NCBI RefSeq assembly: GCF_003751635.1
Contig: NZ_RJVI01000002.1
Coordinates: 855,986-919,985, forward strand
Direction of reading: 5' to 3'
DNA: 64,000 nucleotides
Source: Inmirania thermothiophila
GTDB lineage: Bacteria > Pseudomonadota > Gammaproteobacteria > DSM-100275
Numbering within the stretch: the first letter of the stretch is position 1; every line of letters starts with the position of its first letter. The notes beneath the pieces were generated by a model. The model was not told where the DNA came from, searched no databases, and saw only the letters and a list, made by a program, of their open reading frames with translations. The position numbers were made by a program, and so were the translations under genes. Of this stretch, positions 1 through 64,000 are shown one piece after another.

Positions 1-102
1 GGCGACCGCGTCGTGGGCATCATCACCGAGACCGACTTCCTGCGCTTCGTCATCCACCTGCTGGAGCTCGAGGAGGCGGAGGCGCTGGGCGAGGAGGTCT
101 GA
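1..102 (+). CDS. CBS-domain protein, C-terminal end (partial)
   Basis: Only the last 33 codons are in the window; the gene begins upstream of base 1. The visible residues GDRVVGIITETDFLRFVIHL match the end of a CBS domain (the typical G-I-[IV]-T-x-x-D-hydrophobic pattern), followed by an acidic tail ending in LGEEV. CBS domains bind adenosyl ligands and regulate a partner domain or protein. The rest of the protein cannot be seen, so no function is given. It ends 15 bp before the stop of the convergent DUF1820 gene. Confidence 0.6.
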   Translation, partial: GDRVVGIITETDFLRFVIHLLELEEAEALGEEV

Positions 103-117
103 GCGCCGGCGCCGCCC

Positions 118-456
118 TCACTCGCCGCCCGGCGGGCGCGGCGCCGGCATCGGGAAGGGGGTCACCTTGGCCGCGCCCTCGGCGAGCGGGGTGATCTTGG
201 CCACCCCCTCCTTCTCCACCTCGTCGATGCGGATGACGGCGTGCAGGGGCACGTAGGTGCGGGCGACCCCGGCGAACTCGGCCTTGAGCCGCTCCTCGGC
301 GGGGTCCACCACCACCGAGCTGCGCTCGCCGAAGATCAGCCCCTCGATCTGCACGAAGCCGTAGAGGTCGGGCTGGCCGACCCCGCGCGCATAGATCTCG
401 TAGACCTTGCCCTGGTTGACGAACTGGATGCGGTAGATCCGTTTCCTGCGGCTCAT
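118..456 (-). CDS. DUF1820 family protein
   Basis: A 112-residue small protein matching the DUF1820 family (conserved N-terminal block IYRIQFVNQGKVYEIYARGV, then GFVQIEGLIFGE). The family is common in Gammaproteobacteria and its function is unknown. There is no signal peptide or membrane segment, so it is probably cytosolic. The C-terminus is Pro-rich (PMPAPRPPGGE). Its ATG overlaps the TGA of the upstream Nudix gene (ATGA overlap at 453-456), so the two are probably translationally coupled on one minus-strand transcript. Confidence 0.85.
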   Translation of the reverse strand: MSRRKRIYRIQFVNQGKVYEIYARGVGQPDLYGFVQIEGLIFGERSSVVVDPAEERLKAEFAGVARTYVPLHAVIRIDEVEKEGVAKITPLAEGAAKVTPFPMPAPRPPGGE

Positions 457-884
457 GGGGTCTCCTCCGCGCGCGCCTCGCGCCAGCGCCGGTAGTCGGC
501 GAGGATCCGCCCGTGGTCGAAGGCGAGCGGCGCAGGCAGGGCATCGGGCGGGAACACCCCGACGCCGCCGGCGTCGTCGCCGGCGCGCGGCTCGCCCGCG
601 GCCTCGCCCACGTAGACCACGCTCACGGTGTGGCCGCGGGGATCGCGGGCGGGGTCCGAGTAGACCCCGAGCAGCGCCCGCAGCGTCACCGCAAGCCCCG
701 TCTCCTCGGCGGCCTCGCGCACCGCCGCCGCCTCCACCGTCTCACCGATCTCCACGAATCCGCCCGGCAGGGCCCATCCCGGCGGCGGGTGCGCGCGGCG
801 TACCAGCACCACCGGCCGCCCCGGACGGTCGGCGAGCTCGATCACCACATCGACGGTGAGCGCTGGCGTGCGCGGTCGTGCCAT
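453..884 (-). CDS. Nudix hydrolase
   Basis: A 143-residue Nudix-fold protein. The Nudix box is complete: GGFVEIGETVEAAAVREAAEETGL at about residues 41-64 holds the G-x5-E-x7-REUXEEXGU pattern with the metal-binding glutamates. The preceding PPGWALPGG strand is also typical. Family members hydrolyse nucleoside diphosphates linked to another moiety; the substrate here cannot be told from sequence (ADP-ribose or oxidised nucleotide types are possible). It is coupled to DUF1820 by an ATGA overlap and is divergent from the DAHP synthase gene. Confidence 0.85.
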   Translation of the reverse strand: MARPRTPALTVDVVIELADRPGRPVVLVRRAHPPPGWALPGGFVEIGETVEAAAVREAAEETGLAVTLRALLGVYSDPARDPRGHTVSVVYVGEAAGEPRAGDDAGGVGVFPPDALPAPLAFDHGRILADYRRWREARAEETP

Positions 885-900
885 GCCTTCCCGGCCCCGC

Positions 901-906
901 TATGAT
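901..906 (+). promoter_or_regulatory. possible -10 element for DAHP synthase
   Basis: TATGAT lies 62 bp before the ATG of the DAHP synthase gene in the divergent intergenic region. I do not see a good -35 hexamer at the correct distance, so this is only a candidate -10 box. Confidence 0.3.
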
Positions 907-968
907 ACGCAGCCTCTCGACCGATGGCGCCTTCCGGCCACCGGCCCCCGAAACCCCGAGAGACTAGC

Positions 969-1988
969 ATGCTCATCGTCATGGAACACCACGCCACCCA
1001 GGCGCAGATCGACGCCGTGGCGGCGCGCATCCGCGAGCTCGGCTACGAGCCGCTCCCCATCCCCGGCGCCAACCGGGTCGCCATCGGCGTGCTCGGCAAC
1101 CGCGGCTACGTGGACGAGGAGCCCTTCCGCGATCTTGCGGGCATCCAGGAGCTCATCCACGTCACCAAGCCCTACAAGCTCGCGAGCCGCGACTTCCACC
1201 CCGAGGACACGGTGGTGCGCATCGGCACCGTCGAGGTGGCCTGGCACCGGCCGCCGGTGATCATCGCCGGCCCCTGCGCGGTGGAGAGCCGCGAGCAGAC
1301 GCTGGCCGCCGCGCGTGCGGTGAAGGCCGCCGGCGGCCGGGTGCTGCGCGGCGGCGCCTTCAAGCCCCGCACCAGCCCTCACAGCTTCCAGGGGCTCGGC
1401 GAGGAGGGCCTGGAGATCCTCGCCGAGGCGCGCGCCGAGACCGGGCTTGCGGTGGTCACGGAGGTGATGCGCATCGACCAGATCGAGCGCGTGGCCGAGG
1501 TCGCCGACTGCCTCCAGGTGGGCGCGCGCAACATGCAGAACTTCGACCTCCTGCGCGCCCTCGGCGAGGCGGGCCGGCCGGTGCTGCTCAAACGGGGGCT
1601 GTCGGCGACCCTCGAGGAGTGGCTCGCCGCGGCGGAGTACATCGTCGCCTCCGGCAACGACCAGGTGATCCTCTGCGAGCGCGGCATCCGCACCTTCGAG
1701 CGCGCCCTGCGCAACACGCTGGACCTGGGGGTGGTGCCGTGGCTGCGGCAGGTGACGCACCTGCCGGTGATCGTGGACCCCAGCCACGCCCTCGGGCGGC
1801 GCGACCTGGTGCCGCCGCTGGCGCGTGCGGCCTGGGCGGTGGGCGCCTGCGGGATCATGGTGGAGGTCCACCCCGACCCCGCCCGCGCCCTCTCCGACGG
1901 GCCGCAGTCCATGGACCCCGAGGGCTTCGCCGCCCTCTGCGCCGAGCTGGACCGCCTCGGCGCGCTGCTGGATGCGGCGGCGCCGTGA
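969..1988 (+). CDS. aroF: 3-deoxy-7-phosphoheptulonate synthase (DAHP synthase, type I-beta)
   Basis: Condenses PEP and erythrose 4-phosphate in the first step of the shikimate pathway. The 339-residue protein has an N-terminal ferredoxin-like regulatory domain ([17 protein letters not shown], residues 1-70), as in the Thermotoga/Bacillus type, then the TIM barrel. Barrel motifs seen: [55 protein letters not shown] and [16 protein letters not shown], covering the PEP, metal and E4P sites. I chose ATG 969 because the family starts with M-[IL]-[IV]-V-M; an in-frame start at 924 adds 15 unrelated residues. The next gene's GTG overlaps the stop. Confidence 0.93.
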
Positions 1989-2983
1989 GCGGGCGCGGTG
2001 CGGCGGCCCAGGCGCGGCTGCGGCGCCGCACCGCCGAGGTGCTCGAGCTCAGCCGCCCCGACGACCGCCTCGGGCGCATGGTGGACCTGGGCCTTGCGGC
2101 GCTGATCTTCTTCAGCGTCGTGGACGTGATCCTGGAGTCCATCCCGCGCCTGGAGCGCGCCTACTGGGACCTCTTCGTCGCCGTCGAGGCCGTGGTGGTG
2201 GCGATCTTCACCCTCGAATACGCCCTGCGGCTGTGGTCTGCGCCGGAGCTCGAGCGCCACGCCGGCTGCCCGCCCTGGCGGGCGCGCCTGCGCCACGCCC
2301 TCACGCCGCTGCTCCTCATCGACCTCGTGGCCATCCTGCCCTTCTACCTCGGCTACCTGCTCGGGCTGGACCTGCGCTTCCTGCGCGTGGTGCGGCTGCT
2401 GCGGCTGCTCAAGCTGACGCGCTACTCGGCCGCAGGCCGCGTCCTCCTGGACGTGATCTACGCGGAGCGGCGGGTCTTCTTCGCCGCCTTCTCGCTCCTC
2501 TTCACCGCCCTGATCCTCGCCTCCGGGGGCATCTACTACCTGGAGCGCGAGGCCCAGCCGGAGGCCTTCGGCAGCATCCCGGCGGCGATGTACTGGGCCA
2601 TCGTGACCCTGACCACGGTCGGCTACGGCGACGTCACCCCCGTGACGCCCGGAGGCAAGTTCTTCGCCGCCGTCGTCGGCGCGATCGGGGTCGCCCTCGT
2701 CGCCCTGCCCTCGGCCATCCTCGCCTCCGGCTTCGTCGAGAGCCTCCACCGCCGACGGGCCCGCTACCGCAGCCTCGTGGATGCGGCGGCGGCCGACGGC
2801 GTCATCACCGAGGAGGAGCGCCGGCGCCTGGAGGCCGCCCGCGCCGAGCTGGAGCTGCCCGAGACGGAGGATCTGGAGGCGCTGGCGAAGCTGGAGGGCC
2901 TCGCCGAGCCCCGCCCCCTGCGCTGCCCCCATTGCGGGGCCGCGCTGCACGAATCCGCGCCCCCGGACGGTCCCATGCAGTGA
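1985..2983 (+). CDS. voltage-gated potassium channel family protein
   Basis: A 332-residue inner-membrane ion channel subunit of the six-transmembrane Kv/ion_trans family. S4 is seen as [16 protein letters not shown] with regularly spaced arginines. The selectivity filter is TTVGYGD at residues 210-216, giving K+ selectivity. After S6 come a charged helical tail ([16 protein letters not shown]) and an unpaired CPHCG knuckle near the C-terminus, probably cytosolic. The start is GTG 1985, which overlaps the DAHP synthase stop (GTGA), so translation is probably coupled even though the functions look unrelated. Confidence 0.88.
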
Positions 2984-3006
2984 CCGTGACCACCGGAGCG
3001 AACCCC

Positions 3007-3450
3007 ATGCCCATCCGCGTCCTGCTGGCCCTCGCCGCCCTCGCCCTCGCCCTGCCCGCCGGGGCCGAGCCGCGGGTGATCGTGCTCACCCAGACCGGCT
3101 GCCAGTTCCTGGAGCCGGAGGGCACGGACCACGGCTTCGTCACCCGCAGCGCCGACGACTGCCGCGCCATCAACGCCCGCACCGGCGCCGAGCGGGTGGC
3201 CAAGGCGAAGCCGCTGGTGCTCAAGCCCGGGCGCTACGTCTTCCGCGTCGTCAACCGCGACGTCCCCTACGAGCTCGGCTTCTGGCTTCGCGGCAGGGGC
3301 ATCGGCCGCCTCACCCTGCCCAGCGTCTCCGGCGGCGGCATCGCGCCGGGCACGAGCCGCGACTACGAGGTGGATCTGCGCCCCGGGGAGTACCTCTACT
3401 CCTGCCCCCTCAACCCGACGCCGGACTATCCGCTGATCGTCCGGGAGTGA
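3007..3450 (+). CDS. exported cupredoxin-like protein
   Basis: A 147-residue protein with a clear signal peptide ([22 protein letters not shown], cleavage after AGA). The mature part has the beta-rich pattern of a small cupredoxin: [19 protein letters not shown], then a Greek-key-like end [19 protein letters not shown]. Only the Cys of the usual type 1 copper set is visible; I do not see the upstream His or the downstream His/Met in register, so copper binding is doubtful. It is probably periplasmic. Its 3' end overlaps the convergent GNAT gene by 41 bp. Confidence 0.55.
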
Positions 3451-3961
3451 CCGGCAGCGGCAGCAGCACCGTCCGGCTCTCCTCGCGCACGATGCGGAAG
3501 CCGCGCGCGAGATAGTTGGCGAGGGCCGCGGGGTGGTCGAGGCTGCAGGTGTGGAGCCACACCCGGCGCACCTGCCCGCGCCAGGCGATCTGCACCGCGC
3601 GCGCGAGCAGCGGCCCGCCCCAGCCGCGGCCGATGAACCGCGGCAGCAGCCCGAAGTGCACCATCTGCACCTCCCCCGCGCACCGCTCCAGCTCGAAGTA
3701 CCCCACGGGGCTGCCGCCGCGGCAGGCGACCCAGAGCTCGACGCCGGGATCGGCCAGCCGCGCGGCCCAGGCCGCATCGCTCCAGCCCCGCCGCTCGTAC
3801 CACAGCCAGGGGCCGCCGACGGTCTCGTAGAGGAAGCGGGCGAACTCGGGCACCGGCTCGCGCATCCGCCGCACCGCCGGTGCGCGCCCGCGTGCCGGGC
3901 GCAGCCAGCCCGGCTCGCGCATCTCGAGCCAGGTGATCCGGACCCGGCGCCGCGCCTTCAA
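3410..3961 (-). CDS. GNAT family N-acetyltransferase
   Basis: A 183-residue GNAT-fold acetyltransferase. The acetyl-CoA region is recognisable: PVGYFELE strand, VQMVHFGLLPRFIGRGWGGPLL (beta4 and the pyrophosphate loop), then RRVWLHTCSLDHPAALANYLARGF, the common GNAT C-terminal half. The substrate is unknown. The start is the TTG at 3961, giving LKARRRVRITWLEMREPG, because the VRITWLEM block should be included; no ATG or GTG lies upstream before the frame becomes unlike the family. It is convergent with, and overlaps, the cupredoxin-like gene. Confidence 0.75.
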   Translation of the reverse strand: MKARRRVRITWLEMREPGWLRPARGRAPAVRRMREPVPEFARFLYETVGGPWLWYERRGWSDAAWAARLADPGVELWVACRGGSPVGYFELERCAGEVQMVHFGLLPRFIGRGWGGPLLARAVQIAWRGQVRRVWLHTCSLDHPAALANYLARGFRIVREESRTVLLPLPVTPGRSADSPASG

Positions 3962-4024
3962 GCCGGCTCCCCCGCCGCGCGCGGCCGGGCCGCACCGACA
4001 CGAGGCAACGAACGGACACATCCC

Positions 4025-4546
4025 ATGAAGCGCTTTGCAGCCCTCGCCGCGGCCCTGCTCGCGGCGACCCTCGCCTGGAGCGGCGCGGCGCGCGCCGGCA
4101 CCCTCGACGAGATCCTCGAGCGCGGCACCCTGCGCGTGGGCATGGAGCCGGCCTACATGCCCTTCGAGCTCACCAACCAGAAGGGCGAGATCATCGGCTT
4201 CGACGTCGACATCGCCAAGCGCATGGCCAAGGCCATGGGCGTCGAGCTCGAGATCGTCAGCACCGCCTGGGACGGGATCATCCCCGCGCTGCTGACCAAG
4301 AAGTTCGACATCATCATGAGCGGGATGACGCTGACGCAGGAGCGCAACCTGCGCATCAACTTCGCCCAGCCCTACATCATCGTCGGCCAGACCCTGCTCA
4401 TCCGCAAGGAGCTCGCCGACGGCGATCCGGACTTCCTCAACTGGCTCAACAACTTCCTCTACCAGATCAAGCACGACGGCACCTACGACCGGATCTACCG
4501 CAAGTGGTTCAAGGACGACCGCTGGCTGAAGGAGATCCAGGGCTGA
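4025..4546 (+). CDS. polar amino-acid ABC transporter binding protein lacking lobe 2
   Basis: A periplasmic solute-binding protein of SBP family 3 with a signal peptide (MKRFAALAAALLAATLAWSGAARA). Lobe 1 is well conserved: RGTLRVGMEPAYMPFELTN, DVDIAKRMA, FDIIMSGMTLTQERNL. After QTLLIRKELA the sequence jumps straight to DGDPDFLNWLNNFL and the usual C-terminal helix DGTYDRIYRKWF. Family members are about 250-270 residues; this one has 173, so roughly 90 residues forming lobe 2 are absent while the frame is kept. A two-lobe flytrap cannot form. It heads the transporter operon. This could be a real deletion or an assembly loss. Confidence 0.8.
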   Translation: MKRFAALAAALLAATLAWSGAARAGTLDEILERGTLRVGMEPAYMPFELTNQKGEIIGFDVDIAKRMAKAMGVELEIVSTAWDGIIPALLTKKFDIIMSGMTLTQERNLRINFAQPYIIVGQTLLIRKELADGDPDFLNWLNNFLYQIKHDGTYDRIYRKWFKDDRWLKEIQG

Positions 4547-4555
4547 GCCGGGCGC

Positions 4556-4581
4556 GGCGGCGCCCCCCGGCGGGCGCCGCC
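4556..4581 (+). promoter_or_regulatory. intercistronic hairpin
   Basis: A perfect 9-bp inverted repeat (GGCGGCGCC, 8-nt loop, GGCGCCGCC) lies between the binding-protein gene and the permease gene. No T-tract follows. In ABC operons such hairpins commonly protect the binding-protein mRNA and reduce expression of the downstream permease; that role is inferred here from position only. Confidence 0.5.
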
Positions 4582-4622
4582 GACTCCCGGGACGAAGGCG
4601 ATCCCCGCCGAGGACCCCCACC

Positions 4623-5582
4623 GTGAAGGCCAGACCCCGCAGCCTCGGCTGGCACCTGCTCACCGCGCTGATCCTCATCGGGCTCGCGGCGGGCCTCTGG
4701 TACGCCACCGCCCGCATCGACTACCAGTGGCGCTGGCACCGCGTGCCGCAGTACTTCCTCTACCAGGCGGAGGAGAACCTGCGCGCCCCCGTGGACGGGG
4801 AGGTGACCGCGGTGCGCCCGGGCGGACAGGGCGACGTCGTGGTCCTCCACGGGGCCGACGGCGAGACCCGCGAGGTCGTGGTGGGACGCGGCCTGGCCGC
4901 GGTCTCGCCCGGCGACGAGGTCTTCGAGGGCGACATCGTCGGCACCCGTCGCGGCTGGCACCTGGGGCCGCTCACCTGGGGGCTGTGGACCACGATCTGG
5001 ATCTCCTTCCTCTCGGGCGTCGTCGGCCTCGTGGTGGGGCTCGCCGCGGGCCTCGCCCGCGTCTCGCGCAACCCCACCCTGCGCTCGCTCTCCGTCCTCT
5101 ACGTCGAGCTCATCCGCGGCACGCCGCTGCTGGTGCAGATCTTCATCTTCTACTTCTTCATCGGCACGGTGCTGCACCTCGACCGGGTGGTCGCGGGCGT
5201 CGGGGCGCTGGCGCTGTTCGCGGGCGCCTACATCGCCGAGATCGTGCGCGCCGGGATCCAGTCGGTGCCGCGCGGGCAGACCGAGGCGGCGCGCTCGCTG
5301 GGCATGACCGCCGGGCAGACCATGCGCCACATCGTGCTGCCGCAGGCCTTCAAGCGCATCCTGCCGCCGCTTGCGGGGCAGTTCATCAGCCTCATCAAGG
5401 ACTCCTCGCTGGTGTCGGTGATCGCCATCACCGACCTCACCAAGAGCGGGCGCGAGGTCATCACCTCCACCTTCGCCACCTTCGAGATCTGGTTCACCGT
5501 GGCGGCCCTCTACCTGGTGCTCACCTCGGTGCTGTCGCAGGCGATCCTGTGGATGGAGCGGAGGCTCGCGCAGAGTGATTGA
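4623..5582 (+). CDS. amino-acid ABC transporter permease with extra periplasmic domain
   Basis: A 319-residue His/Glu/Gln-type permease. The core (about residues 115-315) has the usual helices and the EAA loop ([29 protein letters not shown]) that docks to the ATPase. Unusually, an N-terminal membrane helix (residues 13-28) is followed by about 70 soluble residues ([20 protein letters not shown] to [14 protein letters not shown]) that look like a small barrel-sandwich/lipoyl-like domain, before the first core helix. Start is GTG 4623. The stop overlaps the start of the ATPase gene. The substrate is inferred as polar amino acids. Confidence 0.85.
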
Positions 5583-6309
5583 GGTCCGCGACCTGACCAA
5601 GGTCTTCCACGCCCGCGGGCACGTGGTGCGGGCCCTCGACGGCGTCACCACCCGCGTCGAGCGCGGCGAGGTGGTGGTGGTGATCGGCCCCTCGGGCTCG
5701 GGCAAGTCCACCTTCCTGCGCTGCCTCAACGGGCTCGAGACCTTCGACTCGGGCCACGTGGTCATCGACGGCGTGGATCTGGCCGACCGGCGCACCGACA
5801 TCAACCGCGTGCGCCGTGAGGTGGGCATGGTCTTCCAGCAGTTCAACCTCTTCCCGCACAAGACCGTGCTCGAGAACGTGACCCTGGCCCAGCGCGTGGT
5901 GCGCCGGCGCAGCCGCGAGGAGGCCGAGGCCAAGGCCATGGCGCTGCTCGAGAAGGTCGGCATCGCCATCAAGGCCCACGAGTATCCCTCGCGCCTGTCC
6001 GGCGGGCAGCAGCAGCGGGTCGCCATCGCCCGCGCCCTCGCCATGGACCCGCGCGTGATGCTCTTCGACGAGCCCACCAGCGCCCTCGACCCGGAGATGG
6101 TGGGCGAGGTGCTCGACGTCATGAAGCAGCTCGCCCGCGAGGGCATGACCATGGTCGTGGTCACCCACGAGATGGGCTTCGCCCGCGAGGTCGCCGACCG
6201 CGTCCTGTTCATGGACGAGGGCCGCATCCTCGAGGACGCACCGCCCCGGCAGTTCTTCGCCGAGCCCCGGGATGCCCGCGCCCGGGCGTTCCTCGGCCAG
6301 GTCCTCTGA
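5575..6309 (+). CDS. amino-acid ABC transporter ATP-binding protein
   Basis: A 244-residue cytoplasmic ATPase that powers the permease encoded just upstream. Walker A is GPSGSGKST (about residue 38), the Q-loop [12 protein letters not shown], the signature [15 protein letters not shown], Walker [16 protein letters not shown], and the H-loop VVTHEMGFA. The CLNGLE and [10 protein letters not shown] segments are typical of the GlnQ/HisP branch. The start is GTG 5575, inside the end of the permease gene (8-bp overlap), consistent with translational coupling. Confidence 0.93.
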
Positions 6310-6359
6310 GCCGCCCGCTGCTAGACTCCCCTGCGGACAACCCCGGGGAGACGACCGCG

Positions 6360-7301
6360 ATGCGCATCGGCATCTACGGCACCGGCGGGCTCGGCGGCCT
6401 CATCGGCGCCCGCCTCGCCCTCGCCGGCGAGGACGTGGTCTTCATCGCTCGCGGCGAGCATCTGCGCGCCCTGCGCGCGCAGGGGCTGCGCCTGGAAGGC
6501 GCAAGCGGCGAGCACGTGATCCGTCCCGTGGCGGCCACCGACGATCCGGCCGAGGCCGGCGTCTGCGACGTGGTCCTCGTCACCACCAAGACCTGGCAGG
6601 TGCCGGAGGCGGCCCGCGCCATGGGCCCCATGCTCGGACCCCGGACCGTGGTGGTGCCGCTGGTGAACGGGGTCGAGGCCCCGGACCAGCTCGCCGAGGT
6701 GCTCGGGCGCGAGCGCGTCGCCGGCGGACTCGCCCGCGTCATCGCCCTGCGCGCCGGCCCCGGGGTCATCCGCCACGTGGGCATGGAGCCCGCCTGCGCC
6801 GTCGGCGAGCTCGACCACCGCCGCACCGAGCGCATGGAGCGGCTGCGCGCGGCGCTCGAGCGCGCTGGGATCCGCACCGAGATCCCGGACGACATCCACG
6901 CCGCGCTGTGGGCCAAGTTCCTCTTCGTCGTGGGCTGGGGCGCGGTGGGGGCGGTCACGCGCGCGCCGGTGGGCGTGCTGCGGGCGCTGCCCGAGACGCG
7001 CGCGCTCCTCGCGCAGGCCATGGCCGAGATCGAGGCCGTGGCGCGCGCCCGCCGCATCGCCCTGCCCGAGGACATCACCCCCCGCACCCTCGCCGCCCTC
7101 GACACCCTGCCCCCCGAGGGCACCGCCTCGCTGCAGCGCGACATCGCGGAGGGCCGCCCCTCGGAGCTGGAGGCCTGGAGCGGGGCGGTGGTGCGCCTCG
7201 GCGCCGAGGTTGGGGTCCCCACCCCGGTGCACGGCTTCATCCACACCGCCCTCCTCCCCGCCGAACGAAGGGCCCGCGGCGAGATCGCCTTTCCGGGCTG
7301 A
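6360..7301 (+). CDS. ketopantoate reductase family (2-dehydropantoate 2-reductase-like)
   Basis: A 313-residue NADPH-dependent reductase of the ApbA/PanE family. The N-terminus has the dinucleotide motif GIYGTGGLGGLIGARLA, followed by DVVLVTTKTWQVPEA, VVVPLVNGVEAPDQL and the catalytic lysine region DIHAALWAKFLFVVGWGAVG. The C-terminal helical domain ends in RPSELEAWSGAVVRLG and TPVHGFIHTALLP. PanE makes pantoate for coenzyme A; many paralogs act on other 2-oxo acids, so the substrate is not certain. A TAGACT box lies about 30 bp upstream. It follows the ABC ATPase by 50 bp and may have its own promoter. Confidence 0.85.
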   Translation: MRIGIYGTGGLGGLIGARLALAGEDVVFIARGEHLRALRAQGLRLEGASGEHVIRPVAATDDPAEAGVCDVVLVTTKTWQVPEAARAMGPMLGPRTVVVPLVNGVEAPDQLAEVLGRERVAGGLARVIALRAGPGVIRHVGMEPACAVGELDHRRTERMERLRAALERAGIRTEIPDDIHAALWAKFLFVVGWGAVGAVTRAPVGVLRALPETRALLAQAMAEIEAVARARRIALPEDITPRTLAALDTLPPEGTASLQRDIAEGRPSELEAWSGAVVRLGAEVGVPTPVHGFIHTALLPAERRARGEIAFPG

Positions 7302-7447
7302 GCCCGCCCGGATGGGCGGCCCGGCGCGGGCGGCGGACCCCACGGCCACCGCGGCCGCGGCGTCCGCTTGACCGGCGTCAGGGACGTGCGCCGCCGCCCC
7401 CGCTAGACTCTCCTGCGTCCGATTCGACAACGACAGGGAGGAGACCC

Positions 7448-8044
<597 letters not shown>

Positions 8045-8066
8045 GCGCCCCGGCGCGCCGGGCCGG

Positions 8067-8097
8067 AAGGGGCCGCATCCGCGGCCCCTTTCCTTTT
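8067..8097 (+). terminator. rho-independent terminator after peroxiredoxin
   Basis: A perfect 10-bp stem (AAGGGGCCGC, loop ATCC, GCGGCCCCTT) begins 22 bp after the peroxiredoxin stop and runs into a T-rich stretch (TTTCCTTTT). Confidence 0.88.
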
Positions 8098-8175
8098 CCG
8101 CCGCCGCGGATCCCCTTGAACGGCGCCGGCCCGCCCCCATGTCGGGGGCACCGGAACGCAGCGAGGAGGCGGGCG

Positions 8176-8571
8176 ATGCGCGAGGAGACCCTGAAGGAGG
8201 CGGACCTGCGGCGGCTCGCACAGCGCCTGCGCGAGCGCGAGGCGGCGCTGCGCGCGCGGATCGCCGAGGAGCTCGCGGCGAGCGAGAACGCGCGCTACAT
8301 CGACCTCGCGGGCCAGGTGCACGACATGGAGGAGGCGGCGGTGGCCGACCTGCTGGTGGACGTGCAGCTCGCCACCATCGACCGCGACGTGCAGGAGCTG
8401 CGCCGCGTCGAGGCCGCCCTGCGCCGGATCCGCGAGGGCGTCTACGGCCTCTGCATCGACTGCGGCGAGCCCATCGACCGGGGCCGCCTCGAGGCCGATC
8501 CGGCGGTGGGCCGCTGCCTCGTCTGCCAGGAACGGCACGAGCGCGGCATCCACCCCGAACCCACCGCCTGA
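8176..8571 (+). CDS. DksA/TraR-family zinc-finger protein
   Basis: A 131-residue member of the DksA/TraR family. It has an N-terminal coiled-coil region (LRRLAQRLREREAALRARIA and later VDVQLATIDRDVQELRRVEA) and a C-terminal zinc finger with CIDCGEP and CLVCQE (C4 type). Relatives bind the secondary channel of RNA polymerase or act as general zinc-finger regulators; the DxxDxA tip motif of true DksA is not evident, so this is probably a paralog. ATG 8176 follows a GAGGAGG ribosome site. The last 15 codons lie inside the first copy of a 130-bp tandem repeat. Confidence 0.82.
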   Translation: MREETLKEADLRRLAQRLREREAALRARIAEELAASENARYIDLAGQVHDMEEAAVADLLVDVQLATIDRDVQELRRVEAALRRIREGVYGLCIDCGEPIDRGRLEADPAVGRCLVCQERHERGIHPEPTA

Positions 8572-8854
8572 TCCGGCAGCCCCACGACGCGGCCCGCCGC
8601 CCGTCGCCGCACCTGCGCTTCGCGCCCGCGCGCCGGCCGGCCCGCCGCCTCCCCGCCAGGAACGGCACGAGCGCGGCATCCACCCCGAACCCACCGCCTG
8701 ATCCGGCAGCCCCACGACGCGGCCCGCCGCCCGTCGCCGCACCTGCGCTTCGCGCCCGCGCGCCGGCCGGCCCGCCGCCTCCCCGCCAGGAACGGCACGA
8801 GCGCGGCATCCACCCCGAACCCACCGCCTGATCCGGCAGCCCCACGACGCGGCC
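8525..8854. repeat. 130-bp perfect tandem repeat, about 2.5 copies
   Basis: Copies run 8525-8654, 8655-8784 and 8785-8854 (partial). Copies 1 and 2 appear identical base for base. The unit starts inside the DksA-like gene, so its last 15 codons and stop codon recur in each copy without the rest of the gene. 130 is not a multiple of three and the unit carries a stop, so no longer protein results. The repeat fills most of the 383-bp gene-free stretch 8572-8954; the remaining part holds only a TACAAT box (8914-8919) before the next gene. Confidence 0.95.
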
Positions 8855-8954
8855 TGCAGGGAATCCGAACGGACGGTTCGAAAGGTCTCGCCACGCCCGC
8901 CCGGGCCGCCGGCTACAATACCGCGGTCCCCCCAGGACCCGGAGGCGCCGCGCC

Positions 8955-10064
8955 ATGACCACGCTCTTCGATCCGCTGCACCTGGGCGCCCTGGAGCTGC
9001 CCAACCGCGTGCTGATGGCGCCGATGACGCGCAACCGCGCGCCGGATACCGTGCCCACGCCGCTCATGGCGGTCTACTACGCGCAGCGGGCGGAGGCCGG
9101 GCTCATCATCACCGAGGCCACCCAGGTCTCGCCCCAGGGGGTGGGCTATCCGGCCACCCCGGGCATCCACACCGAGGCGCAGGTGTCGGGCTGGCGCCGC
9201 GTGACGCAGGCGGTCCACGACGCCGGCGGCCGCATCTTCTGCCAGCTCTGGCACGTGGGGCGCATCTCGCACCCCGACCTGCAGCCCGACGGGGCGCTGC
9301 CGGTGGCCCCCTCGGCGGTGCGCCCGCAGGGCGAGGCCTTCACCCCCCAGGGTCCGAAGCCCTTCGTCACCCCCCGCGCGCTCGAGGCCGACGAGATCCC
9401 GGGCGTCATCGAGCAGTTCGCCCGCGCCGCCGAAAACGCCCGCCGCGCCGGCTTCGACGGGGTCGAGATCCACGCCGCCAACGGCTACCTCATCGACCAG
9501 TTCCTGCGCGACGGCAGCAACCGGCGCACCGACGCCTGGGGCGGACCGCCCGAGCGACGCGCGCGCCTGCTGGTGGAGGTCACCGCCGCGGTGGTGGAGG
9601 TGTGGGGCGGCGGCCGGGTCGGGGTGCGCCTCTCCCCGCTCAACCCCTTCAACGACATGCGCGACTCGAATCCCGAGGCGACCTTCCTCTGCCCGGTACG
9701 GGCGCTGCAGCGCTTCGGTCTCGCCTACCTCCACGTCACGGAGGCGGGTGCGGAGACGCCCGGCGCCGCGGGCCCGGCCTTCGACCTCGCCGTGCTGCGC
9801 CGCGCCTGGCGGGGGGTCTACGTCGCCAACGGAGGCTACGACCCGGCCCGCGCCGCGGAGGCCGTGGGCGAGGGACGCGCCGACGCGGTCGCCTTCGGCC
9901 GCCTCTTCCTCGCCAACCCCGACCTCGTGACCCGGCTGCGCCTCGGCGCGCCCCTCAACGAGCCCGACCCCGCCACCTTCTACGGCGGCGGCGAGCGCGG
10001 CTACACGGACTACCCGACCCTCGAGGCCGCGGGCGGCGGGGCGCCCGCGGATCCGGCCGGGTGA
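8955..10064 (+). CDS. old yellow enzyme family NADH:flavin oxidoreductase
   Basis: A 369-residue FMN-dependent ene-reductase of the NemA/OYE type. It starts with LFDPLHLGALELPNRVLMAPMTRNRA (FMN site), and has the HVGRISHPDLQPDGALPVAPSA block, the substrate-binding pair HAANGYLIDQF, and GVRLSPLNPFNDM. The FMN phosphate site YVANGGYDP with AFGRLFLANPDL closes the barrel. Such enzymes reduce activated alkenes, nitro compounds and nitrate esters using NAD(P)H. It is a single gene, convergent with htpG. Confidence 0.93.
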   Translation: MTTLFDPLHLGALELPNRVLMAPMTRNRAPDTVPTPLMAVYYAQRAEAGLIITEATQVSPQGVGYPATPGIHTEAQVSGWRRVTQAVHDAGGRIFCQLWHVGRISHPDLQPDGALPVAPSAVRPQGEAFTPQGPKPFVTPRALEADEIPGVIEQFARAAENARRAGFDGVEIHAANGYLIDQFLRDGSNRRTDAWGGPPERRARLLVEVTAAVVEVWGGGRVGVRLSPLNPFNDMRDSNPEATFLCPVRALQRFGLAYLHVTEAGAETPGAAGPAFDLAVLRRAWRGVYVANGGYDPARAAEAVGEGRADAVAFGRLFLANPDLVTRLRLGAPLNEPDPATFYGGGERGYTDYPTLEAAGGGAPADPAG

Positions 10065-10091
10065 GGCCGCCGCCCCCGCGGTCCCCGGCCC

Positions 10092-11966
10092 TCAGCGCTC
10101 CAGCAGCAGGCGGTTGAGGCGGCGCACGAAGGCGCCGGGGTCCTCGAGCTGGCCGCCCTCGGCGAGCCAGGCCTGCTCGTAGAGCAGCAGCGCCAGCTCG
10201 CGGAAGCGCCCCTCGTCCTCCTCCTCCCGCAGCCGCTCCACCAGCGGGTGGGCGGCGTTGACCTCGAGGATGGGCCGAAGCTCGGGGGCCGGCCGGCCGA
10301 GCTGCTTGAGCAGGCGGCCGAAGCTGACGCTGATCTCGCCCTCGTCGGTGACCAGGCAGGCCGGCGACTCCACCAGGCGGCGGCTGGCGCGCACCGCCCG
10401 CACCCGTCCCTCCAGCGCCTCGCGCAGCCGCTTCGCGAGCGCCTCCTCCAGCGCCCCGGTCGAGGCCGTCTCCTCCCTCGCCGCCTCCTCCCCGCCCAGG
10501 GCGGCGGGGTCGATCTCGCCCTGGGCCACGTTGCGCAGCCGCTTGCCCTTGTACTCCGGCAGGTGGGCGACGAACCACTCGTCGACGCGGTCGGCGAGCA
10601 GCAGCACCTCGACGCCGCGACGGCGGAAGATCTCGAGATGCGGGCTGCTGCGCGCCGCGGCGAGGCTCTCCGCGGTGAGGTAGTAGATGGCGTCCTGGCC
10701 AGGACGCATGCGCTCGATGTAGGCGTCGAGGCTCACCGTCTGCGCCTCCCCCTCGGTGGCGCTGGAGGCGAAGCGGGCGAGCGCCGCGATGCGCTCGCGG
10801 TTGGCCGCGTCCTCGATCACGCCCTCCTTGAGCACCGCCCCGAACTCCCGCCAGAACTGCGCGTACTTCTCCGGCTCCTTCTCCGCCATCCGCTCGAGCA
10901 GGTCGAGCACGCGCTTGATCGCGGCGTTGCGGATCACCCCCAGGCGGCGGTCCTCCTGCAGCATCTCGCGCGAGACGTTGAGCGGCAGGTCGTCGCTGTC
11001 CACCACCCCGCGCACGAAGCGCAGGTAGGCCGGCAGGAGCCGCTCGGCCTCGTCGGTGATGTAGACGCGGCGCACGTAGAGCTTGAGCCCGCGGCGCTGC
11101 TGGCGGTCCCAGAGATCGAAGGGGGCGCGCCGCGGGACGTAGAGCAGCAGGGTGTACTGGTGACGCCCCTCGACGCGGCTGTGGACCCAGGCCAGGGGCT
11201 CGTCGAAGTCGTGGGCGACGTGGCGATAGAAGGCCTTGTACTCGTCCTCGGAGATCTCCTTGCGCGGACGGCGCCACAGGGCCGAGGCGCGGTTGACGGT
11301 CTCGTAGCCGTCGCCGCCCGCGGCCTGCATGCGGATGGGGAAGGCGATGTGGTCGGAGTACTTGCGCACGATGGCGCGCAGCCGCTCGGGGTCGAGGAAC
11401 TCGCCCTCCCCCTTGCGCAGGTGGAGGATCACCTGCGTGCCCCGCTCGGGGCGCTCGATGTTCTCCACCGTGAAGCTGCCCTCGCCGTCCGACTCCCAGC
11501 GCACGCCGTGCTCGGGGCCGAGGCCGGCGCGCCGGGTCAGCACCGTGACCTTGTCCGCGACGATGAAGGCCGAGTAGAAGCCCACCCCGAACTGGCCGAT
11601 GAGGCTGGCGTCGCGGGCCTGGTCGCCGCTCAGGCGCTCGAGGAAGCGGCGGGTGCCGGAGCGGGCGATGGTGCCCAGGTTCTCCAGCACCTCCTCGCGG
11701 CTCATGCCGATGCCGTTGTCGGTGACGGTGAGGGTCCGGGCCTTGCGGTCGACGTCGATGCGGATGGCGAGCTCCGTGTCGCCCTCGTAGAGGGCCTCGT
11801 CGCCCAGCGCCTCGAAGCGCAGCCGGTCGCAGGCGTCCGAGGCGTTGGAGACGAGCTCGCGCAGGAAGATCTCCTTGTTGCTGTAGAGGGAGTGGATCAC
11901 CAGGTCGAGGACCTGGCGCACCTCGGCCTGGAAGTCCACGGTCTGGCGCTGCGCGGCAACGGTCAT
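10092..11966 (-). CDS. htpG: HSP90-family molecular chaperone HtpG
   Basis: A 624-residue cytosolic ATP-dependent chaperone. The GHKL ATPase domain is clear: FLRELVSNASDACDRLRFEAL, DNGIGMSREEVLENLGTIARSGT, IGQFGVGFYSAFIVADKV. The middle domain includes VRRVYITDEAERLLPAYLRFVRGVVDSDDLPLNVSRE with the catalytic arginine loop, and the C-terminal dimerisation domain follows. ATG 11966 is preceded by AGGAGGT, an ideal ribosome site. The upstream region carries a heat-shock-type promoter. Confidence 0.97.
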   Translation of the reverse strand: MTVAAQRQTVDFQAEVRQVLDLVIHSLYSNKEIFLRELVSNASDACDRLRFEALGDEALYEGDTELAIRIDVDRKARTLTVTDNGIGMSREEVLENLGTIARSGTRRFLERLSGDQARDASLIGQFGVGFYSAFIVADKVTVLTRRAGLGPEHGVRWESDGEGSFTVENIERPERGTQVILHLRKGEGEFLDPERLRAIVRKYSDHIAFPIRMQAAGGDGYETVNRASALWRRPRKEISEDEYKAFYRHVAHDFDEPLAWVHSRVEGRHQYTLLLYVPRRAPFDLWDRQQRRGLKLYVRRVYITDEAERLLPAYLRFVRGVVDSDDLPLNVSREMLQEDRRLGVIRNAAIKRVLDLLERMAEKEPEKYAQFWREFGAVLKEGVIEDAANRERIAALARFASSATEGEAQTVSLDAYIERMRPGQDAIYYLTAESLAAARSSPHLEIFRRRGVEVLLLADRVDEWFVAHLPEYKGKRLRNVAQGEIDPAALGGEEAAREETASTGALEEALAKRLREALEGRVRAVRASRRLVESPACLVTDEGEISVSFGRLLKQLGRPAPELRPILEVNAAHPLVERLREEEDEGRFRELALLLYEQAWLAEGGQLEDPGAFVRRLNRLLLER

Positions 11967-12031
11967 GCGGCACCTCCTTCGCAGGTCTCGGGCTGGGCCG
12001 CCGCGACGACGGCGGACTGGAAACGTGCTTG

Positions 12032-12060
12032 AATTAGGGACCCGGCCCTGCGGTTTCAAG
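12032..12060 (-). promoter_or_regulatory. sigma-32-like heat-shock promoter of htpG
   Basis: On the minus strand CTTGAAA (12060-12054) is separated by 14 bp from CCCTAATT (12039-12032). The Enterobacterial RpoH consensus is CTTGAA, 11-16 bp, CCCCATnT. It lies 66 bp upstream of the htpG start, the expected place for a heat-shock chaperone gene. Confidence 0.7.
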
Positions 12061-12098
12061 AGGGCGGCCGGCGGCCCTGTGCAGAGCCGAGACGCGGC

Positions 12099-13788
<1,690 letters not shown>

Positions 13789-13842
13789 ATGCCCGAGGGC
13801 ATCACGACACCACAGCAGAGGCACCACAGGGAGCTAGGCACC

Positions 13843-16239
13843 ATGCGTTACGTCAGGCGCTTCGCGGAGCTGGGCATGCAGGACGTCCCCCTGGTGGGCG
13901 GCAAGAACGCCTCCCTGGGCGAGATGTACCGGGCGCTGTCCCACCGCGGCGTGAAGGTCCCGAACGGATTCGCCACCACCACCGAGGCCTACCACCACTT
14001 CCTCGACCACAACGGGCTGCGCCGCCGCATCACCGAGGCGCTGGCCGCCCTGGACGTCGAGGACGTGCGGGCCCTGGCCGAGACCGGCGCGCGCATCCGC
14101 GGCTGGATCCTCGAGGCCGAGATGCCGGCCGACCTCGCCGAGGAGATCGCCGCCGCCTATGGCGAGCTGGCCGTAGAGTACGGACCCGATCCCGACGTCG
14201 CCGTGCGCAGCTCCGCCACCGCGGAGGACCTGCCCAACGCCTCCTTCGCCGGCCAGCAGGACACCTATCTCAACATCCGCGGCGCCGAGGCGGTGATCGC
14301 CACCTGCCAGCGGGTCTACGCCTCGCTGTTCACCGACCGCGCCATCAGCTACCGCGTCCACCAGGGCTTCGACCACATGCAGGTGGGGCTGTCGGTGGGC
14401 GTGCAGAAGATGGTGCGCTCGGATCTCGCCGCCTCCGGCGTCATGTTCACGCTGGATACCGAGACCGGCTTCCGCGACGTGGTCTTCATCACCGCCGCCT
14501 ACGGCCTCGGCGAGAACGTGGTCCAGGGCCAGGTCAACCCGGACGAGTTCTACGTCTTCAAGCCGACGCTGGCGAGCGGGCACCGCCCCATCATCCGCCG
14601 CCACCTGGGCGAGAAGGCGCAGCGGCTGGTCTACGCCGAGGGCGGCGAGGAGCCGGTGCGCAACGAGCCGGTGCCGCAGGCGGAGCGCGACCGCTTCTGC
14701 ATCAGCGACGAGGAGGTGCTGCAGCTCGCGCGCTACGCCGTCGCCATCGAGGCGCACTACAGCGAGCAGGCCGGCCGCCCCATGCCCATGGACATCGAGT
14801 GGGCCAAGGACGGGGTGAGCGGCGAGCTCTTCATCGTGCAGGCGCGCCCCGAGACGGTGCGCTCGCGCGACGACGGCACCTTCCAGGAGACCTACAAGCT
14901 GAAGGCGCGCGGCGAGGTGCTCGCCACCGGCAAGAGCGTCGGGCAGAAGATCGCGGTCGGGCGCGTGCGCGTGATCCCGGATGCCTCGCGCATGCACGAG
15001 CTCGAGCCGGGCGAGATCCTCGTCACCGACATCACCGACCCCGACTGGGAGCCGGTGATGAAGGTGGCGGCGGCGATCGTCACCAACCGCGGCGGGCGCA
15101 CCTGCCACGCCGCCATCATCGCGCGCGAGCTGGGCATCCCCGCGGTGGTGGGGACCGGCAACGCCACCGAGGTCCTCGAGAGCGGCACCGAGGTCACCGT
15201 CTCCTGCGCCGAGGGCAACACCGGCTACATCTACCGCGGCGCCCTGCCCTTCGAGGTGGAGCGCGTGGACCTGTCGCAGATGGAGCGGCCGCGCACCAAG
15301 GTCCTCGTCAACCTCGGCAACCCCGAGGTGGCCTTCGAGGTCAGCCGCCTGCCGGCGGACGGCGTGGGGCTCGCCCGCCTCGAGTTCATCATCAACAACA
15401 CCATCAAGGTCCACCCGCGGGCGCTGCTCGAGTACGAGCGGGTCGACGCCGAGACCCGCGCCGTCATCGACGGGCTCGTGCGCGGCTATGCCGACCGGCG
15501 CGACTACTTCGTGCGCAGGCTGGCCGAGGGGGTCGGCACCATCGCCGCGGCCTTCTACCCGCGGCCCGTGATCGTGCGCATGAGCGACTTCAAGTCCAAC
15601 GAGTACGCGGCCATGATCGGCGGGCGCCAGTTCGAGCCCGAGGAGGAGAACCCCATGCTCGGCTACCGCGGCGCCTCGCGCTACCACTCGCCGCAGTTCG
15701 CCGAGTGCTTCGCCATGGAGTGCGAGGCGATGCGGCTGGTGCGCGACGAGATGGGGCTCACCAACGTCTGGCTCATGCTCCCGTTCGTGCGCACGGTGGA
15801 GGAGGGCGTCAAGGTGCTCGAGCTCATGGCCGCCAACGGCCTCGAGCGCGGACGCAACGACCTCAGGATCATCGTCATGTGCGAGCTGCCCGCCAACGCC
15901 CTGCTCGCCGACGAGTTCCTCGAGCACTTCGACGGCTTCTCCATCGGCTCCAACGACCTCACCCAGCTCACCCTCGGCGTCGACCGCGACTCCGGCATCC
16001 TCACCGGCTACGACGAGCGCAACCCGGCGGTGCTCAAGCTGATGGAGATGGCCATCGAGGCCTGCAACCGCCACGGCAAGTACATCGGCATCTGCGGCCA
16101 GGCGCCGTCGGACTTTCCGGAGATCACGCGCTGGCTGGTGGAGCGCGGCATCCAATCGCTCTCCCTCAACCCCGACAGCGTCCTGGAGATGAGCCGGGTC
16201 GTCCTGGAGGAGGAGCGCCGCCTGAAGGAGCGAAGCTGA
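13843..16239 (+). CDS. ppsA: phosphoenolpyruvate synthase
   Basis: A 798-residue enzyme making PEP from pyruvate and ATP (releasing AMP and phosphate), needed for gluconeogenesis. Order: ATP-grasp domain ([31 protein letters not shown]), swivelling phosphohistidine domain ([21 protein letters not shown], His422), and C-terminal PEP-binding barrel ([42 protein letters not shown] with the catalytic Cys). ATG 13843 is chosen because [21 protein letters not shown] is the family start; an ATG at 13789 adds unrelated residues. gpmI starts 4 bp after the stop. Confidence 0.96.
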
Positions 16240-16243
16240 CCCC

Positions 16244-17791
16244 ATGTCCGCGCGCAGGAGCATCCCGCATCGCAGGGCCATCCTCGTCATCCTCGACGGC
16301 TTCGGGGTCAATCCCTCCCGCGTCAACAACGGCATCGCCGAGGCGCGCACCCCGCGCCTCGACGCCTACTTCGCGCGCAACCCGCACACGCTGCTGGAGG
16401 CCTCCGGGCGGGCGGTGGGGCTGCCGGACGGGCAGATGGGCAACTCCGAGGTGGGACACCTGACCCTCGGCTGCGGCACCGTCGTGCGCCAGTACCTCGT
16501 GCGCATCGACGACGCCATCGACGACGGCAGCTTCTTCGCCAACCCCGTCCTCGCCGCCGCCATGGAGGCGGGCCGCGCCCGCGGCCGCGTCCACCTGCTG
16601 GGGATGGTCTCCGACGGCGGCGTGCACAGCCACATCCGCCACCTGCTGGCGCTGATCGAGCTCGCCCACCGCCACCGCGTCGCCCCCGTGGTGCACATGA
16701 TCACGGACGGGCGGGACACCCCGCCGCGCTCGGCGGCGGGCTACCTGCCCGCGCTGGAGGCGGCGCTCGCCCATGCCGGCGGCGTCATCGCCACGGTCAG
16801 CGGACGCTACTACGCCATGGACCGCGACCGGCGCTGGGAGCGCACCCGCCGCGCCTTCGACGCCCTCGTCCACGGCGAGGGACGGCGCGCGCCCGATGCG
16901 CGCACCGCCATCGAGCAGGCCTACGCCGCCGACGAGGGCGACGAGTTCATCGCCCCCACCGTGATCGAGGGCACGCCGCGGATCGAGGCCGACGACGCGG
17001 TGATCTTCTTCAACTTCCGCAACGACCGCACCCGCCAGCTCACCGCGGCCCTTGCGCGCGAGGACTTCGATGCCTTCGACCGCGGCGGCTTCGAGCCCGT
17101 CACCGTCACCTGCATGACGGTCTACGACCCGGCCTTCCACCTGCCGGTGGCGTTCGAGCCCGAGAAGCCGCAGACGACCCTCGGCGAGGTCATCAGCAAC
17201 GCCGGGCTGCGCCAGTTCCGCTGCGCCGAGACCGAGAAGTACGCCCACGTCACCTTCTTCTTCAACGGCGGGCGCGAGGAGCCCTACCCCGGCGAGGACC
17301 GCGTCATGGTCCCCTCGCCCAAGGTGGCCACCTACGACCTCAAGCCCGAGATGAGCGCGCCGGAGGTCGCCGACGAGGTGGTCAAGGCCCTGCGCAGCGG
17401 CGACTACGCCTTCATCCTCGTCAACTTCGCCAACGGCGACATGGTGGGCCACACCGCGGTGCGCGAGGCCATCATCAAGGCGGTGGAGACCCTCGACCGC
17501 GAGGTGGGGCGGGTCCTGGACGCCGCCCGCGAGGCGGGCTACGCCGCCGTGCTCACCGCCGACCACGGCAACTGCGAGGAGATGGTGGACCCGGTCACCG
17601 GCACCGCCCAGACCCAGCACACGGTCTATCCGGTGCCCTGCCTGGTGGTGGACGAGCGGCCCTGGCGGCTCACCACCGGCGCCGGCCTCTCCGCGGTCGC
17701 CCCCACCGTGCTCCAGCTCATGGGCCTGCGCCAGCCGGAGGCCATGAAGGGCCGCTCGCTGCTGCTCGGCCCCGCCGCGCCCGAGGCCTGA
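16244..17791 (+). CDS. gpmI: 2,3-bisphosphoglycerate-independent phosphoglycerate mutase
   Basis: A 515-residue Mn-dependent phosphoglycerate mutase of the alkaline phosphatase superfamily. Motifs: VILDGFGVN (metal Asp), [15 protein letters not shown] with the nucleophile Ser68, [55 protein letters not shown] and [10 protein letters not shown] (metal ligands). It follows ppsA by 4 bp, so pgm-ppsA-gpmI probably work together in gluconeogenic flow from pyruvate through PEP and 3-phosphoglycerate to hexose phosphate. Confidence 0.96.
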
Positions 17792-17801
17792 GCGCGGCGG
17801 C

Positions 17802-18242
17802 TCACGGCGGCGGCGCGGCGCCGAGCAGCACCCGCGCGGCCTCGGCGAGGCGCCGTGCGGCCGCCTCCGGCAGCGCCGCGCCGCCGTCGCCGATCCCCAT
17901 CCCCAGCAGCCACAGCCGCGGCGGCAGCAGGCCGAGGGCCTCGGCGAGGGCGAGGGCCTCGGCCACCCCCAGGGCGTGGGTGCTCGCGGGGCGCGAGCGC
18001 CGCAGCAGCTCGCCGCGGCCGAGGCGGACCACGGCGCCCGGCGGCCGCCCGGCCACGGCGTCGAGGACCAGCACCGCCTCGGCCCCCTCGAGATGGGCCA
18101 CCAGGGCGGCGCCGGGCCGGTCGAGGCAGCGCACCTCGACCCCCGCGGGCAGCGGCCCCGCCGCGAGCAGCCGCCCGGCCTCCAGCCCCACCGCGTCGGC
18201 GCCGAAGGGCGAGCCCACGGCGAGGACGCGCCAGCCGCTCAC
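17802..18242 (-). CDS. hydrogenase maturation protease (HycI/HyaD family)
   Basis: A 146-residue endopeptidase that trims the C-terminus of the [NiFe] hydrogenase large subunit after nickel insertion. It has the family start VLAVGSPFGADAVGLEA (first metal-binding Asp region), LVLDAVAGRPPG (second acidic ligand region) and the STHALGVAEALALAEALG helix with His. The start is GTG 18242, overlapping the large-subunit stop (GTGA), so it is the last gene of the operon and coupled to its substrate. Confidence 0.85.
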   Translation of the reverse strand: MSGWRVLAVGSPFGADAVGLEAGRLLAAGPLPAGVEVRCLDRPGAALVAHLEGAEAVLVLDAVAGRPPGAVVRLGRGELLRRSRPASTHALGVAEALALAEALGLLPPRLWLLGMGIGDGGAALPEAAARRLAEAARVLLGAAPPP

Positions 18243-19534
18243 CGGCGGCGGATCTCCACCGTGCGCAGGAAGTGGGTGGAGCAGGAGATGCAGGGATCGT
18301 AGTTGCGGACCACGGTCTCGGCGCGCCGGCGCAGGGCCTCGTCGTCGCGGTGGAGGCCGAAGGCCTCCAGGTGGGCGGCGAGATCGGCCTCGATGCGGGC
18401 CTGGTTCTGGCTCGTGGGCGGGACGATGCGGGCGCGGCGCACGAGCCCGTCGGCGCCCACCTCGTAGCGGTGCCAGAGGAGGCCGCGCGGGGCCTCGGTG
18501 GCGGCGAAGGCCACCCCCGCCGGGACCGCCACCGGCACCGCCGCCGCCTCCGGCTCGCCATAGCCGGCCAGCAGCCGCACCGCCTCCACGAGGGCGAAGT
18601 GGATCTCGAGGGCGCGCGCCAGCATGCTGTGGAACATGTTGCGCGAGGGCAGCGCAAGGCCCGCCGCGCGCACGAGGTCCCGCGTCGCCTCCGGCAGGCG
18701 GTCGTGGTTGAGATTGAGCCGGGCCAGCGGCCCCACCAGATAGGGCGCGCCGTCGAGATGGGCGTGCAGGGCGGTGGAGTGCGGCACCTGGTGCTCGGCG
18801 AAGTGGCGCTCCCACTCGGCGGGCGCGAGGTCGTGGCCGCGGCTGGAGACGATGCGCCCGCGCTCGATGGCGTAGTCGCGCGCGTGGCGCAGGGCGACAC
18901 AGGTGAACTCCTGCGCATCCTCCGGCAGCTCCAGCCCGGCGCACCAGCGCACCAGGGCCTCGGCCTGCACCACCGCGTCCTCGAGCCGGCCGCGCAGGGC
19001 CGCCACCTCCGCCGCCCGCGGCGCCCGATGCAGGCCGCCCACGCGCAGCCCCACCGGGTGGACGCTGCGCCCGCCGAAGAGGCGGATGATCTCGTTGCCG
19101 AGCGCCTGCAACCGCAGGCCGCGGGAGACCACCTCGCGGTGCGCGCGCGCCATGTCCACCGCGTTGTCGTAGCCGAGGAAGTCGGGCAGCGCCAGCAGGT
19201 GGATGTGCAGGGCGTGGCTCTCGATCCACTCGCCGCAGTAGACCACCCGCCGCATGGCGGCGACCCACGCCCCCGGATCGACCCCGGCGAGGTCCTCGAA
19301 GGCGTGGACCGCGGTCATCTGGTAGGCGACGGGGCAGATCCCGCAGATGCGCGCCACCAGGTCCGGCACCTCGTGGGGGTCGCGCCCCTCGAGGAAGCGC
19401 TCGAACAGCCGCGGCGGCTCGTAGATGCGAAGCCGCAGCTGCTCGATGCGCCCGTCGGCGACGGCGAGCTCCAGCGCCCCCTCCCCCTCGACGCGGGCGA
19501 GGGCCGGCACGCGGATCTCGATGCGACGGCTCAT
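18239..19534 (-). CDS. hydA: group 3b [NiFe] hydrogenase large (alpha) subunit
   Basis: A 431-residue catalytic subunit carrying the Ni-Fe(CN)2CO centre. The N-terminal ligand motif is RICGICPVAYQ (about residue 62) and the C-terminal one is DPCISCSTH, followed by FLRTVEIRRR, the tail expected to be removed by the protease encoded next. RVEGEGALEL near the start is typical. The short large subunit plus the accompanying hydBGD set place it with the cytosolic bidirectional NADP-linked sulfhydrogenases (group 3b). It overlaps hydD upstream (ATGA) and the protease downstream. Confidence 0.93.
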   Translation of the reverse strand: MSRRIEIRVPALARVEGEGALELAVADGRIEQLRLRIYEPPRLFERFLEGRDPHEVPDLVARICGICPVAYQMTAVHAFEDLAGVDPGAWVAAMRRVVYCGEWIESHALHIHLLALPDFLGYDNAVDMARAHREVVSRGLRLQALGNEIIRLFGGRSVHPVGLRVGGLHRAPRAAEVAALRGRLEDAVVQAEALVRWCAGLELPEDAQEFTCVALRHARDYAIERGRIVSSRGHDLAPAEWERHFAEHQVPHSTALHAHLDGAPYLVGPLARLNLNHDRLPEATRDLVRAAGLALPSRNMFHSMLARALEIHFALVEAVRLLAGYGEPEAAAVPVAVPAGVAFAATEAPRGLLWHRYEVGADGLVRRARIVPPTSQNQARIEADLAAHLEAFGLHRDDEALRRRAETVVRNYDPCISCSTHFLRTVEIRRR

Positions 19535-20370
19535 CCCTGTCCCTCCCGTTCCTCGCGCGCCGTGGCGCGCCGCTCCAGCCGCTCGCGGTTGAGGGTGGCG
19601 TCGTGCAGGGCCTGGTAGCGGGCCTTGGCGAAGACCTCGGCCCCAGCCTGGATCCCCGCGAAGCGCCGCGCCACCGCCTCGGCGTCGAGCCCCAGCGCAC
19701 GGAAGCGCCGCATCAGCGCCGGCGTGTTGGCCTGGGCCGCGGGCCCGTAGCAGCCGTAGCAGTCGCGTCCCTGCCCGGGGCAGACGGCGCCGCAGCCGGT
19801 CACCGTCACCGGCCCCATGCAGGGGGCGCCGCCGGCGACGAGGGTGCAGACGTGGCCGGCGCGCTTGCAGGCCATGCAGACGGCGTCGCGCGCCGGCGCA
19901 GGGGCGGCGCCGCGAAGCAGCGAGGCCAGCGCCGCCACCACCTGCGCCCCGCTCACCGGACAGCCCGGAAGCTCCAGGTCCACCGGCACGTGCGCCGAGA
20001 GCGGCTCGCAGCGCGGCGCGGCCTCGACCCACTCCGGGTGCGGGTAGACGCGCCCGAGCCAGGCGTCGAGGTCGCCCTCGTTGCGCAGCGCCTGCACGCC
20101 GCCGGCGGTGGCGCAGGCGCCGACGGCCACCAGCAGCCGGCTGCGCGCACGCACGGCGCGGATGCGCTCGGCGTCGTGGGGGGTGCTCACCGCGCCCTCG
20201 ACGAGGGCGATGTCCACCTCCGCCTCCTCGTCCACCCACCCCGCCTCCACGAAGTGGCGGATCTCCACCGCCTCGGCGAGCGCGAGCAGGTCCTCGCCCA
20301 GGTTGAGCAGCGCCAGCTGGCAGCCGTCGCAGGAGGCGAGCTTGTGCACGGCGATGCGCGGTGCGGCCAT
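19531..20370 (-). CDS. hydD: group 3b [NiFe] hydrogenase small (delta) subunit
   Basis: A 279-residue electron-transfer subunit without a Tat signal, so cytosolic. Proximal-cluster cysteines are in LASCDGCQLALLNL, VGACATAGGVQAL and ELPGCPVSG; the C-terminal Cys-rich segment (VCMACKRAGHVC, APCMGPVTVTGCGAVCPG, RDCYGCYGP) supplies the other 4Fe-4S clusters. The tail holds the EVFAKARYQALHDATLNRERL helix. The start ATG 20370 lies 1 bp from the hydG stop, and its own stop overlaps the hydA start. Confidence 0.92.
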   Translation of the reverse strand: MAAPRIAVHKLASCDGCQLALLNLGEDLLALAEAVEIRHFVEAGWVDEEAEVDIALVEGAVSTPHDAERIRAVRARSRLLVAVGACATAGGVQALRNEGDLDAWLGRVYPHPEWVEAAPRCEPLSAHVPVDLELPGCPVSGAQVVAALASLLRGAAPAPARDAVCMACKRAGHVCTLVAGGAPCMGPVTVTGCGAVCPGQGRDCYGCYGPAAQANTPALMRRFRALGLDAEAVARRFAGIQAGAEVFAKARYQALHDATLNRERLERRATAREEREGQG

Positions 20371-20371
20371 C

Positions 20372-21223
20372 TCAGAACCCCTCCACCTTGAGGTAGCGGC
20401 CGAGCTCCGGGAGGGCGAACACCGGCCCGTCGGTGCAGACGAAGCGCGGGCCGATCTGGCAGTGCCCGCAGCGGCCGACGCCGCACTGCATGTTGCGCTC
20501 CTCGGACAGGAAGATGCGCTCCGGCGCCATCCCCCGCTTGTGCAGGAGATGGATGGCGGTGAAGCGCATCATCGGCTCCGGGCCGCAGGTCATGGCCACG
20601 GTGCGCTGCGGGTCGAGCTCGACCACGTCGAACAGCGTCGTCACCACGCCCACGTGCTCCTGCCAGTGGGCGTCGGCGTGGTCGGTGGCGAGCAGGACCT
20701 CGGTCCCCGGCGCCGCGCGCCAGCGGTCGATGCGGTCCCGGAAGAAGAGCTCGCCCGGACGGCGGATGCCGTGGAGCAGGGTCACCCGCCCGTAGTCGCC
20801 GCGGCGGGCGAGCACGTACTCCATGACGGGGCTGAGGGGCGCAAGCCCCAGGCCGCCGCTCACCAGCACGAGGTCCCGGCCGCGCGCCTCCGCCACCGGC
20901 CAGCCCCGCCCGAAGGGGCCGCGCAGGCCGATGACGGCGCCCGCCGGAAGCGCCGCGAGCGCCCGCGTGACGCGGCCGACGATGCGGATGGTGTGCTGGA
21001 TGCGCCCGCAGGCCCCGGTGCCGTCGTCGCCCGGGGCCGGGGCGATGGAGATGGCCACCTCGCCCACCCCCGGCAGCGCCAGCATGTTGAACTGGCCCGG
21101 GACGTAGCGGAACGGCCCCTCCGGCTCGAGGACGATGCTGAAGACGTCCTCGCTCTCCCTGCGCCGGGCGACGATGCGCACCGGCCGCGGCAGGTCGAGA
21201 CCCTCGGCGAAGGTCTCCGCCAT
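20372..21223 (-). CDS. hydG: group 3b hydrogenase FAD/NAD(P)-binding (gamma) subunit
   Basis: A 283-residue diaphorase-type subunit related to anaerobic sulfite reductase subunit B. The FAD part includes RYVPGQFNMLALPGVGEVAIS and GLRGPFGRGWPV; the NAD(P) part starts at LVLVSGGLGLAPLSPVMEYV and has VAMTCGPEPMMRF. A C-terminal [2Fe-2S] site is NMQCGVGRCGHCQIGPRFVC. It passes electrons between pyridine nucleotide and the delta subunit. It is 2 bp downstream of hydB and 1 bp upstream of hydD. The symbol follows the Pyrococcus nomenclature and is not the [FeFe] maturase HydG. Confidence 0.92.
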   Translation of the reverse strand: MAETFAEGLDLPRPVRIVARRRESEDVFSIVLEPEGPFRYVPGQFNMLALPGVGEVAISIAPAPGDDGTGACGRIQHTIRIVGRVTRALAALPAGAVIGLRGPFGRGWPVAEARGRDLVLVSGGLGLAPLSPVMEYVLARRGDYGRVTLLHGIRRPGELFFRDRIDRWRAAPGTEVLLATDHADAHWQEHVGVVTTLFDVVELDPQRTVAMTCGPEPMMRFTAIHLLHKRGMAPERIFLSEERNMQCGVGRCGHCQIGPRFVCTDGPVFALPELGRYLKVEGF

Positions 21224-21225
21224 GC

Positions 21226-22323
21226 TCAGAACTCCCCCTCGGCGATGGCCGCGGCCTCGCGGGTGAGGTCGATCCCCGCCGGGCACCAGGTGATGCAGCG
21301 CCCGCAGCCGACGCAGCCCGAGCGCCCGTACTGCAGCTGCCAGTTGCCCAGCTTGTGCACGATCCACTGCCGGTAGCGCTCGCGGGGGCGCGGCCGGAGC
21401 TGGCAGCCGGCGATGTAGCCGTGCCCCTCGGCGAAGCAGCCGTCCCACTCCCGCACGCGCAGGCTGGTGCCGTCGAGCTGCGGCTCCTCCCGCTCGCCGT
21501 GGCAGAAGCAGGTGGGGCAGACCAGGGTGCAGTTGCCGCAGGCGAGGCACCGCAGCCCCGTGAACTCGTAGCGCGAGTGCTCGAGCCGCTCGGTGAGCAG
21601 CGCCGCCACCCCCTCCGGCAGGCCCCGCCGCTGCGCGCGCCGCGCCGCCTCGATCTGGCGCCGCCGCTCCGCCTCCTCGGCGGGGGTGGCCGGCCGCACC
21701 GGCAGCCGCGCCAGCAGCGCCTCGCCGCGGGCCGAGCCCGCCGCCACCAGGAATCCCGACTCCAGCTCGGTCAGGCGCAGGTCCGCCCCGGCCTCCACCG
21801 CCGGCCCGTCGCCGGTGGCGGCGCAGAAGCAGGTCTCGGCAGGACGCGCGCAGTCGACGCCGACGAGGAACAGGGCCTCGCGCCGGGCGCGGTAGTGGGG
21901 ATCGGGCCGCGGCCCGCCGAGGAAGTGCCTGTCCTGCAGCGCCAGCGCCGCCAGATCGCAGGCCCGCACCCCCAGCACCGCCACCGGCTCCGCCTCCGGC
22001 GGCGCCGGCTCGAAGCGCCAGCCCGCCCCCTCCGGACGGCTGCGCCAGAGCACCTCGCGCGGGGCGAAGGTGTAGCGGCGCAGCCCCTGGGCCGGGGCGG
22101 CGTGGTCGAAGAGGCGGGCGGATCCGGTCCGCTCGAGGCGGTAGCGCCCCGGCTCCTGATGGTCCACCACGCCCCGCGGCAGGTCCTCCACCGAGGCCAG
22201 CGGGCCGAGCACGACGGCCCCCTGCTCCACGCGGGGGCCGTGGACCGCGTAGCCCGCCTCGCGCAGGCGGGCGAAGAGCGCGGCGAGCCCCTCGCGCGAC
22301 AGGTGGTGCAGGGTGTCGCGCAT
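21226..22323 (-). CDS. hydB: group 3b hydrogenase iron-sulfur (beta) subunit
   Basis: A 365-residue subunit related to anaerobic sulfite reductase subunit A. The C-terminal half carries two 4Fe-4S motifs, CLACGNCTLVCPTCFC and CVGCGRCITWCPAG, and further cysteines in VGVRACDLAAL and VDCARPAETCFC. In the archaeal enzyme the beta-gamma pair forms the NADP-reactive and sulfur-reducing module. ATG 22323 is preceded by AAGGGGAGGG, a strong ribosome site. It is the first gene of hydB-hydG-hydD-hydA-protease, the same order as in Pyrococcus hydBGDA. Confidence 0.92.
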   Translation of the reverse strand: MRDTLHHLSREGLAALFARLREAGYAVHGPRVEQGAVVLGPLASVEDLPRGVVDHQEPGRYRLERTGSARLFDHAAPAQGLRRYTFAPREVLWRSRPEGAGWRFEPAPPEAEPVAVLGVRACDLAALALQDRHFLGGPRPDPHYRARREALFLVGVDCARPAETCFCAATGDGPAVEAGADLRLTELESGFLVAAGSARGEALLARLPVRPATPAEEAERRRQIEAARRAQRRGLPEGVAALLTERLEHSRYEFTGLRCLACGNCTLVCPTCFCHGEREEPQLDGTSLRVREWDGCFAEGHGYIAGCQLRPRPRERYRQWIVHKLGNWQLQYGRSGCVGCGRCITWCPAGIDLTREAAAIAEGEF

Positions 22324-22355
22324 GCGGGTTCCCTCCCCTTGTCGGAACGTGCGGA

Positions 22356-22384
22356 ACTCTACGAGGAAGGCGCGCGCCCGGCAA
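22356..22384 (-). promoter_or_regulatory. probable promoter of the hydrogenase operon
   Basis: On the minus strand TTGCCG (22384-22379), a 17-bp spacer and TAGAGT (22361-22356) lie 32 bp before the hydB ATG and just upstream of its ribosome site. Both hexamers keep the most conserved bases of sigma-70 boxes. Confidence 0.5.
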
Positions 22385-22468
22385 GCGTGCCGCCCCGGGC
22401 GGGCCGGCCTTCCGCCGCCGCCCCCGCCGCGCTATATTGCCCGGCCCATCCCAACCCGGGAGGCGACC

Positions 22469-23290
22469 ATGGCCGACCTGCCCGCCCTCGTGGACCCGGA
22501 CCTGCTGCTCGAGCGGCTCGGCGCGCCCGGCCTGCGCGTGGTCTTCGTGGGCAGCGCCGAGACCTACGGCAAGTACCACGTGCCGGGGGCGACCTACCTG
22601 CCCTACGCCATGCTGGTGCGGGGCGGCAAGACCGTCCCCGGCCTCGTGCCGCCGCCGGAGAAGCTCGCCCAGGCCCTGGCCTGGGCCGGGATCCGGCCCG
22701 AGGACCACGTGGTGGCCTACGACGAGGAGGGGGGCGCGGCGGCGTGCCGCCTGCTCTGGACCCTGGCCCTGGTGCGCCACCCCGGCGGCGCCTCCCTGCT
22801 CGACGGCGGCATCCACGCCTGGGGCGGCGAGGGCCGCCCGCTGGAGAACGGCCCGCCGCCGCCGCCGGCCCCCGACTATCCCGTGGAGGGGTTCGACCCC
22901 GGGGTCACCATCGAGGCCGACGAGCTCGCCCGCCGCCTCGGCGAGCCGGGTCTCGCGGTCGTGGATGCGCGCACGCCCGAGGAATACACCGGGGCCAAGG
23001 CCCGCGCCGCCCGCGGCGGCCACATCCCGGGCGCGGTCCACGTCAACTGGGTCGAGACCCTGGACCGCGGCCGCAACCTCCGCCTGCGCCCGCCGGAGGC
23101 GCTGCGCGCCCTCTACACCGCCGCCGGCCTCGACCCCGGGGCGCGGGAGGTGGTGACCTACTGCCACACCCACCACCGCTCCTCCCACACGTGGTTCGTG
23201 CTGCGGCTGCTCGGCCACGAGCGGGTGCGCGGCTATCCCGGATCCTGGTCGGAATGGGGCAACCGGCCCGAGCTGCCGGTGGAGCGCTGA
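22469..23290 (+). CDS. sulfurtransferase with two rhodanese domains
   Basis: A 273-residue tandem rhodanese protein (thiosulfate or 3-mercaptopyruvate sulfurtransferase type). The N-terminal domain (1-125; VVFVGSAETYGKYHVPGA) is inactive-type, and the C-terminal domain (145-273) has VVDARTPEEYTG, GHIPGAVHVNW and the active-site loop TYCHTHHRSS with Cys232. There is no signal peptide, so it is cytosolic. It is divergent from the hydrogenase operon across 145 bp; a link to sulfur handling by a sulfhydrogenase is inference. Confidence 0.9.
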   Translation: MADLPALVDPDLLLERLGAPGLRVVFVGSAETYGKYHVPGATYLPYAMLVRGGKTVPGLVPPPEKLAQALAWAGIRPEDHVVAYDEEGGAAACRLLWTLALVRHPGGASLLDGGIHAWGGEGRPLENGPPPPPAPDYPVEGFDPGVTIEADELARRLGEPGLAVVDARTPEEYTGAKARAARGGHIPGAVHVNWVETLDRGRNLRLRPPEALRALYTAAGLDPGAREVVTYCHTHHRSSHTWFVLRLLGHERVRGYPGSWSEWGNRPELPVER

Positions 23291-23295
23291 GCCCC

Positions 23296-24192
23296 GTGCC
23301 GCCCGCCGACGCGGGCCGCCGCGCGCTCGCCGGCGGCCTCCTCGTAACCGGTTCGGCGCTCACCTTCGCCCTCATGGGGGCGGCGATCCGCACCGTCTCG
23401 GCGGAGCTGCCCAATCCCATGGTGGTCTTCTTCCGCAACCTCCTGGGGCTCGCCGTCCTGCTGCCCTGGATCGTGCGGGCGCGCCGCGCGGGGCTTGCCA
23501 CCGCGCGGCCGGGGCTGCACCTGCTGCGCGCCGCCGCTGGGCTCGCCGCCATGTACGGCTTCTTCCACGCGCTGGCGCGCCTGCCCCTCGCCACCGCGGT
23601 GCTGCTCAGCTTCACCGCCCCGCTCTTCATCCCCTTCATCGCGCGGGCCTGGCTCGGCGAGCCGCTGCCGCCGGCGGTCCTCGCCGCCTCAGGGATCGGC
23701 TTCGTCGGGGTGTGGCTGGTGCTCGCCCCGAGCGGCGGCATCGAGCCGGCCGCGGTCGCGGCGCTCGCCGCCGGCGCAAGCGCCGCCCTCGCCATGGTCA
23801 CGGTGCGACGGCTGAGCTTCACCGAGCCGCCGCTGCGCATCGTCGCCTGGTACGGCCTCCTCTGCACCGCGGCCTCGGCACCGCCGGCGCTCGCCGCCTG
23901 GCGCGCACCCGACGCCGGCGCCTGGCTCCTGCTCATCGCCATCGGCGCGCTGGCGAGCACCGGGCAGCTCCTGCTCACGCGCGGCTACGCCCTCGCCCCC
24001 GCCGCCCGCATCGGCCCCTTCTCCTACACCTCGGTGCTCTTCGCCACCGCCCTCGGCTGGGCGCTGTGGGGGGAGCTGCCGCACCCGACGGCCTGGATCG
24101 GGGCGGCTCTGGTGGTGGCCGCCGGCGTTCTCGCCACCCGGGGCGCGGGTATAATGCGCCGCCGGCCCCACCAGGAACCGACGCCGACATGA
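23296..24192 (+). CDS. EamA/DMT-family transporter
   Basis: A 298-residue inner-membrane protein with about ten hydrophobic helices forming two EamA repeats (residues about 10-140 and 150-290). Typical segments are FALMGAAIRTVSAELPNPMVVFFRNLLGL and LPLATAVLLSFTAPLFIPFIARAWLGEPL, then PFSYTSVLFATALGWALWGELP in the second repeat. Exported substrate unknown. Start is GTG 23296, 5 bp after the sulfurtransferase stop; the stop overlaps the psd ATG, so three genes may form one transcript. Confidence 0.88.
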   Translation: MPPADAGRRALAGGLLVTGSALTFALMGAAIRTVSAELPNPMVVFFRNLLGLAVLLPWIVRARRAGLATARPGLHLLRAAAGLAAMYGFFHALARLPLATAVLLSFTAPLFIPFIARAWLGEPLPPAVLAASGIGFVGVWLVLAPSGGIEPAAVAALAAGASAALAMVTVRRLSFTEPPLRIVAWYGLLCTAASAPPALAAWRAPDAGAWLLLIAIGALASTGQLLLTRGYALAPAARIGPFSYTSVLFATALGWALWGELPHPTAWIGAALVVAAGVLATRGAGIMRRRPHQEPTPT

Positions 24193-25046
24193 CGGCCCCC
24201 GCCGCCCGCCTGGGCGCGATCCTTCAGCATCTCGCGCCGCAGCACGCGCTCACGCGCATCGCCGGCCGCCTCGCCCGCGCCGAGGCGGGCCCGCTGACCA
24301 CGGCCGCGATCCGGGCCTTCGTGCGCGCCTACGGCGTCGACCTCGCCGAGGCCGAGCGCACGCGCGCCGAGGACTACGCCACCTTCGACGCCTTCTTCAC
24401 GCGCCGCCTGCGGGCGGGGGCGCGGCCGCAGGACCCGGACCCCCGCGCCGTCACCTCCCCCGTGGACGGCACCGTGAGCCAGCTCGGCCCGGTGGTGGCG
24501 GGGCGCATCCTGCAGGCCAAGGGCCGCTGGTACACCGCGGCGGAGCTCCTCGCCGACCCCGCCCGCGCCCTGCCCTTCCGCGACGGGACCTTCTTCACCC
24601 TGTACCTCTCCCCGCGCGACTACCACCGCATCCACATGCCGCTGGATGCGGAGGTGCGCGAGAGCGTCTACGTGCCGGGGCGGCTCTTCTCGGTGGGCGA
24701 CGGCACCGCCGCCGCCGTGCCGCGGCTGTTCGCCCGCAACGAGCGGCTGGTGACGATGCTCGAGACCGCGCTGGGACCGGTGGCGCTGGTCATGGTGGGG
24801 GCGATGGTCGTCGGCGGCATGGAGACGCCGTGGACCGGCCCCGCCACGCCCCCGCACGGGGGCGGGCTGCGGCTGTGGCAGCCGCAGCCGCGGCCGCGCC
24901 TTGCCCGCGGCGACGAGGCCGGCTGCTTCCACGTGGGCTCCACCGTGATCCTGCTCTTCCCGCGGGGCGCGGTGGTGCCGGCGCTCGATCTCGCGCCGGG
25001 CAGCCCGGTGCGCGTCGGGCGGCGCATCGCCACCGCGCGGGTCTGA
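24189..25046 (+). CDS. psd: phosphatidylserine decarboxylase
   Basis: A 285-residue proenzyme that converts phosphatidylserine to phosphatidylethanolamine at the inner membrane. It has FFTRRLRAGARP, SPVDGTVSQLG, the YLSPRDYHRIHMP motif with the catalytic Asp/His pair, and the self-cleavage site VGST with Gly250/Ser251, where the serine becomes the pyruvoyl group of the alpha chain. VMVGAMVVGG precedes it as usual. ATG 24189 overlaps the stop of the transporter gene (ATGA). Confidence 0.95.
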   Translation: MTAPAARLGAILQHLAPQHALTRIAGRLARAEAGPLTTAAIRAFVRAYGVDLAEAERTRAEDYATFDAFFTRRLRAGARPQDPDPRAVTSPVDGTVSQLGPVVAGRILQAKGRWYTAAELLADPARALPFRDGTFFTLYLSPRDYHRIHMPLDAEVRESVYVPGRLFSVGDGTAAAVPRLFARNERLVTMLETALGPVALVMVGAMVVGGMETPWTGPATPPHGGGLRLWQPQPRPRLARGDEAGCFHVGSTVILLFPRGAVVPALDLAPGSPVRVGRRIATARV

Positions 25047-25075
25047 TTGTGCCCGGCCGCCCCCTCTGCTACGAT
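25047..25075 (+). promoter_or_regulatory. probable sigma-70 promoter
   Basis: TTGTGC (25047-25052), a 17-bp spacer and TACGAT (25070-25075) start right after the psd stop and lie about 80 bp before the flavin oxidoreductase gene. Confidence 0.5.
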
Positions 25076-25157
25076 CCATGCCCGACCCCGGTGAAGGGAT
25101 AATGCCCGCGCACCCTGCCGGCCTGAGACGCCCGTTCCCGTGCGGGCCCGCGGTGCC

Positions 25158-26357
25158 ATGATCGAGACCCCGCTGCCGCCGATGGAGATCCGTGGACGAA
25201 AGCTGCTGCCCATCATCCAGGGCGGCATGGGCGTGGGGGTCTCGGCCCACCGGCTCGCCGGCACCGTGGCCAAGGAGGGGGCGGTGGGGACCATCGCCAG
25301 CGTCGACCTGCGCCGCCTGCACCCCGACCTCATGGAGCGGACGCGGCGCAGCCGCGACCGCCGCGCCATGGAGGAGGCCAACCTCGAGGCCCTCGACCGC
25401 GAGATCCGCGCCGCCCGCGAGATCTGCGGCCCGGAGGGCTTCCTCGCGGTCAACGTCATGAAGGCGGTGGACCAGCATCCGGACCTGGTCCGCCAGGCCT
25501 GCGAGAGCGGCGCCGACGCCATCATCATGGGCGCCGGGCTGCCCTTCGACCTGCCGGACCTCGTGGGCGGGCACGACGAGGTCGCCCTGATCCCGATCCT
25601 GTCCGAGGAGCGCGGCGTGCGCGCGGTGCTCAAGCGCTGGCTGCGGCGGGGGCGGCTGCCCGACGCCATCGTCATCGAGAGCCCGCGCTACGCCGGCGGG
25701 CACCTGGGCAGCCCGCGGGTGGAGGAGGTGGACCACCCGCGCTTCGACTTCTCCCGCGTCATCGGCGAGATCCGCAAGGTCCTCGAGCAGCTCGGCATCG
25801 CCTTCGAGCGCATCCCCCTCATCGCCGCCGGCGGCATCAACTCCTTCGAGAAGCTGCGCGCCCTCATCGCCGCGGGCTGGGCGGGGGCGCAGATCGGCAC
25901 CCCCTTCGCGGTCACCGAGGAGGGCGACGCCCATCCCAACTTCAAGCGCGTGCTCGCCGAGGCCCGCCCCGAGGACATCGTCACCTTCCTCAGCACCGCC
26001 GGGCTGCCGGCGCGGGCGGTGCTCACGCCGTGGCTGCGGCGCTACCTCGAGCGCGAGGCGCGGCTGCGTGCCAAGGCCTCGCCCGAGCGCGGCACCTGCG
26101 CCGTGCGCATCGAGTGCCTGACCCACTGCGGGCTCAAGGACGGCAATCCGCAGGCGGGCCAGTTCTGCATCGACAACCAGCTCGCCGCCGCCGTCCACGG
26201 CGACGTCGAGCGCGGGCTCTTCTTCCGCGGCTCCGAGCCGCTGCCCTTCGGGCGCGAGATCCGGCCCGTGCGCGAGCTCCTCCAGTACCTCCTCACCGGG
26301 GTCGACCCGCGCCGGGCGAAAGCGGAACAGGCGGGGGCCGAGCCCACCCCCGCCTGA
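25158..26357 (+). CDS. nitronate monooxygenase-like FMN oxidoreductase
   Basis: A 399-residue TIM-barrel flavoprotein of the nitronate monooxygenase/2-nitropropane dioxygenase superfamily. Seen: LPIIQGGMGVGVSAHRLAGTVA at the start, LAVNVMKAVDQHPDLV, ADAIIMGAGLPFDLPDL, IPLIAAGGINSFEKLRALIAAGWAGAQIGTPFAVT (FMN phosphate site). A C-terminal extension with three cysteines (GTCAVRIECLTHCGLKDG) is unusual for simple nitronate monooxygenases and fits a larger subgroup of unknown substrate. ATG 25158 was preferred over an in-frame GTG at 25140. Confidence 0.8.
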   Translation: MIETPLPPMEIRGRKLLPIIQGGMGVGVSAHRLAGTVAKEGAVGTIASVDLRRLHPDLMERTRRSRDRRAMEEANLEALDREIRAAREICGPEGFLAVNVMKAVDQHPDLVRQACESGADAIIMGAGLPFDLPDLVGGHDEVALIPILSEERGVRAVLKRWLRRGRLPDAIVIESPRYAGGHLGSPRVEEVDHPRFDFSRVIGEIRKVLEQLGIAFERIPLIAAGGINSFEKLRALIAAGWAGAQIGTPFAVTEEGDAHPNFKRVLAEARPEDIVTFLSTAGLPARAVLTPWLRRYLEREARLRAKASPERGTCAVRIECLTHCGLKDGNPQAGQFCIDNQLAAAVHGDVERGLFFRGSEPLPFGREIRPVRELLQYLLTGVDPRRAKAEQAGAEPTPA

Positions 26358-26366
26358 GCCCGCCCC

Positions 26367-26990
26367 TCAGCGCAGGAACGGGTTGAAGCGGCGCTCGTCG
26401 CCGATGGTGGTGTCGGGGCCGTGACCCGGGTGCACGCGGGTGCTGTCGGGCAGGGTGAGCAGCCGCTCGTGGATGCTCGAAAGCAGCGCCTCGGTGCTGC
26501 CGCCGAGGAAGTCCGTGCGCCCCACCGAGCCGGCGAAGAGGACGTCGCCGCTGAAGAGATGGCCGTCGATGCGCAGGCCGATCCCGCCCGGCGTGTGGCC
26601 CGGCAGGTGCATGACCTCCAGCTCCATCCCGGCGAGGCTCACCCGCCCCGCCTCCAGCGGCTCCACCTCGCCCTCCCAGACGAACTCGCGCCCGATCATG
26701 GGCGAGCCGTTGTAGTTGACGTCGGTGAGATAGTGCCGGTCCTCGGGGTGGATCAGCACGCGGGCGTCCGGATGGGCCCCGATCACCTCGGGCAGCCCCA
26801 GGCAGTGATCGAAGTGGCCGTGGGTGAGGACCACCGCCACCGGCTCCAGGCCCTCGGCGGCGAGGTGGCGCAGCAGCGCCCCGCAGCCCTCGGAGGGGTC
26901 GATGACGATGCACGCCCCGGGCACCGCGTGCAGGACCCAGGTGTTGGTCTCCATCGGTCCGGTGACGAAGCGCTCGATGTGCAGCCTCAC
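26367..26990 (-). CDS. MBL-fold hydrolase (glyoxalase II-like)
   Basis: A 207-residue metallo-beta-lactamase-fold enzyme. The metal motif THGHFDH (about residue 58) and later ligands in MHLPGHTPGG, LFSGDVLFAGSVGRTD and VHPGHGPDTT are complete, so two metals can bind. The family includes hydroxyacylglutathione hydrolases and related thioesterases; the long glyoxalase II C-terminal helical domain is missing, which is the usual short bacterial form. The start is GTG 26990 after a G-rich ribosome site. TATGAT at 27032-27027 (minus) may be its -10 box. Confidence 0.85.
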   Translation of the reverse strand: MRLHIERFVTGPMETNTWVLHAVPGACIVIDPSEGCGALLRHLAAEGLEPVAVVLTHGHFDHCLGLPEVIGAHPDARVLIHPEDRHYLTDVNYNGSPMIGREFVWEGEVEPLEAGRVSLAGMELEVMHLPGHTPGGIGLRIDGHLFSGDVLFAGSVGRTDFLGGSTEALLSSIHERLLTLPDSTRVHPGHGPDTTIGDERRFNPFLR

Positions 26991-27070
26991 GTTCCCCCCC
27001 TGCGTGCACTGGCCTTGCCGGCACCGATCATAGCGCCTCGGCGGTGGCCGGCACCACCGCCCCGCATCCC

Positions 27071-28135
27071 TCAGCGGCGGCGCGGCATCAGCACCGTGTA
27101 GTCGAGGTCCAGCACCACCTCCGGCCGGTAGCGGCCCTCGCCGTCGCGGGGCTCGTCCACCGTCGCCGGGTCGCAGTCCTTGAGCCCGAGGGTGCGGACG
27201 CGCAGCGCGCCGAGGTCGTCGCGCCCGGGCAGGGCCCAGCGCGCCAGCACCTCGCTGCGGCAGTAGAGGGTGTCGCCGGCGAAGACCGGGTTGGCGTGGG
27301 TGCCGCCGTTGATGGCCGCGATCCACACCGCGTTGGCCAGCCCCTCGAAGCTCAGCGCCCGGCACACGGAGATGACGTGGCCGCCGTAGACCAGCCGCCG
27401 GCCGAAGCGCGACGAGGCCATGGCGTGGGCGTCGAAGTGGACGCGGGCGTTGTTCTGGTAGAGCCGGGTGGCGAGCGTGTGGTCGGTCTCGTCGATGGTC
27501 ATGCCCGCGGGGTGGACGATGCGCTCGCCCGGCTCGTAGTCCTCCCACAGCCACGGCGAGCCGGTGAGCGCGGTGTCGTAGCCGCGGCCGTGGAGCCCCT
27601 CGGGCACCGGGAGCGCCTGCGGCGGGACGTGGTCGGCCGTCTCCGGCACCACCGCCTCCGGCCCCCCGCCCCCGGGCTTGCGCCGGCGCACCATCACCCA
27701 GCGCACCCAGGCGAGGACCTCGCGGCCGTCCTGGGCGAAGGCGCGCGAGCGCACCCAGACGATGCCGGCGCGGCCGTCGCGGTTGGGCCTGAGGCCGATG
27801 ACCTCGGACTCGGCGCGCAGCGTCTCGCCCGGCCACACCGGCCCGAGGAAGCGCACCTCGGCGTAGCCCAGGTTGGCCACCGCGTTGAGGGAGACGTCGG
27901 GGACGGTCTTGCCGAAGGCGACGTGGAAGGCGAGGAGCTCGTCCAGGGGCCGGCGCGCAAGCCCCAGGGCGCGGGCGGCGGTGTCGGCGCTGGCGAGCGG
28001 GAAGCGGCTCCCGGTCAGGCCCAGGTAGAGGGCCGCCTCGCCCTCGCCGACGGTGCGCGGCGTGGGGTGGACGATACGCTCGCCGAGCCGGAAGTCCTCG
28101 AAGAAGCGCCCGCGCACGGCCTTGTCGGCGGCCAC
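27071..28135 (-). CDS. mch: mesaconyl-CoA hydratase (double hotdog, MaoC family)
   Basis: A 354-residue enzyme made of two MaoC-like hotdog domains (about 8-150 and 185-345). It resembles the mesaconyl-CoA hydratase of the ethylmalonyl-CoA pathway closely as I remember that family: RFFEDFRLGERIVHPTPRTV, GKTVPDVSLNAVANLGYAEVRFL, then LATRLYQNNARVHFD, FGRRLVYGGHVIS with the catalytic His, and LDLDYTVLMPR at the end. It interconverts mesaconyl-C1-CoA and beta-methylmalyl-CoA. It lies 3 bp after a CitE-like gene in an operon with an acyl-CoA ligase and another lyase. Confidence 0.85.
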   Translation of the reverse strand: MAADKAVRGRFFEDFRLGERIVHPTPRTVGEGEAALYLGLTGSRFPLASADTAARALGLARRPLDELLAFHVAFGKTVPDVSLNAVANLGYAEVRFLGPVWPGETLRAESEVIGLRPNRDGRAGIVWVRSRAFAQDGREVLAWVRWVMVRRRKPGGGGPEAVVPETADHVPPQALPVPEGLHGRGYDTALTGSPWLWEDYEPGERIVHPAGMTIDETDHTLATRLYQNNARVHFDAHAMASSRFGRRLVYGGHVISVCRALSFEGLANAVWIAAINGGTHANPVFAGDTLYCRSEVLARWALPGRDDLGALRVRTLGLKDCDPATVDEPRDGEGRYRPEVVLDLDYTVLMPRRR

Positions 28136-28138
28136 GGC

Positions 28139-29005
28139 TCAGCCCCCCGCGGCGGCGCGCGCGGCGCAGGCCTCGGCCAGGGCCAGGGTGCGCCGCGCCA
28201 CCTCGACGTGGGCCGGCTCGATGAGCCGTCCCCGGTGCAAGGTCGGCCCGCCCGCCTGCTCCCACGCCGCGAGCACCGCACGGGCCTCCTCCACGTCCTT
28301 CGGGCGCGGGGTGAAGGCGTCGTTGGTGTAGGGCAGCTGCGCCGGGTGGATCACGCTCTTGCCGTCGAAGCCGAGATCGCGGCCCTGGCGGCAGGAGAGC
28401 TCGCAGGTGACGGGGTTGTCCAGCTCCAGGTGGGCGCCGTCCACCACCGCCTTGCCGTGGGCGCGCGCGGCGAGGACCACCTGGGCGAGGCTCGCCAGCA
28501 CCCCGAGGCGGTCGGCGGTGGCGGGCACGTGCAGGGCCGCGCCGAGGTCGGTGGTGTTCATGACGAGGCAGGTCAGCCGCGCCGAGGCGGCGGCGATCTC
28601 GGCCGCGCGCAGGACCCCGAGCGGGGTCTCGATGGTGGCCATGACCGCGGCGGCGACGCCGGCCGCCTCCATCGCCTCGAGCCCGCGCATCACATCCTCG
28701 GCCGACTCCACGCGCGGCAGCAGCACCGCATCCAAGGCGAGCCCCGCCAGTGCCTCGAGATCGTCCCGCCCCCAGGGACCGTCCAGGTCGTTGACCCCCA
28801 CCACCCGCTCGCGGTGGCCGAAGCCGCCCTCGGCCAGCGCCGCAGCCACGCGGGCGCGAGCCTCGGCCTTGAGGGCCGGCGGCACCGAGCGGTGCAGGTC
28901 GAGGATGACGGCGTCGGCGGGCACCTCCCGCGCCTTGGCGAGGAAGCGCGGATTGTGCCCCGGGACGTAGAGCATGGAGCGTCGCGGACGCAGCGGCTCG
29001 GCCAT
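28139..29005 (-). CDS. HpcH/CitE-type CoA-ester lyase or thioesterase, divergent active site
   Basis: A 288-residue TIM-barrel protein of the HpcH/HpaI-CitE family, close in length and C-terminus (GRDLGFDGKSVIHPAQLPYTN) to malyl-CoA thioesterase (Mcl2). The Mg ligands are kept (Glu126 in ATIETPLGV, Asp153 in NTTDLGAAL). Two normally conserved features are changed: the usual D-L-E-D loop reads DLHRSV (His38, Arg39), and the R of the usual VRVN reads G (VVGVN, Gly70). It may have a changed activity or be non-catalytic. It sits between the ligase (12 bp) and mch (3 bp). Confidence 0.75.
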   Translation of the reverse strand: MAEPLRPRRSMLYVPGHNPRFLAKAREVPADAVILDLHRSVPPALKAEARARVAAALAEGGFGHRERVVGVNDLDGPWGRDDLEALAGLALDAVLLPRVESAEDVMRGLEAMEAAGVAAAVMATIETPLGVLRAAEIAAASARLTCLVMNTTDLGAALHVPATADRLGVLASLAQVVLAARAHGKAVVDGAHLELDNPVTCELSCRQGRDLGFDGKSVIHPAQLPYTNDAFTPRPKDVEEARAVLAAWEQAGGPTLHRGRLIEPAHVEVARRTLALAEACAARAAAGG

Positions 29006-29017
29006 GGTCTCCTCCTC

Positions 29018-30628
29018 TCAGGTCCGGCGGGTCTCGAGGAGGCGGCGCAGCTCGCTGCGCAGGACCTTGCCGTTGCGCGTGCGCGGCAGCTCCTCGAGGA
29101 TGTGGACGATCTTGGGCTGCTTGTAGCCGGCGAGCCGCTCGCGCGCCCACGCGAGCAGCGCCTCGGGGTCCGGGCGCGCCCCCGGGACCGGCACCACGCA
29201 GGCGGCCACCAGGGTCTTGTGCGCGTCCACCGCCTGGCCGATGACGGCGCAGTCGGCGACCTCGGGATGGGCCTTCATGACGCGCTCCACCTCGTGGGGC
29301 GAGATGCGGTAGCCGAAGCTGTTGATGAGGTCGTCGCGCCGGCCCAGGAACCAGATGTAGCCGTCGGCGTCGCGGCGGGCGTAGTCGCCGGTGAGGAACC
29401 AGCCGCCGCGGCGCGACCGCGCCGTCTCCTCCGGCAGGTTCCAGTAGCGCAGGAACAGCCCCGGGTCGTCGTCGCGGATGCAGATCATGCCCTCCTCGTC
29501 GACCCCCACCTCGCGCAGCGACGCATCCAGCAGCCGCACCTCGTGCCCGGGCTGGGGGAAGCCGGCCGAGCCGGGGCGGATCGGCCGGTGGCGGCTGTGG
29601 GAGATGTAGTAGCTGATCTCGGACATGCCGATGGCCTCGTAGATGTCGAGGCCGAAGCGCGCGCGCCAGGCGGCGAAGACCTCGTCGGAGAGATGCTCGC
29701 CGGCGCACATGCAGTGGCGCAGCGTGGGCACGTCGGCGCGCGAGGCCCCGGTGCGCTGCAGGATCTGGCGGTAGATGGTGGGCACCCCGATGAAGACGGT
29801 GCAGCGGTGGCGGGCGATGAGCTCGATCCAGCGCGCGGGATCGTTGGGGCCCTCGTGCACGATCACGGTCTTGCCGTGATAGAGGGGGTCCATGAGGGCC
29901 GAACCGAGGACGTAGGTCCAGTTGAACTTGCCCGTGTGCAGGATGCGCTCGGGCTCGCCCTCGCGGAAGTCGAACCAGTGGGTCGCCGCCGGCAGCCGCC
30001 CGACGAGGGCGCGGTGGGCGTGCAGCACGCCCTTGGGATAGCCCGTGGTCCCGGAGGTGTAGACCAGGTAGGCGGGGTCGTCGGCGGCGGTGTCGGCGGC
30101 GGGGTGCCAGCCGCCCTGCGCCGCCAGCCCCTCCTCCAGGTCGTGCACGGCGAGCCCGGGCGGGGCCTCGGGCAGCGGCCCGGCGCCGGCGAGGAGGACG
30201 TGGCGCAGCGCCGGCAGCCCGCCGAGGTGGGGCGCAAGCTCCGGCCACATCGCCTTGTCCGTCACCAGCACCGCCGCCCCCGAGTCCTCGGCGAGGTAGC
30301 GCACCTCCGGCCCCACCAGCAGCGTCGAGGTGGGCACCGCGATGGCGCCGTGGCGGATGGCGCCGAGGAAGGCGGTGGGGTAGGCGAGGCTGTTGGGCAG
30401 GCGCACCAGCACCCGCTCGCCGCGCCCGACGCCGAGGGCCTCCAGGAGCTGCGCGAAGCGGCTGGTGGCGAGCGAGAGCGCCTCGTAGGTCGCCTCCGCG
30501 GTGCCGCGCACCGCGTCCTCCACCACCATCGCGGTCTCGCCGCCGCGACCCGCCTCCACCTGCGCGTCGGTGCAGGCGGCGCCGATGTTGAGCCGCGCCG
30601 GCACCGCCCATTGCCAGTTGGTCGCCAT
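29018..30628 (-). CDS. AMP-forming acyl-CoA synthetase
   Basis: A 536-residue adenylate-forming CoA ligase. Motifs: A3 YTSGTTGYPKGVLHAHRAL, A5 EAIGMSEISYYI, A7/A8 GDYARRDADGYIWFLGRRDDLINSFGYRIS, and the catalytic lysine in RTRNGKVLRSEL. It activates a carboxylic acid as its CoA thioester; the carboxylate is unknown, but its operon partners suggest a C4-C5 acid such as mesaconate or a relative (inference). ATG 30628 has an AGGACGAGG ribosome site; an in-frame ATG at 30643 overlaps the upstream stop (ATGA) and is an equal alternative. Confidence 0.85.
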   Translation of the reverse strand: MATNWQWAVPARLNIGAACTDAQVEAGRGGETAMVVEDAVRGTAEATYEALSLATSRFAQLLEALGVGRGERVLVRLPNSLAYPTAFLGAIRHGAIAVPTSTLLVGPEVRYLAEDSGAAVLVTDKAMWPELAPHLGGLPALRHVLLAGAGPLPEAPPGLAVHDLEEGLAAQGGWHPAADTAADDPAYLVYTSGTTGYPKGVLHAHRALVGRLPAATHWFDFREGEPERILHTGKFNWTYVLGSALMDPLYHGKTVIVHEGPNDPARWIELIARHRCTVFIGVPTIYRQILQRTGASRADVPTLRHCMCAGEHLSDEVFAAWRARFGLDIYEAIGMSEISYYISHSRHRPIRPGSAGFPQPGHEVRLLDASLREVGVDEEGMICIRDDDPGLFLRYWNLPEETARSRRGGWFLTGDYARRDADGYIWFLGRRDDLINSFGYRISPHEVERVMKAHPEVADCAVIGQAVDAHKTLVAACVVPVPGARPDPEALLAWARERLAGYKQPKIVHILEELPRTRNGKVLRSELRRLLETRRT

Positions 30629-30639
30629 GGTCCTCGTCC

Positions 30640-31761
30640 TCATGCCATGCCGTAGGGCCAGTTCTCGCGGATCACCGGCACCGGCAGCCGCCGCAGCACC
30701 TGCATGGCGAAGCGCCGGTCCTCCTCGCCCAGGGCGCGCAGGGCGTTGGCGCGCAGCAGCGCCTGGAGCGACTTGCCGAACATCGGAGGGTCGAGCATCT
30801 CGCCCTCGAAGCGGATGGCGCCGCCGAGCAGGGCGTCGGCCTCGATCGCGGCCTGGAGGATGGCGACGTGGCGGCGGATCTCGTTGGGCGAGGGCGTGAA
30901 GGCGACCTTGCAGAGGTGGATGTGGTTGGGGTGGATGACCTGCTTGCCGGTCAGCCCCCGCGCCGCCTCCTCGCAGGCGTGGCGGTAGACGATCTTGGCC
31001 TCCTCCTCGCCGTGCAGGTCGAGCCAGCGGCGCACGTCGGCGTCCTCGACGTAGTCCTCGGGCATGGGCTCGCGGTTGATGAGCACCTCCACCCCGCCGA
31101 TCACCCCCTTGCCCGCGATGCGCGCCTCGAACAGCAGCAGCTCCTGGAAGGTCTTGAGCTCCTCGGTCCAGCGCTCGGGGGTGATGTGGATGGCCATGGC
31201 CTTGGAGAAGTCGTGGATGCCGAAGACCACGTGGCGCACGGTGGGGAAGGCCATGAGCTCGTCGGCGAGCTTGAGCGAGCGCGGATGCTCGATGATGGGT
31301 TGGATGGTGACGGATTCGTCGACGCCCACCAGCCAGGCGGAGAGGTCGCGGATCTCGGCCGCGCCGTAGAGCTCGCCCGCCTTGGCGAGCACGATGACGT
31401 GGATGCAGCCGGCGAGATCCCGCACCATCTCCAGGTCGCGCTCGTACTCCTCGGTGCGGAAGGGGTTGATGCGCACCGCCACCTGCAGGTCCTCGCGCTC
31501 GAGGGCCGGCAGCTCCCGGCGCAGCAGCTCGCGGCTTGCGGCCTTCATGCGGCAGCCGTCCTCGAGATCGAACAGAATGGTGTGGGCGGGCGTGGCGAAG
31601 GCGTGGCGACGAAGGCGCGCCGCGGCCTCCTCCATGGTCTCGTAGCGACCCTCGGCGGGGAGGTACTTCACCGGCGGGTAGTAGAGCTGGATGCCCGGCC
31701 AGTAGTCGCCGAGCAGCTCGTGGTCGTCGAGGCCGGTGGCGTAGGCGTAGGCGTCGTTCAT
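30640..31761 (-). CDS. HpcH/HpaI aldolase/citrate lyase family protein
   Basis: A 373-residue CitE-like TIM-barrel protein with a long N-terminal part (YATGLDDHELLGDYWPGIQL). The acidic loop TILFDLEDGCRMKAASRE and VAVRINPFRTEEYERDL are intact, as are IIEHPRSLKL (Mg Glu) and VVFGIHDFSKAM (Mg Asp), and GKQVIHPNHIHLCKVAFTPSP. So it is probably a working C-C lyase or condensing enzyme on a malyl-CoA-type ester. First gene of the minus-strand operon; its stop overlaps the alternative start of the ligase gene. Confidence 0.82.
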   Translation of the reverse strand: MNDAYAYATGLDDHELLGDYWPGIQLYYPPVKYLPAEGRYETMEEAAARLRRHAFATPAHTILFDLEDGCRMKAASRELLRRELPALEREDLQVAVRINPFRTEEYERDLEMVRDLAGCIHVIVLAKAGELYGAAEIRDLSAWLVGVDESVTIQPIIEHPRSLKLADELMAFPTVRHVVFGIHDFSKAMAIHITPERWTEELKTFQELLLFEARIAGKGVIGGVEVLINREPMPEDYVEDADVRRWLDLHGEEEAKIVYRHACEEAARGLTGKQVIHPNHIHLCKVAFTPSPNEIRRHVAILQAAIEADALLGGAIRFEGEMLDPPMFGKSLQALLRANALRALGEEDRRFAMQVLRRLPVPVIRENWPYGMA

Positions 31762-31783
31762 GGCGCTCCCTCGTCCTCCGTCG

Positions 31784-31812
31784 TTGGCTTTTCCCGAGGA
31801 GCCTAGTAGAGT
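31784..31812 (+). promoter_or_regulatory. possible promoter of the plus-strand lyase
   Basis: TTGGCT (31784-31789), a 17-bp spacer and TAGAGT (31807-31812) lie in the 85-bp region between two divergent lyase genes. The palindrome at 31816-31830 follows directly, where a repressor could block transcription. Confidence 0.4.
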
Positions 31813-31815
31813 TTA

Positions 31816-31830
31816 TGCTGCAACGCAACA
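31816..31830. promoter_or_regulatory. PhaR-like palindrome between divergent lyase genes
   Basis: TGCTGCAACGCAACA fits an imperfect palindrome TGnTGC-N3-GCAnCA within an A/T-richer stretch (GTTTATGC...). This resembles the TGC-N-GCA sites found near phasin genes and bound by the polyhydroxyalkanoate-responsive repressor PhaR. The assignment rests on resemblance only; no phaR gene is in the window. Confidence 0.4.
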
Positions 31831-31846
31831 GAGAAGGATCCCGGCC

Positions 31847-32839
<993 letters not shown>

Positions 32840-32842
32840 ACG

Positions 32843-33601
32843 GTGCCGGTGGGCGGCCCCCGCGTCGTCAGCCTCGTCCCCTCCTGGACCGAGACCCTCA
32901 TCGAGGCCGGGGTCGCGGTGGTGGGGCGCACCCGCTACTGCGTCCACCCGCGGGAGCGGGTGGAGGCCATCCCCGCGGTGGGCGGGACCAAGCAGGTGCG
33001 CTGGGAGGCGGTGGCCGCCCTCGACCCCGATCTCGTGGTCATGGACGAGGAGGAGAACACGGCGGAGATGGCCGCGGCCTGCCCCTATCCCCGGGTGGTG
33101 ACGCGGGTGCGGTCGGCGGCGGATGCCGCCGCCGCCTGCAGCGCGCTCGCCCAGGCCACGGGCGCCCGTCCCCTGGCGGCGCTGGCGGCGCGCTGGCGCC
33201 GGCTCGCCGCCCGCCCGCGGCGACGGCGCCCGGCGGCGCGGCTGCCGGGCGTCGTCGCCTGGTGGCGGCGGCCGCGGCGCGAGCCCGCGCACATCGTCTA
33301 CCTCGTCTGGCGCCGGCCGTGGATGGCGGCGGGGGGCGAGACCTTCATCGCCGACGCGCTGCGCATCGCCGGCCTCGGCGACCGCCTCTGGCCCGCCGCC
33401 GGGCGCTACCCCGAGATCGACCTCGCCACCCTCGACCCGGCCGCCACGCTGCTCCTCGCCGCCACCGAGCCCTACCCCTTCGCCCGCCGCCGCGCCGAGA
33501 TGCAGGCCCTGCCCTTCCCCTGCGCGCTGGTGGACGGGGAGGCCTGGTGCTGGTACGGGGTGCGGGCGCTGCGCTTCCTGGAGGCGGCGACCGCGGCCTG
33601 A
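32843..33601 (+). CDS. BtuF-like helical-backbone metal receptor, no signal peptide
   Basis: A 252-residue protein of the periplasmic-binding-protein type that binds cobalamin or metal chelates: RVVSLVPSWTETLIEAG, VGRTRYCVHP, GGTKQVRWEAVAALDPDLVVMDEEEN, then WMAAGGETFIADALRIAGL. There is no leader peptide at GTG 32843 or at any nearby start, so it seems to stay in the cytosol, unlike true BtuF. It follows the lyase gene by 3 bp, so it is probably cotranscribed. A link to B12-dependent acyl-CoA mutases is inference. Confidence 0.75.
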   Translation: MPVGGPRVVSLVPSWTETLIEAGVAVVGRTRYCVHPRERVEAIPAVGGTKQVRWEAVAALDPDLVVMDEEENTAEMAAACPYPRVVTRVRSAADAAAACSALAQATGARPLAALAARWRRLAARPRRRRPAARLPGVVAWWRRPRREPAHIVYLVWRRPWMAAGGETFIADALRIAGLGDRLWPAAGRYPEIDLATLDPAATLLLAATEPYPFARRRAEMQALPFPCALVDGEAWCWYGVRALRFLEAATAA

Positions 33602-34168
33602 TCAGGACCAGCGCGTCGCCTCCACGAGGCCGCGGTGGAGCCGGTAGCGGCCGCGGCGGCGGTCCTCGAACCAGGCCCGCAGCGCCTGCGTCACCACGGG
33701 GAAGGCCATCGCCTGCCAGGGCACCGCCTCCTCGGCGAACAGCCCCGCCTCCAGGCTCTCCGCCCCCGCGGCCACCCGCGCATCCCGCATGCGGCCGCGG
33801 AAGAGGAGATAGACCTGGCCGATGGCGGGCAGGCTCCAGATGCCGTGGAGGGCGTCGATGCCGACCCGCGCCCCCGCCTCCTCGAGGGTCTCCCGCGCGG
33901 CGCCGGCCTCGGCCGACTCGCCGTGCTCGAGAAACCCGGCCGGCACCGTCCACAGGCCGCGCCGCGGCTCGATGGCGCGCCGGCACAGGAGCACGCGCCC
34001 GCGCCAGTGGGCGATGCAGCCGACGACGATCTTGGGGTTGCGGTAGTGGACCGCGCCGCAGGCGGTGCACACGTGCCGTTCGCGATCGTCGCCCGCCGGC
34101 ACCCTGAGCGCGAGCGGCGCCCCGCAGCGGCCGCAGAAGCGCGTTCCCCCCTGGGTCTCGAGGCCCAT
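33602..34168 (-). CDS. Nudix hydrolase with N-terminal zinc ribbon
   Basis: A 188-residue protein with a four-cysteine zinc ribbon at the start (CGRCGAPL and CTACGAVHYRNP) and a Nudix domain after it. The Nudix box is GFLEHGESAEAGAARETLEEAG, complete. The layout is like NudC NADH pyrophosphatase and its short relatives, which lack the larger N-terminal domain. ATG 34168 has a GGAGGT ribosome site 5 bp away. It is convergent with the BtuF-like gene (no gap) and divergent from the glycine-zipper gene. Confidence 0.87.
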   Translation of the reverse strand: MGLETQGGTRFCGRCGAPLALRVPAGDDRERHVCTACGAVHYRNPKIVVGCIAHWRGRVLLCRRAIEPRRGLWTVPAGFLEHGESAEAGAARETLEEAGARVGIDALHGIWSLPAIGQVYLLFRGRMRDARVAAGAESLEAGLFAEEAVPWQAMAFPVVTQALRAWFEDRRRGRYRLHRGLVEATRWS

Positions 34169-34244
34169 CGTCCACCTCCCCCGCCATGGTAGCCCCCCGG
34201 CGCGCATCCGCCCACCGGTAAGCGCACCCGCCCGGAACCGGTCC

Positions 34245-34254
34245 CTCGTACGAG
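34245..34254. promoter_or_regulatory. palindrome in divergent intergenic region
   Basis: CTCGTACGAG is a perfect 10-bp palindrome, 77 bp upstream of the Nudix start. It could be an operator; nothing else supports this. Confidence 0.3.
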
Positions 34255-34259
34255 AGGGA

Positions 34260-34310
34260 GGGCCGGCAGCACGGCCCCGCCCATGCCCCTCCGGACGGGG
34301 CCGCCGGCCC
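34260..34310. repeat. nested inverted repeat
   Basis: GGGCCGG (34260-34266) pairs with CCGGCCC (34304-34310) and CGGCCCCG (34272-34279) pairs with CGGGGCCG (34296-34303), leaving a 5-nt bulge and a 16-nt loop. It lies between divergent genes, so it is not an ordinary terminator for either. Confidence 0.6.
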
Positions 34311-34352
34311 TTCTCTCACCGCCTTCGGACCCCGGGGCCCGCCCCCACCCCG

Positions 34353-34370
34353 GGTTCAGCATCGGTTCAG
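34353..34370 (+). promoter_or_regulatory. OmpR-family response-regulator box (direct repeat, 11-bp period)
   Basis: GGTTCAG occurs at 34353-34359 and again at 34364-34370, an exact repeat with an 11-bp period, the spacing used by PhoB/PhoP/OmpR-type regulators. It lies 65 bp before the glycine-zipper gene, and a response regulator of this family is encoded 1 kb downstream, so autoregulation of the cluster is likely. Confidence 0.5.
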
Positions 34371-34434
34371 CGGCATCGGGGCAGGCTTGCATCCAGCGTC
34401 GGATGAAAGCCGGATCCGCAGAGGAGGACAGGCC

Positions 34435-34983
34435 ATGAACAAGCACCGCATCGCCAGCCGTACCCTCGCCCTCGCCGTCGCGGCCGCGCTCGCCGCTCCC
34501 GCGGCGCTGGCGCGCCCCCGTCCCGTGGACGACGGCGGCTATCTGGATTGGGCGCAGGTGGAGCGCGTGGTCCCGATCGTGCGCGTGGTGGAGGTCTCGA
34601 CGCCGCGGCGGGTCTGCCGCGAGGTGGTGGTGACGCGCGAGGAGCCGGCGCGGGTCTCGCCGAGCTCGGCGATCCTCGGCGGCATCATTGGCGGCGCCAT
34701 CGGCAACCAGTTCGGCCGCGGCCGGGGCAAGGACGCGATGACCGTGGCCGGCATCGCCCTCGGCGCCTCGGTGGGGCACGACATCGCCCGCTCCGGGGCC
34801 AAGGGGCGCACCCACACCACCACGGAGCAGCGCTGCGAGGTGGTGGCCGAGCGCCACGAGGAGGAGCAGACCCTCGGCTACCGGGTGGTCTACCGCTACC
34901 GGGGCCAGCGCTACGAGACCCGCATGGACCACGATCCCGGCGACCGGCTGCGGGTGCGGGTGAGCGTGCAGCCGGTGGAGTGA
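34435..34983 (+). CDS. glycine-zipper 2TM envelope protein (17-kDa antigen-like)
   Basis: A 182-residue exported protein. The leader is MNKHRIASRTLALAVAAALAAPAALA. The centre has the Gly-zipper SSAILGGIIGGAIGNQFGRGRGKDAMTVAGIALGASVGHDIA (shown in two parts in the gene: about residues 80-120), typical of the Rickettsia 17-kDa/SlyB-like family in the outer membrane or periplasm. Two Cys (residues near 55 and 132) flank it. ATG 34435 follows GAGGAGGA. It opens a cluster with PepSY, response regulator and sensor kinase genes. Confidence 0.82.
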   Translation: MNKHRIASRTLALAVAAALAAPAALARPRPVDDGGYLDWAQVERVVPIVRVVEVSTPRRVCREVVVTREEPARVSPSSAILGGIIGGAIGNQFGRGRGKDAMTVAGIALGASVGHDIARSGAKGRTHTTTEQRCEVVAERHEEEQTLGYRVVYRYRGQRYETRMDHDPGDRLRVRVSVQPVE

Positions 34984-35032
34984 GCGCGGCCCGGGGCCCG
35001 GGCCGGCGGCCCTGCTATCATGGTCGCCGGCC

Positions 35033-35311
35033 ATGACCCGCCCGCGCCACAAGCCGTCCCCGCTGCGCCGCCGGCTCGCGGCGCTCGTCCTCGTCGCGGC
35101 CGCGGCCCAGGCCGCGCCGCTGACCCTCGAGGAGGCGGCGCGGGCGGCGGCGCGGGCGAGCGGCGGGCGGGTCCTCGCCGCCGAGACGGTGCGCCGCGAC
35201 GGCCACGCCGTCTACCGCATCCGGGTCCTCACCCCCGAGGGGCGGGTGCGCCACCTGGAGGTGGACCCCGAAAGCGGACGCATCCGCCCCGCCCGCACGG
35301 GGAGGCGCTGA
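35033..35311 (+). CDS. PepSY-domain protein
   Basis: A 92-residue exported or membrane-anchored protein. A basic N-terminus and hydrophobic stretch (LAALVLVAAAAQAAP) form a signal, then the PepSY fold: LTLEEAARAAARASGGRVLAAETVRRDG with YRIRVLTPEGRVRHLEVDPESGRI. PepSY proteins often sit next to PhoP-like two-component systems and may modulate the sensor in the periplasm. It lies 3 bp before the response-regulator gene. Confidence 0.8.
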   Translation: MTRPRHKPSPLRRRLAALVLVAAAAQAAPLTLEEAARAAARASGGRVLAAETVRRDGHAVYRIRVLTPEGRVRHLEVDPESGRIRPARTGRR

Positions 35312-35314
35312 AGG

Positions 35315-35998
35315 GTGCGCGTGCTGGTGGTGGAGGACGAGCCCGAACTGCGCGCCCGGCTCGTCGAGGCGCTGGGGCGGCGCGGGCTCGCCGTGGACGC
35401 CACCGGCGAGGGGCGCGAGGGACTCTTCCTCGCGCGCGAGATCCCCTATGACGTCGCCGTCGTCGACCTCGGCCTGCCCGACCTCGACGGCCTCGAGCTC
35501 ATCCGCACCCTGCGCGCCGAGGACCGGCCGCTGCCGGTGCTGATCCTCACCGCGCGCGGGCGCTGGGACGAGAAGGTGGCCGGCCTCGAGGCGGGCGCCG
35601 ACGACTACCTGGTCAAGCCCTTCCACATGGAGGAGCTGGTGGCCCGCCTCAACGCCCTCGTGCGCCGGGCCGCCGGCTGGTCCGACCCGGTGCTGCGCGT
35701 CGGCCCGCTGGAGGTGGACACCCGCGCCCAGCGGGTGCGCGTGGAGGGGCGGGAGGTGGAGCTCACCGCCTTCGAGTACCGGCTCCTGGAGCAGCTCGTG
35801 CTGCGCGCCGGCGAGGTCCTGTCCAAGAGCGAGCTCACCGAGCACCTCTACGCCCAGGACTTCGACCGCGACAGCAACACCATCGAGGTCTTCGTCGCCC
35901 GCCTGCGGCGCAAGCTCGACCCCGAGGGCAGGCTGCGGCCCATCGAGACCCTGCGCGGCCAGGGCTACCGCCTGGCGTGGAGGCGCGAGCCGGCGTGA
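35315..35998 (+). CDS. OmpR/PhoP-family response regulator
   Basis: A 227-residue DNA-binding regulator. The receiver domain has the acidic pocket VVEDEPE, phosphoacceptor Asp51 in VVDLGLPDLDG, LTARG and DYLVKPFHMEEL. The C-terminal winged helix carries VELTAFEYRLLEQLVLRAGEVLSK and the recognition part SNTIEVFVARLRRKLDP. The start is GTG 35315. It is coupled to the sensor kinase gene by a GTGA overlap. A likely target is the GGTTCAG repeat before the glycine-zipper gene. Confidence 0.93.
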   Translation: MRVLVVEDEPELRARLVEALGRRGLAVDATGEGREGLFLAREIPYDVAVVDLGLPDLDGLELIRTLRAEDRPLPVLILTARGRWDEKVAGLEAGADDYLVKPFHMEELVARLNALVRRAAGWSDPVLRVGPLEVDTRAQRVRVEGREVELTAFEYRLLEQLVLRAGEVLSKSELTEHLYAQDFDRDSNTIEVFVARLRRKLDPEGRLRPIETLRGQGYRLAWRREPA

Positions 35999-37326
35999 GG
36001 GGGTCGCTGCGCGCCCGGCTGCTGACGGCGGCCTCGGTGGTGCTCGCCGCCTTCTTCACCCTCACCGCCGTCGCCCTCGAGCGCGCCTTCCGGCACAGCG
36101 CCGAGACCGCCCTGCAGGAGCGGCTGCGGGGCGAGGTCTACGGGCTCATCGCCGCCGCCGACCTCGACCCCGCGGGGCGGCTGCGGATGCCCGAGACGCC
36201 GCCGGATCCGCGCCTGTCCAACCCCGCCTCGGGCCTCTACGGCGCGGTGGAGGGCCCGGACGGGCCGATCTGGCGCTCGCCCTCGCAGCTCGGCCTCGCC
36301 GTCCCCTACCCGCGCGGTCTCGCCTCGGGGGCGTGGCGGCTCGGGCGCGTGCGCGCCGAGGACGGCCGCACCCTGCTGGTGGCGGCGCTGGGCATCCTCT
36401 GGGAGCATCCGGACGGCCGCCTCGTCCCCTACACCTTCGCCGCGGCGGCGGACCTTGCCGCCTTGCATGCCGAGGTGGGGGCCTTCCGCCGCACCCTCTG
36501 GGGCTGGCTCACCGGCGTCGGCCTCGCCCTCCTCCTCGCCCAGGGGCTGATCCTGCACTGGGGGCTGCGGCCGCTGGCACGGGTGGCGGAGGAGATCCGC
36601 GCCATCGAGGCCGGACGCGCCGCCGCCCTCTCCGGCGAGGCCCCGGGCGAGCTCCGCCCCCTCACCGAGGCGGTCAACGCCCTGCTCGCCCACCAGCGGC
36701 GCCAGCTCGAGCGCCACCGCAACGCCCTGGGCGACCTCGCCCACAGCCTCAAGACGCCGCTCGCGCTCCTGCGCGGCGCCGCCGAGGCGGGCGAGCCGGA
36801 CCTGCCGCACCAGGTGGCCGCCGCCGTGGACCGCGTCAACGCCATCGTCGAGCACCAGCTGCGCCGCGCCGCCACCGCCGGGCGCGCCCCCCTCGCCGCC
36901 CCGATCCCGGTGGCGGGCGCCATCGGGCGGCTGGTGGCGACCCTGGACAAGGTCCACCGCGAGCGGGGCGTGCGCTGCGAGGTGCGCTGCGAGGGCGAGC
37001 CCCGCTTCCGCGGCGAGGAGGGGGACCTGCTGGAGATCCTCGGCAACCTCCTCGACAACGCCTACAAGTGGTCCCGAGGGCGGGTTCGGGTCACAGCGCG
37101 AGGCGACGGCGCGCTCCTCCTCGTGGTGGAGGACGACGGCCCGGGCATCCCCGCGGCGAAGCGCGGCGAGGTCCTGGGCCGCGGCGTGCGCGCCGACCGC
37201 CGCGCCCCGGGCCACGGCATCGGGCTCGCCATGGTCGCCGACATCGTGGCCGCCTACGGGGGGGCGGTTGAGATCGGCGCCTCGGCCGAGCTCGGCGGCG
37301 CCCGCATCGACGTGCGCCTGCCCTGA
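35995..37326 (+). CDS. PhoQ-type sensor histidine kinase
   Basis: A 443-residue inner-membrane kinase. The first helix is at about residues 8-28, a periplasmic sensor of about 130 residues follows, and a second helix is near 170-190 (LWGWLTGVGLALLLAQGLIL), then HAMP. The H-box is LGDLAHSLKTPLALL with His250, the N-box GNLLDNAYKWS, and G-boxes EDDGPGIP and GHGIGLAMVADIV. The AHSLKTPLA H-box is typical of the PhoQ group. Start GTG 35995 overlaps the regulator stop. Confidence 0.92.
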   Translation: MRGSLRARLLTAASVVLAAFFTLTAVALERAFRHSAETALQERLRGEVYGLIAAADLDPAGRLRMPETPPDPRLSNPASGLYGAVEGPDGPIWRSPSQLGLAVPYPRGLASGAWRLGRVRAEDGRTLLVAALGILWEHPDGRLVPYTFAAAADLAALHAEVGAFRRTLWGWLTGVGLALLLAQGLILHWGLRPLARVAEEIRAIEAGRAAALSGEAPGELRPLTEAVNALLAHQRRQLERHRNALGDLAHSLKTPLALLRGAAEAGEPDLPHQVAAAVDRVNAIVEHQLRRAATAGRAPLAAPIPVAGAIGRLVATLDKVHRERGVRCEVRCEGEPRFRGEEGDLLEILGNLLDNAYKWSRGRVRVTARGDGALLLVVEDDGPGIPAAKRGEVLGRGVRADRRAPGHGIGLAMVADIVAAYGGAVEIGASAELGGARIDVRLP

Positions 37327-37358
37327 GGCCCCCGGGCGGGGCCCGGGGGGGTCGGACG

Positions 37359-37670
37359 CTACTGCGACTGGCCGATCATGTACTCGATGGCGGCGCGGAT
37401 CTGCGCCTCGTCGCAGTCGCCGCAGCCGCCCTTGGGGGGCATGGCGTTGTAGCCGTTCACCGCATGCGCCACCAGGGTGTCGACGCCCTGGGCGATGCGC
37501 GGCGCCCACGCGGCCTTGTCCCCCACCTTGGGGGCGCCGGCGGCGCCGGTGGCATGGCAGGCGAAGCAGACCCGGTCGTAGAGCGCCTTGCCGTCGCCGG
37601 CCGCGTTCGCCGCGCCCGCGGCCAGCGCAAGGCCGAGGGCGATGCCGAGGGTGCGCGAGATGGTCTTCAT
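37359..37670 (-). CDS. class I c-type cytochrome (cytochrome c5 type)
   Basis: A 103-residue periplasmic electron carrier. It has a signal peptide (MKTISRTLGIALGLALAAGAANA), heme site CFACH, axial methionine in YNAMPPKGG, and the extra CGDCDE pair near the C-terminus that marks cytochrome c5. It may pass electrons to a terminal oxidase such as the caa3 enzyme encoded 3 kb away (inference). Its ATG overlaps the stop of the MFS gene (ATGA), so the two are cotranscribed. Confidence 0.9.
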   Translation of the reverse strand: MKTISRTLGIALGLALAAGAANAAGDGKALYDRVCFACHATGAAGAPKVGDKAAWAPRIAQGVDTLVAHAVNGYNAMPPKGGCGDCDEAQIRAAIEYMIGQSQ

Positions 37671-38956
37671 GGTCCTGTCCTCCGGTCGTTCACGGGATCC
37701 GGGGACGATGATCGGCCGCCGCCGATGAACCGCGCCTGAACGCCGCGCGGCGCCGCCGCATACCACGCCAGCGCCGCGAGCTGCAGCACCAGCATCGTGC
37801 CGAAGGCGGCCCGGTAGCCCGCCGCCTCGTAGCCGCCGCCGGCGGCGGGCCAGCGGTTGATGATCCCGCCCATGCCCCACTGGGCGGCGAAGGCGGCGAC
37901 GAAGACGAGGAGGTTGAGGGCGGTGTTGGCACGCCCCGCGAGATGCCGCGGGAAGGCCTGCGAGAGGGCCGCGTAGCTGACGATGCCGCTGGTGCCGAGC
38001 AGCCCGAACAGGACGAGCAGCAGCGTCAGGGGCGGGGTCCCGGGGGCGACGAGGGCGAGCTGCACCGCCATGAAGGCGCCCATCCCGGCCACTGCCACCG
38101 CCGCCGTGGACACGCCGCACCGCGCCAGCCGCTCGGCGAGCCCGCCGATGACGATGAAGCCCGCCACCATGGCCGCCGCCACCAGCGCCAGCCGTGCCGC
38201 CGCGGCGTCGCGGCCGAGCCCCGCCACGTCGGCGAGCCACGGCCCGAGCCACAGGCTCTGGATGGCGAGGAAGGTGGCCTGCGAGAGCACCGTCACCGGG
38301 GCGATGCGCCAGAACGTCGCCGAGGTGAAGACCTCGGCCACCCCGGCGAGCTGCGCCCGCAGCGGCTCGGCGTGGTGCGCGTCGCGCCGCTCCGGCACCA
38401 CCAGGAAGATGAGCAGGGCGCAGAGCAGGGTCAGCGCCGCGAGCCCCAGGAAGACGCCGCGCCAGTCGGTGACCGCGAGCGCCGCCTGCACCGGGGCCGT
38501 CGCCGACAGCGCCCCCAGCCCCCCCGCCGCCATCTGGAAGCCGTTGACGAGGGGCAGCCGCGCCGGCGGCACCCACACCACGTAGGCCTTGAACGCCGCC
38601 ATCAGGCAGGCCGAGACCCCGAAGCCGACGAGGGCGCGGCCGAGGACGAGGCCGCCGAGCCCCCCGGCGAGGGCGAACAGCAGCGCCCCCGCGGCCGCGA
38701 AGAGCAGCAGCACCGCCTCGGTGCGCCGCGGCCCGAAGCGGTCCAGCAGCATCCCCAGGGGGAGCTGGAAGGCGGCGAAGGTGAGGAAGTAGGTGCTCGT
38801 GAGCAGCCCGAGATCGGCGGCGTCGAGGCCGAGCTCGCGCACCAGATCCGGGGCGATCACGGAGTTGACCACCCGGTAGAGGTAGGAGAGGAAGTAGCCG
38901 AAGGCGAAGGGCGGGAAGACCCGCACCATCACCGTGCGCAGCGCGGTGGCGTCCAT
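37667..38956 (-). CDS. MFS transporter
   Basis: A 429-residue major facilitator with twelve predicted helices. The loop 2-3 motif appears as LPLGMLLDRFGPRRTEAV, and the start FPPFAFGYFLSYLYRVVNSVIAPDL is common in nitrate/sugar-phosphate-like and uncharacterised carriers of Proteobacteria. Substrate unknown. The gene is divergent from the phosphodiesterase gene across 82 bp that hold a 14-bp palindrome, and is coupled to cytochrome c5. Confidence 0.88.
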   Translation of the reverse strand: MDATALRTVMVRVFPPFAFGYFLSYLYRVVNSVIAPDLVRELGLDAADLGLLTSTYFLTFAAFQLPLGMLLDRFGPRRTEAVLLLFAAAGALLFALAGGLGGLVLGRALVGFGVSACLMAAFKAYVVWVPPARLPLVNGFQMAAGGLGALSATAPVQAALAVTDWRGVFLGLAALTLLCALLIFLVVPERRDAHHAEPLRAQLAGVAEVFTSATFWRIAPVTVLSQATFLAIQSLWLGPWLADVAGLGRDAAAARLALVAAAMVAGFIVIGGLAERLARCGVSTAAVAVAGMGAFMAVQLALVAPGTPPLTLLLVLFGLLGTSGIVSYAALSQAFPRHLAGRANTALNLLVFVAAFAAQWGMGGIINRWPAAGGGYEAAGYRAAFGTMLVLQLAALAWYAAAPRGVQARFIGGGRSSSPDPVNDRRTGP

Positions 38957-38978
38957 GGGCGTGCATTTAAGCCGTTCC

Positions 38979-38992
38979 TGAACGGCCGTTCA
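38979..38992. promoter_or_regulatory. 14-bp palindromic operator candidate
   Basis: TGAACGGCCGTTCA is perfectly palindromic and lies between the divergent MFS and phosphodiesterase genes, 22 bp before the MFS start. The form resembles TetR-type operators, but no regulator gene is adjacent. Confidence 0.45.
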
Positions 38993-39038
38993 ACGAAGCC
39001 CTTGCGCCCGCCGCCGCCCCGGCACTACCTTGGCCGCC

Positions 39039-40223
39039 ATGGCGCTGCCACCGGACCTCGCCCCGCCCCCCTACGCCGAGGGCACCACGCTGCTCAACCT
39101 CATGGCGAGCCTGGTGCGCGGCCGCGGCGGCGCCGCACCGCATCCGCCCCTGTCCGCCCTCGACCCGGCGCGGCTCCGCCCGCTGCGCCACCTGGTGCTG
39201 CTCCTCGTCGACGGCCTCGGCGCCCGTCAGATCCCCGCGCTCGCCGCCGCCGGGGCGCTGCGCGACCGCCTGAGCCGGCCCGACGCGGTGCTCGCCACGG
39301 TCTTCCCCGCCACCACCGCCACCGCCGTCGCCACCGTGATGAGCGCGGCGAGCCCGGCCGAGCACGCCGTCCTCGGCTGGCACCTGAACCTGCCCCGGCT
39401 CGGCCTCGTCGCCACCGTCCTCCTCGGGCTGACCCGCACCGGGACGCCGGCGCTCCCCCCGGAGCGCACCCTCGGCCAGATCCTGCGCGTGCCGTCCCAC
39501 CTCGACCGCATGGCCGCCGAGCGCACCCTCGTCGCCCCGCCCCCGATCCCGGACAGCGCCTTCAGCCGCGCGGTGGGCCGCTGGCACCGGCGCCTCGCCG
39601 CCGCCTCCCTGGACGAGCTGGTGGAGGCGGTGGACGCCGCCTGCCGGGGGCCCGGCCCCGGCTACTGCTACGCCTACTGGCCGGGCTACGACAGCCTCTG
39701 CCACACCCACGGGCCCTTCGCCGAGCCGGCGCTCGCCCACCTGCGCGAGATCGAGGCCGCGGTGGAACGGCTCGCGGCGCGCCTGCGCGGCCGCGGCGTG
39801 GGGCTCGTGGTGAGCGCCGACCACGGCATGATCGACACCCCGCCGCAGGCGCGGATCGACCTCTCCGCGGTCCCCGGCCTCTACGGCTGCCTTGCCACCC
39901 TGCCCGCCGGCGACCCCCGCGCCGTGGCCTGCTTCGTCCGCCCCCGCCGCGAGGCCGCCTTCCTCGCCATCGTCCGGGAGCACCTCGCGCCGGCCTGCCA
40001 CTGCATCCCGGGCGAGGCGCTGCTTGCGGCGGGGGCGCTGGGTCCCGGCGCGCCGCACCCGGAGCTTGGGGCGAGGCTCGGCGACTACCTCCTCGTCGCC
40101 CGCGGCGGCCACGCCCTCTTCGCCCCCGCCGCCGGCGAGGGCCGCGACTTCCCCGCGGGCAACCACGGCGGCATGAGCCCCGAGGAGATGGAGATCCCCC
40201 TCTACCTGCTGGGCGATCTCTGA
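39039..40223 (+). CDS. alkaline phosphatase superfamily phosphodiesterase/nucleotide pyrophosphatase
   Basis: A 394-residue enzyme of the type I phosphodiesterase/nucleotide pyrophosphatase family. The first metal Asp is in LVLLLVDGLGARQI, the nucleophile Thr in VFPATTATAVATVMS, later ligands in YDSLCHTHGP, SADHGMIDTP and AGNHGGMSPEEMEIPL. No signal peptide is seen, so it appears cytosolic. The substrate is unknown (nucleotide or phosphodiester). ATG 39039 fits the family better than an in-frame TTG nine bases upstream. Confidence 0.85.
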   Translation: MALPPDLAPPPYAEGTTLLNLMASLVRGRGGAAPHPPLSALDPARLRPLRHLVLLLVDGLGARQIPALAAAGALRDRLSRPDAVLATVFPATTATAVATVMSAASPAEHAVLGWHLNLPRLGLVATVLLGLTRTGTPALPPERTLGQILRVPSHLDRMAAERTLVAPPPIPDSAFSRAVGRWHRRLAAASLDELVEAVDAACRGPGPGYCYAYWPGYDSLCHTHGPFAEPALAHLREIEAAVERLAARLRGRGVGLVVSADHGMIDTPPQARIDLSAVPGLYGCLATLPAGDPRAVACFVRPRREAAFLAIVREHLAPACHCIPGEALLAAGALGPGAPHPELGARLGDYLLVARGGHALFAPAAGEGRDFPAGNHGGMSPEEMEIPLYLLGDL

Positions 40224-40255
40224 CGGGCGCTGCGGTCCCACGTTGCGTTCCGCCT

Positions 40256-40281
40256 ATACCTGACTACCTTTCTCAGTAGTC
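40256..40281. promoter_or_regulatory. inverted repeat before the cox gene cluster
   Basis: GACTAC (40262-40267) and GTAGTC (40276-40281) flank an 8-bp centre, preceded by ATACCT. The left half resembles the left half of Rrf2/IscR-type sites (ATAnnTGACT), but the spacing differs. It is 18 bp before the DUF2244 start and may be an operator. Confidence 0.4.
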
Positions 40282-40298
40282 CACCGGAAGGTTGCGCC

Positions 40299-40775
40299 AT
40301 GGTGGAGACCACCCGCGGCCCCGACGGCCTGCGCCTCGTGCTCGCCCCGCGGCCTGCCCCGGGGCCCGGGGCCTGGCTGCTGGGGCTGGCCCTGCCGGGG
40401 GCGGCCCTCGCCGGCATCGGCGCCTGGTTCGCCGCCCGCGGCGCCTGGGCGGTACTCCCCTTCGCCGGGCTCGAGCTCGCCCTGCTCGCGTGGGCGATGG
40501 CGAGCTGCGCCCGCGCCGCGGCGGCCCGGGAAGTGGTGGAGGTCACGGCGCGCGAGGTGGTGGTCCGCGACGGGCGCGGGGCGGCGCGGCGCCTGCCGCG
40601 GGCATGGGCGCGCGTGGTGCTGCGCCGCGACCCCGCCGGGCGCTACCCGAGCCGCCTCTTCCTGCGCGCCCACGGGCGGGAGGTGGAGCTCGGGCGCGCC
40701 CTGCCGCAGGCCGAGCGCGCCCGCCTCGCCGGGACCCTCGCCGGCAACGTCGGCGCGGGGTGGAGCCATGGCTGA
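40299..40775 (+). CDS. DUF2244 membrane protein
   Basis: A 158-residue integral membrane protein. Two adjacent helices (LLGLALPGAALAGIGAWFAA and the following LPFAGLELALLAWAMASC) are followed by a soluble beta-rich domain (EVVEVTAREVVVRDGRGAARRL). DUF2244 proteins are often encoded beside cytochrome c oxidase genes; the function is unknown. The stop overlaps the coxB start by 8 bp, so it is the first gene of the cox operon. Confidence 0.82.
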   Translation: MVETTRGPDGLRLVLAPRPAPGPGAWLLGLALPGAALAGIGAWFAARGAWAVLPFAGLELALLAWAMASCARAAAAREVVEVTAREVVVRDGRGAARRLPRAWARVVLRRDPAGRYPSRLFLRAHGREVELGRALPQAERARLAGTLAGNVGAGWSHG

Positions 40776-41901
40776 GCGCGCACGCCCCCTCCTCGCCGCC
40801 GCCCTCGCCCTGCCCGCCGCGCCGACGGCGGCGGCCCCGGCCTGGAACCTGCCGCAGCCCGCGACCCCGGTGGCGCGCGAGATCTTCGCCATCCACACCC
40901 TCACCGGCACCATCGTCGCCGTGCTCACCGTCCTGGTCTTCGCCGTCGTCCTCTTCGCCGCCTGGCGCTTCCGCCGCAGCCGCGGCCACCAGCCCGACCT
41001 CGCGTTCCACCGCGGCCGCTTCGGCGCCTGGTCGTGGCTGGTGGTGCCGGTGCTGGTGCTGGGCATCGACCTCACCATCGCCGGCTCGGCCCGGGAGACG
41101 CTGAAGAAGCTCTGGGTCGTGCCGCGCGGCGACGACCTGCTGGTGGTCCGGGTCACCGGCCACCAGTGGTGGTGGGAGTACGAGTACCCGGACCTCGGCA
41201 TCCGCATCGAGAGCCGCGCGCTGCCGCAGGAGCAGGCGGGCGCGCACTAGCTGCGCGCCGTCGATCAGCCGCTGGTGCTGCCGGTGGGGCGGCGGGTGCG
41301 CTTCCTGCACACCTCGGCGGACGTGATCCACGCCATGTGGGTGCCGGCCCTCGGGTTCAAGAAGGACGCCATCCCCGGCTACGTCACCGAGACCTGGGCC
41401 CTGATCGAGCGGGCCGGGACCTACCGCGGCCAGTGCGCGGAGCTCTGCGGCACCTGGCACTCGCGCATGCCGGTGGTGGTGGAGGCGGTGCCGCCGGAGC
41501 GCTTCGAGGCGTGGGTGGCCGAGCAGCGCGCGGCCATGGCCCGCGCCGCCGCGGAGGCGGCGAGCGATCGGACGTGGCCGCTCGCGGAGCTGATGGAGAA
41601 GGGGCGGGGCCTCTACAACACCAAGTGCGCCGCCTGCCACCAGATCAACGGCCAGGGGCTGCCGCCGGCCTTCCCGCCCCTCAAGGGCAGCGCGGTGGTG
41701 CGCGGGCCGGTCGCCGGACACCTGGCGGTGGTCCTCGACGGCCGCCCCGGCACCGCCATGCCCGCCTGGCGGGATCAGCTCAACGACCTGGAGATCGCCG
41801 CCATCGTCACCTACGAGCGCAACGCCTGGGGCAACGACGCCGGCGCGGCGGTGCAGCCGCGCCAGGTGCGCGCCGCCCGCGCGGGAAGGTCGGGATCATG
41901 A
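40768..41901 (+). pseudogene. coxB: cytochrome c oxidase subunit II (caa3 type), interrupted by in-frame TAG
   Basis: The frame reads through subunit II with a C-terminal cytochrome c domain, as in caa3 oxidases, but codon 161 (41248-41250) is TAG. Before it: signal, two helices and HQWWWEYEYPDLGI; after it, LRAVDQPLVLPVGRRVRFL, TSADVIHAMWVP, the CuA site GQCAELCGTWHSRMP, and the heme site CAACHQINGQGLPPAFPPL. No frameshift is present; the stop replaces one residue, probably Trp (TGG) or Tyr. As written only 160 residues without CuA are made. Two neighbouring genes end in TAG, so it is a stop here. The last 4 bp overlap coxA. Confidence 0.88.
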
Positions 41902-43493
41902 GCGTCGCCAGCCACACCGTGGTGCACGAGCACGAGGGGCCGCCGCGGGGCATCCGCCGCTGGCTCTACAGCACCAACCACAAGGACATCGGCACCATGT
42001 ACCTGGTGTTCGCCCTCACCATGCTCTTCCTCGGCGGGGCGAGCGCCATGGCCATCCGCGCCGAGCTCATGCTGCCGGGGCTGCAGCTGCTCGAGCCCGA
42101 CCTCTACAATAACATCCTCACCAACCACGCCCTGATCATGATCTTCGGCGCCGTGATGCCGGCCGGGGCGGGCATCGCCAACTGGATGATCCCGCTCATG
42201 ATCGGCGCCCCGGACATCGCGCTGCCGCGGATCAACAACCTCAGCTTCTGGCTCCTGCCGGCGGCGGCGCTGATGCTGGTGCTGTCCTTCGTCGTACCCC
42301 TCCTCCCGGGCGGCGGCACCCAGATCAACACCGGCTGGACCCTCTACCCGCCGCTCTCGGTTCAGGTGGGCATGTCCATGGACTTCCTCATCTTCGCCAT
42401 CCATCTCCTCGGCATCTCCTCGGTGCTCGCCTCCATCAACATCATCGTCACCATCCTCAACATGCGCGCCCCGGGGATGACCCTGATGCGCATGCCCATG
42501 TTCTGCTGGGCGTGGCTGGTCACCGCCTTCCTGCTGATCCTGGTCGTCCCGGTGCTCGCGGGCGGCGTCACCATGCTCCTCTTCGACCGCCACTTCGGCA
42601 CCAGCTTCTTCAACGCCGCCGGCGGGGGCGACCCGGTGCTGTTCCAGCACCTGTTCTGGTTCTTCGGCCATCCGGAGGTCTACGTCCTGATCCTGCCCGC
42701 GATCGGGGCGCTGGCCGAGGTCATCCCCACCTTCGCCCGCAAGCCGCTGTTCGGCTACCACTCGATGGTGGGCGCGATGATCGTCATCGCCACCCTCGGC
42801 CTCGTGGTCTGGGCCCACCACCAGTACACCGTGGGCATGGCGCTGGGGGCGGTGCAGTGGTTCATGATCGGGACGATCCTGATCTCGATCCCGGTCGGCC
42901 TCATCATCTTCAACTTCATCGCCACCATGTGGCGCGGCGCCCTGACCTTCGAGACGCCCATGCTGTTCGCCATCGCCATGGTGATGCTGTTCAGCTTCGG
43001 GGGGCTGACCGGGGTGATGCTCGCGGTGGTGCCCGCGGACGTGCAGTACCACGACTCCATGTTCGTGGTCGCCCACTTCCACTACGTGCTGATCCCGGGC
43101 GCCATCTACGGGCTGCTGGCCGCCGTCTTCTACTGGCTGCCCAAGTGGACCGGGCACATGTACGACGAGCGCCTGGCGAAGATCTTCTTCTGGATCAACG
43201 TGGTGAGCTTCAACGTCACCTTCTTCCCGCAGCACTTCCTGGGCCTTGCCGGGATGCCGCGGCGGATCGCCGACTACAACGTCGCCTTCGCCGACTTCAA
43301 CTTCCTCTCCAGCATCGGCGCCTTCGTCTTCGGCCTCAGCCACCTGCTGTTCCTCTACATCGTGGTCAAGGCGGTGCGCGGCGGCCGGTCGGCCGAGGCG
43401 CGCGTCTGGGACGGCGCCCGCGGCCTGGAGTGGGAGCTGCCCTCGTCGCCGCCCTTCCACTCCTGGGAGACCGCCCCGCGGCTGCGGGGCTGA
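41898..43493 (+). CDS. coxA: cytochrome c oxidase subunit I
   Basis: A 531-residue heme-copper oxidase subunit with twelve helices, carrying heme a and the heme a3-CuB centre. Heme ligands are in ILTNHALIMIFG and VVAHFHYVLIP; the CuB His and K-channel end are in FWFFGHPEVYVLILP, with the Glu of type A1 proton channels, and HH in VVWAHHQYTVGM. The gene looks intact. ATG 41898 overlaps the coxB stop (ATGA). Without an intact coxB, the product cannot take electrons from cytochrome c. Confidence 0.96.
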   Translation: MSVASHTVVHEHEGPPRGIRRWLYSTNHKDIGTMYLVFALTMLFLGGASAMAIRAELMLPGLQLLEPDLYNNILTNHALIMIFGAVMPAGAGIANWMIPLMIGAPDIALPRINNLSFWLLPAAALMLVLSFVVPLLPGGGTQINTGWTLYPPLSVQVGMSMDFLIFAIHLLGISSVLASINIIVTILNMRAPGMTLMRMPMFCWAWLVTAFLLILVVPVLAGGVTMLLFDRHFGTSFFNAAGGGDPVLFQHLFWFFGHPEVYVLILPAIGALAEVIPTFARKPLFGYHSMVGAMIVIATLGLVVWAHHQYTVGMALGAVQWFMIGTILISIPVGLIIFNFIATMWRGALTFETPMLFAIAMVMLFSFGGLTGVMLAVVPADVQYHDSMFVVAHFHYVLIPGAIYGLLAAVFYWLPKWTGHMYDERLAKIFFWINVVSFNVTFFPQHFLGLAGMPRRIADYNVAFADFNFLSSIGAFVFGLSHLLFLYIVVKAVRGGRSAEARVWDGARGLEWELPSSPPFHSWETAPRLRG

Positions 43494-43500
43494 GGACGTC

Positions 43501-43620
43501 ATGCGCCGGCGCCGCAACCTCCTCCTCGCCTGGGCCCTCGGCGCCCTCGCCCTGCTCGTCTTCCTGAGCTCGATGCCGGTGTGGGAGCAGGTGCTCTCGC
43601 GCGCGGGAGGCGCGCCGTGA
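43501..43620 (+). CDS. small single-helix membrane protein in the cox operon
   Basis: A 39-codon reading frame beginning 7 bp after the coxA stop: a basic start MRRRRN, one hydrophobic helix (LLLAWALGALALLVFLSSMP) and a short tail. Small one-helix proteins between coxA and ctaG occur in many proteobacterial cox operons and are thought to help assembly. I cannot name it. Its stop overlaps a GTG that would suit a ctaG start, but no CtaG sequence follows. Confidence 0.55.
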   Translation: MRRRRNLLLAWALGALALLVFLSSMPVWEQVLSRAGGAP

Positions 43621-43707
43621 GCGCGCCGTGCCCGCTCACGGCGCCGGACCGGGCCGGCCGCGCCGTGCCGGGCCGCAGCCCACCGGCGCAGCACCGCGCG
43701 CCCGCAC

Positions 43708-43731
43708 CTCCGCCCCGGCGCCGGGGCGGAG
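43708..43731. repeat. 24-bp perfect palindrome between coxA region and coxC
   Basis: CTCCGCCCCGGC and its exact complement meet with no loop at 43719/43720. It lies in a 202-bp gene-free stretch (43621-43822), where ctaG would be expected. It could fold into a hairpin in the transcript. Confidence 0.6.
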
Positions 43732-43822
43732 CCGCCGGCGGGCCGCCGCGGGCCCGCCCGATCCCTGACCGTCCCGGACGCCGATCCCCGCGGGGCCCTG
43801 CCTCGCCCGGAGCCTGCCGCCC

Positions 43823-44692
43823 ATGAGCCATCCCACCCCGGACGAGTACTACATCCCCGAGCCGAGCCCGTGGCCGCTTGCGGCCTCGCTGGCGGTGCTG
43901 CTCCTGGTCCTGGGGCTCGCGCTCGTCCTCAACGACGTCGACCCCGGCTGGGCCGTCCTCGCCGCCGGCCTCCTGGTGCTCGCCTGGATGTTCTACGGCT
44001 GGTTCGGCGACGTCGTCCGCGAGAACCTCGCCGGCCGCCACAGCCCCCGCGTCGACCGCTCCTTCCGCCTCGGCATGTACTGGTTCATCGCCTCCGAGGT
44101 CTTCTTCTTCCTGACCTTCTTCGGCGCCCTCTACTACGTGCGCAACATCGCCGTGGCCTGGCTCGGCGGCGCCGGCTACCTCGGGATCACCCACGAGATC
44201 CTCTACAACCAGTTCCAGGCCCAGTGGCCCACCTCGGGCCCCGGCGAGCTCGGCGGCCCCTTCGAGCCGGTGGGCGCCGTCGGCGTCCCCGCCTTCAATA
44301 CCCTGGTCCTGCTCAGCAGCGGCGCCACCATCACCTGGGCGCACTGGGGCCTGAAGGCCGAGCGGCGCGGCCAGCTGGTCTGGGGCCTCGCCGCCACCAT
44401 CGCCCTCGGGCTGCTCTTCGTGGCCCTGCAGGCCTGGGAATATCACGAGGCCTGGCGGGAGATGAACGTCACCCTGCGCTCGGGGATCTACGGCTCCACC
44501 TTCTACCTGCTCACCGGCTTCCACGGCATGCACGTCACCGTCGGCGCGGTGATGCTCATGGCCATCCTCGGGCGCGCCCTGCGCGGGCACTTCACGCCCC
44601 AGAACCACTTCGCCTTCGAGGCCGTGGCCTGGTACTGGCATTTCGTGGACGTGGTATGGCTGGCCCTGTTCATCTTCGTCTACTGGCTGTGA
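43823..44692 (+). CDS. coxC: cytochrome c oxidase subunit III
   Basis: A 289-residue membrane subunit with seven helices. Typical segments: FRLGMYWFIASEVFFFLTFFGALYY (with the conserved SE), NTLVLLSSGATITWAHW, ALQAWEYHEA, STFYLLTGFHGMHVTVGAVML and the end AVAWYWHFVDVVWLALFIFVYWL. It stabilises subunit I and proton uptake. It appears intact and follows a 202-bp gap after the small membrane gene. Confidence 0.95.
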   Translation: MSHPTPDEYYIPEPSPWPLAASLAVLLLVLGLALVLNDVDPGWAVLAAGLLVLAWMFYGWFGDVVRENLAGRHSPRVDRSFRLGMYWFIASEVFFFLTFFGALYYVRNIAVAWLGGAGYLGITHEILYNQFQAQWPTSGPGELGGPFEPVGAVGVPAFNTLVLLSSGATITWAHWGLKAERRGQLVWGLAATIALGLLFVALQAWEYHEAWREMNVTLRSGIYGSTFYLLTGFHGMHVTVGAVMLMAILGRALRGHFTPQNHFAFEAVAWYWHFVDVVWLALFIFVYWL

Positions 44693-44705
44693 CCGCGGCC
44701 CGCCC

Positions 44706-44921
44706 TCAGCGCCCGTGGGGGCCGACGACGCCGAGGAAGTAACCGCCCATGAGGATGGCGAAGAGGACCAGCGAGAGGGCGATGCGGACGGTGAGCGCCC
44801 GCACCATGCGGGTACGGTCGCGCCGGCCGTCGTCGCGGCTGAGGAAGATCATCGCCTCCACCAGCGAGAGGAGGATCAGCCCGAGAAGGATGAGCAGGGG
44901 GATCTTGAACCAGAGCGCCAT
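44706..44921 (-). CDS. DUF2909 twin-helix membrane protein
   Basis: A 71-residue protein with two transmembrane helices (KIPLLILLGLILLSLVEAMIFL and LTVRIALSLVLFAILMGGYFLGV) joined by a charged loop (RDDGRRDRTRM). DUF2909 genes commonly lie antisense between coxC and SURF1 in Gammaproteobacteria, exactly as here; the function is unknown. The start at 44921 is 32 bp from the SURF1 remnant start. Confidence 0.78.
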   Translation of the reverse strand: MALWFKIPLLILLGLILLSLVEAMIFLSRDDGRRDRTRMVRALTVRIALSLVLFAILMGGYFLGVVGPHGR

Positions 44922-44953
44922 CTTGCGTGCCCTCCCCGGCGCGGCCGCCGCCC

Positions 44954-45373
44954 ATGGGACCGGCCCCTCCGCCAAGGTATAGCAGCGCCGCGGCGCGCCG
45001 GCGCGGGGCGGCGCCGCTGCTGCTCCTCGCCGCCGCCCTCTTCACCGGGCTCGGGCTGTGGCAGCTGCGCCGTGCCGGGGAGAAGCAGGCCCTGCTCGCC
45101 GAGGCCGCGGCACGCTGGGCGGCCGCCCCCGCGCCGCTCGCCGCGCTGCCGGGTCCCGACGCGCGCTTCCGCGCCGTCCGCCTGCGCGGCCGCTACGAGG
45201 CGCAGGCCCAGGTCCTCGTCGGTCCGCAGGGCCGCGACGGCCGCCTCGGCTACCTCGTCTACACCCCGCTGCGCACCGCGGGGAACGAGGCGGTGGTGGT
45301 GGCCCGCGGCTGGCAGGCGCGGCCGACGCCCCCGGCCCCGCCTTCGCCTACGGCCTCGGGCTCACGGGGCTGA
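44954..45373 (+). pseudogene. SURF1 family protein, 5' half only
   Basis: The first about 120 residues of a SURF1/Shy1 cytochrome oxidase assembly factor are present: one helix (APLLLLAAALFTGLGLWQLRRAGEKQ), RFRAVRLRGRYEAQAQVLVGPQ and LGYLVYTPLRTAGNEAVVVARGW. Full proteins have about 230-250 residues with a second helix near the end. After RGWQAR, near base 45320, the homology stops and the frame runs out at 45373 within DUF2189 sequence read in another frame. So the gene has lost its 3' half. Confidence 0.82.
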
Positions 45374-46008
45374 GCTGGGCCGTCGTCCTCGCCACCGACC
45401 GGCTCGGCCTCGTGCCGCTGCTGCCGGTGCTGGCGGCGGGCTTCTTCTTCGTCGGGCCGCTGGTGGCGGTAGGGCTGTACGAGCTCAGCCGCCGCCTCGC
45501 CGCCGGCGAGCCGGTGCACCTGGCGGCGCTCGCCGGCGCCTGGCGTCGCAACCCGGTCCATCTCGCCGCCCTCGGCCTGGTCCTCGCCACCGCCTTCTTC
45601 GGCTGGGTGATCGTCGCCGCGGCCGAGTTCGCCGCCCTCTACGGCGCCCCGGTGCCCGAGGGCGAGCGCTTCCTCGCCGAGCTCTTCCTCGCCGCCCGCA
45701 GCCCCGCCTTCCTGCTCGCCGGCACCGCCACCGGCGCCGTCATCGCCCTCGTCGTCTACGCCCTCGCCGCGGTCTCGGCACCGCTCCTGGTGGACCGCCC
45801 GGAGACGGACTTCGCCGCCGCCGTGCTCGCCAGCGTCGAGGCGGTGCGCACCAACCCGGGGCCGATGCTGCTGTGGGCGGCGCTGCTGGTGGCGCTGACC
45901 GGCTTCGGTCTCCTGACCTTCTTCTTCGGCCTCGCCGTCGCCTTCCCCTGGGCCGGCTGCGCCACCTGGCACGCCTGCCGCGACCTCGTCTCCGCCGGCG
46001 ACGGCTAG
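45319..46008 (+). pseudogene. DUF2189 membrane protein, 5'-truncated
   Basis: From about 45319 a different reading frame encodes the main part of a DUF2189 integral membrane protein: PGPAFAYGLGLTGLSWAVVL, AAGFFFVGPLVAVGLYELSRRLAAGEP, then several more helices, ending in TAG at 46006-46008. The usual N-terminal soluble part before the first helix is missing, and there is no good start codon or ribosome site at the junction with SURF1. It is probably not expressed as a normal protein. Confidence 0.78.
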
Positions 46009-46958
46009 CCCCGGCCGTGGGGGGCGGTGAAGTCCAGCTCGGGCCCCACCGGCACGATGCGCCGCGGGTTGAGCTCGGGGTGGCTGCGGTAGTAGTGGCG
46101 CTTGATGTGGTCCATGTCCACGGTCTCCGCCACCCCCGGCACCTGGTAGAGCTCGCGGGTGTAGGCCCAGAGGTTGGGATGATCCACGAGCCGTCGCAGG
46201 TTGCACTTGAAGTGCAGGTAGTAGACGGCGTCGAAGCGCACGAGGGTCGTGAACAGCCGCCAGTCCGCCTCCGTGATGCGGTCCCCGGCGAGATAGCGGC
46301 GCCGCGACAGCAGCGCCTCGAGGCGGTCGAGGGTCGCGAACAGCGCGCGCACCGCCTCCTCGTGGGCGGCCTGGGTGCGGGCGAAGCCGGCGCGGTAGAC
46401 GCCGTTGTTGACGTGCTCGTAGACCTCGGCGTTGATGCGGTCGATCTCCGGGCGCAGCGGCTCGGGATAGAAGTCCACCGAAGGGTCGCCCCAGGCGTCG
46501 AAGGCGCGGTTGAGCATGCGGATGATGTCGGCCGACTCGTTGTTGACGATCCGCCCGCTGCGCTTGTCCCACAGGATGGGCACCGTGGCGAGCCCGGTGT
46601 AGCGGGGATCGGTGCGCAGGTAGAGCTCGCGCACGTGGGTGCAGCCGTTGACGGTGTCGGGGATGCAGCCGGGGCCGTCGCCGAAGCGCCAGTCGCCGTC
46701 GTCGAACTCGGGCTCCACCACCGACAGCGAGATCACCGCCTCGAGCCCCTTGAGGCGGCGGAAGATGAGCGTGCGGTGGGCCCAGGGACAGGCGAGGGAG
46801 ACGTAGAGGTGGTAGCGCCCGGGCTCGGCGCGGTAGCCGCTGCCGCCGTCGGCGCTCACCCAGTCGCGGAAGCGGCTCTCGGGGCGCAGGAAGGCCCCCG
46901 TGGTCTCGTCGGTCGGATCGTCGCGCCGCACCCAGCGCCCCTCCACCAGCATCGCCAT
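46005..46958 (-). CDS. glutathionyl-hydroquinone reductase (omega-class GST, YqjG/EcM4 type)
   Basis: A 317-residue glutathione-dependent reductase that removes glutathione from glutathionyl-hydroquinones. The catalytic cysteine is in [19 protein letters not shown], followed by [21 protein letters not shown] (glutathione site) and the all-helical C-terminal domain with [33 protein letters not shown] 46958 has GGAGG 7 bp upstream. Its TAG stop shares the CTAG at 46005-46008 with the convergent DUF2189 remnant. Confidence 0.93.
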
Positions 46959-47002
46959 GCCCCGCCTCCTCCGGCCCCGCACCTCCCTCAAGCCTAGCAG
47001 CC

Positions 47003-47025
47003 GGGCGCGGGGTGAAACCGCGCCC
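47003..47025. promoter_or_regulatory. hairpin in divergent intergenic region
   Basis: GGGCGCGG (47003-47010), a 7-nt loop GGTGAAA and CCGCGCCC form a perfect 8-bp stem, 48 bp before the leucine dehydrogenase-type start. It might act in the 5' leader; the role is unknown. Confidence 0.45.
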
Positions 47026-47072
47026 GCCCCGGCCCGGTCTCAATGGACAGGCACCCTGCGGAGCACGCCGCC

Positions 47073-48149
47073 ATGAGACCGTTCCAGAGCATGGAAGAGG
47101 GGGGCCACGAGGCGCTCCACCTCTTCCGCGACGGCGGCTGCGGCCTGCGTGCCGTCATCGCCATCCACAGCACTTTGCTCGGACCCGCCCTCGGCGGCGT
47201 CCGCATGTGGCCCTACCCCGACGAGTCCGCCGCCGTCGAGGACGCCCTGCGCCTCGCCCGCGCCATGACCTTCAAGGCGGCGCTGGCGGGGCTCGACTTC
47301 GGCGGCGGCAAGGCGGTGATCCTGGGCGAGCCGCACCGCGACCGCTCGGAGGCGCTGATGCGGGCCTTCGGCCGCTGCGTCGAGAGCCTCGGCGGCCGCT
47401 ACATCGCCGCCGAGGACGTCGGCACCGGACCCGAGGACATGGCCTGGATCGCGGCCGAGACGCGCCACGTGACGGGGCTGCCGCCGGAGCGCGGCGGCAG
47501 CGGCGACCCCTCCCCGGTGACCGCGCTGGGCGTGCTCCACGGCATCCGCGCCTGCCTGCGGCACCGCCTCGGCCACGAGCGCGTCGGGCTCGTGCGCTAC
47601 GCCCTGCAGGGGCTGGGCCACGTGGGCTGGGCGCTCGCGCACCTGCTGCGCGCCGAGGGCGCCACCGTCGTCGCCACCGACCTCGACCGGGCGCGGCTGG
47701 AGCGGGCGACGGCCGAGCTCGGCGTCATCCCCGCCGAGCCCGACGAGATCCTCGACACCGACGCCGAGGTCTTCGTCCCCTGCGCCCTCGGCGGCGTGCT
47801 CGACGAGGCCGCGGCGGGGCGGCTGCGCGCGGTGATCGTCGCAGGCTCCGCCAACAACCCCCTCGCCGACGACGCCGTCGCCGAGCTCCTCGCCCGCCGC
47901 GGCATCCTCTACGCCCCCGACTACGCCATCAACGCCGGCGGCCTGATCCACGTCGCCGTGGCCCTCGCCGGGGGCCGGCCCGAGCATGCCCGCGCCCGCG
48001 CCGCGGCCATCGGCGACACCCTCGACCGCATCTTCCGCCTCGCCGCCCGCGAGGGGATCACGCCCCTCGCCGCCGCCCACCGCCTCGCCGCGGCGCGCCT
48101 CGAGGCCATCGCCCGCATCGCCCCCCGGCGGCCCCCGGTGGCGGCATGA
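47073..48149 (+). CDS. Glu/Leu/Phe/Val dehydrogenase, leucine dehydrogenase type
   Basis: A 358-residue NAD-dependent amino acid dehydrogenase. Motifs: LGPALGGVRMWPY, the catalytic lysine in MTFKAALAGLDFGGGKAVI, YIAAEDVGTGPEDM, NAD-binding YALQGLGHVGWALAHLL, and PCALGGVLDEAAA with AGSANNPLA. Length and motifs fit the leucine/valine/phenylalanine group rather than glutamate dehydrogenases. ATG 47073 (MRPFQSMEEGGHEAL) is preferred to ATG 47043 because family proteins start close to this point. The lipoprotein gene overlaps its stop. Confidence 0.9.
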   Translation: MRPFQSMEEGGHEALHLFRDGGCGLRAVIAIHSTLLGPALGGVRMWPYPDESAAVEDALRLARAMTFKAALAGLDFGGGKAVILGEPHRDRSEALMRAFGRCVESLGGRYIAAEDVGTGPEDMAWIAAETRHVTGLPPERGGSGDPSPVTALGVLHGIRACLRHRLGHERVGLVRYALQGLGHVGWALAHLLRAEGATVVATDLDRARLERATAELGVIPAEPDEILDTDAEVFVPCALGGVLDEAAAGRLRAVIVAGSANNPLADDAVAELLARRGILYAPDYAINAGGLIHVAVALAGGRPEHARARAAAIGDTLDRIFRLAAREGITPLAAAHRLAAARLEAIARIAPRRPPVAA

Positions 48150-48631
48150 GGGCGGCCGCGCCGGCCCTCGCCCTTCTCCTTGCGGCCTGCGCCGCCGCCC
48201 CGCAGGCGCCGACGCCGCTGACGCGGCTGCCGGCGGGGAGCCGCCTCGAGGTCCTACGCCCCCTCGAGCTCGCCCCGGACCGGCCGCTGCGCCTGCAGCA
48301 GGGCCGCCTCCGCGGGGCTTGGTTCGACCGCACGGTCTGGCTTCCCTTCTGCACCCTGGCGCCCCGCGCACGGGCGCCCGCCCCCGTGCGCCTGCGGCCC
48401 GGCGAGCGGCTCCGGGTCGAGGGCACGCGCGCCTGGGTCGAGGCCTTCGCCGGCCCAGGCACGGTGCCGGTGCACGCGGTGCTCGCCCTCGCCGACGAGC
48501 GCGGCGGGCGCTACAGCCTGCACTGCCGCGCCTGGAGCGGCAGCCTCATGGAGGCCCGCCCCCTCTCCGTCGCCGACCTGCGCGGGGCCCTCGGCGGCCA
48601 TCTCCGCCTCCTGCCGCCGCAGGCCCCCTGA
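48146..48631 (+). CDS. putative lipoprotein of unknown function
   Basis: A 161-residue protein with a short lipoprotein signal ending in LLLAAC (Cys15 as the lipidation site), so it is probably anchored in the envelope. The rest is beta-strand-like with a TVWLPFCTLAPRAR segment and a second cysteine in YSLHCRAWSGSL, which could pair with the Cys of PFCTL. I do not recognise the family. ATG 48146 overlaps the dehydrogenase stop (ATGA). Confidence 0.65.
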   Translation: MRAAAPALALLLAACAAAPQAPTPLTRLPAGSRLEVLRPLELAPDRPLRLQQGRLRGAWFDRTVWLPFCTLAPRARAPAPVRLRPGERLRVEGTRAWVEAFAGPGTVPVHAVLALADERGGRYSLHCRAWSGSLMEARPLSVADLRGALGGHLRLLPPQAP

Positions 48632-48649
48632 GGCGGCGGGGGCCGCCGT

Positions 48650-48677
48650 TTGCCCGGCCCCCGTTTCGGGCTAGGAT
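48650..48677 (+). promoter_or_regulatory. probable promoter of EamA gene
   Basis: TTGCCC (48650-48655), a 16-bp spacer and TAGGAT (48672-48677) lie 27 bp before ATG 48705. Confidence 0.45.
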
Positions 48678-48704
48678 GGGCGCCCTTTCCGGCAGGGCGG
48701 ATCC

Positions 48705-49655
48705 ATGGCCACGACCGATCTCGGTCTCTATCTCCTCACCGTGCTCATCTGGGGCTCCACCTGGATCGCCATCGCCCAGCAGCTCACGGTCCCGGCCGAG
48801 CTCTCCATCGCCTACCGCTTCCTGCTCGCCGCGGCGGCGATGCTCGGCTGGTGCGCCGTGCGCGGCCTGCCGCTTCGCCGCCCGCCCCGCGAGCACGCCT
48901 GGATCGCGCTCCAGGCGGTCCTCCTCTTCGGGCTCAACTACCTGCTGATCTACTGGGCCACCGCCCGCCTGCCGAGCGGCGTCATCGCCCTCGTCTTCTC
49001 CTCCATGATGGTGATGAACCTGGTCAACGCCGCCGTGCTGCTGCGCCAGCCCTTGGAGCGGCAGGCCCTGGCCGCCGCCGCCCTGGGCCTTGCCGGGATC
49101 GGCGCGGTCTTCGCGCCGGAGCTCGCGCACCTCGGCGCCGAGGCGGCGCAGGGGCTCGCCCTCAGCCTCGCCGGCACCTACGCCGCCTCCCTCGGCACCA
49201 TCGTCTCCGCCCGCAACCAGCGCGCCGGCATCCCGCTGCCGGTGCTCAACGGCTACGGCATGGCCTACGGCGCCGCCCTCGCCTTCGCCGCCGCCCTCGC
49301 CGCCGGCCACCGGCCGGTCTTCGACCCCGCCCCGGCCTACGTCCTGAGCCTGCTCTACCTCGCGCTGCCCGGCACGGTGATCGCCTTCTGGAGCTACCTC
49401 ACGCTGCTCGCACGCATCGGCCCGCAGCGGGTCGGCTACGTCATGGTGGCCTTCCCGGTGGTGGCGCTGGCGCTGTCCACCGCGTTCGAGGGCTATCGCT
49501 GGACGCCCCAGGCCGCGGCCGGGGTCGCCCTCGTCCTCGCCGGCAACCTTCTCGTCCTGCGCCGCGGCCGCAGCGTCAGGGCGGGGGCGCCGGACGGGGC
49601 GGACGGTCCAGCGTCCAGAGCGCCGCCTGCGCCAGGACGCTGCCCAGGAAGTTGA
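48705..49655 (+). CDS. EamA/DMT-family transporter
   Basis: A 316-residue inner-membrane carrier with two EamA repeats and about ten helices. The start LLTVLIWGSTWIAIAQQ and SIAYRFLLAAAAML are typical of the RhaT/YdcZ-like family; the second repeat has YLALPGTVIAFWSYLTLLARIG and VAFPVVALALSTAFEGYRW. The last 27 residues (after LVLRRGRSVR) are hydrophilic, Pro/Ala-rich and overlap the convergent VanZ gene by 80 bp. That tail looks non-native; an original stop near 49580 may have been lost. Substrate unknown. Confidence 0.88.
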   Translation: MATTDLGLYLLTVLIWGSTWIAIAQQLTVPAELSIAYRFLLAAAAMLGWCAVRGLPLRRPPREHAWIALQAVLLFGLNYLLIYWATARLPSGVIALVFSSMMVMNLVNAAVLLRQPLERQALAAAALGLAGIGAVFAPELAHLGAEAAQGLALSLAGTYAASLGTIVSARNQRAGIPLPVLNGYGMAYGAALAFAAALAAGHRPVFDPAPAYVLSLLYLALPGTVIAFWSYLTLLARIGPQRVGYVMVAFPVVALALSTAFEGYRWTPQAAAGVALVLAGNLLVLRRGRSVRAGAPDGADGPASRAPPAPGRCPGS

Positions 49656-50121
49656 GGGCGACGTCGCCGAGGTCGCCCACCCGGGCCGGGTGCAGCCACT
49701 GCGCCACCTCGTCCCCCGCCCCGGCGGCCAGCCCAAGGATCAGGGCCTCGAGGTGGCGGCGGGGACGGCGGCGCAGGGCAGCGGTGAGGAGCAGGGCGAG
49801 GAGGCCGAACTGGAGCAGGTGGATGCGCTCCTCGGGGATCGCGAGCAGCGCGAGCGCCGCGGCGTAGCCTGCGCCGACGGCGGCAAGGAGCGGCGCGCGC
49901 CGCGCCCCGAGGGCTGCGAGCCGGCCTCGCGCGGCCCACAGACCGGCGCCGAGGGCGGCCGCCACCAGCCCCGTGAGTGCGGGCCCGTAGGCGGCGCCGA
50001 GGAGGTCGCGCAGCCCCGTCTGCACCGTGCGCAGCCAACCGGTGCCGAGATAGAGGGCGGCGAGGTAGAGGCACGCCGCAGCCGCGGCGAGGCGCTCACG
50101 GGAGGCGGCGCACCTGCCCAT
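49576..50121 (-). CDS. VanZ-like membrane protein
   Basis: A 181-residue protein with five or so hydrophobic helices. The end carries the VanZ signature GAGDEVAQWLHPARVGDLGDVALNFLGSVL (Glu, Gln, Asp and Asn in the usual places). VanZ-family proteins are widespread; apart from teicoplanin resistance their function is mostly unknown. ATG 50121 overlaps the end of the upstream MBL gene by 26 bp. Last gene of the galE-MBL-VanZ operon. Confidence 0.75.
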   Translation of the reverse strand: MGRCAASRERLAAAAACLYLAALYLGTGWLRTVQTGLRDLLGAAYGPALTGLVAAALGAGLWAARGRLAALGARRAPLLAAVGAGYAAALALLAIPEERIHLLQFGLLALLLTAALRRRPRRHLEALILGLAAGAGDEVAQWLHPARVGDLGDVALNFLGSVLAQAALWTLDRPPRPAPPP

Positions 50122-50914
50122 GGGCGAGCTCCAGGCGGATGGTGCCGTCGCGGTCGGTGCGCAGGATGCGGGCGCCGACCGTCCGCAGCCGCGCCAGCAC
50201 CGCCGGCGACGGCGCCCCGAAGCGGTTGCCGGCGCCCACGCCGAGGAGCGCGATGCGCGGGCGCACCGCGGCGAGGAAGGCCTCCGTGGTGGCGTCGCCG
50301 GCGCCGTGGTGCGCCACCTTGAGCACCTCGGCCCGCAGCGCCGCCCCTGCGCCCAGCAGCCGCGCCTCCACGGACGCCGGCGCATCGCCGGCAAGGAGCG
50401 CCGCCACCCCCTCGGCCTGCAGGCGCAGCACCAGCGAGGCCTCGTTGACGCCGCCGGCAAAGCCCCGTGGCGGCCACAGGACCTGCACGCGCACGCCGCC
50501 GCAGGCGAGCCCGTCGCCCGCCGCCAGCGCGCGGTACGGCAGCCGCGCCCGCAGCGCCCGGTAATCGTCGAACCAGACCCACTCCGCCGCGTTGGCGCCC
50601 CCGTTGTCGAGGAGCCCGCCGATGCCGATGCGGCCCCACAGGTGGAAGAGGCCGCCCGCGTGGTCCAGGTGCGGGTGGGTGATCACCACCCGGTGGAGGC
50701 GGGCGATGCCGCGCTCGGCCAGGGCGCGGGCGATCCGCGGCCCGCCGGCGAGCCGCCCCGCATCCACCAGCATGGCGCAGCGGCCGCGCTCGTGCACCAG
50801 CAGGGCGTCGCCCTGGCCGACGTCGAGGAAGGCGAGCTCCACCACCGCCCGCCCCGCCCCCGGGAGGACGGCGGCGAGGAGCACGAGGGCGGTCAGGCGC
50901 GCGCCGACTCCCAT
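50096..50914 (-). CDS. exported ComEC-type MBL-fold hydrolase
   Basis: A 272-residue protein with a signal peptide (MGVGARLTALVLLAAVLPGAGRA) and a metallo-beta-lactamase domain like the C-terminal nuclease-like domain of the DNA-uptake protein ComEC: LAFLDVGQGDALLV, ITHPHLDHAGGLFHLW, EASLVLRLQAEGVAALLAGD and LKVAHHGAGDATTEAFLAAV. The HxHxDH motif is intact. It lacks the ComEC membrane channel. It probably acts in the periplasm on nucleic acid or another phosphoester. The start overlaps the galE stop. Confidence 0.85.
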   Translation of the reverse strand: MGVGARLTALVLLAAVLPGAGRAVVELAFLDVGQGDALLVHERGRCAMLVDAGRLAGGPRIARALAERGIARLHRVVITHPHLDHAGGLFHLWGRIGIGGLLDNGGANAAEWVWFDDYRALRARLPYRALAAGDGLACGGVRVQVLWPPRGFAGGVNEASLVLRLQAEGVAALLAGDAPASVEARLLGAGAALRAEVLKVAHHGAGDATTEAFLAAVRPRIALLGVGAGNRFGAPSPAVLARLRTVGARILRTDRDGTIRLELAHGQVRRLP

Positions 50915-51870
50915 GCCCAGGCGTGGGCGACGATGGTCTCGAGGGCGTCGTGGCGCGGCCGCCAGCCGAGGACCTCGCGCGCGCGGCGGCTGTCGGCCAC
51001 CAGCCGCGCCGGGTCCCCCGCCCGCCGCGGCCCCTCCCGCACCCGGATCGCGCGCCCGGTGACGCGGCGCGCGGTCTCGATCACCTCGCGCACCGAGAAG
51101 CCGTTGCCGTTGCCGAGGTTGAAGGCGCCCCCCGGGGCCCCCGCCCACAGCCGCTCCAGGGCGAGCAGGTGGGCCTCGCAGAGGTCGGCGACGTGGACGT
51201 AGTCGCGGATGCAGGTGCCGTCGTGAGTGTCGTAGTCGGTGCCGAAGACGGTGACGGCCTCGCGCCGCCCCGCCGCCGCCTGCAGCACCAGCGGGATCAG
51301 GTGGGTCTCGGGATCGTGGCGCTCGCCGAGGCGCCCGGCGGGATCGGCGCCTGCGGCGTTGAAGTAGCGCAGCGACACCGAGCGCAGCCCGTGCGCGGCC
51401 TCGAGGTCGGCCAGCATCTGCTCCACCATCCACTTGCTGCGGCCGTAGGGGTTGACCGGCGCCTTGGGGTGGTCCTCGTCGATGGGCACGCGCTGCGGCT
51501 CGCCGTAGACCGCCGCGGTGGAGGAGAAGACGAAGGCGCCGACGCCGTGGGCGAGCATGGCCTCGAGCAGGGTCAGGGTGGCGGCGACGTTGTTGCGGTA
51601 GTAGCGCGCCGGCTGCGCCACCGACTCGGCGACCTGGATCCGCGCCGCGAAGTGCATCACGGCATCGAAGCGCCGCCCGCCGAGAAGCGCATCGAGCAGC
51701 GCCCGATCGCCCAGGTCCCCCACCACCAGCTCGCCCGCGAGGACGGCGTCGCGATGGCCGCTGGACAGATCGTCGAGCACCGTCACCGCGTGGCCGCGCT
51801 CGGCGAGCAGCGCCACCATGTGCGAGCCGATGTAGCCGGCGCCGCCGACGACGAGGACGTGTCTGGCCAT
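50893..51870 (-). CDS. galE: UDP-glucose 4-epimerase
   Basis: A 325-residue short-chain dehydrogenase-type epimerase making UDP-galactose for surface polysaccharide. NAD site VLVVGGAGYIGSHMVALL, MHFAARIQVAESV, catalytic SSTAAVYGEP and YGRSKWMVEQ (Tyr-x3-Lys), SLRYFNAAGADP, RDYVHVADLCEAHLLAL and GNGNGFSVREVIE. First gene of an operon with the ComEC-like and VanZ-like genes, with overlaps between all three. The pgm gene elsewhere in the window would supply glucose 1-phosphate. Confidence 0.95.
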   Translation of the reverse strand: MARHVLVVGGAGYIGSHMVALLAERGHAVTVLDDLSSGHRDAVLAGELVVGDLGDRALLDALLGGRRFDAVMHFAARIQVAESVAQPARYYRNNVAATLTLLEAMLAHGVGAFVFSSTAAVYGEPQRVPIDEDHPKAPVNPYGRSKWMVEQMLADLEAAHGLRSVSLRYFNAAGADPAGRLGERHDPETHLIPLVLQAAAGRREAVTVFGTDYDTHDGTCIRDYVHVADLCEAHLLALERLWAGAPGGAFNLGNGNGFSVREVIETARRVTGRAIRVREGPRRAGDPARLVADSRRAREVLGWRPRHDALETIVAHAWAWESARA

Positions 51871-51934
51871 GCCCTGCCCATCCCTGCGCAAAGGCGGCAT
51901 GGTACCCGAGGACGGCGCCGCCGCGGCAGCCCCG

Positions 51935-54900
51935 TCAGCCGGCCTCCCGCGGCGCCAGGCGCGCGCCGGCCGCAAGGAGGGCGGCGGCCTCCTCGGCGGG
52001 CAGCGGAGCGGCGTAGAGATAGCCCTGGGCGTAGCGGCAGCGCAGCACGCGCAGCAGCGTCTCCTGGGTCAGCGCCTCCACCCCCTCGGCCACCACGTCC
52101 TTGCCGAGGTCGCGGGCCAGCGCGATGATGCTGCGCACCAGCCCGCTCTCCCCGCCCGGCTCGGCCAGCGGCGCGACGAAGGAGCGGTCGATCTTGATCA
52201 CGTCCACCGGGAAGCGGTGGAGGTAGGAGAGCGAGGAGAAGCCGGTGCCGAAGTCGTCGAGGTAGATGCGAAAGCCCATCCCGCGCAGGGCGCGGAGATT
52301 GGCCTCCACCACCTCGCCGCCGGCCATGAGGACGCTCTCGGTGATCTCGAGCCGCAGCCACGCGGGCTCGGCCCCCTCCTCGGCGAGGATCGCCTCCACC
52401 CGCCGGGTGAAGTCCGGCAGCGCGAACTGCCGCGCCGAGACGTTGACGCTGACGTGGACGTCGCCGCCCACGCCCTGCTCCCGCCACGCCCTCACCTGGC
52501 GGCAGGCCTCGCGCAGCATCCACCAGCCCAGGGAGACGATGAGCCCGGCCTCCTCCGCCACCGGGATGAACTCGCCGGGCGAGACCGGCCCGCGCCCCGG
52601 ATGGGTCCAGCGCGCCAGGGCCTCGAAGCCGACCAGGCGGCGGCCCTGCTCGAGATCGACGATGGGCTGGTAGGCCGCCGACAGCCCCCCCTCCTCGATG
52701 GCCCGGCGCAGGTCGCGCTCGAGGCCCATGAGGAAGCGGGCGCGCTCGTACATGGCGGTGTCGAAGAGCTCGTGGCGCCCGCGCCCGGCACGCTTGGCCC
52801 GGTGCAGCGCGGTGTCGGCGTCACGCAGCAGCTCCTCGGGCTCGCGGTAGCCGCTGCCGTCGGCGACGATGCCGACGCTGGCGCCGGTGTAGACCTGCTG
52901 CCCCTGCAGCTCGAAGGGCACGGCGAGCTCCTCCATGAGCCGCTCGGCGACCGCCACCGGCGCGGTGGCGTCGCGCACCTCCTCGAGCAGGACCGCGAAC
53001 TCGTCCCCGCCGAGGCGGGCCACGGTGTCGCCGGGCCGCATCAGGGCCTCGAGGCGCGAGGCCACGGCCTTGATGAGCAGATCCCCCATCCGGTGGCCGA
53101 GGCTGTCGTTGACCACCTGGAAGCGGTCGAGGTCCAGCATGAGCACGGCGAAGCGGCGGGCCGGGTCGCGCCGGGCGCGGGCGATGGCGGCGCTCACCCG
53201 GTCCTCGAACAGGGCCCGGTTGGGCAGCCCCGTGAGCCCGTCGTAGAAGGCCTCGCGCAGGAGCTGCTCCTGGGCCTCGCGCCGCTCGGTGACGTCGGTC
53301 ATGGAGCCCGCCATGCGCACCGCCCGCCCCGCCTCGTCGCGCACCGCAAGCCCCCGCGCCAGCATCCAGCGGTAGCCGCCGTCGCGGTGGCGCATGCGGA
53401 ACTCGCACACGAACTGCGGCGTCTCCCCCGCCAGGTGCCGCTCGAGGGCGCGCTCGAAGGCCGCGCGGTCCTCCTCGTGGATGCGCCCGCACCAGGTCTC
53501 CCGCTCGGGCGCCAGCTCGCCCTCGGCATAGCCCAGCATCTCGCACCAGCGCGGCGAGTAGTAGACCCGCTCCGCCAGGATGTCCCAGTCCCAGAGCCCG
53601 TCGTTGGCGCCGCGGGCGGCGAGCGCGTAGCGCTCCTCGCTGGCGCGCAGCCGCGCCTCCGAGCGCAGCCGCGCAAGGTGCGCGCCGATCATGGCGCAGG
53701 CGGCACGCAGGGCGCGCAGGTCGTCGGCGTCCCAGCGCCGCTGCGGGTCGTCGTCGCCGAAGCCGAGGAAGCCCTGGATGCCGCCCGCAGCCCGCGGCAC
53801 CGGCAGCGCCGCCACCGTGCCCATGCCCGCCGCCTCGAGAAAGCGCCCCTCGGCCTCCGCACCCTTGGGGAGCGCGCCGGCGCGGACGATCACCGCCTCG
53901 CCCGCCGCCAGCCGCGCCCGCGACCAGGGGTAGTCCGCCGGCGGCACCTCGGGCAGCCGCTCCCTGAGCGCCGGCCGCCCGGGGGCGTCCCAGGCCGCGC
54001 GCAGGCGTTGGGTGATGCGCCCGTCGCCGCCGCGCTCGGCGATGTAGAGGAAGGCGTGATCGACATGGGCCGCCCGCGCGAGCCGTCCCACCGCCTCATC
54101 GAGCCCGCCCTCGCCGCCGGCGAGCAGCACCTGCGCCACCTCGGCGAGGGTCTCCTCGATGCCGAGACGGCGGCGCAGGGCCTCGGCGGCCTGGACGCGG
54201 GCGGTGACGTCGTGGCTTGCGAGCAGATAGCCGCCGTCCGGCAGGGGATGGATGTAGATGTCGGTGTGGCGCCCGTCGCAGCGCGGGGCCTCGATCCACG
54301 AGGCCTCGCCCCGGGCGAAGCGCTCGCGCCGGTCCGCCACCACCGCCTCCTCCGCCTCCGGCGGATAGACGCCGCGGCGGCAGAGCTCGCGGGCGACCTC
54401 CTCGAGGCTCGGGCGGCGGTCGAGGAAGGCCGGCTCGAGCCCCCACTGCTCGACGTAGCGGCGGTTGTACCAGACCACCCGGGTGTCGGCGTCGAGGACC
54501 AGGATCCCCTCGTCGATGTTGTCCGTGACCGCCTCCAGCAGCGCCCGGCGCCGCTCCGCCCGCGCCTCGGCCTCGCGCTGGGCGGTGACGTCGGTGGCCA
54601 TGGAGACGTAGTGGCGGATCCGCCCCTCGGCGTCGCGCACCGGGGCCACGTGCAGCTCGACCCAGACGTCGCGGCCGTCGCGATGACGGTCGCAGACGAC
54701 GCCGTGCCACTCCCGCCCCGCCCGCATCGCCTCCAGCAGCGCCTCGCGGTCCTCCGGCGGGGTCCCCTCCGAGCCCAGGAAGTCCTGCGGCCGGCGCCCC
54801 AGGACCTCCTCGCGCGCGTAGCCGGTCTGGGCCTCGAACTCGGCGTTGGCGTACTCGATGCGCCCCTCGGGATCGAGGATCAGCACCGAGGCCGGGCTCT

Positions 54901-56167
54901 GCTCCACCGCCACCGAGAGCCGGCGCATGACCTCGAGGTCGCGCCGCCGCGCGATGGTGCCGCCGAGCACGTCCCCGAGGGCGCGCACGAAGGCCTCGCC
55001 GATGGCGTCCTCGCCGCCCCCCTCACCGCCGACGAGCAGGAGCACCCCGAGGACGTCCTCCCCGTGGCGCAGCGGCACGGCCCAGCCGCCCCGGTCGGCG
55101 GCGTCCAGGAGAGGACACTCGGCTGCGCCCGCCGGCCAGCGGACGACACGGCGCTCCCGCACCACGCGCCCGCACAGGGGCGCGCTCACCGGCACCCGCG
55201 CACACTGCGACGCCGCCGGCTCCGGCAGGCCGCGGGCGGCCACCCGCACCAGGTGGTCGCCCTCGCGCAGCAGCACCGCCCCTCCCGCGCCCGCACCCAT
55301 CCAGGAGAGGGCCAGCAACCGCTCGAGGGCGTAGGCCAGGAAGCCCTCCAGCGGCCCCGGATCCTGGGCCCGCTCGAGCACGAGGCCGAGGACGCGCTGG
55401 AAGTCGAGATGAAGGCCCAGCATGCGCTCGCGCTCGAGCCGCTCCAGCTCCGCCGCGGCGCGGGCGGCGAAGATGCGAAGCAGCGGCTCGCGCTCCCGCG
55501 AGGGCGGCATCGGCGCATCGTGCAGCCCCACCAGGATCCCCAGGGGGCGGCCCGTGGAGTCCGCGAGGGGGATCCCCACGTAGCTCTCGACCCCCATCTC
55601 GGCGAGGAGCCGATCCTGCGGGAACCGGGCCTGGACCGCCTCCGGATAGCAGCAGGGCCCCTGGTTGACCACCTCCTCGCAGGGCGTACCGGCGAGCAGG
55701 TAGGTGAAGTCCTCGACAGGCCGGCCGCCGTCCACCACCGCCAGCGTGGTCACACTGGACGGGTCGACGAGGCGGCCGACGAAGGCCCACCGCACCCCGA
55801 GCACGGCGGCGAGCTGGCGCGCCAGGTTCACGAAGAACTCCCGCGGGTGCGCGCCCGGCACCGCCTCGGCCACCGAGGCCAGCGCCTCCCACACCCCCGC
55901 GTGCTCCGCCTCCACGAGGGCGCGGCGGATCCCTGCGCGGCTGACCGCGCCGACGAGCGCCCCGGACTCGTCCACCACCGGCAGCGCCTCGGCGTGCGCC
56001 CGCTCGAGCCGCAGCAGGGCCTCGCCCAGCGGCATCCGCGCCGGCACCGCCCCGAGCGGCACCGCCGACGACATGTCCGGGGGCACCGGCTCCAGGGCGT
56101 CGGCGGCGGTCAGCCTCGCCAGATGGTCCGCTCGGAGATCCACGTCTTCTCCATCGCCTGCCGGCAC
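51935..56167 (-). CDS. multi-sensor GGDEF-EAL cyclic-di-GMP protein (CBS/GAF/PAS)
   Basis: A protein of about 1410 residues, without membrane helices. Order (approximate): CBS-like half 20-90, GAF 92-250, GAF 255-410, PAS 415-540, PAS 545-670, GAF 672-840, PAS/PAC 845-970, GGDEF 975-1140, EAL 1150-1400. Both output sites look intact: [13 protein letters not shown] near residue 1052, FEALARW near 1182 and [27 protein letters not shown] split near 1304. So it may both make and break c-di-GMP, with control by ligand, light or redox through its sensors. The start GTG 56167 is uncertain; later in-frame GTGs are possible. Confidence 0.88.
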   Translation of the reverse strand: [1410 protein letters not shown]

Positions 56168-56248
56168 CCGAGACCGCCGCCCTGGCGCCCGGGAGCGAGG
56201 TTAGCATAGGATCCCCCGGGGCAGCGCACGTCGAGGGAGCGCGGGTCG

Positions 56249-57121
56249 GTGACACCCATCGAGGACCTTGTCGGCCGCATCGAGCGCCTCCTTGAGCGGC
56301 TCGAGCCCTGGATCCCGCCCCCGCCGGCGCCGCCCCCGGAGGAGGCGGTCGCGCTGCGCTGGCGGCGCAGGGGGCCCGCCGCCTGGCTCGAGCCCGTCCC
56401 CCATCCGCGCCTGACCCGGCTCGAGGACCTCCTCGGCATCGACCGCCAGAAGGCCGAGGTGGTGCGCAACACGGCGCAGTTCGTCGCCGGCCTGCCCGCC
56501 AACAACGTGCTCCTCACCGGGGCCCGCGGCACGGGCAAGAGCTCGCTGGTCAAGGCGCTGCTGCCCGCCTTCGCGGGAGAGGGGCTGCGGCTCGTGGAGC
56601 TGGATGCGCAGGACCTCGAGGACCTGCCGGAGGTGGTGGAGCGGCTCGCCGGCCGCCCCGGCCGCCACATCCTCTTCGTCGACGACCTCTCCTTCGGCGC
56701 CGACGACCCCAGCTACAAGCACCTCAAGGCCATGCTGGAGGGCTCGCTCGCGGCCCCGGCGGAAGGCCTCCTGGTCTACGCCACCTCCAACCGCCGCCAC
56801 CTCATGCCCGAGTACCAGGCCGAGAATCTCGAGGCGCGCATGGTGGGCGGGGAGCTCCACCCGGGCGAGGCGGTGGAGGAGAAGCTCTCGCTTTCCGACC
56901 GCTTCGGCCTCTGGCTCTCCTTCCACCCCTTCGACCAGGCCCAGTACCTGGCGGTGGTGCGCCACTGGCTGCGCCGGCTCGGGGTCGAGGCGTGGGACGA
57001 GGCCACCGAGCGCGAGGCGCTGCGCTGGGCGCAGACGCGCGGCAGCCGCAGCGGCCGCACGGCCTGGCAGTTCGCCCGCGACTGGGCGGGGCGGACGGGC
57101 CTCGCCGCCGCCTCCCCCTGA
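56249..57121 (+). CDS. DUF815 family AAA-type ATPase
   Basis: A 290-residue P-loop ATPase of the DUF815 family. The N-terminal 50 residues are Pro-rich; then the AAA core: LLTGARGTGKSSLVKALL (Walker A), HILFVDDLSFG (Walker B), YATSNRRHLMPEY (sensor 1) and SDRFGLWLSFHPFDQAQYL (arginine-finger region). Function unknown, although the family is conserved in Proteobacteria. Start GTG 56249. It is divergent from the c-di-GMP gene and convergent with msrQ. Confidence 0.87.
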   Translation: MTPIEDLVGRIERLLERLEPWIPPPPAPPPEEAVALRWRRRGPAAWLEPVPHPRLTRLEDLLGIDRQKAEVVRNTAQFVAGLPANNVLLTGARGTGKSSLVKALLPAFAGEGLRLVELDAQDLEDLPEVVERLAGRPGRHILFVDDLSFGADDPSYKHLKAMLEGSLAAPAEGLLVYATSNRRHLMPEYQAENLEARMVGGELHPGEAVEEKLSLSDRFGLWLSFHPFDQAQYLAVVRHWLRRLGVEAWDEATEREALRWAQTRGSRSGRTAWQFARDWAGRTGLAAASP

Positions 57122-57129
57122 CCGCGGCG

Positions 57130-57741
57130 TCAGCGCCCGGACGGGGCGCCCAAGGCCGGGCGCAGCGCCGCCGCGAGCGGCAGCCGCGCAAGGAGCAGCA
57201 CCGCCAGCACCGCGCCGTAGGCAAGCGGCGGGGTCAGGTCCGCCTTCACCAGCCACAGGTAGTGCAGCACCCCGAGGCCGGCGGCGAGATAGACGGCGCG
57301 GTGCAGGCGCTTCCAGCGCCGCCCCCCGAGGCGGCGCAGCGCGGCGTCGGTGGAGGTGGCGGCCAGCGGCACCAGGAGCAGGAAGCCCACCGCCCCCACC
57401 GTCACCCACGGGCGCTCCAGGACGTCGGCGACGATCTCCGCCCACTCGAGCCACTGGTCCAGGACCAGGTAGTTGGCCACGTGCAGGCAGGCGTAGAAGA
57501 AGGCGAAGAGCCCCAGCATGCGGCGCTGGCGCGCGATCCAGCGCCAGCCCGCGAGGCGGCGCAGGGGCGTGACCGCGAGCGTGGCGAGGAGCAGGCGCAG
57601 GGTCCAGTCGCCGGTACGGCGGCTGAGCGCCTCGACGGGATTGGCGCCGAGGCCGCCGCTGGCGGCGTCCCAGAGGAGGCCGCCGAGGGGCAGCAGGCAG
57701 AGGAGGAAGAGCGCCGCCTTGCCCGGATCCGGCGAGCGCAT
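57130..57741 (-). CDS. msrQ: MsrQ, heme-binding membrane subunit of methionine sulfoxide reductase
   Basis: A 203-residue inner-membrane protein of the ferric reductase-like family with six helices. Heme-ligand histidines are expected in FAFFYACLHVANYLVLDQW and in WKRLHRAVYLAAGLGVLHYLWLVKAD; both are seen. It passes electrons from the quinone pool or flavin reductase to MsrP, which repairs oxidised methionines in periplasmic proteins. Its ATG shares one base with the msrP stop (TGATG). Confidence 0.93.
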   Translation of the reverse strand: MRSPDPGKAALFLLCLLPLGGLLWDAASGGLGANPVEALSRRTGDWTLRLLLATLAVTPLRRLAGWRWIARQRRMLGLFAFFYACLHVANYLVLDQWLEWAEIVADVLERPWVTVGAVGFLLLVPLAATSTDAALRRLGGRRWKRLHRAVYLAAGLGVLHYLWLVKADLTPPLAYGAVLAVLLLARLPLAAALRPALGAPSGR

Positions 57742-58688
57742 CAGTAGAAGCGCCTCAGGTCCATGCCGGCGTAGAGGTGCGCCACCTCCTCGGCATAGCC
57801 GTTGAAGGGCAGCGTCGGGCGCTTGCGCAGCTCGCCGATGCGCCGCTCGCGCCGCTGGCTCCAGCGCGGATGCGGCACGTCCGGGTTGACGTTGGCGTAG
57901 AAGCCGTACTCGTCCGGGGCCGCCATGTGCCACGTGGTCGGCGGCTGCTCGGGAACGAGCCGGATGCGGACGATGGACTTGATGCTCTTGAAGCCGTACT
58001 TCCAGGGCACCACCAGGCGCAGCGGGGCCCCGTTCTGGTTCGGCAGCACCTCGCCGTAGAGCCCCACCGCGATCAGGGCGAGGGGGTGGACCGCCTCGTC
58101 GATGCGCAGCCCCTCGCGGTAGGGCCAGTCGAGGATGCGCCGGCGCTGTCCCGGCATCTGCTCCGGGTCGTGGAGGGTCTCGAAGGCCACGTAGCGCGCC
58201 TCCGAGGTGGGCTGCACCGCCTTGAGCAGCGCCGCCAGCGGGAAGCCCACCCACGGGATCACCATCGACCAGGCCTCGACGCAGCGCAGGCGGTAGACCC
58301 GCTCCTCCAGCGGGAAGCGGCGCAGGAGCTCGTCGATGTCGAAGGTGCGCGGCCGCTCGCACGCCCCCTCCACCACCACGGTCCAGGGGCGGGTACGCAG
58401 GCTGCCGGCGAGACGAGCGGGATCGCGCTTGTTGACGCCGAACTCGTAGAAGTTGTTGTAGCCGGTGACCGAGGCGTAGGAGGTGGGGGCCTCGTCGGTG
58501 GAGAAGCGCCCGCGCACCGCCACCTCCAGCCGCTCCCGCCCGTGCGGGCCGGGGACGGCGAAGGCCGCCGGCACCGCCGCGGCCCCCAGCACCCCGGCCG
58601 CATAGCGCAGGAACGCGCGCCGGCGGCGGAAGAGGGCCGGGTCCGTGATCTCCGAGGCCGGAATGGGATCGGGGCGGCGGATGAGCAT
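57741..58688 (-). CDS. msrP: MsrP, periplasmic methionine sulfoxide reductase (molybdopterin)
   Basis: A 315-residue molybdoenzyme of the sulfite oxidase fold. It has a Tat signal ([24 protein letters not shown]), the [17 protein letters not shown] block, the molybdenum-ligand cysteine in [20 protein letters not shown], and [20 protein letters not shown]. It reduces protein methionine sulfoxide in the periplasm with electrons from MsrQ. ATG 58688 has GGAGG 7 bp upstream. A palindrome lies about 60 bp before the start. Confidence 0.95.
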
Positions 58689-58749
58689 CGCGGGTCCTCC
58701 CGGCGCGGGCACCGCCCCCCCGCGGGAGGACGGCCGCCCGGTACGTTCA

Positions 58750-58767
58750 TGACATCGGTCAATGTCA
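58750..58767. promoter_or_regulatory. palindromic operator candidate upstream of msrPQ
   Basis: TGACAT-N6-ATGTCA, a perfect 6-bp-arm palindrome, overlaps a TTGACA hexamer on the minus strand (58768-58763). It lies in the 249-bp divergent region between msrP and the glycosyltransferase gene, 62 bp before msrP. A regulator would cover the -35 position. Confidence 0.5.
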
Positions 58768-58874
58768 AAGGATAGACGCCGCCCCCGCGGCAGGGTTCCT
58801 GCCCGCCCTTGAACCGCGCCGCGGCGTCCCCATCATCCAGGCGCCCGGTGCCCGGGCAAGGCTTCCGGATCCCG

Positions 58875-58906
58875 CCGTCGCGGCGCCTTCCGGCGCGCCG
58901 CGACGG
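58875..58906 (+). promoter_or_regulatory. stable leader hairpin before glycosyltransferase gene
   Basis: CCGTCGCGGCG, a 10-nt loop and CGCCGCGACGG form a perfect 11-bp stem ending 31 bp before ATG 58938 and 14 bp before its AGGAGG ribosome site. No T-tract follows, so it is not a standard terminator. Confidence 0.5.
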
Positions 58907-58937
58907 CCCCTGGTGACGAGCGAGGAGGTTGGCGGAC

Positions 58938-59987
58938 ATGCGGATCGCACAGGTTGCGCCCCTGCACGAGAGCGTGCCGCCCAAGCTCTACGGCGGCACC
59001 GAGCGCGTCGTTTCCTGGCTCACCGAGGAGCTGGTCCGCCGCGGCCACGAGGTGGTCCTCTACGCCAGCGGCGACTCCGAAACCGGCGCCGAGCTGCGCC
59101 CCGCCGGCGAGCGGGCCCTGCGCCTCGATCCCCGCGCCATCGATCCCCTCGCCGCGCACACGGCGATGCTGGGACGGGTGGTGCGCGAGGCGGGCGAGTT
59201 CGACGTCATCCACTTCCATACCGACTTCCTGCACTTCCCGCTGGCGCGCCTGCTGGGCAGGCCGCACCTGACCACCCTCCACGGACGGCTGGATCTGCCG
59301 GAGGTGGCGGCGGTGTTCGCGGAGTTCACCGACATCCCCGTGGTCTCCATCTCCGACAGCCAGCGCCACCCGGTCCGGCGCGCCAACTGGCTCGCCACCG
59401 TCCACCACGGCCTGCCGCGCAGCCTCCTGCCCTTCCGGCCGCATCCGGAGGGCTATCTCGCCTTCCTCGGCCGCTTCACCCCCGAGAAGCGCGCCGAGTG
59501 GGCGATCGAGATCGCCCGCCGGGCGGGGATGGAGATCCGCCTCGCGGCCAAGATCGACCCCCTGCACCAGGCCTACTTCGACGAGCGTATCCGGCCGCTG
59601 CTGCGCCTGCCGGGGGTGGAGTACGTGGGCGAGGTGGACGAGCGCGGCAAGGCCGAACTCCTCGGCGGCGCCGCCGCGCTGCTCTTCCCCATCGACTGGC
59701 CGGAGCCCTTCGGCCTGGTGATGATCGAGGCCATGGCCTGCGGCACCCCCGTGATCGCCCTGCGCCGCGGCTCGGTCCCGGAGGTGATGGAGGACGGCGT
59801 CACCGGCTTCGTGGTGGACTCGCTGGAAGAGGCCACCGCCGCCTGCGCCCGCCTCGACGAGATCGACCGCGTCGCCTGCCGCAGGGTGTTCGAGCGGCGC
59901 TTCTCGGTGGAGCGCATGGCCGACGACTACGAGCGCCTCTACCGGCGCCTGGCCGGCCTCGACACCGCCGGGCGGCTCGCCGTGTGA
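58938..59987 (+). CDS. GT4-family glycosyltransferase
   Basis: A 349-residue GT-B-fold enzyme. The donor-binding C-terminal half has LAFLGRFTPEKRAEWAIEIARRAG, GVEYVGEVDERGKAELLGGAAALLFPIDWPEPFGLVMIEAMACGTPVIAL with the E-x7-E motif; the start VAPLHESVPPKLYGGTERVVSWLTEEL contains the acceptor-side glycine loop. ATG 58938 is preceded by GAGGAGG. It is followed by a debranching-type enzyme gene; this pair is common in bacteria that make trehalose or glycogen-like sugars, but the acceptor is unknown. Confidence 0.9.
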   Translation: MRIAQVAPLHESVPPKLYGGTERVVSWLTEELVRRGHEVVLYASGDSETGAELRPAGERALRLDPRAIDPLAAHTAMLGRVVREAGEFDVIHFHTDFLHFPLARLLGRPHLTTLHGRLDLPEVAAVFAEFTDIPVVSISDSQRHPVRRANWLATVHHGLPRSLLPFRPHPEGYLAFLGRFTPEKRAEWAIEIARRAGMEIRLAAKIDPLHQAYFDERIRPLLRLPGVEYVGEVDERGKAELLGGAAALLFPIDWPEPFGLVMIEAMACGTPVIALRRGSVPEVMEDGVTGFVVDSLEEATAACARLDEIDRVACRRVFERRFSVERMADDYERLYRRLAGLDTAGRLAV

Positions 59988-60065
59988 GAGAGGGGGGCAC
60001 CGCCCCCCTCGCCGCGTCCGTCCCCGCCGCGCACAATAACGGGTGCGCCCCCCAGGAGATCCAGG

Positions 60066-62234
60066 GTGGACGATCTGGTCTGGCTCGACAACGACGTCTA
60101 CGTGCGCGCCACCTCCTCGCGGGTGGACGATCGCACGCGCACGCTCAAGCACGGCCCGAGCTTCGGCGTCTTCGACCGCTACGGCGACATCCAGCCCGTG
60201 GGCACCGGCGAGCAGGGGCTCTACCACCGCGACACGCGCCACCTCTCGCGCCTGGAGCTGCTCATCGGCGACGGCGTCCGCCCCTTCCTGCTCAACTCCA
60301 CGGTGACCGAGGACAACGAGCGCCTGGTGGTGGACCTCGCCAACCCCGATCTGGTCGAGGACGGGCGGCTCGTCCTGCACAAGGGCTCGGTCCACATCTT
60401 CCGCAGCAAGCTCCTGTGGGAGGGGAGCTGCCACGAGCTGATGCGGCTGCGAAGCTACGCCCCCCACCCCGTGCGGCTGCGCCTGACCGTGCTCGTGGAG
60501 GCCGACTTCGCCGACATCTTCGAGGTCCGCGGCCGCGACCGTCCGCGCCGGGGCGAGCAGCGCCCGCCGCAGCGCCTCGCCGACGGGTTGCTGCTCGCCT
60601 ACCGCGGCCTCGACGGCGTCGAGCGCCGCACCCGCATCCGCGCCCACCCGGCGCCGACCCGCGTCGAGGACGACCGCCTGGTCTTCGAGCTGGCGCTCGC
60701 GCCGGGGACGGTGCGCGAGATCGAGCTCGCGGTGGGGTTCGACCAGCCCGAGGAGCGGCCGGCGCCGGACTTCGCCTGGGCGGCGGCGGCCGCGGCCAAG
60801 GCCCGCGAGGCCCTGCGCCGGCGTGAGGTGGCGGTCTTCACCAGCAACGAGCAGTTCAACGCCTGGCTGCACCGCTCGGCCGCCGACCTGCGCATGCTCG
60901 TGACCGAGACCCCGCACGGGCCCTACCCCGACGCCGGCGTGCCCTGGTTCGCCACCGTCTTCGGCCGCGACGGGCTCGTCACCGCGTTGCTGACCCTGTG
61001 GGCCAACCCGGAGCTGGCGCGCGGCGTCCTGCGCTACCTCGCCCACCACCAGGCGCAGCGCGAGGACCCGGCCTGCGAGGCCGAGCCCGGCAAGATCCTG
61101 CACGAGGTGCGCCACGGCGAGATGGCGCGCCTCGGCGAGGTCCCCTTCGCCCGCTACTACGGCACCATCGACGCCACACCCCTGTTCGTGGTCCTGGCCG
61201 GGGCCTATCACCGCCGCACCGGCGACCTCGGCCTGGTGCGCGAACTCTGGCCCCACGTCGAGGCCGCGGTGGCCTGGATCGACCGCTACGGCGACCGCGA
61301 CGGCGACGGCTTCGTGGAGTACGCCCGCCACAACCCCTCGGGGCTGCTCCACCAGGGCTGGAAGGACTCCAACGACGCCGTCTTCCACGCCGACGGCCGC
61401 GACGCCCCCGCCCCCATCGCCCTCTGCGAGGTCCAGGGCTACGTCTACGCCGCGCGCCGGGAGGCGGCGCGGCTCGCCCGCCTGCTCGGGCGCAGCGCCT
61501 GGGCGACGCGGCAGGAGCAGCTCGCCGACGCGCTCGCCCGCCGCTTCCACGACGCCTTCTGGGACGAGGCCCTCGGCTGCTACGCCCTCGCCCTCGACGG
61601 CGACAAGCGCCGCTGCCGCGTGCGCACCTCCAACGCCGGCCAGGTCCTCTTCACCGGCATCGCCGACACCCGCGCCGCCGCCCGCACCGTGGAGACCCTG
61701 CTCGGCGACGACCTCTTCTCGGGCTGGGGCGTGCGCACGGTGGGACGCCGCGAGGCCCGCTACAACCCCATGTCCTACCACAACGGCTCCATCTGGCCGC
61801 ACGACAACGCCCTCATCGGCATCGGCATGGCCCGCTACGGGCACCGCGGCGGGACGCTGGCGATCCTGCGGGGGCTGTTCGAGGCGAGCCTCTACGCCGA
61901 CCTCCACCGGCTGCCCGAGCTCTTCTGCGGCTTCGCCCGCCGCCCCGGGCAGGGGCCGACCCAGTACCCGGTGGCCTGCTCGCCGCAGGCCTGGGCCGCG
62001 GCCTCCGTCTTCGGCCTCCTCGGCGCCTGCCTCGGGCTGCGCTTCGAGCCCGAGCGGCCGCGCCTGTGCCTGGTGCGCCCGGCGCTGCCCGACTACCTGG
62101 AGTGGCTCGAGATCCGCAACCTGCGCCTGGGCGAGGGCCACGTGGACCTGCTGCTGCGCCGCCACGGCGACAACGTCACCGCCGAGGTCATCGGCAAGGA
62201 GGGCGACGCCGAGGTGGCGGTGATCGTGGGCTGA
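60066..62234 (+). CDS. amylo-alpha-1,6-glucosidase (glycogen debranching enzyme-like)
   Basis: A 722-residue protein with an N-terminal beta-domain of the GDE_N_bis type (about 10-200; FGVFDRYGDIQPVG, GLYHRDTRHLSRLEL, FLLNSTVTEDNERL) and an (alpha/alpha)6 barrel (about 270-700). Barrel motifs: GVPWFATVFGRDGLVTALL, HQGWKDSNDAVF, ALCEVQGYVYAA, YHNGSIWPHDNALI and ACSPQAWAAASVF. It probably hydrolyses alpha-1,6 or related glucosidic bonds. Start GTG 60066. Lies 78 bp after the glycosyltransferase gene, probably cotranscribed. Confidence 0.9.
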   Translation: MDDLVWLDNDVYVRATSSRVDDRTRTLKHGPSFGVFDRYGDIQPVGTGEQGLYHRDTRHLSRLELLIGDGVRPFLLNSTVTEDNERLVVDLANPDLVEDGRLVLHKGSVHIFRSKLLWEGSCHELMRLRSYAPHPVRLRLTVLVEADFADIFEVRGRDRPRRGEQRPPQRLADGLLLAYRGLDGVERRTRIRAHPAPTRVEDDRLVFELALAPGTVREIELAVGFDQPEERPAPDFAWAAAAAAKAREALRRREVAVFTSNEQFNAWLHRSAADLRMLVTETPHGPYPDAGVPWFATVFGRDGLVTALLTLWANPELARGVLRYLAHHQAQREDPACEAEPGKILHEVRHGEMARLGEVPFARYYGTIDATPLFVVLAGAYHRRTGDLGLVRELWPHVEAAVAWIDRYGDRDGDGFVEYARHNPSGLLHQGWKDSNDAVFHADGRDAPAPIALCEVQGYVYAARREAARLARLLGRSAWATRQEQLADALARRFHDAFWDEALGCYALALDGDKRRCRVRTSNAGQVLFTGIADTRAAARTVETLLGDDLFSGWGVRTVGRREARYNPMSYHNGSIWPHDNALIGIGMARYGHRGGTLAILRGLFEASLYADLHRLPELFCGFARRPGQGPTQYPVACSPQAWAAASVFGLLGACLGLRFEPERPRLCLVRPALPDYLEWLEIRNLRLGEGHVDLLLRRHGDNVTAEVIGKEGDAEVAVIVG

Positions 62235-62255
62235 CTCCGTCTCGGGGCGCGGGCC

Positions 62256-63068
62256 TCAGCCGCCGCCCGCGGCGACCACCGGGTTGCTCAGCGCCCCGAT
62301 CCCCTCCACCTCCACCGTGATCTCGTCGCCGGGGGCGAGGAAGATGGGAGGCGTGCGGGTGAAGCCGACCCCGGCCGGGGTGCCGGTGAGGATCACGGTG
62401 CCGGGCAGCAGCGTGGTGTCGCGGCTGAGGAAGGCGACGAGCTCGCGCACACCGAAGATCATGTCCGCGGTGCTGCCGTCCTGGAGCGTCTCGCCGTTTC
62501 GCACCGTGCGCAGGCGCAGCCGCTGCGGGTCGCCGAGCTCGTCCGCCGTCACCAGCACCGGGCCCAGCGGGCAGAAGGTGTCGAAGCTCTTGCCCCGCAC
62601 CCACTGGCCGGCTCCGCCGTGCTTCTGCCAGCGCCGCGCCGAGACGTCGTTGGCCACGGTGTAGCCGAGGACGTGCTCGAGCGCGCGCTCGGCGGGGACG
62701 TCGCGCGCCGCGCGCCCGATCACCACCGCAAGCTCCACCTCGTAGTCCACCTCGGGGCCGTGCTCGCAGGCGGCCGGGAGGAGGATGGCATCGCCCGGAC
62801 CGATCACGGTGGTGGTGGGCTTCATGAAGAGGACGGGGTTCTCCGGCGCCGGCATCCCGGTCTCGGCGGCATGGTCGCGATAGTTGAGGCCGATGCCAAA
62901 GATGTTGACGGGGGCGAGGGGCGCCAGGACCCGCGCCACCTCCGCCTCCTCGCCGGTGGGCTCGAGCGCCCAGGGCGCCTCGCCGGCGAGCACCCGGGCC
63001 CGGCCCTCGCCCGCCGGCTCGCCGTAACGGATCCGCCCCTGAGGGTCGCGGAAACGGATGATCCTCAT
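62256..63068 (-). CDS. fumarylacetoacetate hydrolase family protein
   Basis: A 270-residue FAH-fold enzyme. It has IFGIGLNYRDHAAETG (catalytic His), ENPVLFMKPTTTVIG, the metal ligands in GPEVDYEVELAVVIG, GYTVANDVSARRWQ, KSFDTFCPLGPVLVT and LTGTPAGVGF. Family members hydrolyse or decarboxylate acylpyruvates and related beta-diketo acids; the substrate here is not known. ATG 63068 has GGAGG 8 bp upstream, which is inside a hairpin. It is convergent with the debranching enzyme gene. Confidence 0.9.
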   Translation of the reverse strand: MRIIRFRDPQGRIRYGEPAGEGRARVLAGEAPWALEPTGEEAEVARVLAPLAPVNIFGIGLNYRDHAAETGMPAPENPVLFMKPTTTVIGPGDAILLPAACEHGPEVDYEVELAVVIGRAARDVPAERALEHVLGYTVANDVSARRWQKHGGAGQWVRGKSFDTFCPLGPVLVTADELGDPQRLRLRTVRNGETLQDGSTADMIFGVRELVAFLSRDTTLLPGTVILTGTPAGVGFTRTPPIFLAPGDEITVEVEGIGALSNPVVAAGGG

Positions 63069-63075
63069 AAGCGGT

Positions 63076-63099
63076 GCCTCCACGATTCACGTCGGAGGC
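63076..63099 (-). promoter_or_regulatory. hairpin covering the ribosome site of the FAH-family gene
   Basis: On the minus strand GCCTCC plus ACG pair with CGT plus GGAGGC across a 5-nt loop, with one bulged base. The 3' arm contains the GGAGG ribosome site for ATG 63068, so the folded form should limit translation. Confidence 0.5.
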
Positions 63100-63142
63100 C
63101 CATTGTGCACCGTCCCGCATGGCGGGGCGAGTTGCGCAGGAC

Positions 63143-63167
63143 AAAAAAAGGCGCCCGCGAGGGCGCC
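63143..63167 (-). terminator. rho-independent terminator for the minus-strand hydrolase
   Basis: Read on the minus strand: GGCGCCC, loop TCGC, GGGCGCC, then seven T residues. It lies 59 bp after the stop of the alpha/beta hydrolase and separates it from the FAH-family gene. Confidence 0.9.
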
Positions 63168-63225
63168 CAGGGCCAGGAGGAGACGCATCGTCGGCGGCGC
63201 CCTGCCGCCGTCCTGGAGCCTTTTT

Positions 63226-64000
63226 CTACCCGCCGCCCGACGCCGCCGCCGTGATCCGCGTCACATGGCGGCGCGGAGCCACCCCGAGGGCCTCGGCGAG
63301 GGCGTCCACGAGTCCGGCGCGGGCGGCCTCGGCGAAGTCGTGCCCGACCCCCGGAAGCACCCGCAGACGCACCGGGGCGCCGCCGGCCCGCCGCCGGGCC
63401 CTCAGCGCCGCCACCCAGCGCCGGGCCCGCTCGAGCCGGTTGCGGCCGAGGAGGCGGTCGACGGCGGGGTCGGCGTTGAGGCTGACGTCGCGACGGGTGT
63501 CGTCCGCCCCCACCACCACGGTGACGGGCAACCGCAGGAAGCCGGCGAGATCCACTGCGGCGGGCGCGGTCCCCGGCGCGACCCCCAGCGGCCAGGGCAG
63601 GGCCGGATCCGGCAGCGTGTACCAGCCGGCGGCGCCCAGGAGCAGGGACTCGATGCGCCCCGGCCGGAGCATGGCGTAGCGGTGCGCGAACTGCGCCCCG
63701 CCCGAGAACCCGACGAGGACGAAACGGGGGAAGGGCCGCCCGGCGCGCGCCGCGGCGTCGGCCACCACGTCCTCCACCGCCTCGGCGGCCCCGGCGCGCA
63801 GCCGCTGGAAGCCCCGGAACCGCCCCGGCGGCAGCAGCGGCGCCACCACGGCGTAGCCGGCCGCGGCCGCCGCGGGCGCCAGCCGCCGCACGTGCTCGGC
63901 GGCGTTGCGCGAGATCCCGTGCACCGAAACCACCAGCCCCGCCGGCCGCTCCTCCGGGAACCAGGCGTGATAGCGCACGCCCTCCGGGGTGCGCAGCCGC
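63226..64000 (-). CDS. alpha/beta hydrolase, 5' end outside window (partial)
   Basis: At least 258 residues of an esterase/depolymerase-like alpha/beta hydrolase. It has VVSVHGISRNAAEHVRRL (oxyanion region), the nucleophile elbow VLVGFSGGAQFAHRYAML, LPVTVVVGADDTRRD (acid) and VLPGVGHDFAEAA (His). A GTG at 63978 could start it, but the upstream codons read RLRTPEG in frame and look like real coding sequence, so the gene probably runs past base 64000. A terminator follows its stop. Substrate unknown; polyhydroxyalkanoate or peptide esterase types are possible. Confidence 0.8.
   Translation of the reverse strand, partial: RLRTPEGVRYHAWFPEERPAGLVVSVHGISRNAAEHVRRLAPAAAAAGYAVVAPLLPPGRFRGFQRLRAGAAEAVEDVVADAAARAGRPFPRFVLVGFSGGAQFAHRYAMLRPGRIESLLLGAAGWYTLPDPALPWPLGVAPGTAPAAVDLAGFLRLPVTVVVGADDTRRDVSLNADPAVDRLLGRNRLERARRWVAALRARRRAGGAPVRLRVLPGVGHDFAEAARAGLVDALAEALGVAPRRHVTRITAAASGGG

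Follow-up and report, generated by a model that had tools for sequence, protein, structure and literature searches.

Probable decay of an A-family cytochrome c oxidase locus, with a truncated SURF1 gene joined to a DUF2189 gene, in Inmirania thermothiophila

In Inmirania thermothiophila the whole of the locus for an A-family (aa3-type) cytochrome c oxidase is very probably being lost, with a deletion, or a deletion accompanied by rearrangement, at the site where what is left of the SURF1 gene meets a gene for a DUF2189 membrane protein. Separately, cox11 would have been lost and a nonsense codon acquired in cox2. The stretch of DNA analysed, termed the window below, is 64 kb long (G000:C2:855986-919985) and comes from a genome of 2.61 Mb in 5 contigs that is 99.85% complete; the comparison genomes are relatives at the level of the class, none being closer than that, and 80 related cox loci were retrieved via Cox3. 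The features of the locus are collected in Table 1.

Table 1. Features of the cox locus and of the SURF1/DUF2189 junction, in positions of the window
Feature	Position	Strand	Basis or remark
cox2 (cytochrome c oxidase subunit II with C-terminal cytochrome c domain), pseudogene, in-frame stop	40768..41901	+	Pfam COX2_TM, COX2 and cytochrome c over two same-frame ORFs
cox2 in-frame TAG stop	41249..41251	+	aligned column is Tyr in 46/46 relatives
cox1 (subunit I), open	41898..43493	+	99/101 near-invariant residues retained
Small membrane ORF between cox1 and the cox11 position	43501..43620	+	translations read by eye; also in L028 and L029
Non-coding 202 bp at the place of cox11 in relatives	43621..43822	+	no cox11 similarity
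cox3 (subunit III), intact	43823..44692	+	Pfam and conserved-site check
DUF2909 twin-TM protein, customary SURF1 neighbour	44706..44975	-	
SURF1 5' part, ~120 residues, second half gone	44954..45322	+	Pfam homology
Deletion junction interval: end of SURF1 homology, onset of DUF2189 homology, different frame	45314..45331	+	
DUF2189 membrane protein without N-terminal segment and usual start codon	45325..46008	+	

The SURF1 match (PF02104, E 1.4e-26) begins near the N-terminus of its ORF, covers profile positions 2 to about 114-116 of 205 and has its last SURF1-like residues at approximately 'VVVARGWQAR', the conserved C-terminal half and the second TM being missing. Among the SURF1 matches in this genome and its class-level relatives (n = 26), the other 25 end at profile positions 203-205 and this one alone falls short of 203. 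The DUF2189 domain (PF09955) that follows is complete (2-126 of 126, E 6.3e-32, 110.8 bits) and is in a different forward frame; in a codon-usage frame scan, one forward frame is coding in scan windows starting up to ~45215 and another from ~45305, with the coding-frame score flipping within ~90 bp near 45300. Alignment with the intact DUF2189 protein of L113 opens at '(D)APGPAFAYGL' (codons ~45325-45331), and no convincing counterpart of the L113 N-terminal segment was found ahead of the domain in that alignment. A start codon ahead of the domain is lacking as well, the first ATG, GTG or TTG past the junction in the DUF2189 frame being a GTG at 45412, at the domain start. That a 5' part of SURF1 is joined out of frame to DUF2189, and that the latter has no start of its own, had been proposed in a sequence-only reading of this DNA, and both proposals are borne out.

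The same reading left the choice between deletion and assembly collapse. Real deletion is now well supported, and a collapse or misjoin in which the assembler dropped the SURF1 remainder together with ctaB and the 5' end of DUF2189 is quite unlikely, even though the genes gone are precisely those expected beside SURF1 and the region is very high in GC (74.6% for the window). A repeat spanning the junction was not found: direct repeats across it were sought and none emerged, and searching the genome with a 351-bp junction query gave only short matches of 75-90% elsewhere and no further long copy. The junction is in the deep interior of a 1.06-Mb contig of the near-complete assembly, and the remaining genes of the window were called without evident splits (by codon usage, which is not a gene-by-gene homology check). 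Each of the two families is single-copy, with neither a second SURF1 or DUF2189 nor a displaced remainder of either in the genome, and the other missing genes are nowhere else in it. A misjoin, moreover, leaves the cox2 stop codon and the loss of cox11 unexplained. With three lesions in ~5 kb of one functional unit, and with loss of heme and copper factors from the genome as a whole, locus decay fits far better than an assembly fault.

The usual order in the 80 related loci is cox2-cox1-cox11-cox3-DUF2909(-)-SURF1-thioredoxin-like protein-[cox15]-ctaB. In its order cox2-cox1-cox3-DUF2909(-)-SURF1 the window resembles the intact clusters of MAG Bco_10 (L029), the Ctena orbiculata symbiont (L028) and Thiohalophilus thiocyanatoxydans (L070), and its Cox1 is 80% identical to those of L028 and L029. 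In these relatives cox11, full SURF1, ctaB and a gene for a PA0111-like redox protein are in line and cox15 is encoded as well, whereas the window lacks all of these and, unlike them, has a stop in its cox2. L028 and L029 are the nearest of the loci; in neither is cox15 in line, their genomes carrying it elsewhere. Many related clusters are without in-line cox15, the thioredoxin-like gene being followed immediately by ctaB.

The joining event would have taken away the second part of SURF1 together with the thioredoxin-like gene and ctaB, possibly also cox15, leaving the first 60% of SURF1 fused to a DUF2189 gene truncated at its 5' end. The notion that the missing genes are those usually lying between SURF1 and DUF2189 is, in one respect, sound, as in relatives SURF1 is followed by a thioredoxin-like gene, in many cases by cox15, and by ctaB, but it fails in another, since DUF2189 is downstream of the cox cluster in none of the 80 related loci. 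In all three relatives having both families, DUF2189 and SURF1 are on different contigs. Given the absence of DUF2189 downstream of cox in related loci, both the extent of the deletion and its having been one event are presumptive. For an ancestor resembling L028 or L070, the gene spacing in those loci suggests a loss of ~2 to 3 kb plus the 5' end of the DUF2189 gene.

The TAG in cox2 and the loss of cox11 are lesions beyond those named in the sequence-only reading. On both sides of the TAG the cox2 frame is open and conserved, CuA motif and CAACH included, and the lesion appears to be a nonsense change confined to one codon. No cox11 remnant was found between cox1 and cox3, the best tblastn match having an E value of 0.07 and being on the wrong strand; the small membrane ORF there has no NCBIfam match. 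Subunits I and III are intact, and subunit II is broken by the TAG. Near-invariant sites are altered at 2 of 101 positions in cox1 and at 0 of 72 in cox3, and in a check for relaxed selection that took these changes together with protein distances to outgroups, the distances of the window Cox1 and Cox3 were just slightly longer than those of the relatives. That cox1 and cox3 are open and keep nearly all conserved residues counts against decay, as it also fits continued use. With decay as the preferred reading, their being intact makes the process look recent; recency and the order of events are in this sense presumed, and the junction could be far younger than some of the gene loss.

CtaB, CtaA, Surf1 and Cox11 are known to act in the biosynthesis of the A-family oxidase (PMC9145763). 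The sequence-only reading had cox15, ctaB and sco as absent, and the genome-wide search agrees. It yielded neither ctaB, for heme O synthase, nor cox15 (Cox15/CtaA), for heme A synthase, and so no gene found in the genome would be predicted to supply heme O or heme A. For CuB and CuA assembly the search covered Cox11 and Sco, and neither Cox11 nor a Sco above cut-off is present genome-wide. The single UbiA-family protein was considered as heme O synthase and rejected: with ubiA_proteo it reaches 290 bits, above the cut-off of 275, and with heme O synthase 87 bits, short of the 210 required, and it is UbiA. The lone SCO-like match was likewise rejected as Sco, being below cut-off and scoring as ResA/TlpA.

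Synthesis of heme O and heme A, the usual CuB insertion and a full subunit II would all no longer be possible, and the A-family oxidase should, to judge from gene content, be inactive. An alternative that accepts the junction as real has the oxidase working, the cox2 TAG being read through (or a base-call error) and cox1 functioning with heme B. Intact cox1 and cox3, and the conservation of the rest of cox2 with its two motifs, are in keeping with this, but it is highly improbable in a genome where SURF1 is truncated and where the synthases of heme O and heme A, Cox11 and a qualifying Sco are all missing. It is scarcely credible that cox1 and cox3 are under selection for a reduced oxidase, or for some other role, without heme A, CtaB, Cox11 and full-length Cox2, with the truncated SURF1 and DUF2189 products being made and used.

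With decay of the locus, oxygen respiration would rest on the cbb3 oxidase. Beyond cox1, the genome has two genes of the heme-copper oxidase family: ccoN, which with the adjoining ccoO marks the presence of a cbb3 oxidase, and a norB-like gene flanked by others resembling norC and norE (norCB, named by inspection). The genome has no cytochrome bd. The cbb3 oxidase and Nor have b- and c-type hemes and need no heme A, so that the cell can afford to lose heme A synthesis. The prediction is that the organism respires oxygen via cbb3 only. From an annotation perspective, intact cox1 and cox3 would score the genome as having an aa3-type oxidase, and this is corrected here: despite them, neither heme A production nor assembly of the enzyme is to be expected.

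The case illustrates ordinary gene loss cleanly and does not represent a new system. It resembles bacterial pseudogene formation and the lineage-specific loss of a redundant terminal oxidase, in that there are several separate lesions in one functional unit and an alternative, cbb3, is kept. Compared with known losses of redundant oxidases it is the same in kind and one further instance, with cox1 and cox3 still open, and it provides a snapshot of oxidase cluster loss in which assembly genes are gone and two core subunit genes remain open. No description of the same pattern emerged from a search of the literature.

Two further observations concern the relatives. In L029 (~2799, minus) and in L053 (~3436, minus) a DUF2189 gene immediately precedes cox2 and is read from the other strand, a hint that it is an occasional neighbour of cox clusters. 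In the genome of Ectothiorhodospiraceae bacterium CM1_5m.P53 (L049; G042:C1:64573-65506), the cox15 match is split into two pieces that overlap and contains one TGA, and this is possibly another broken cox15.
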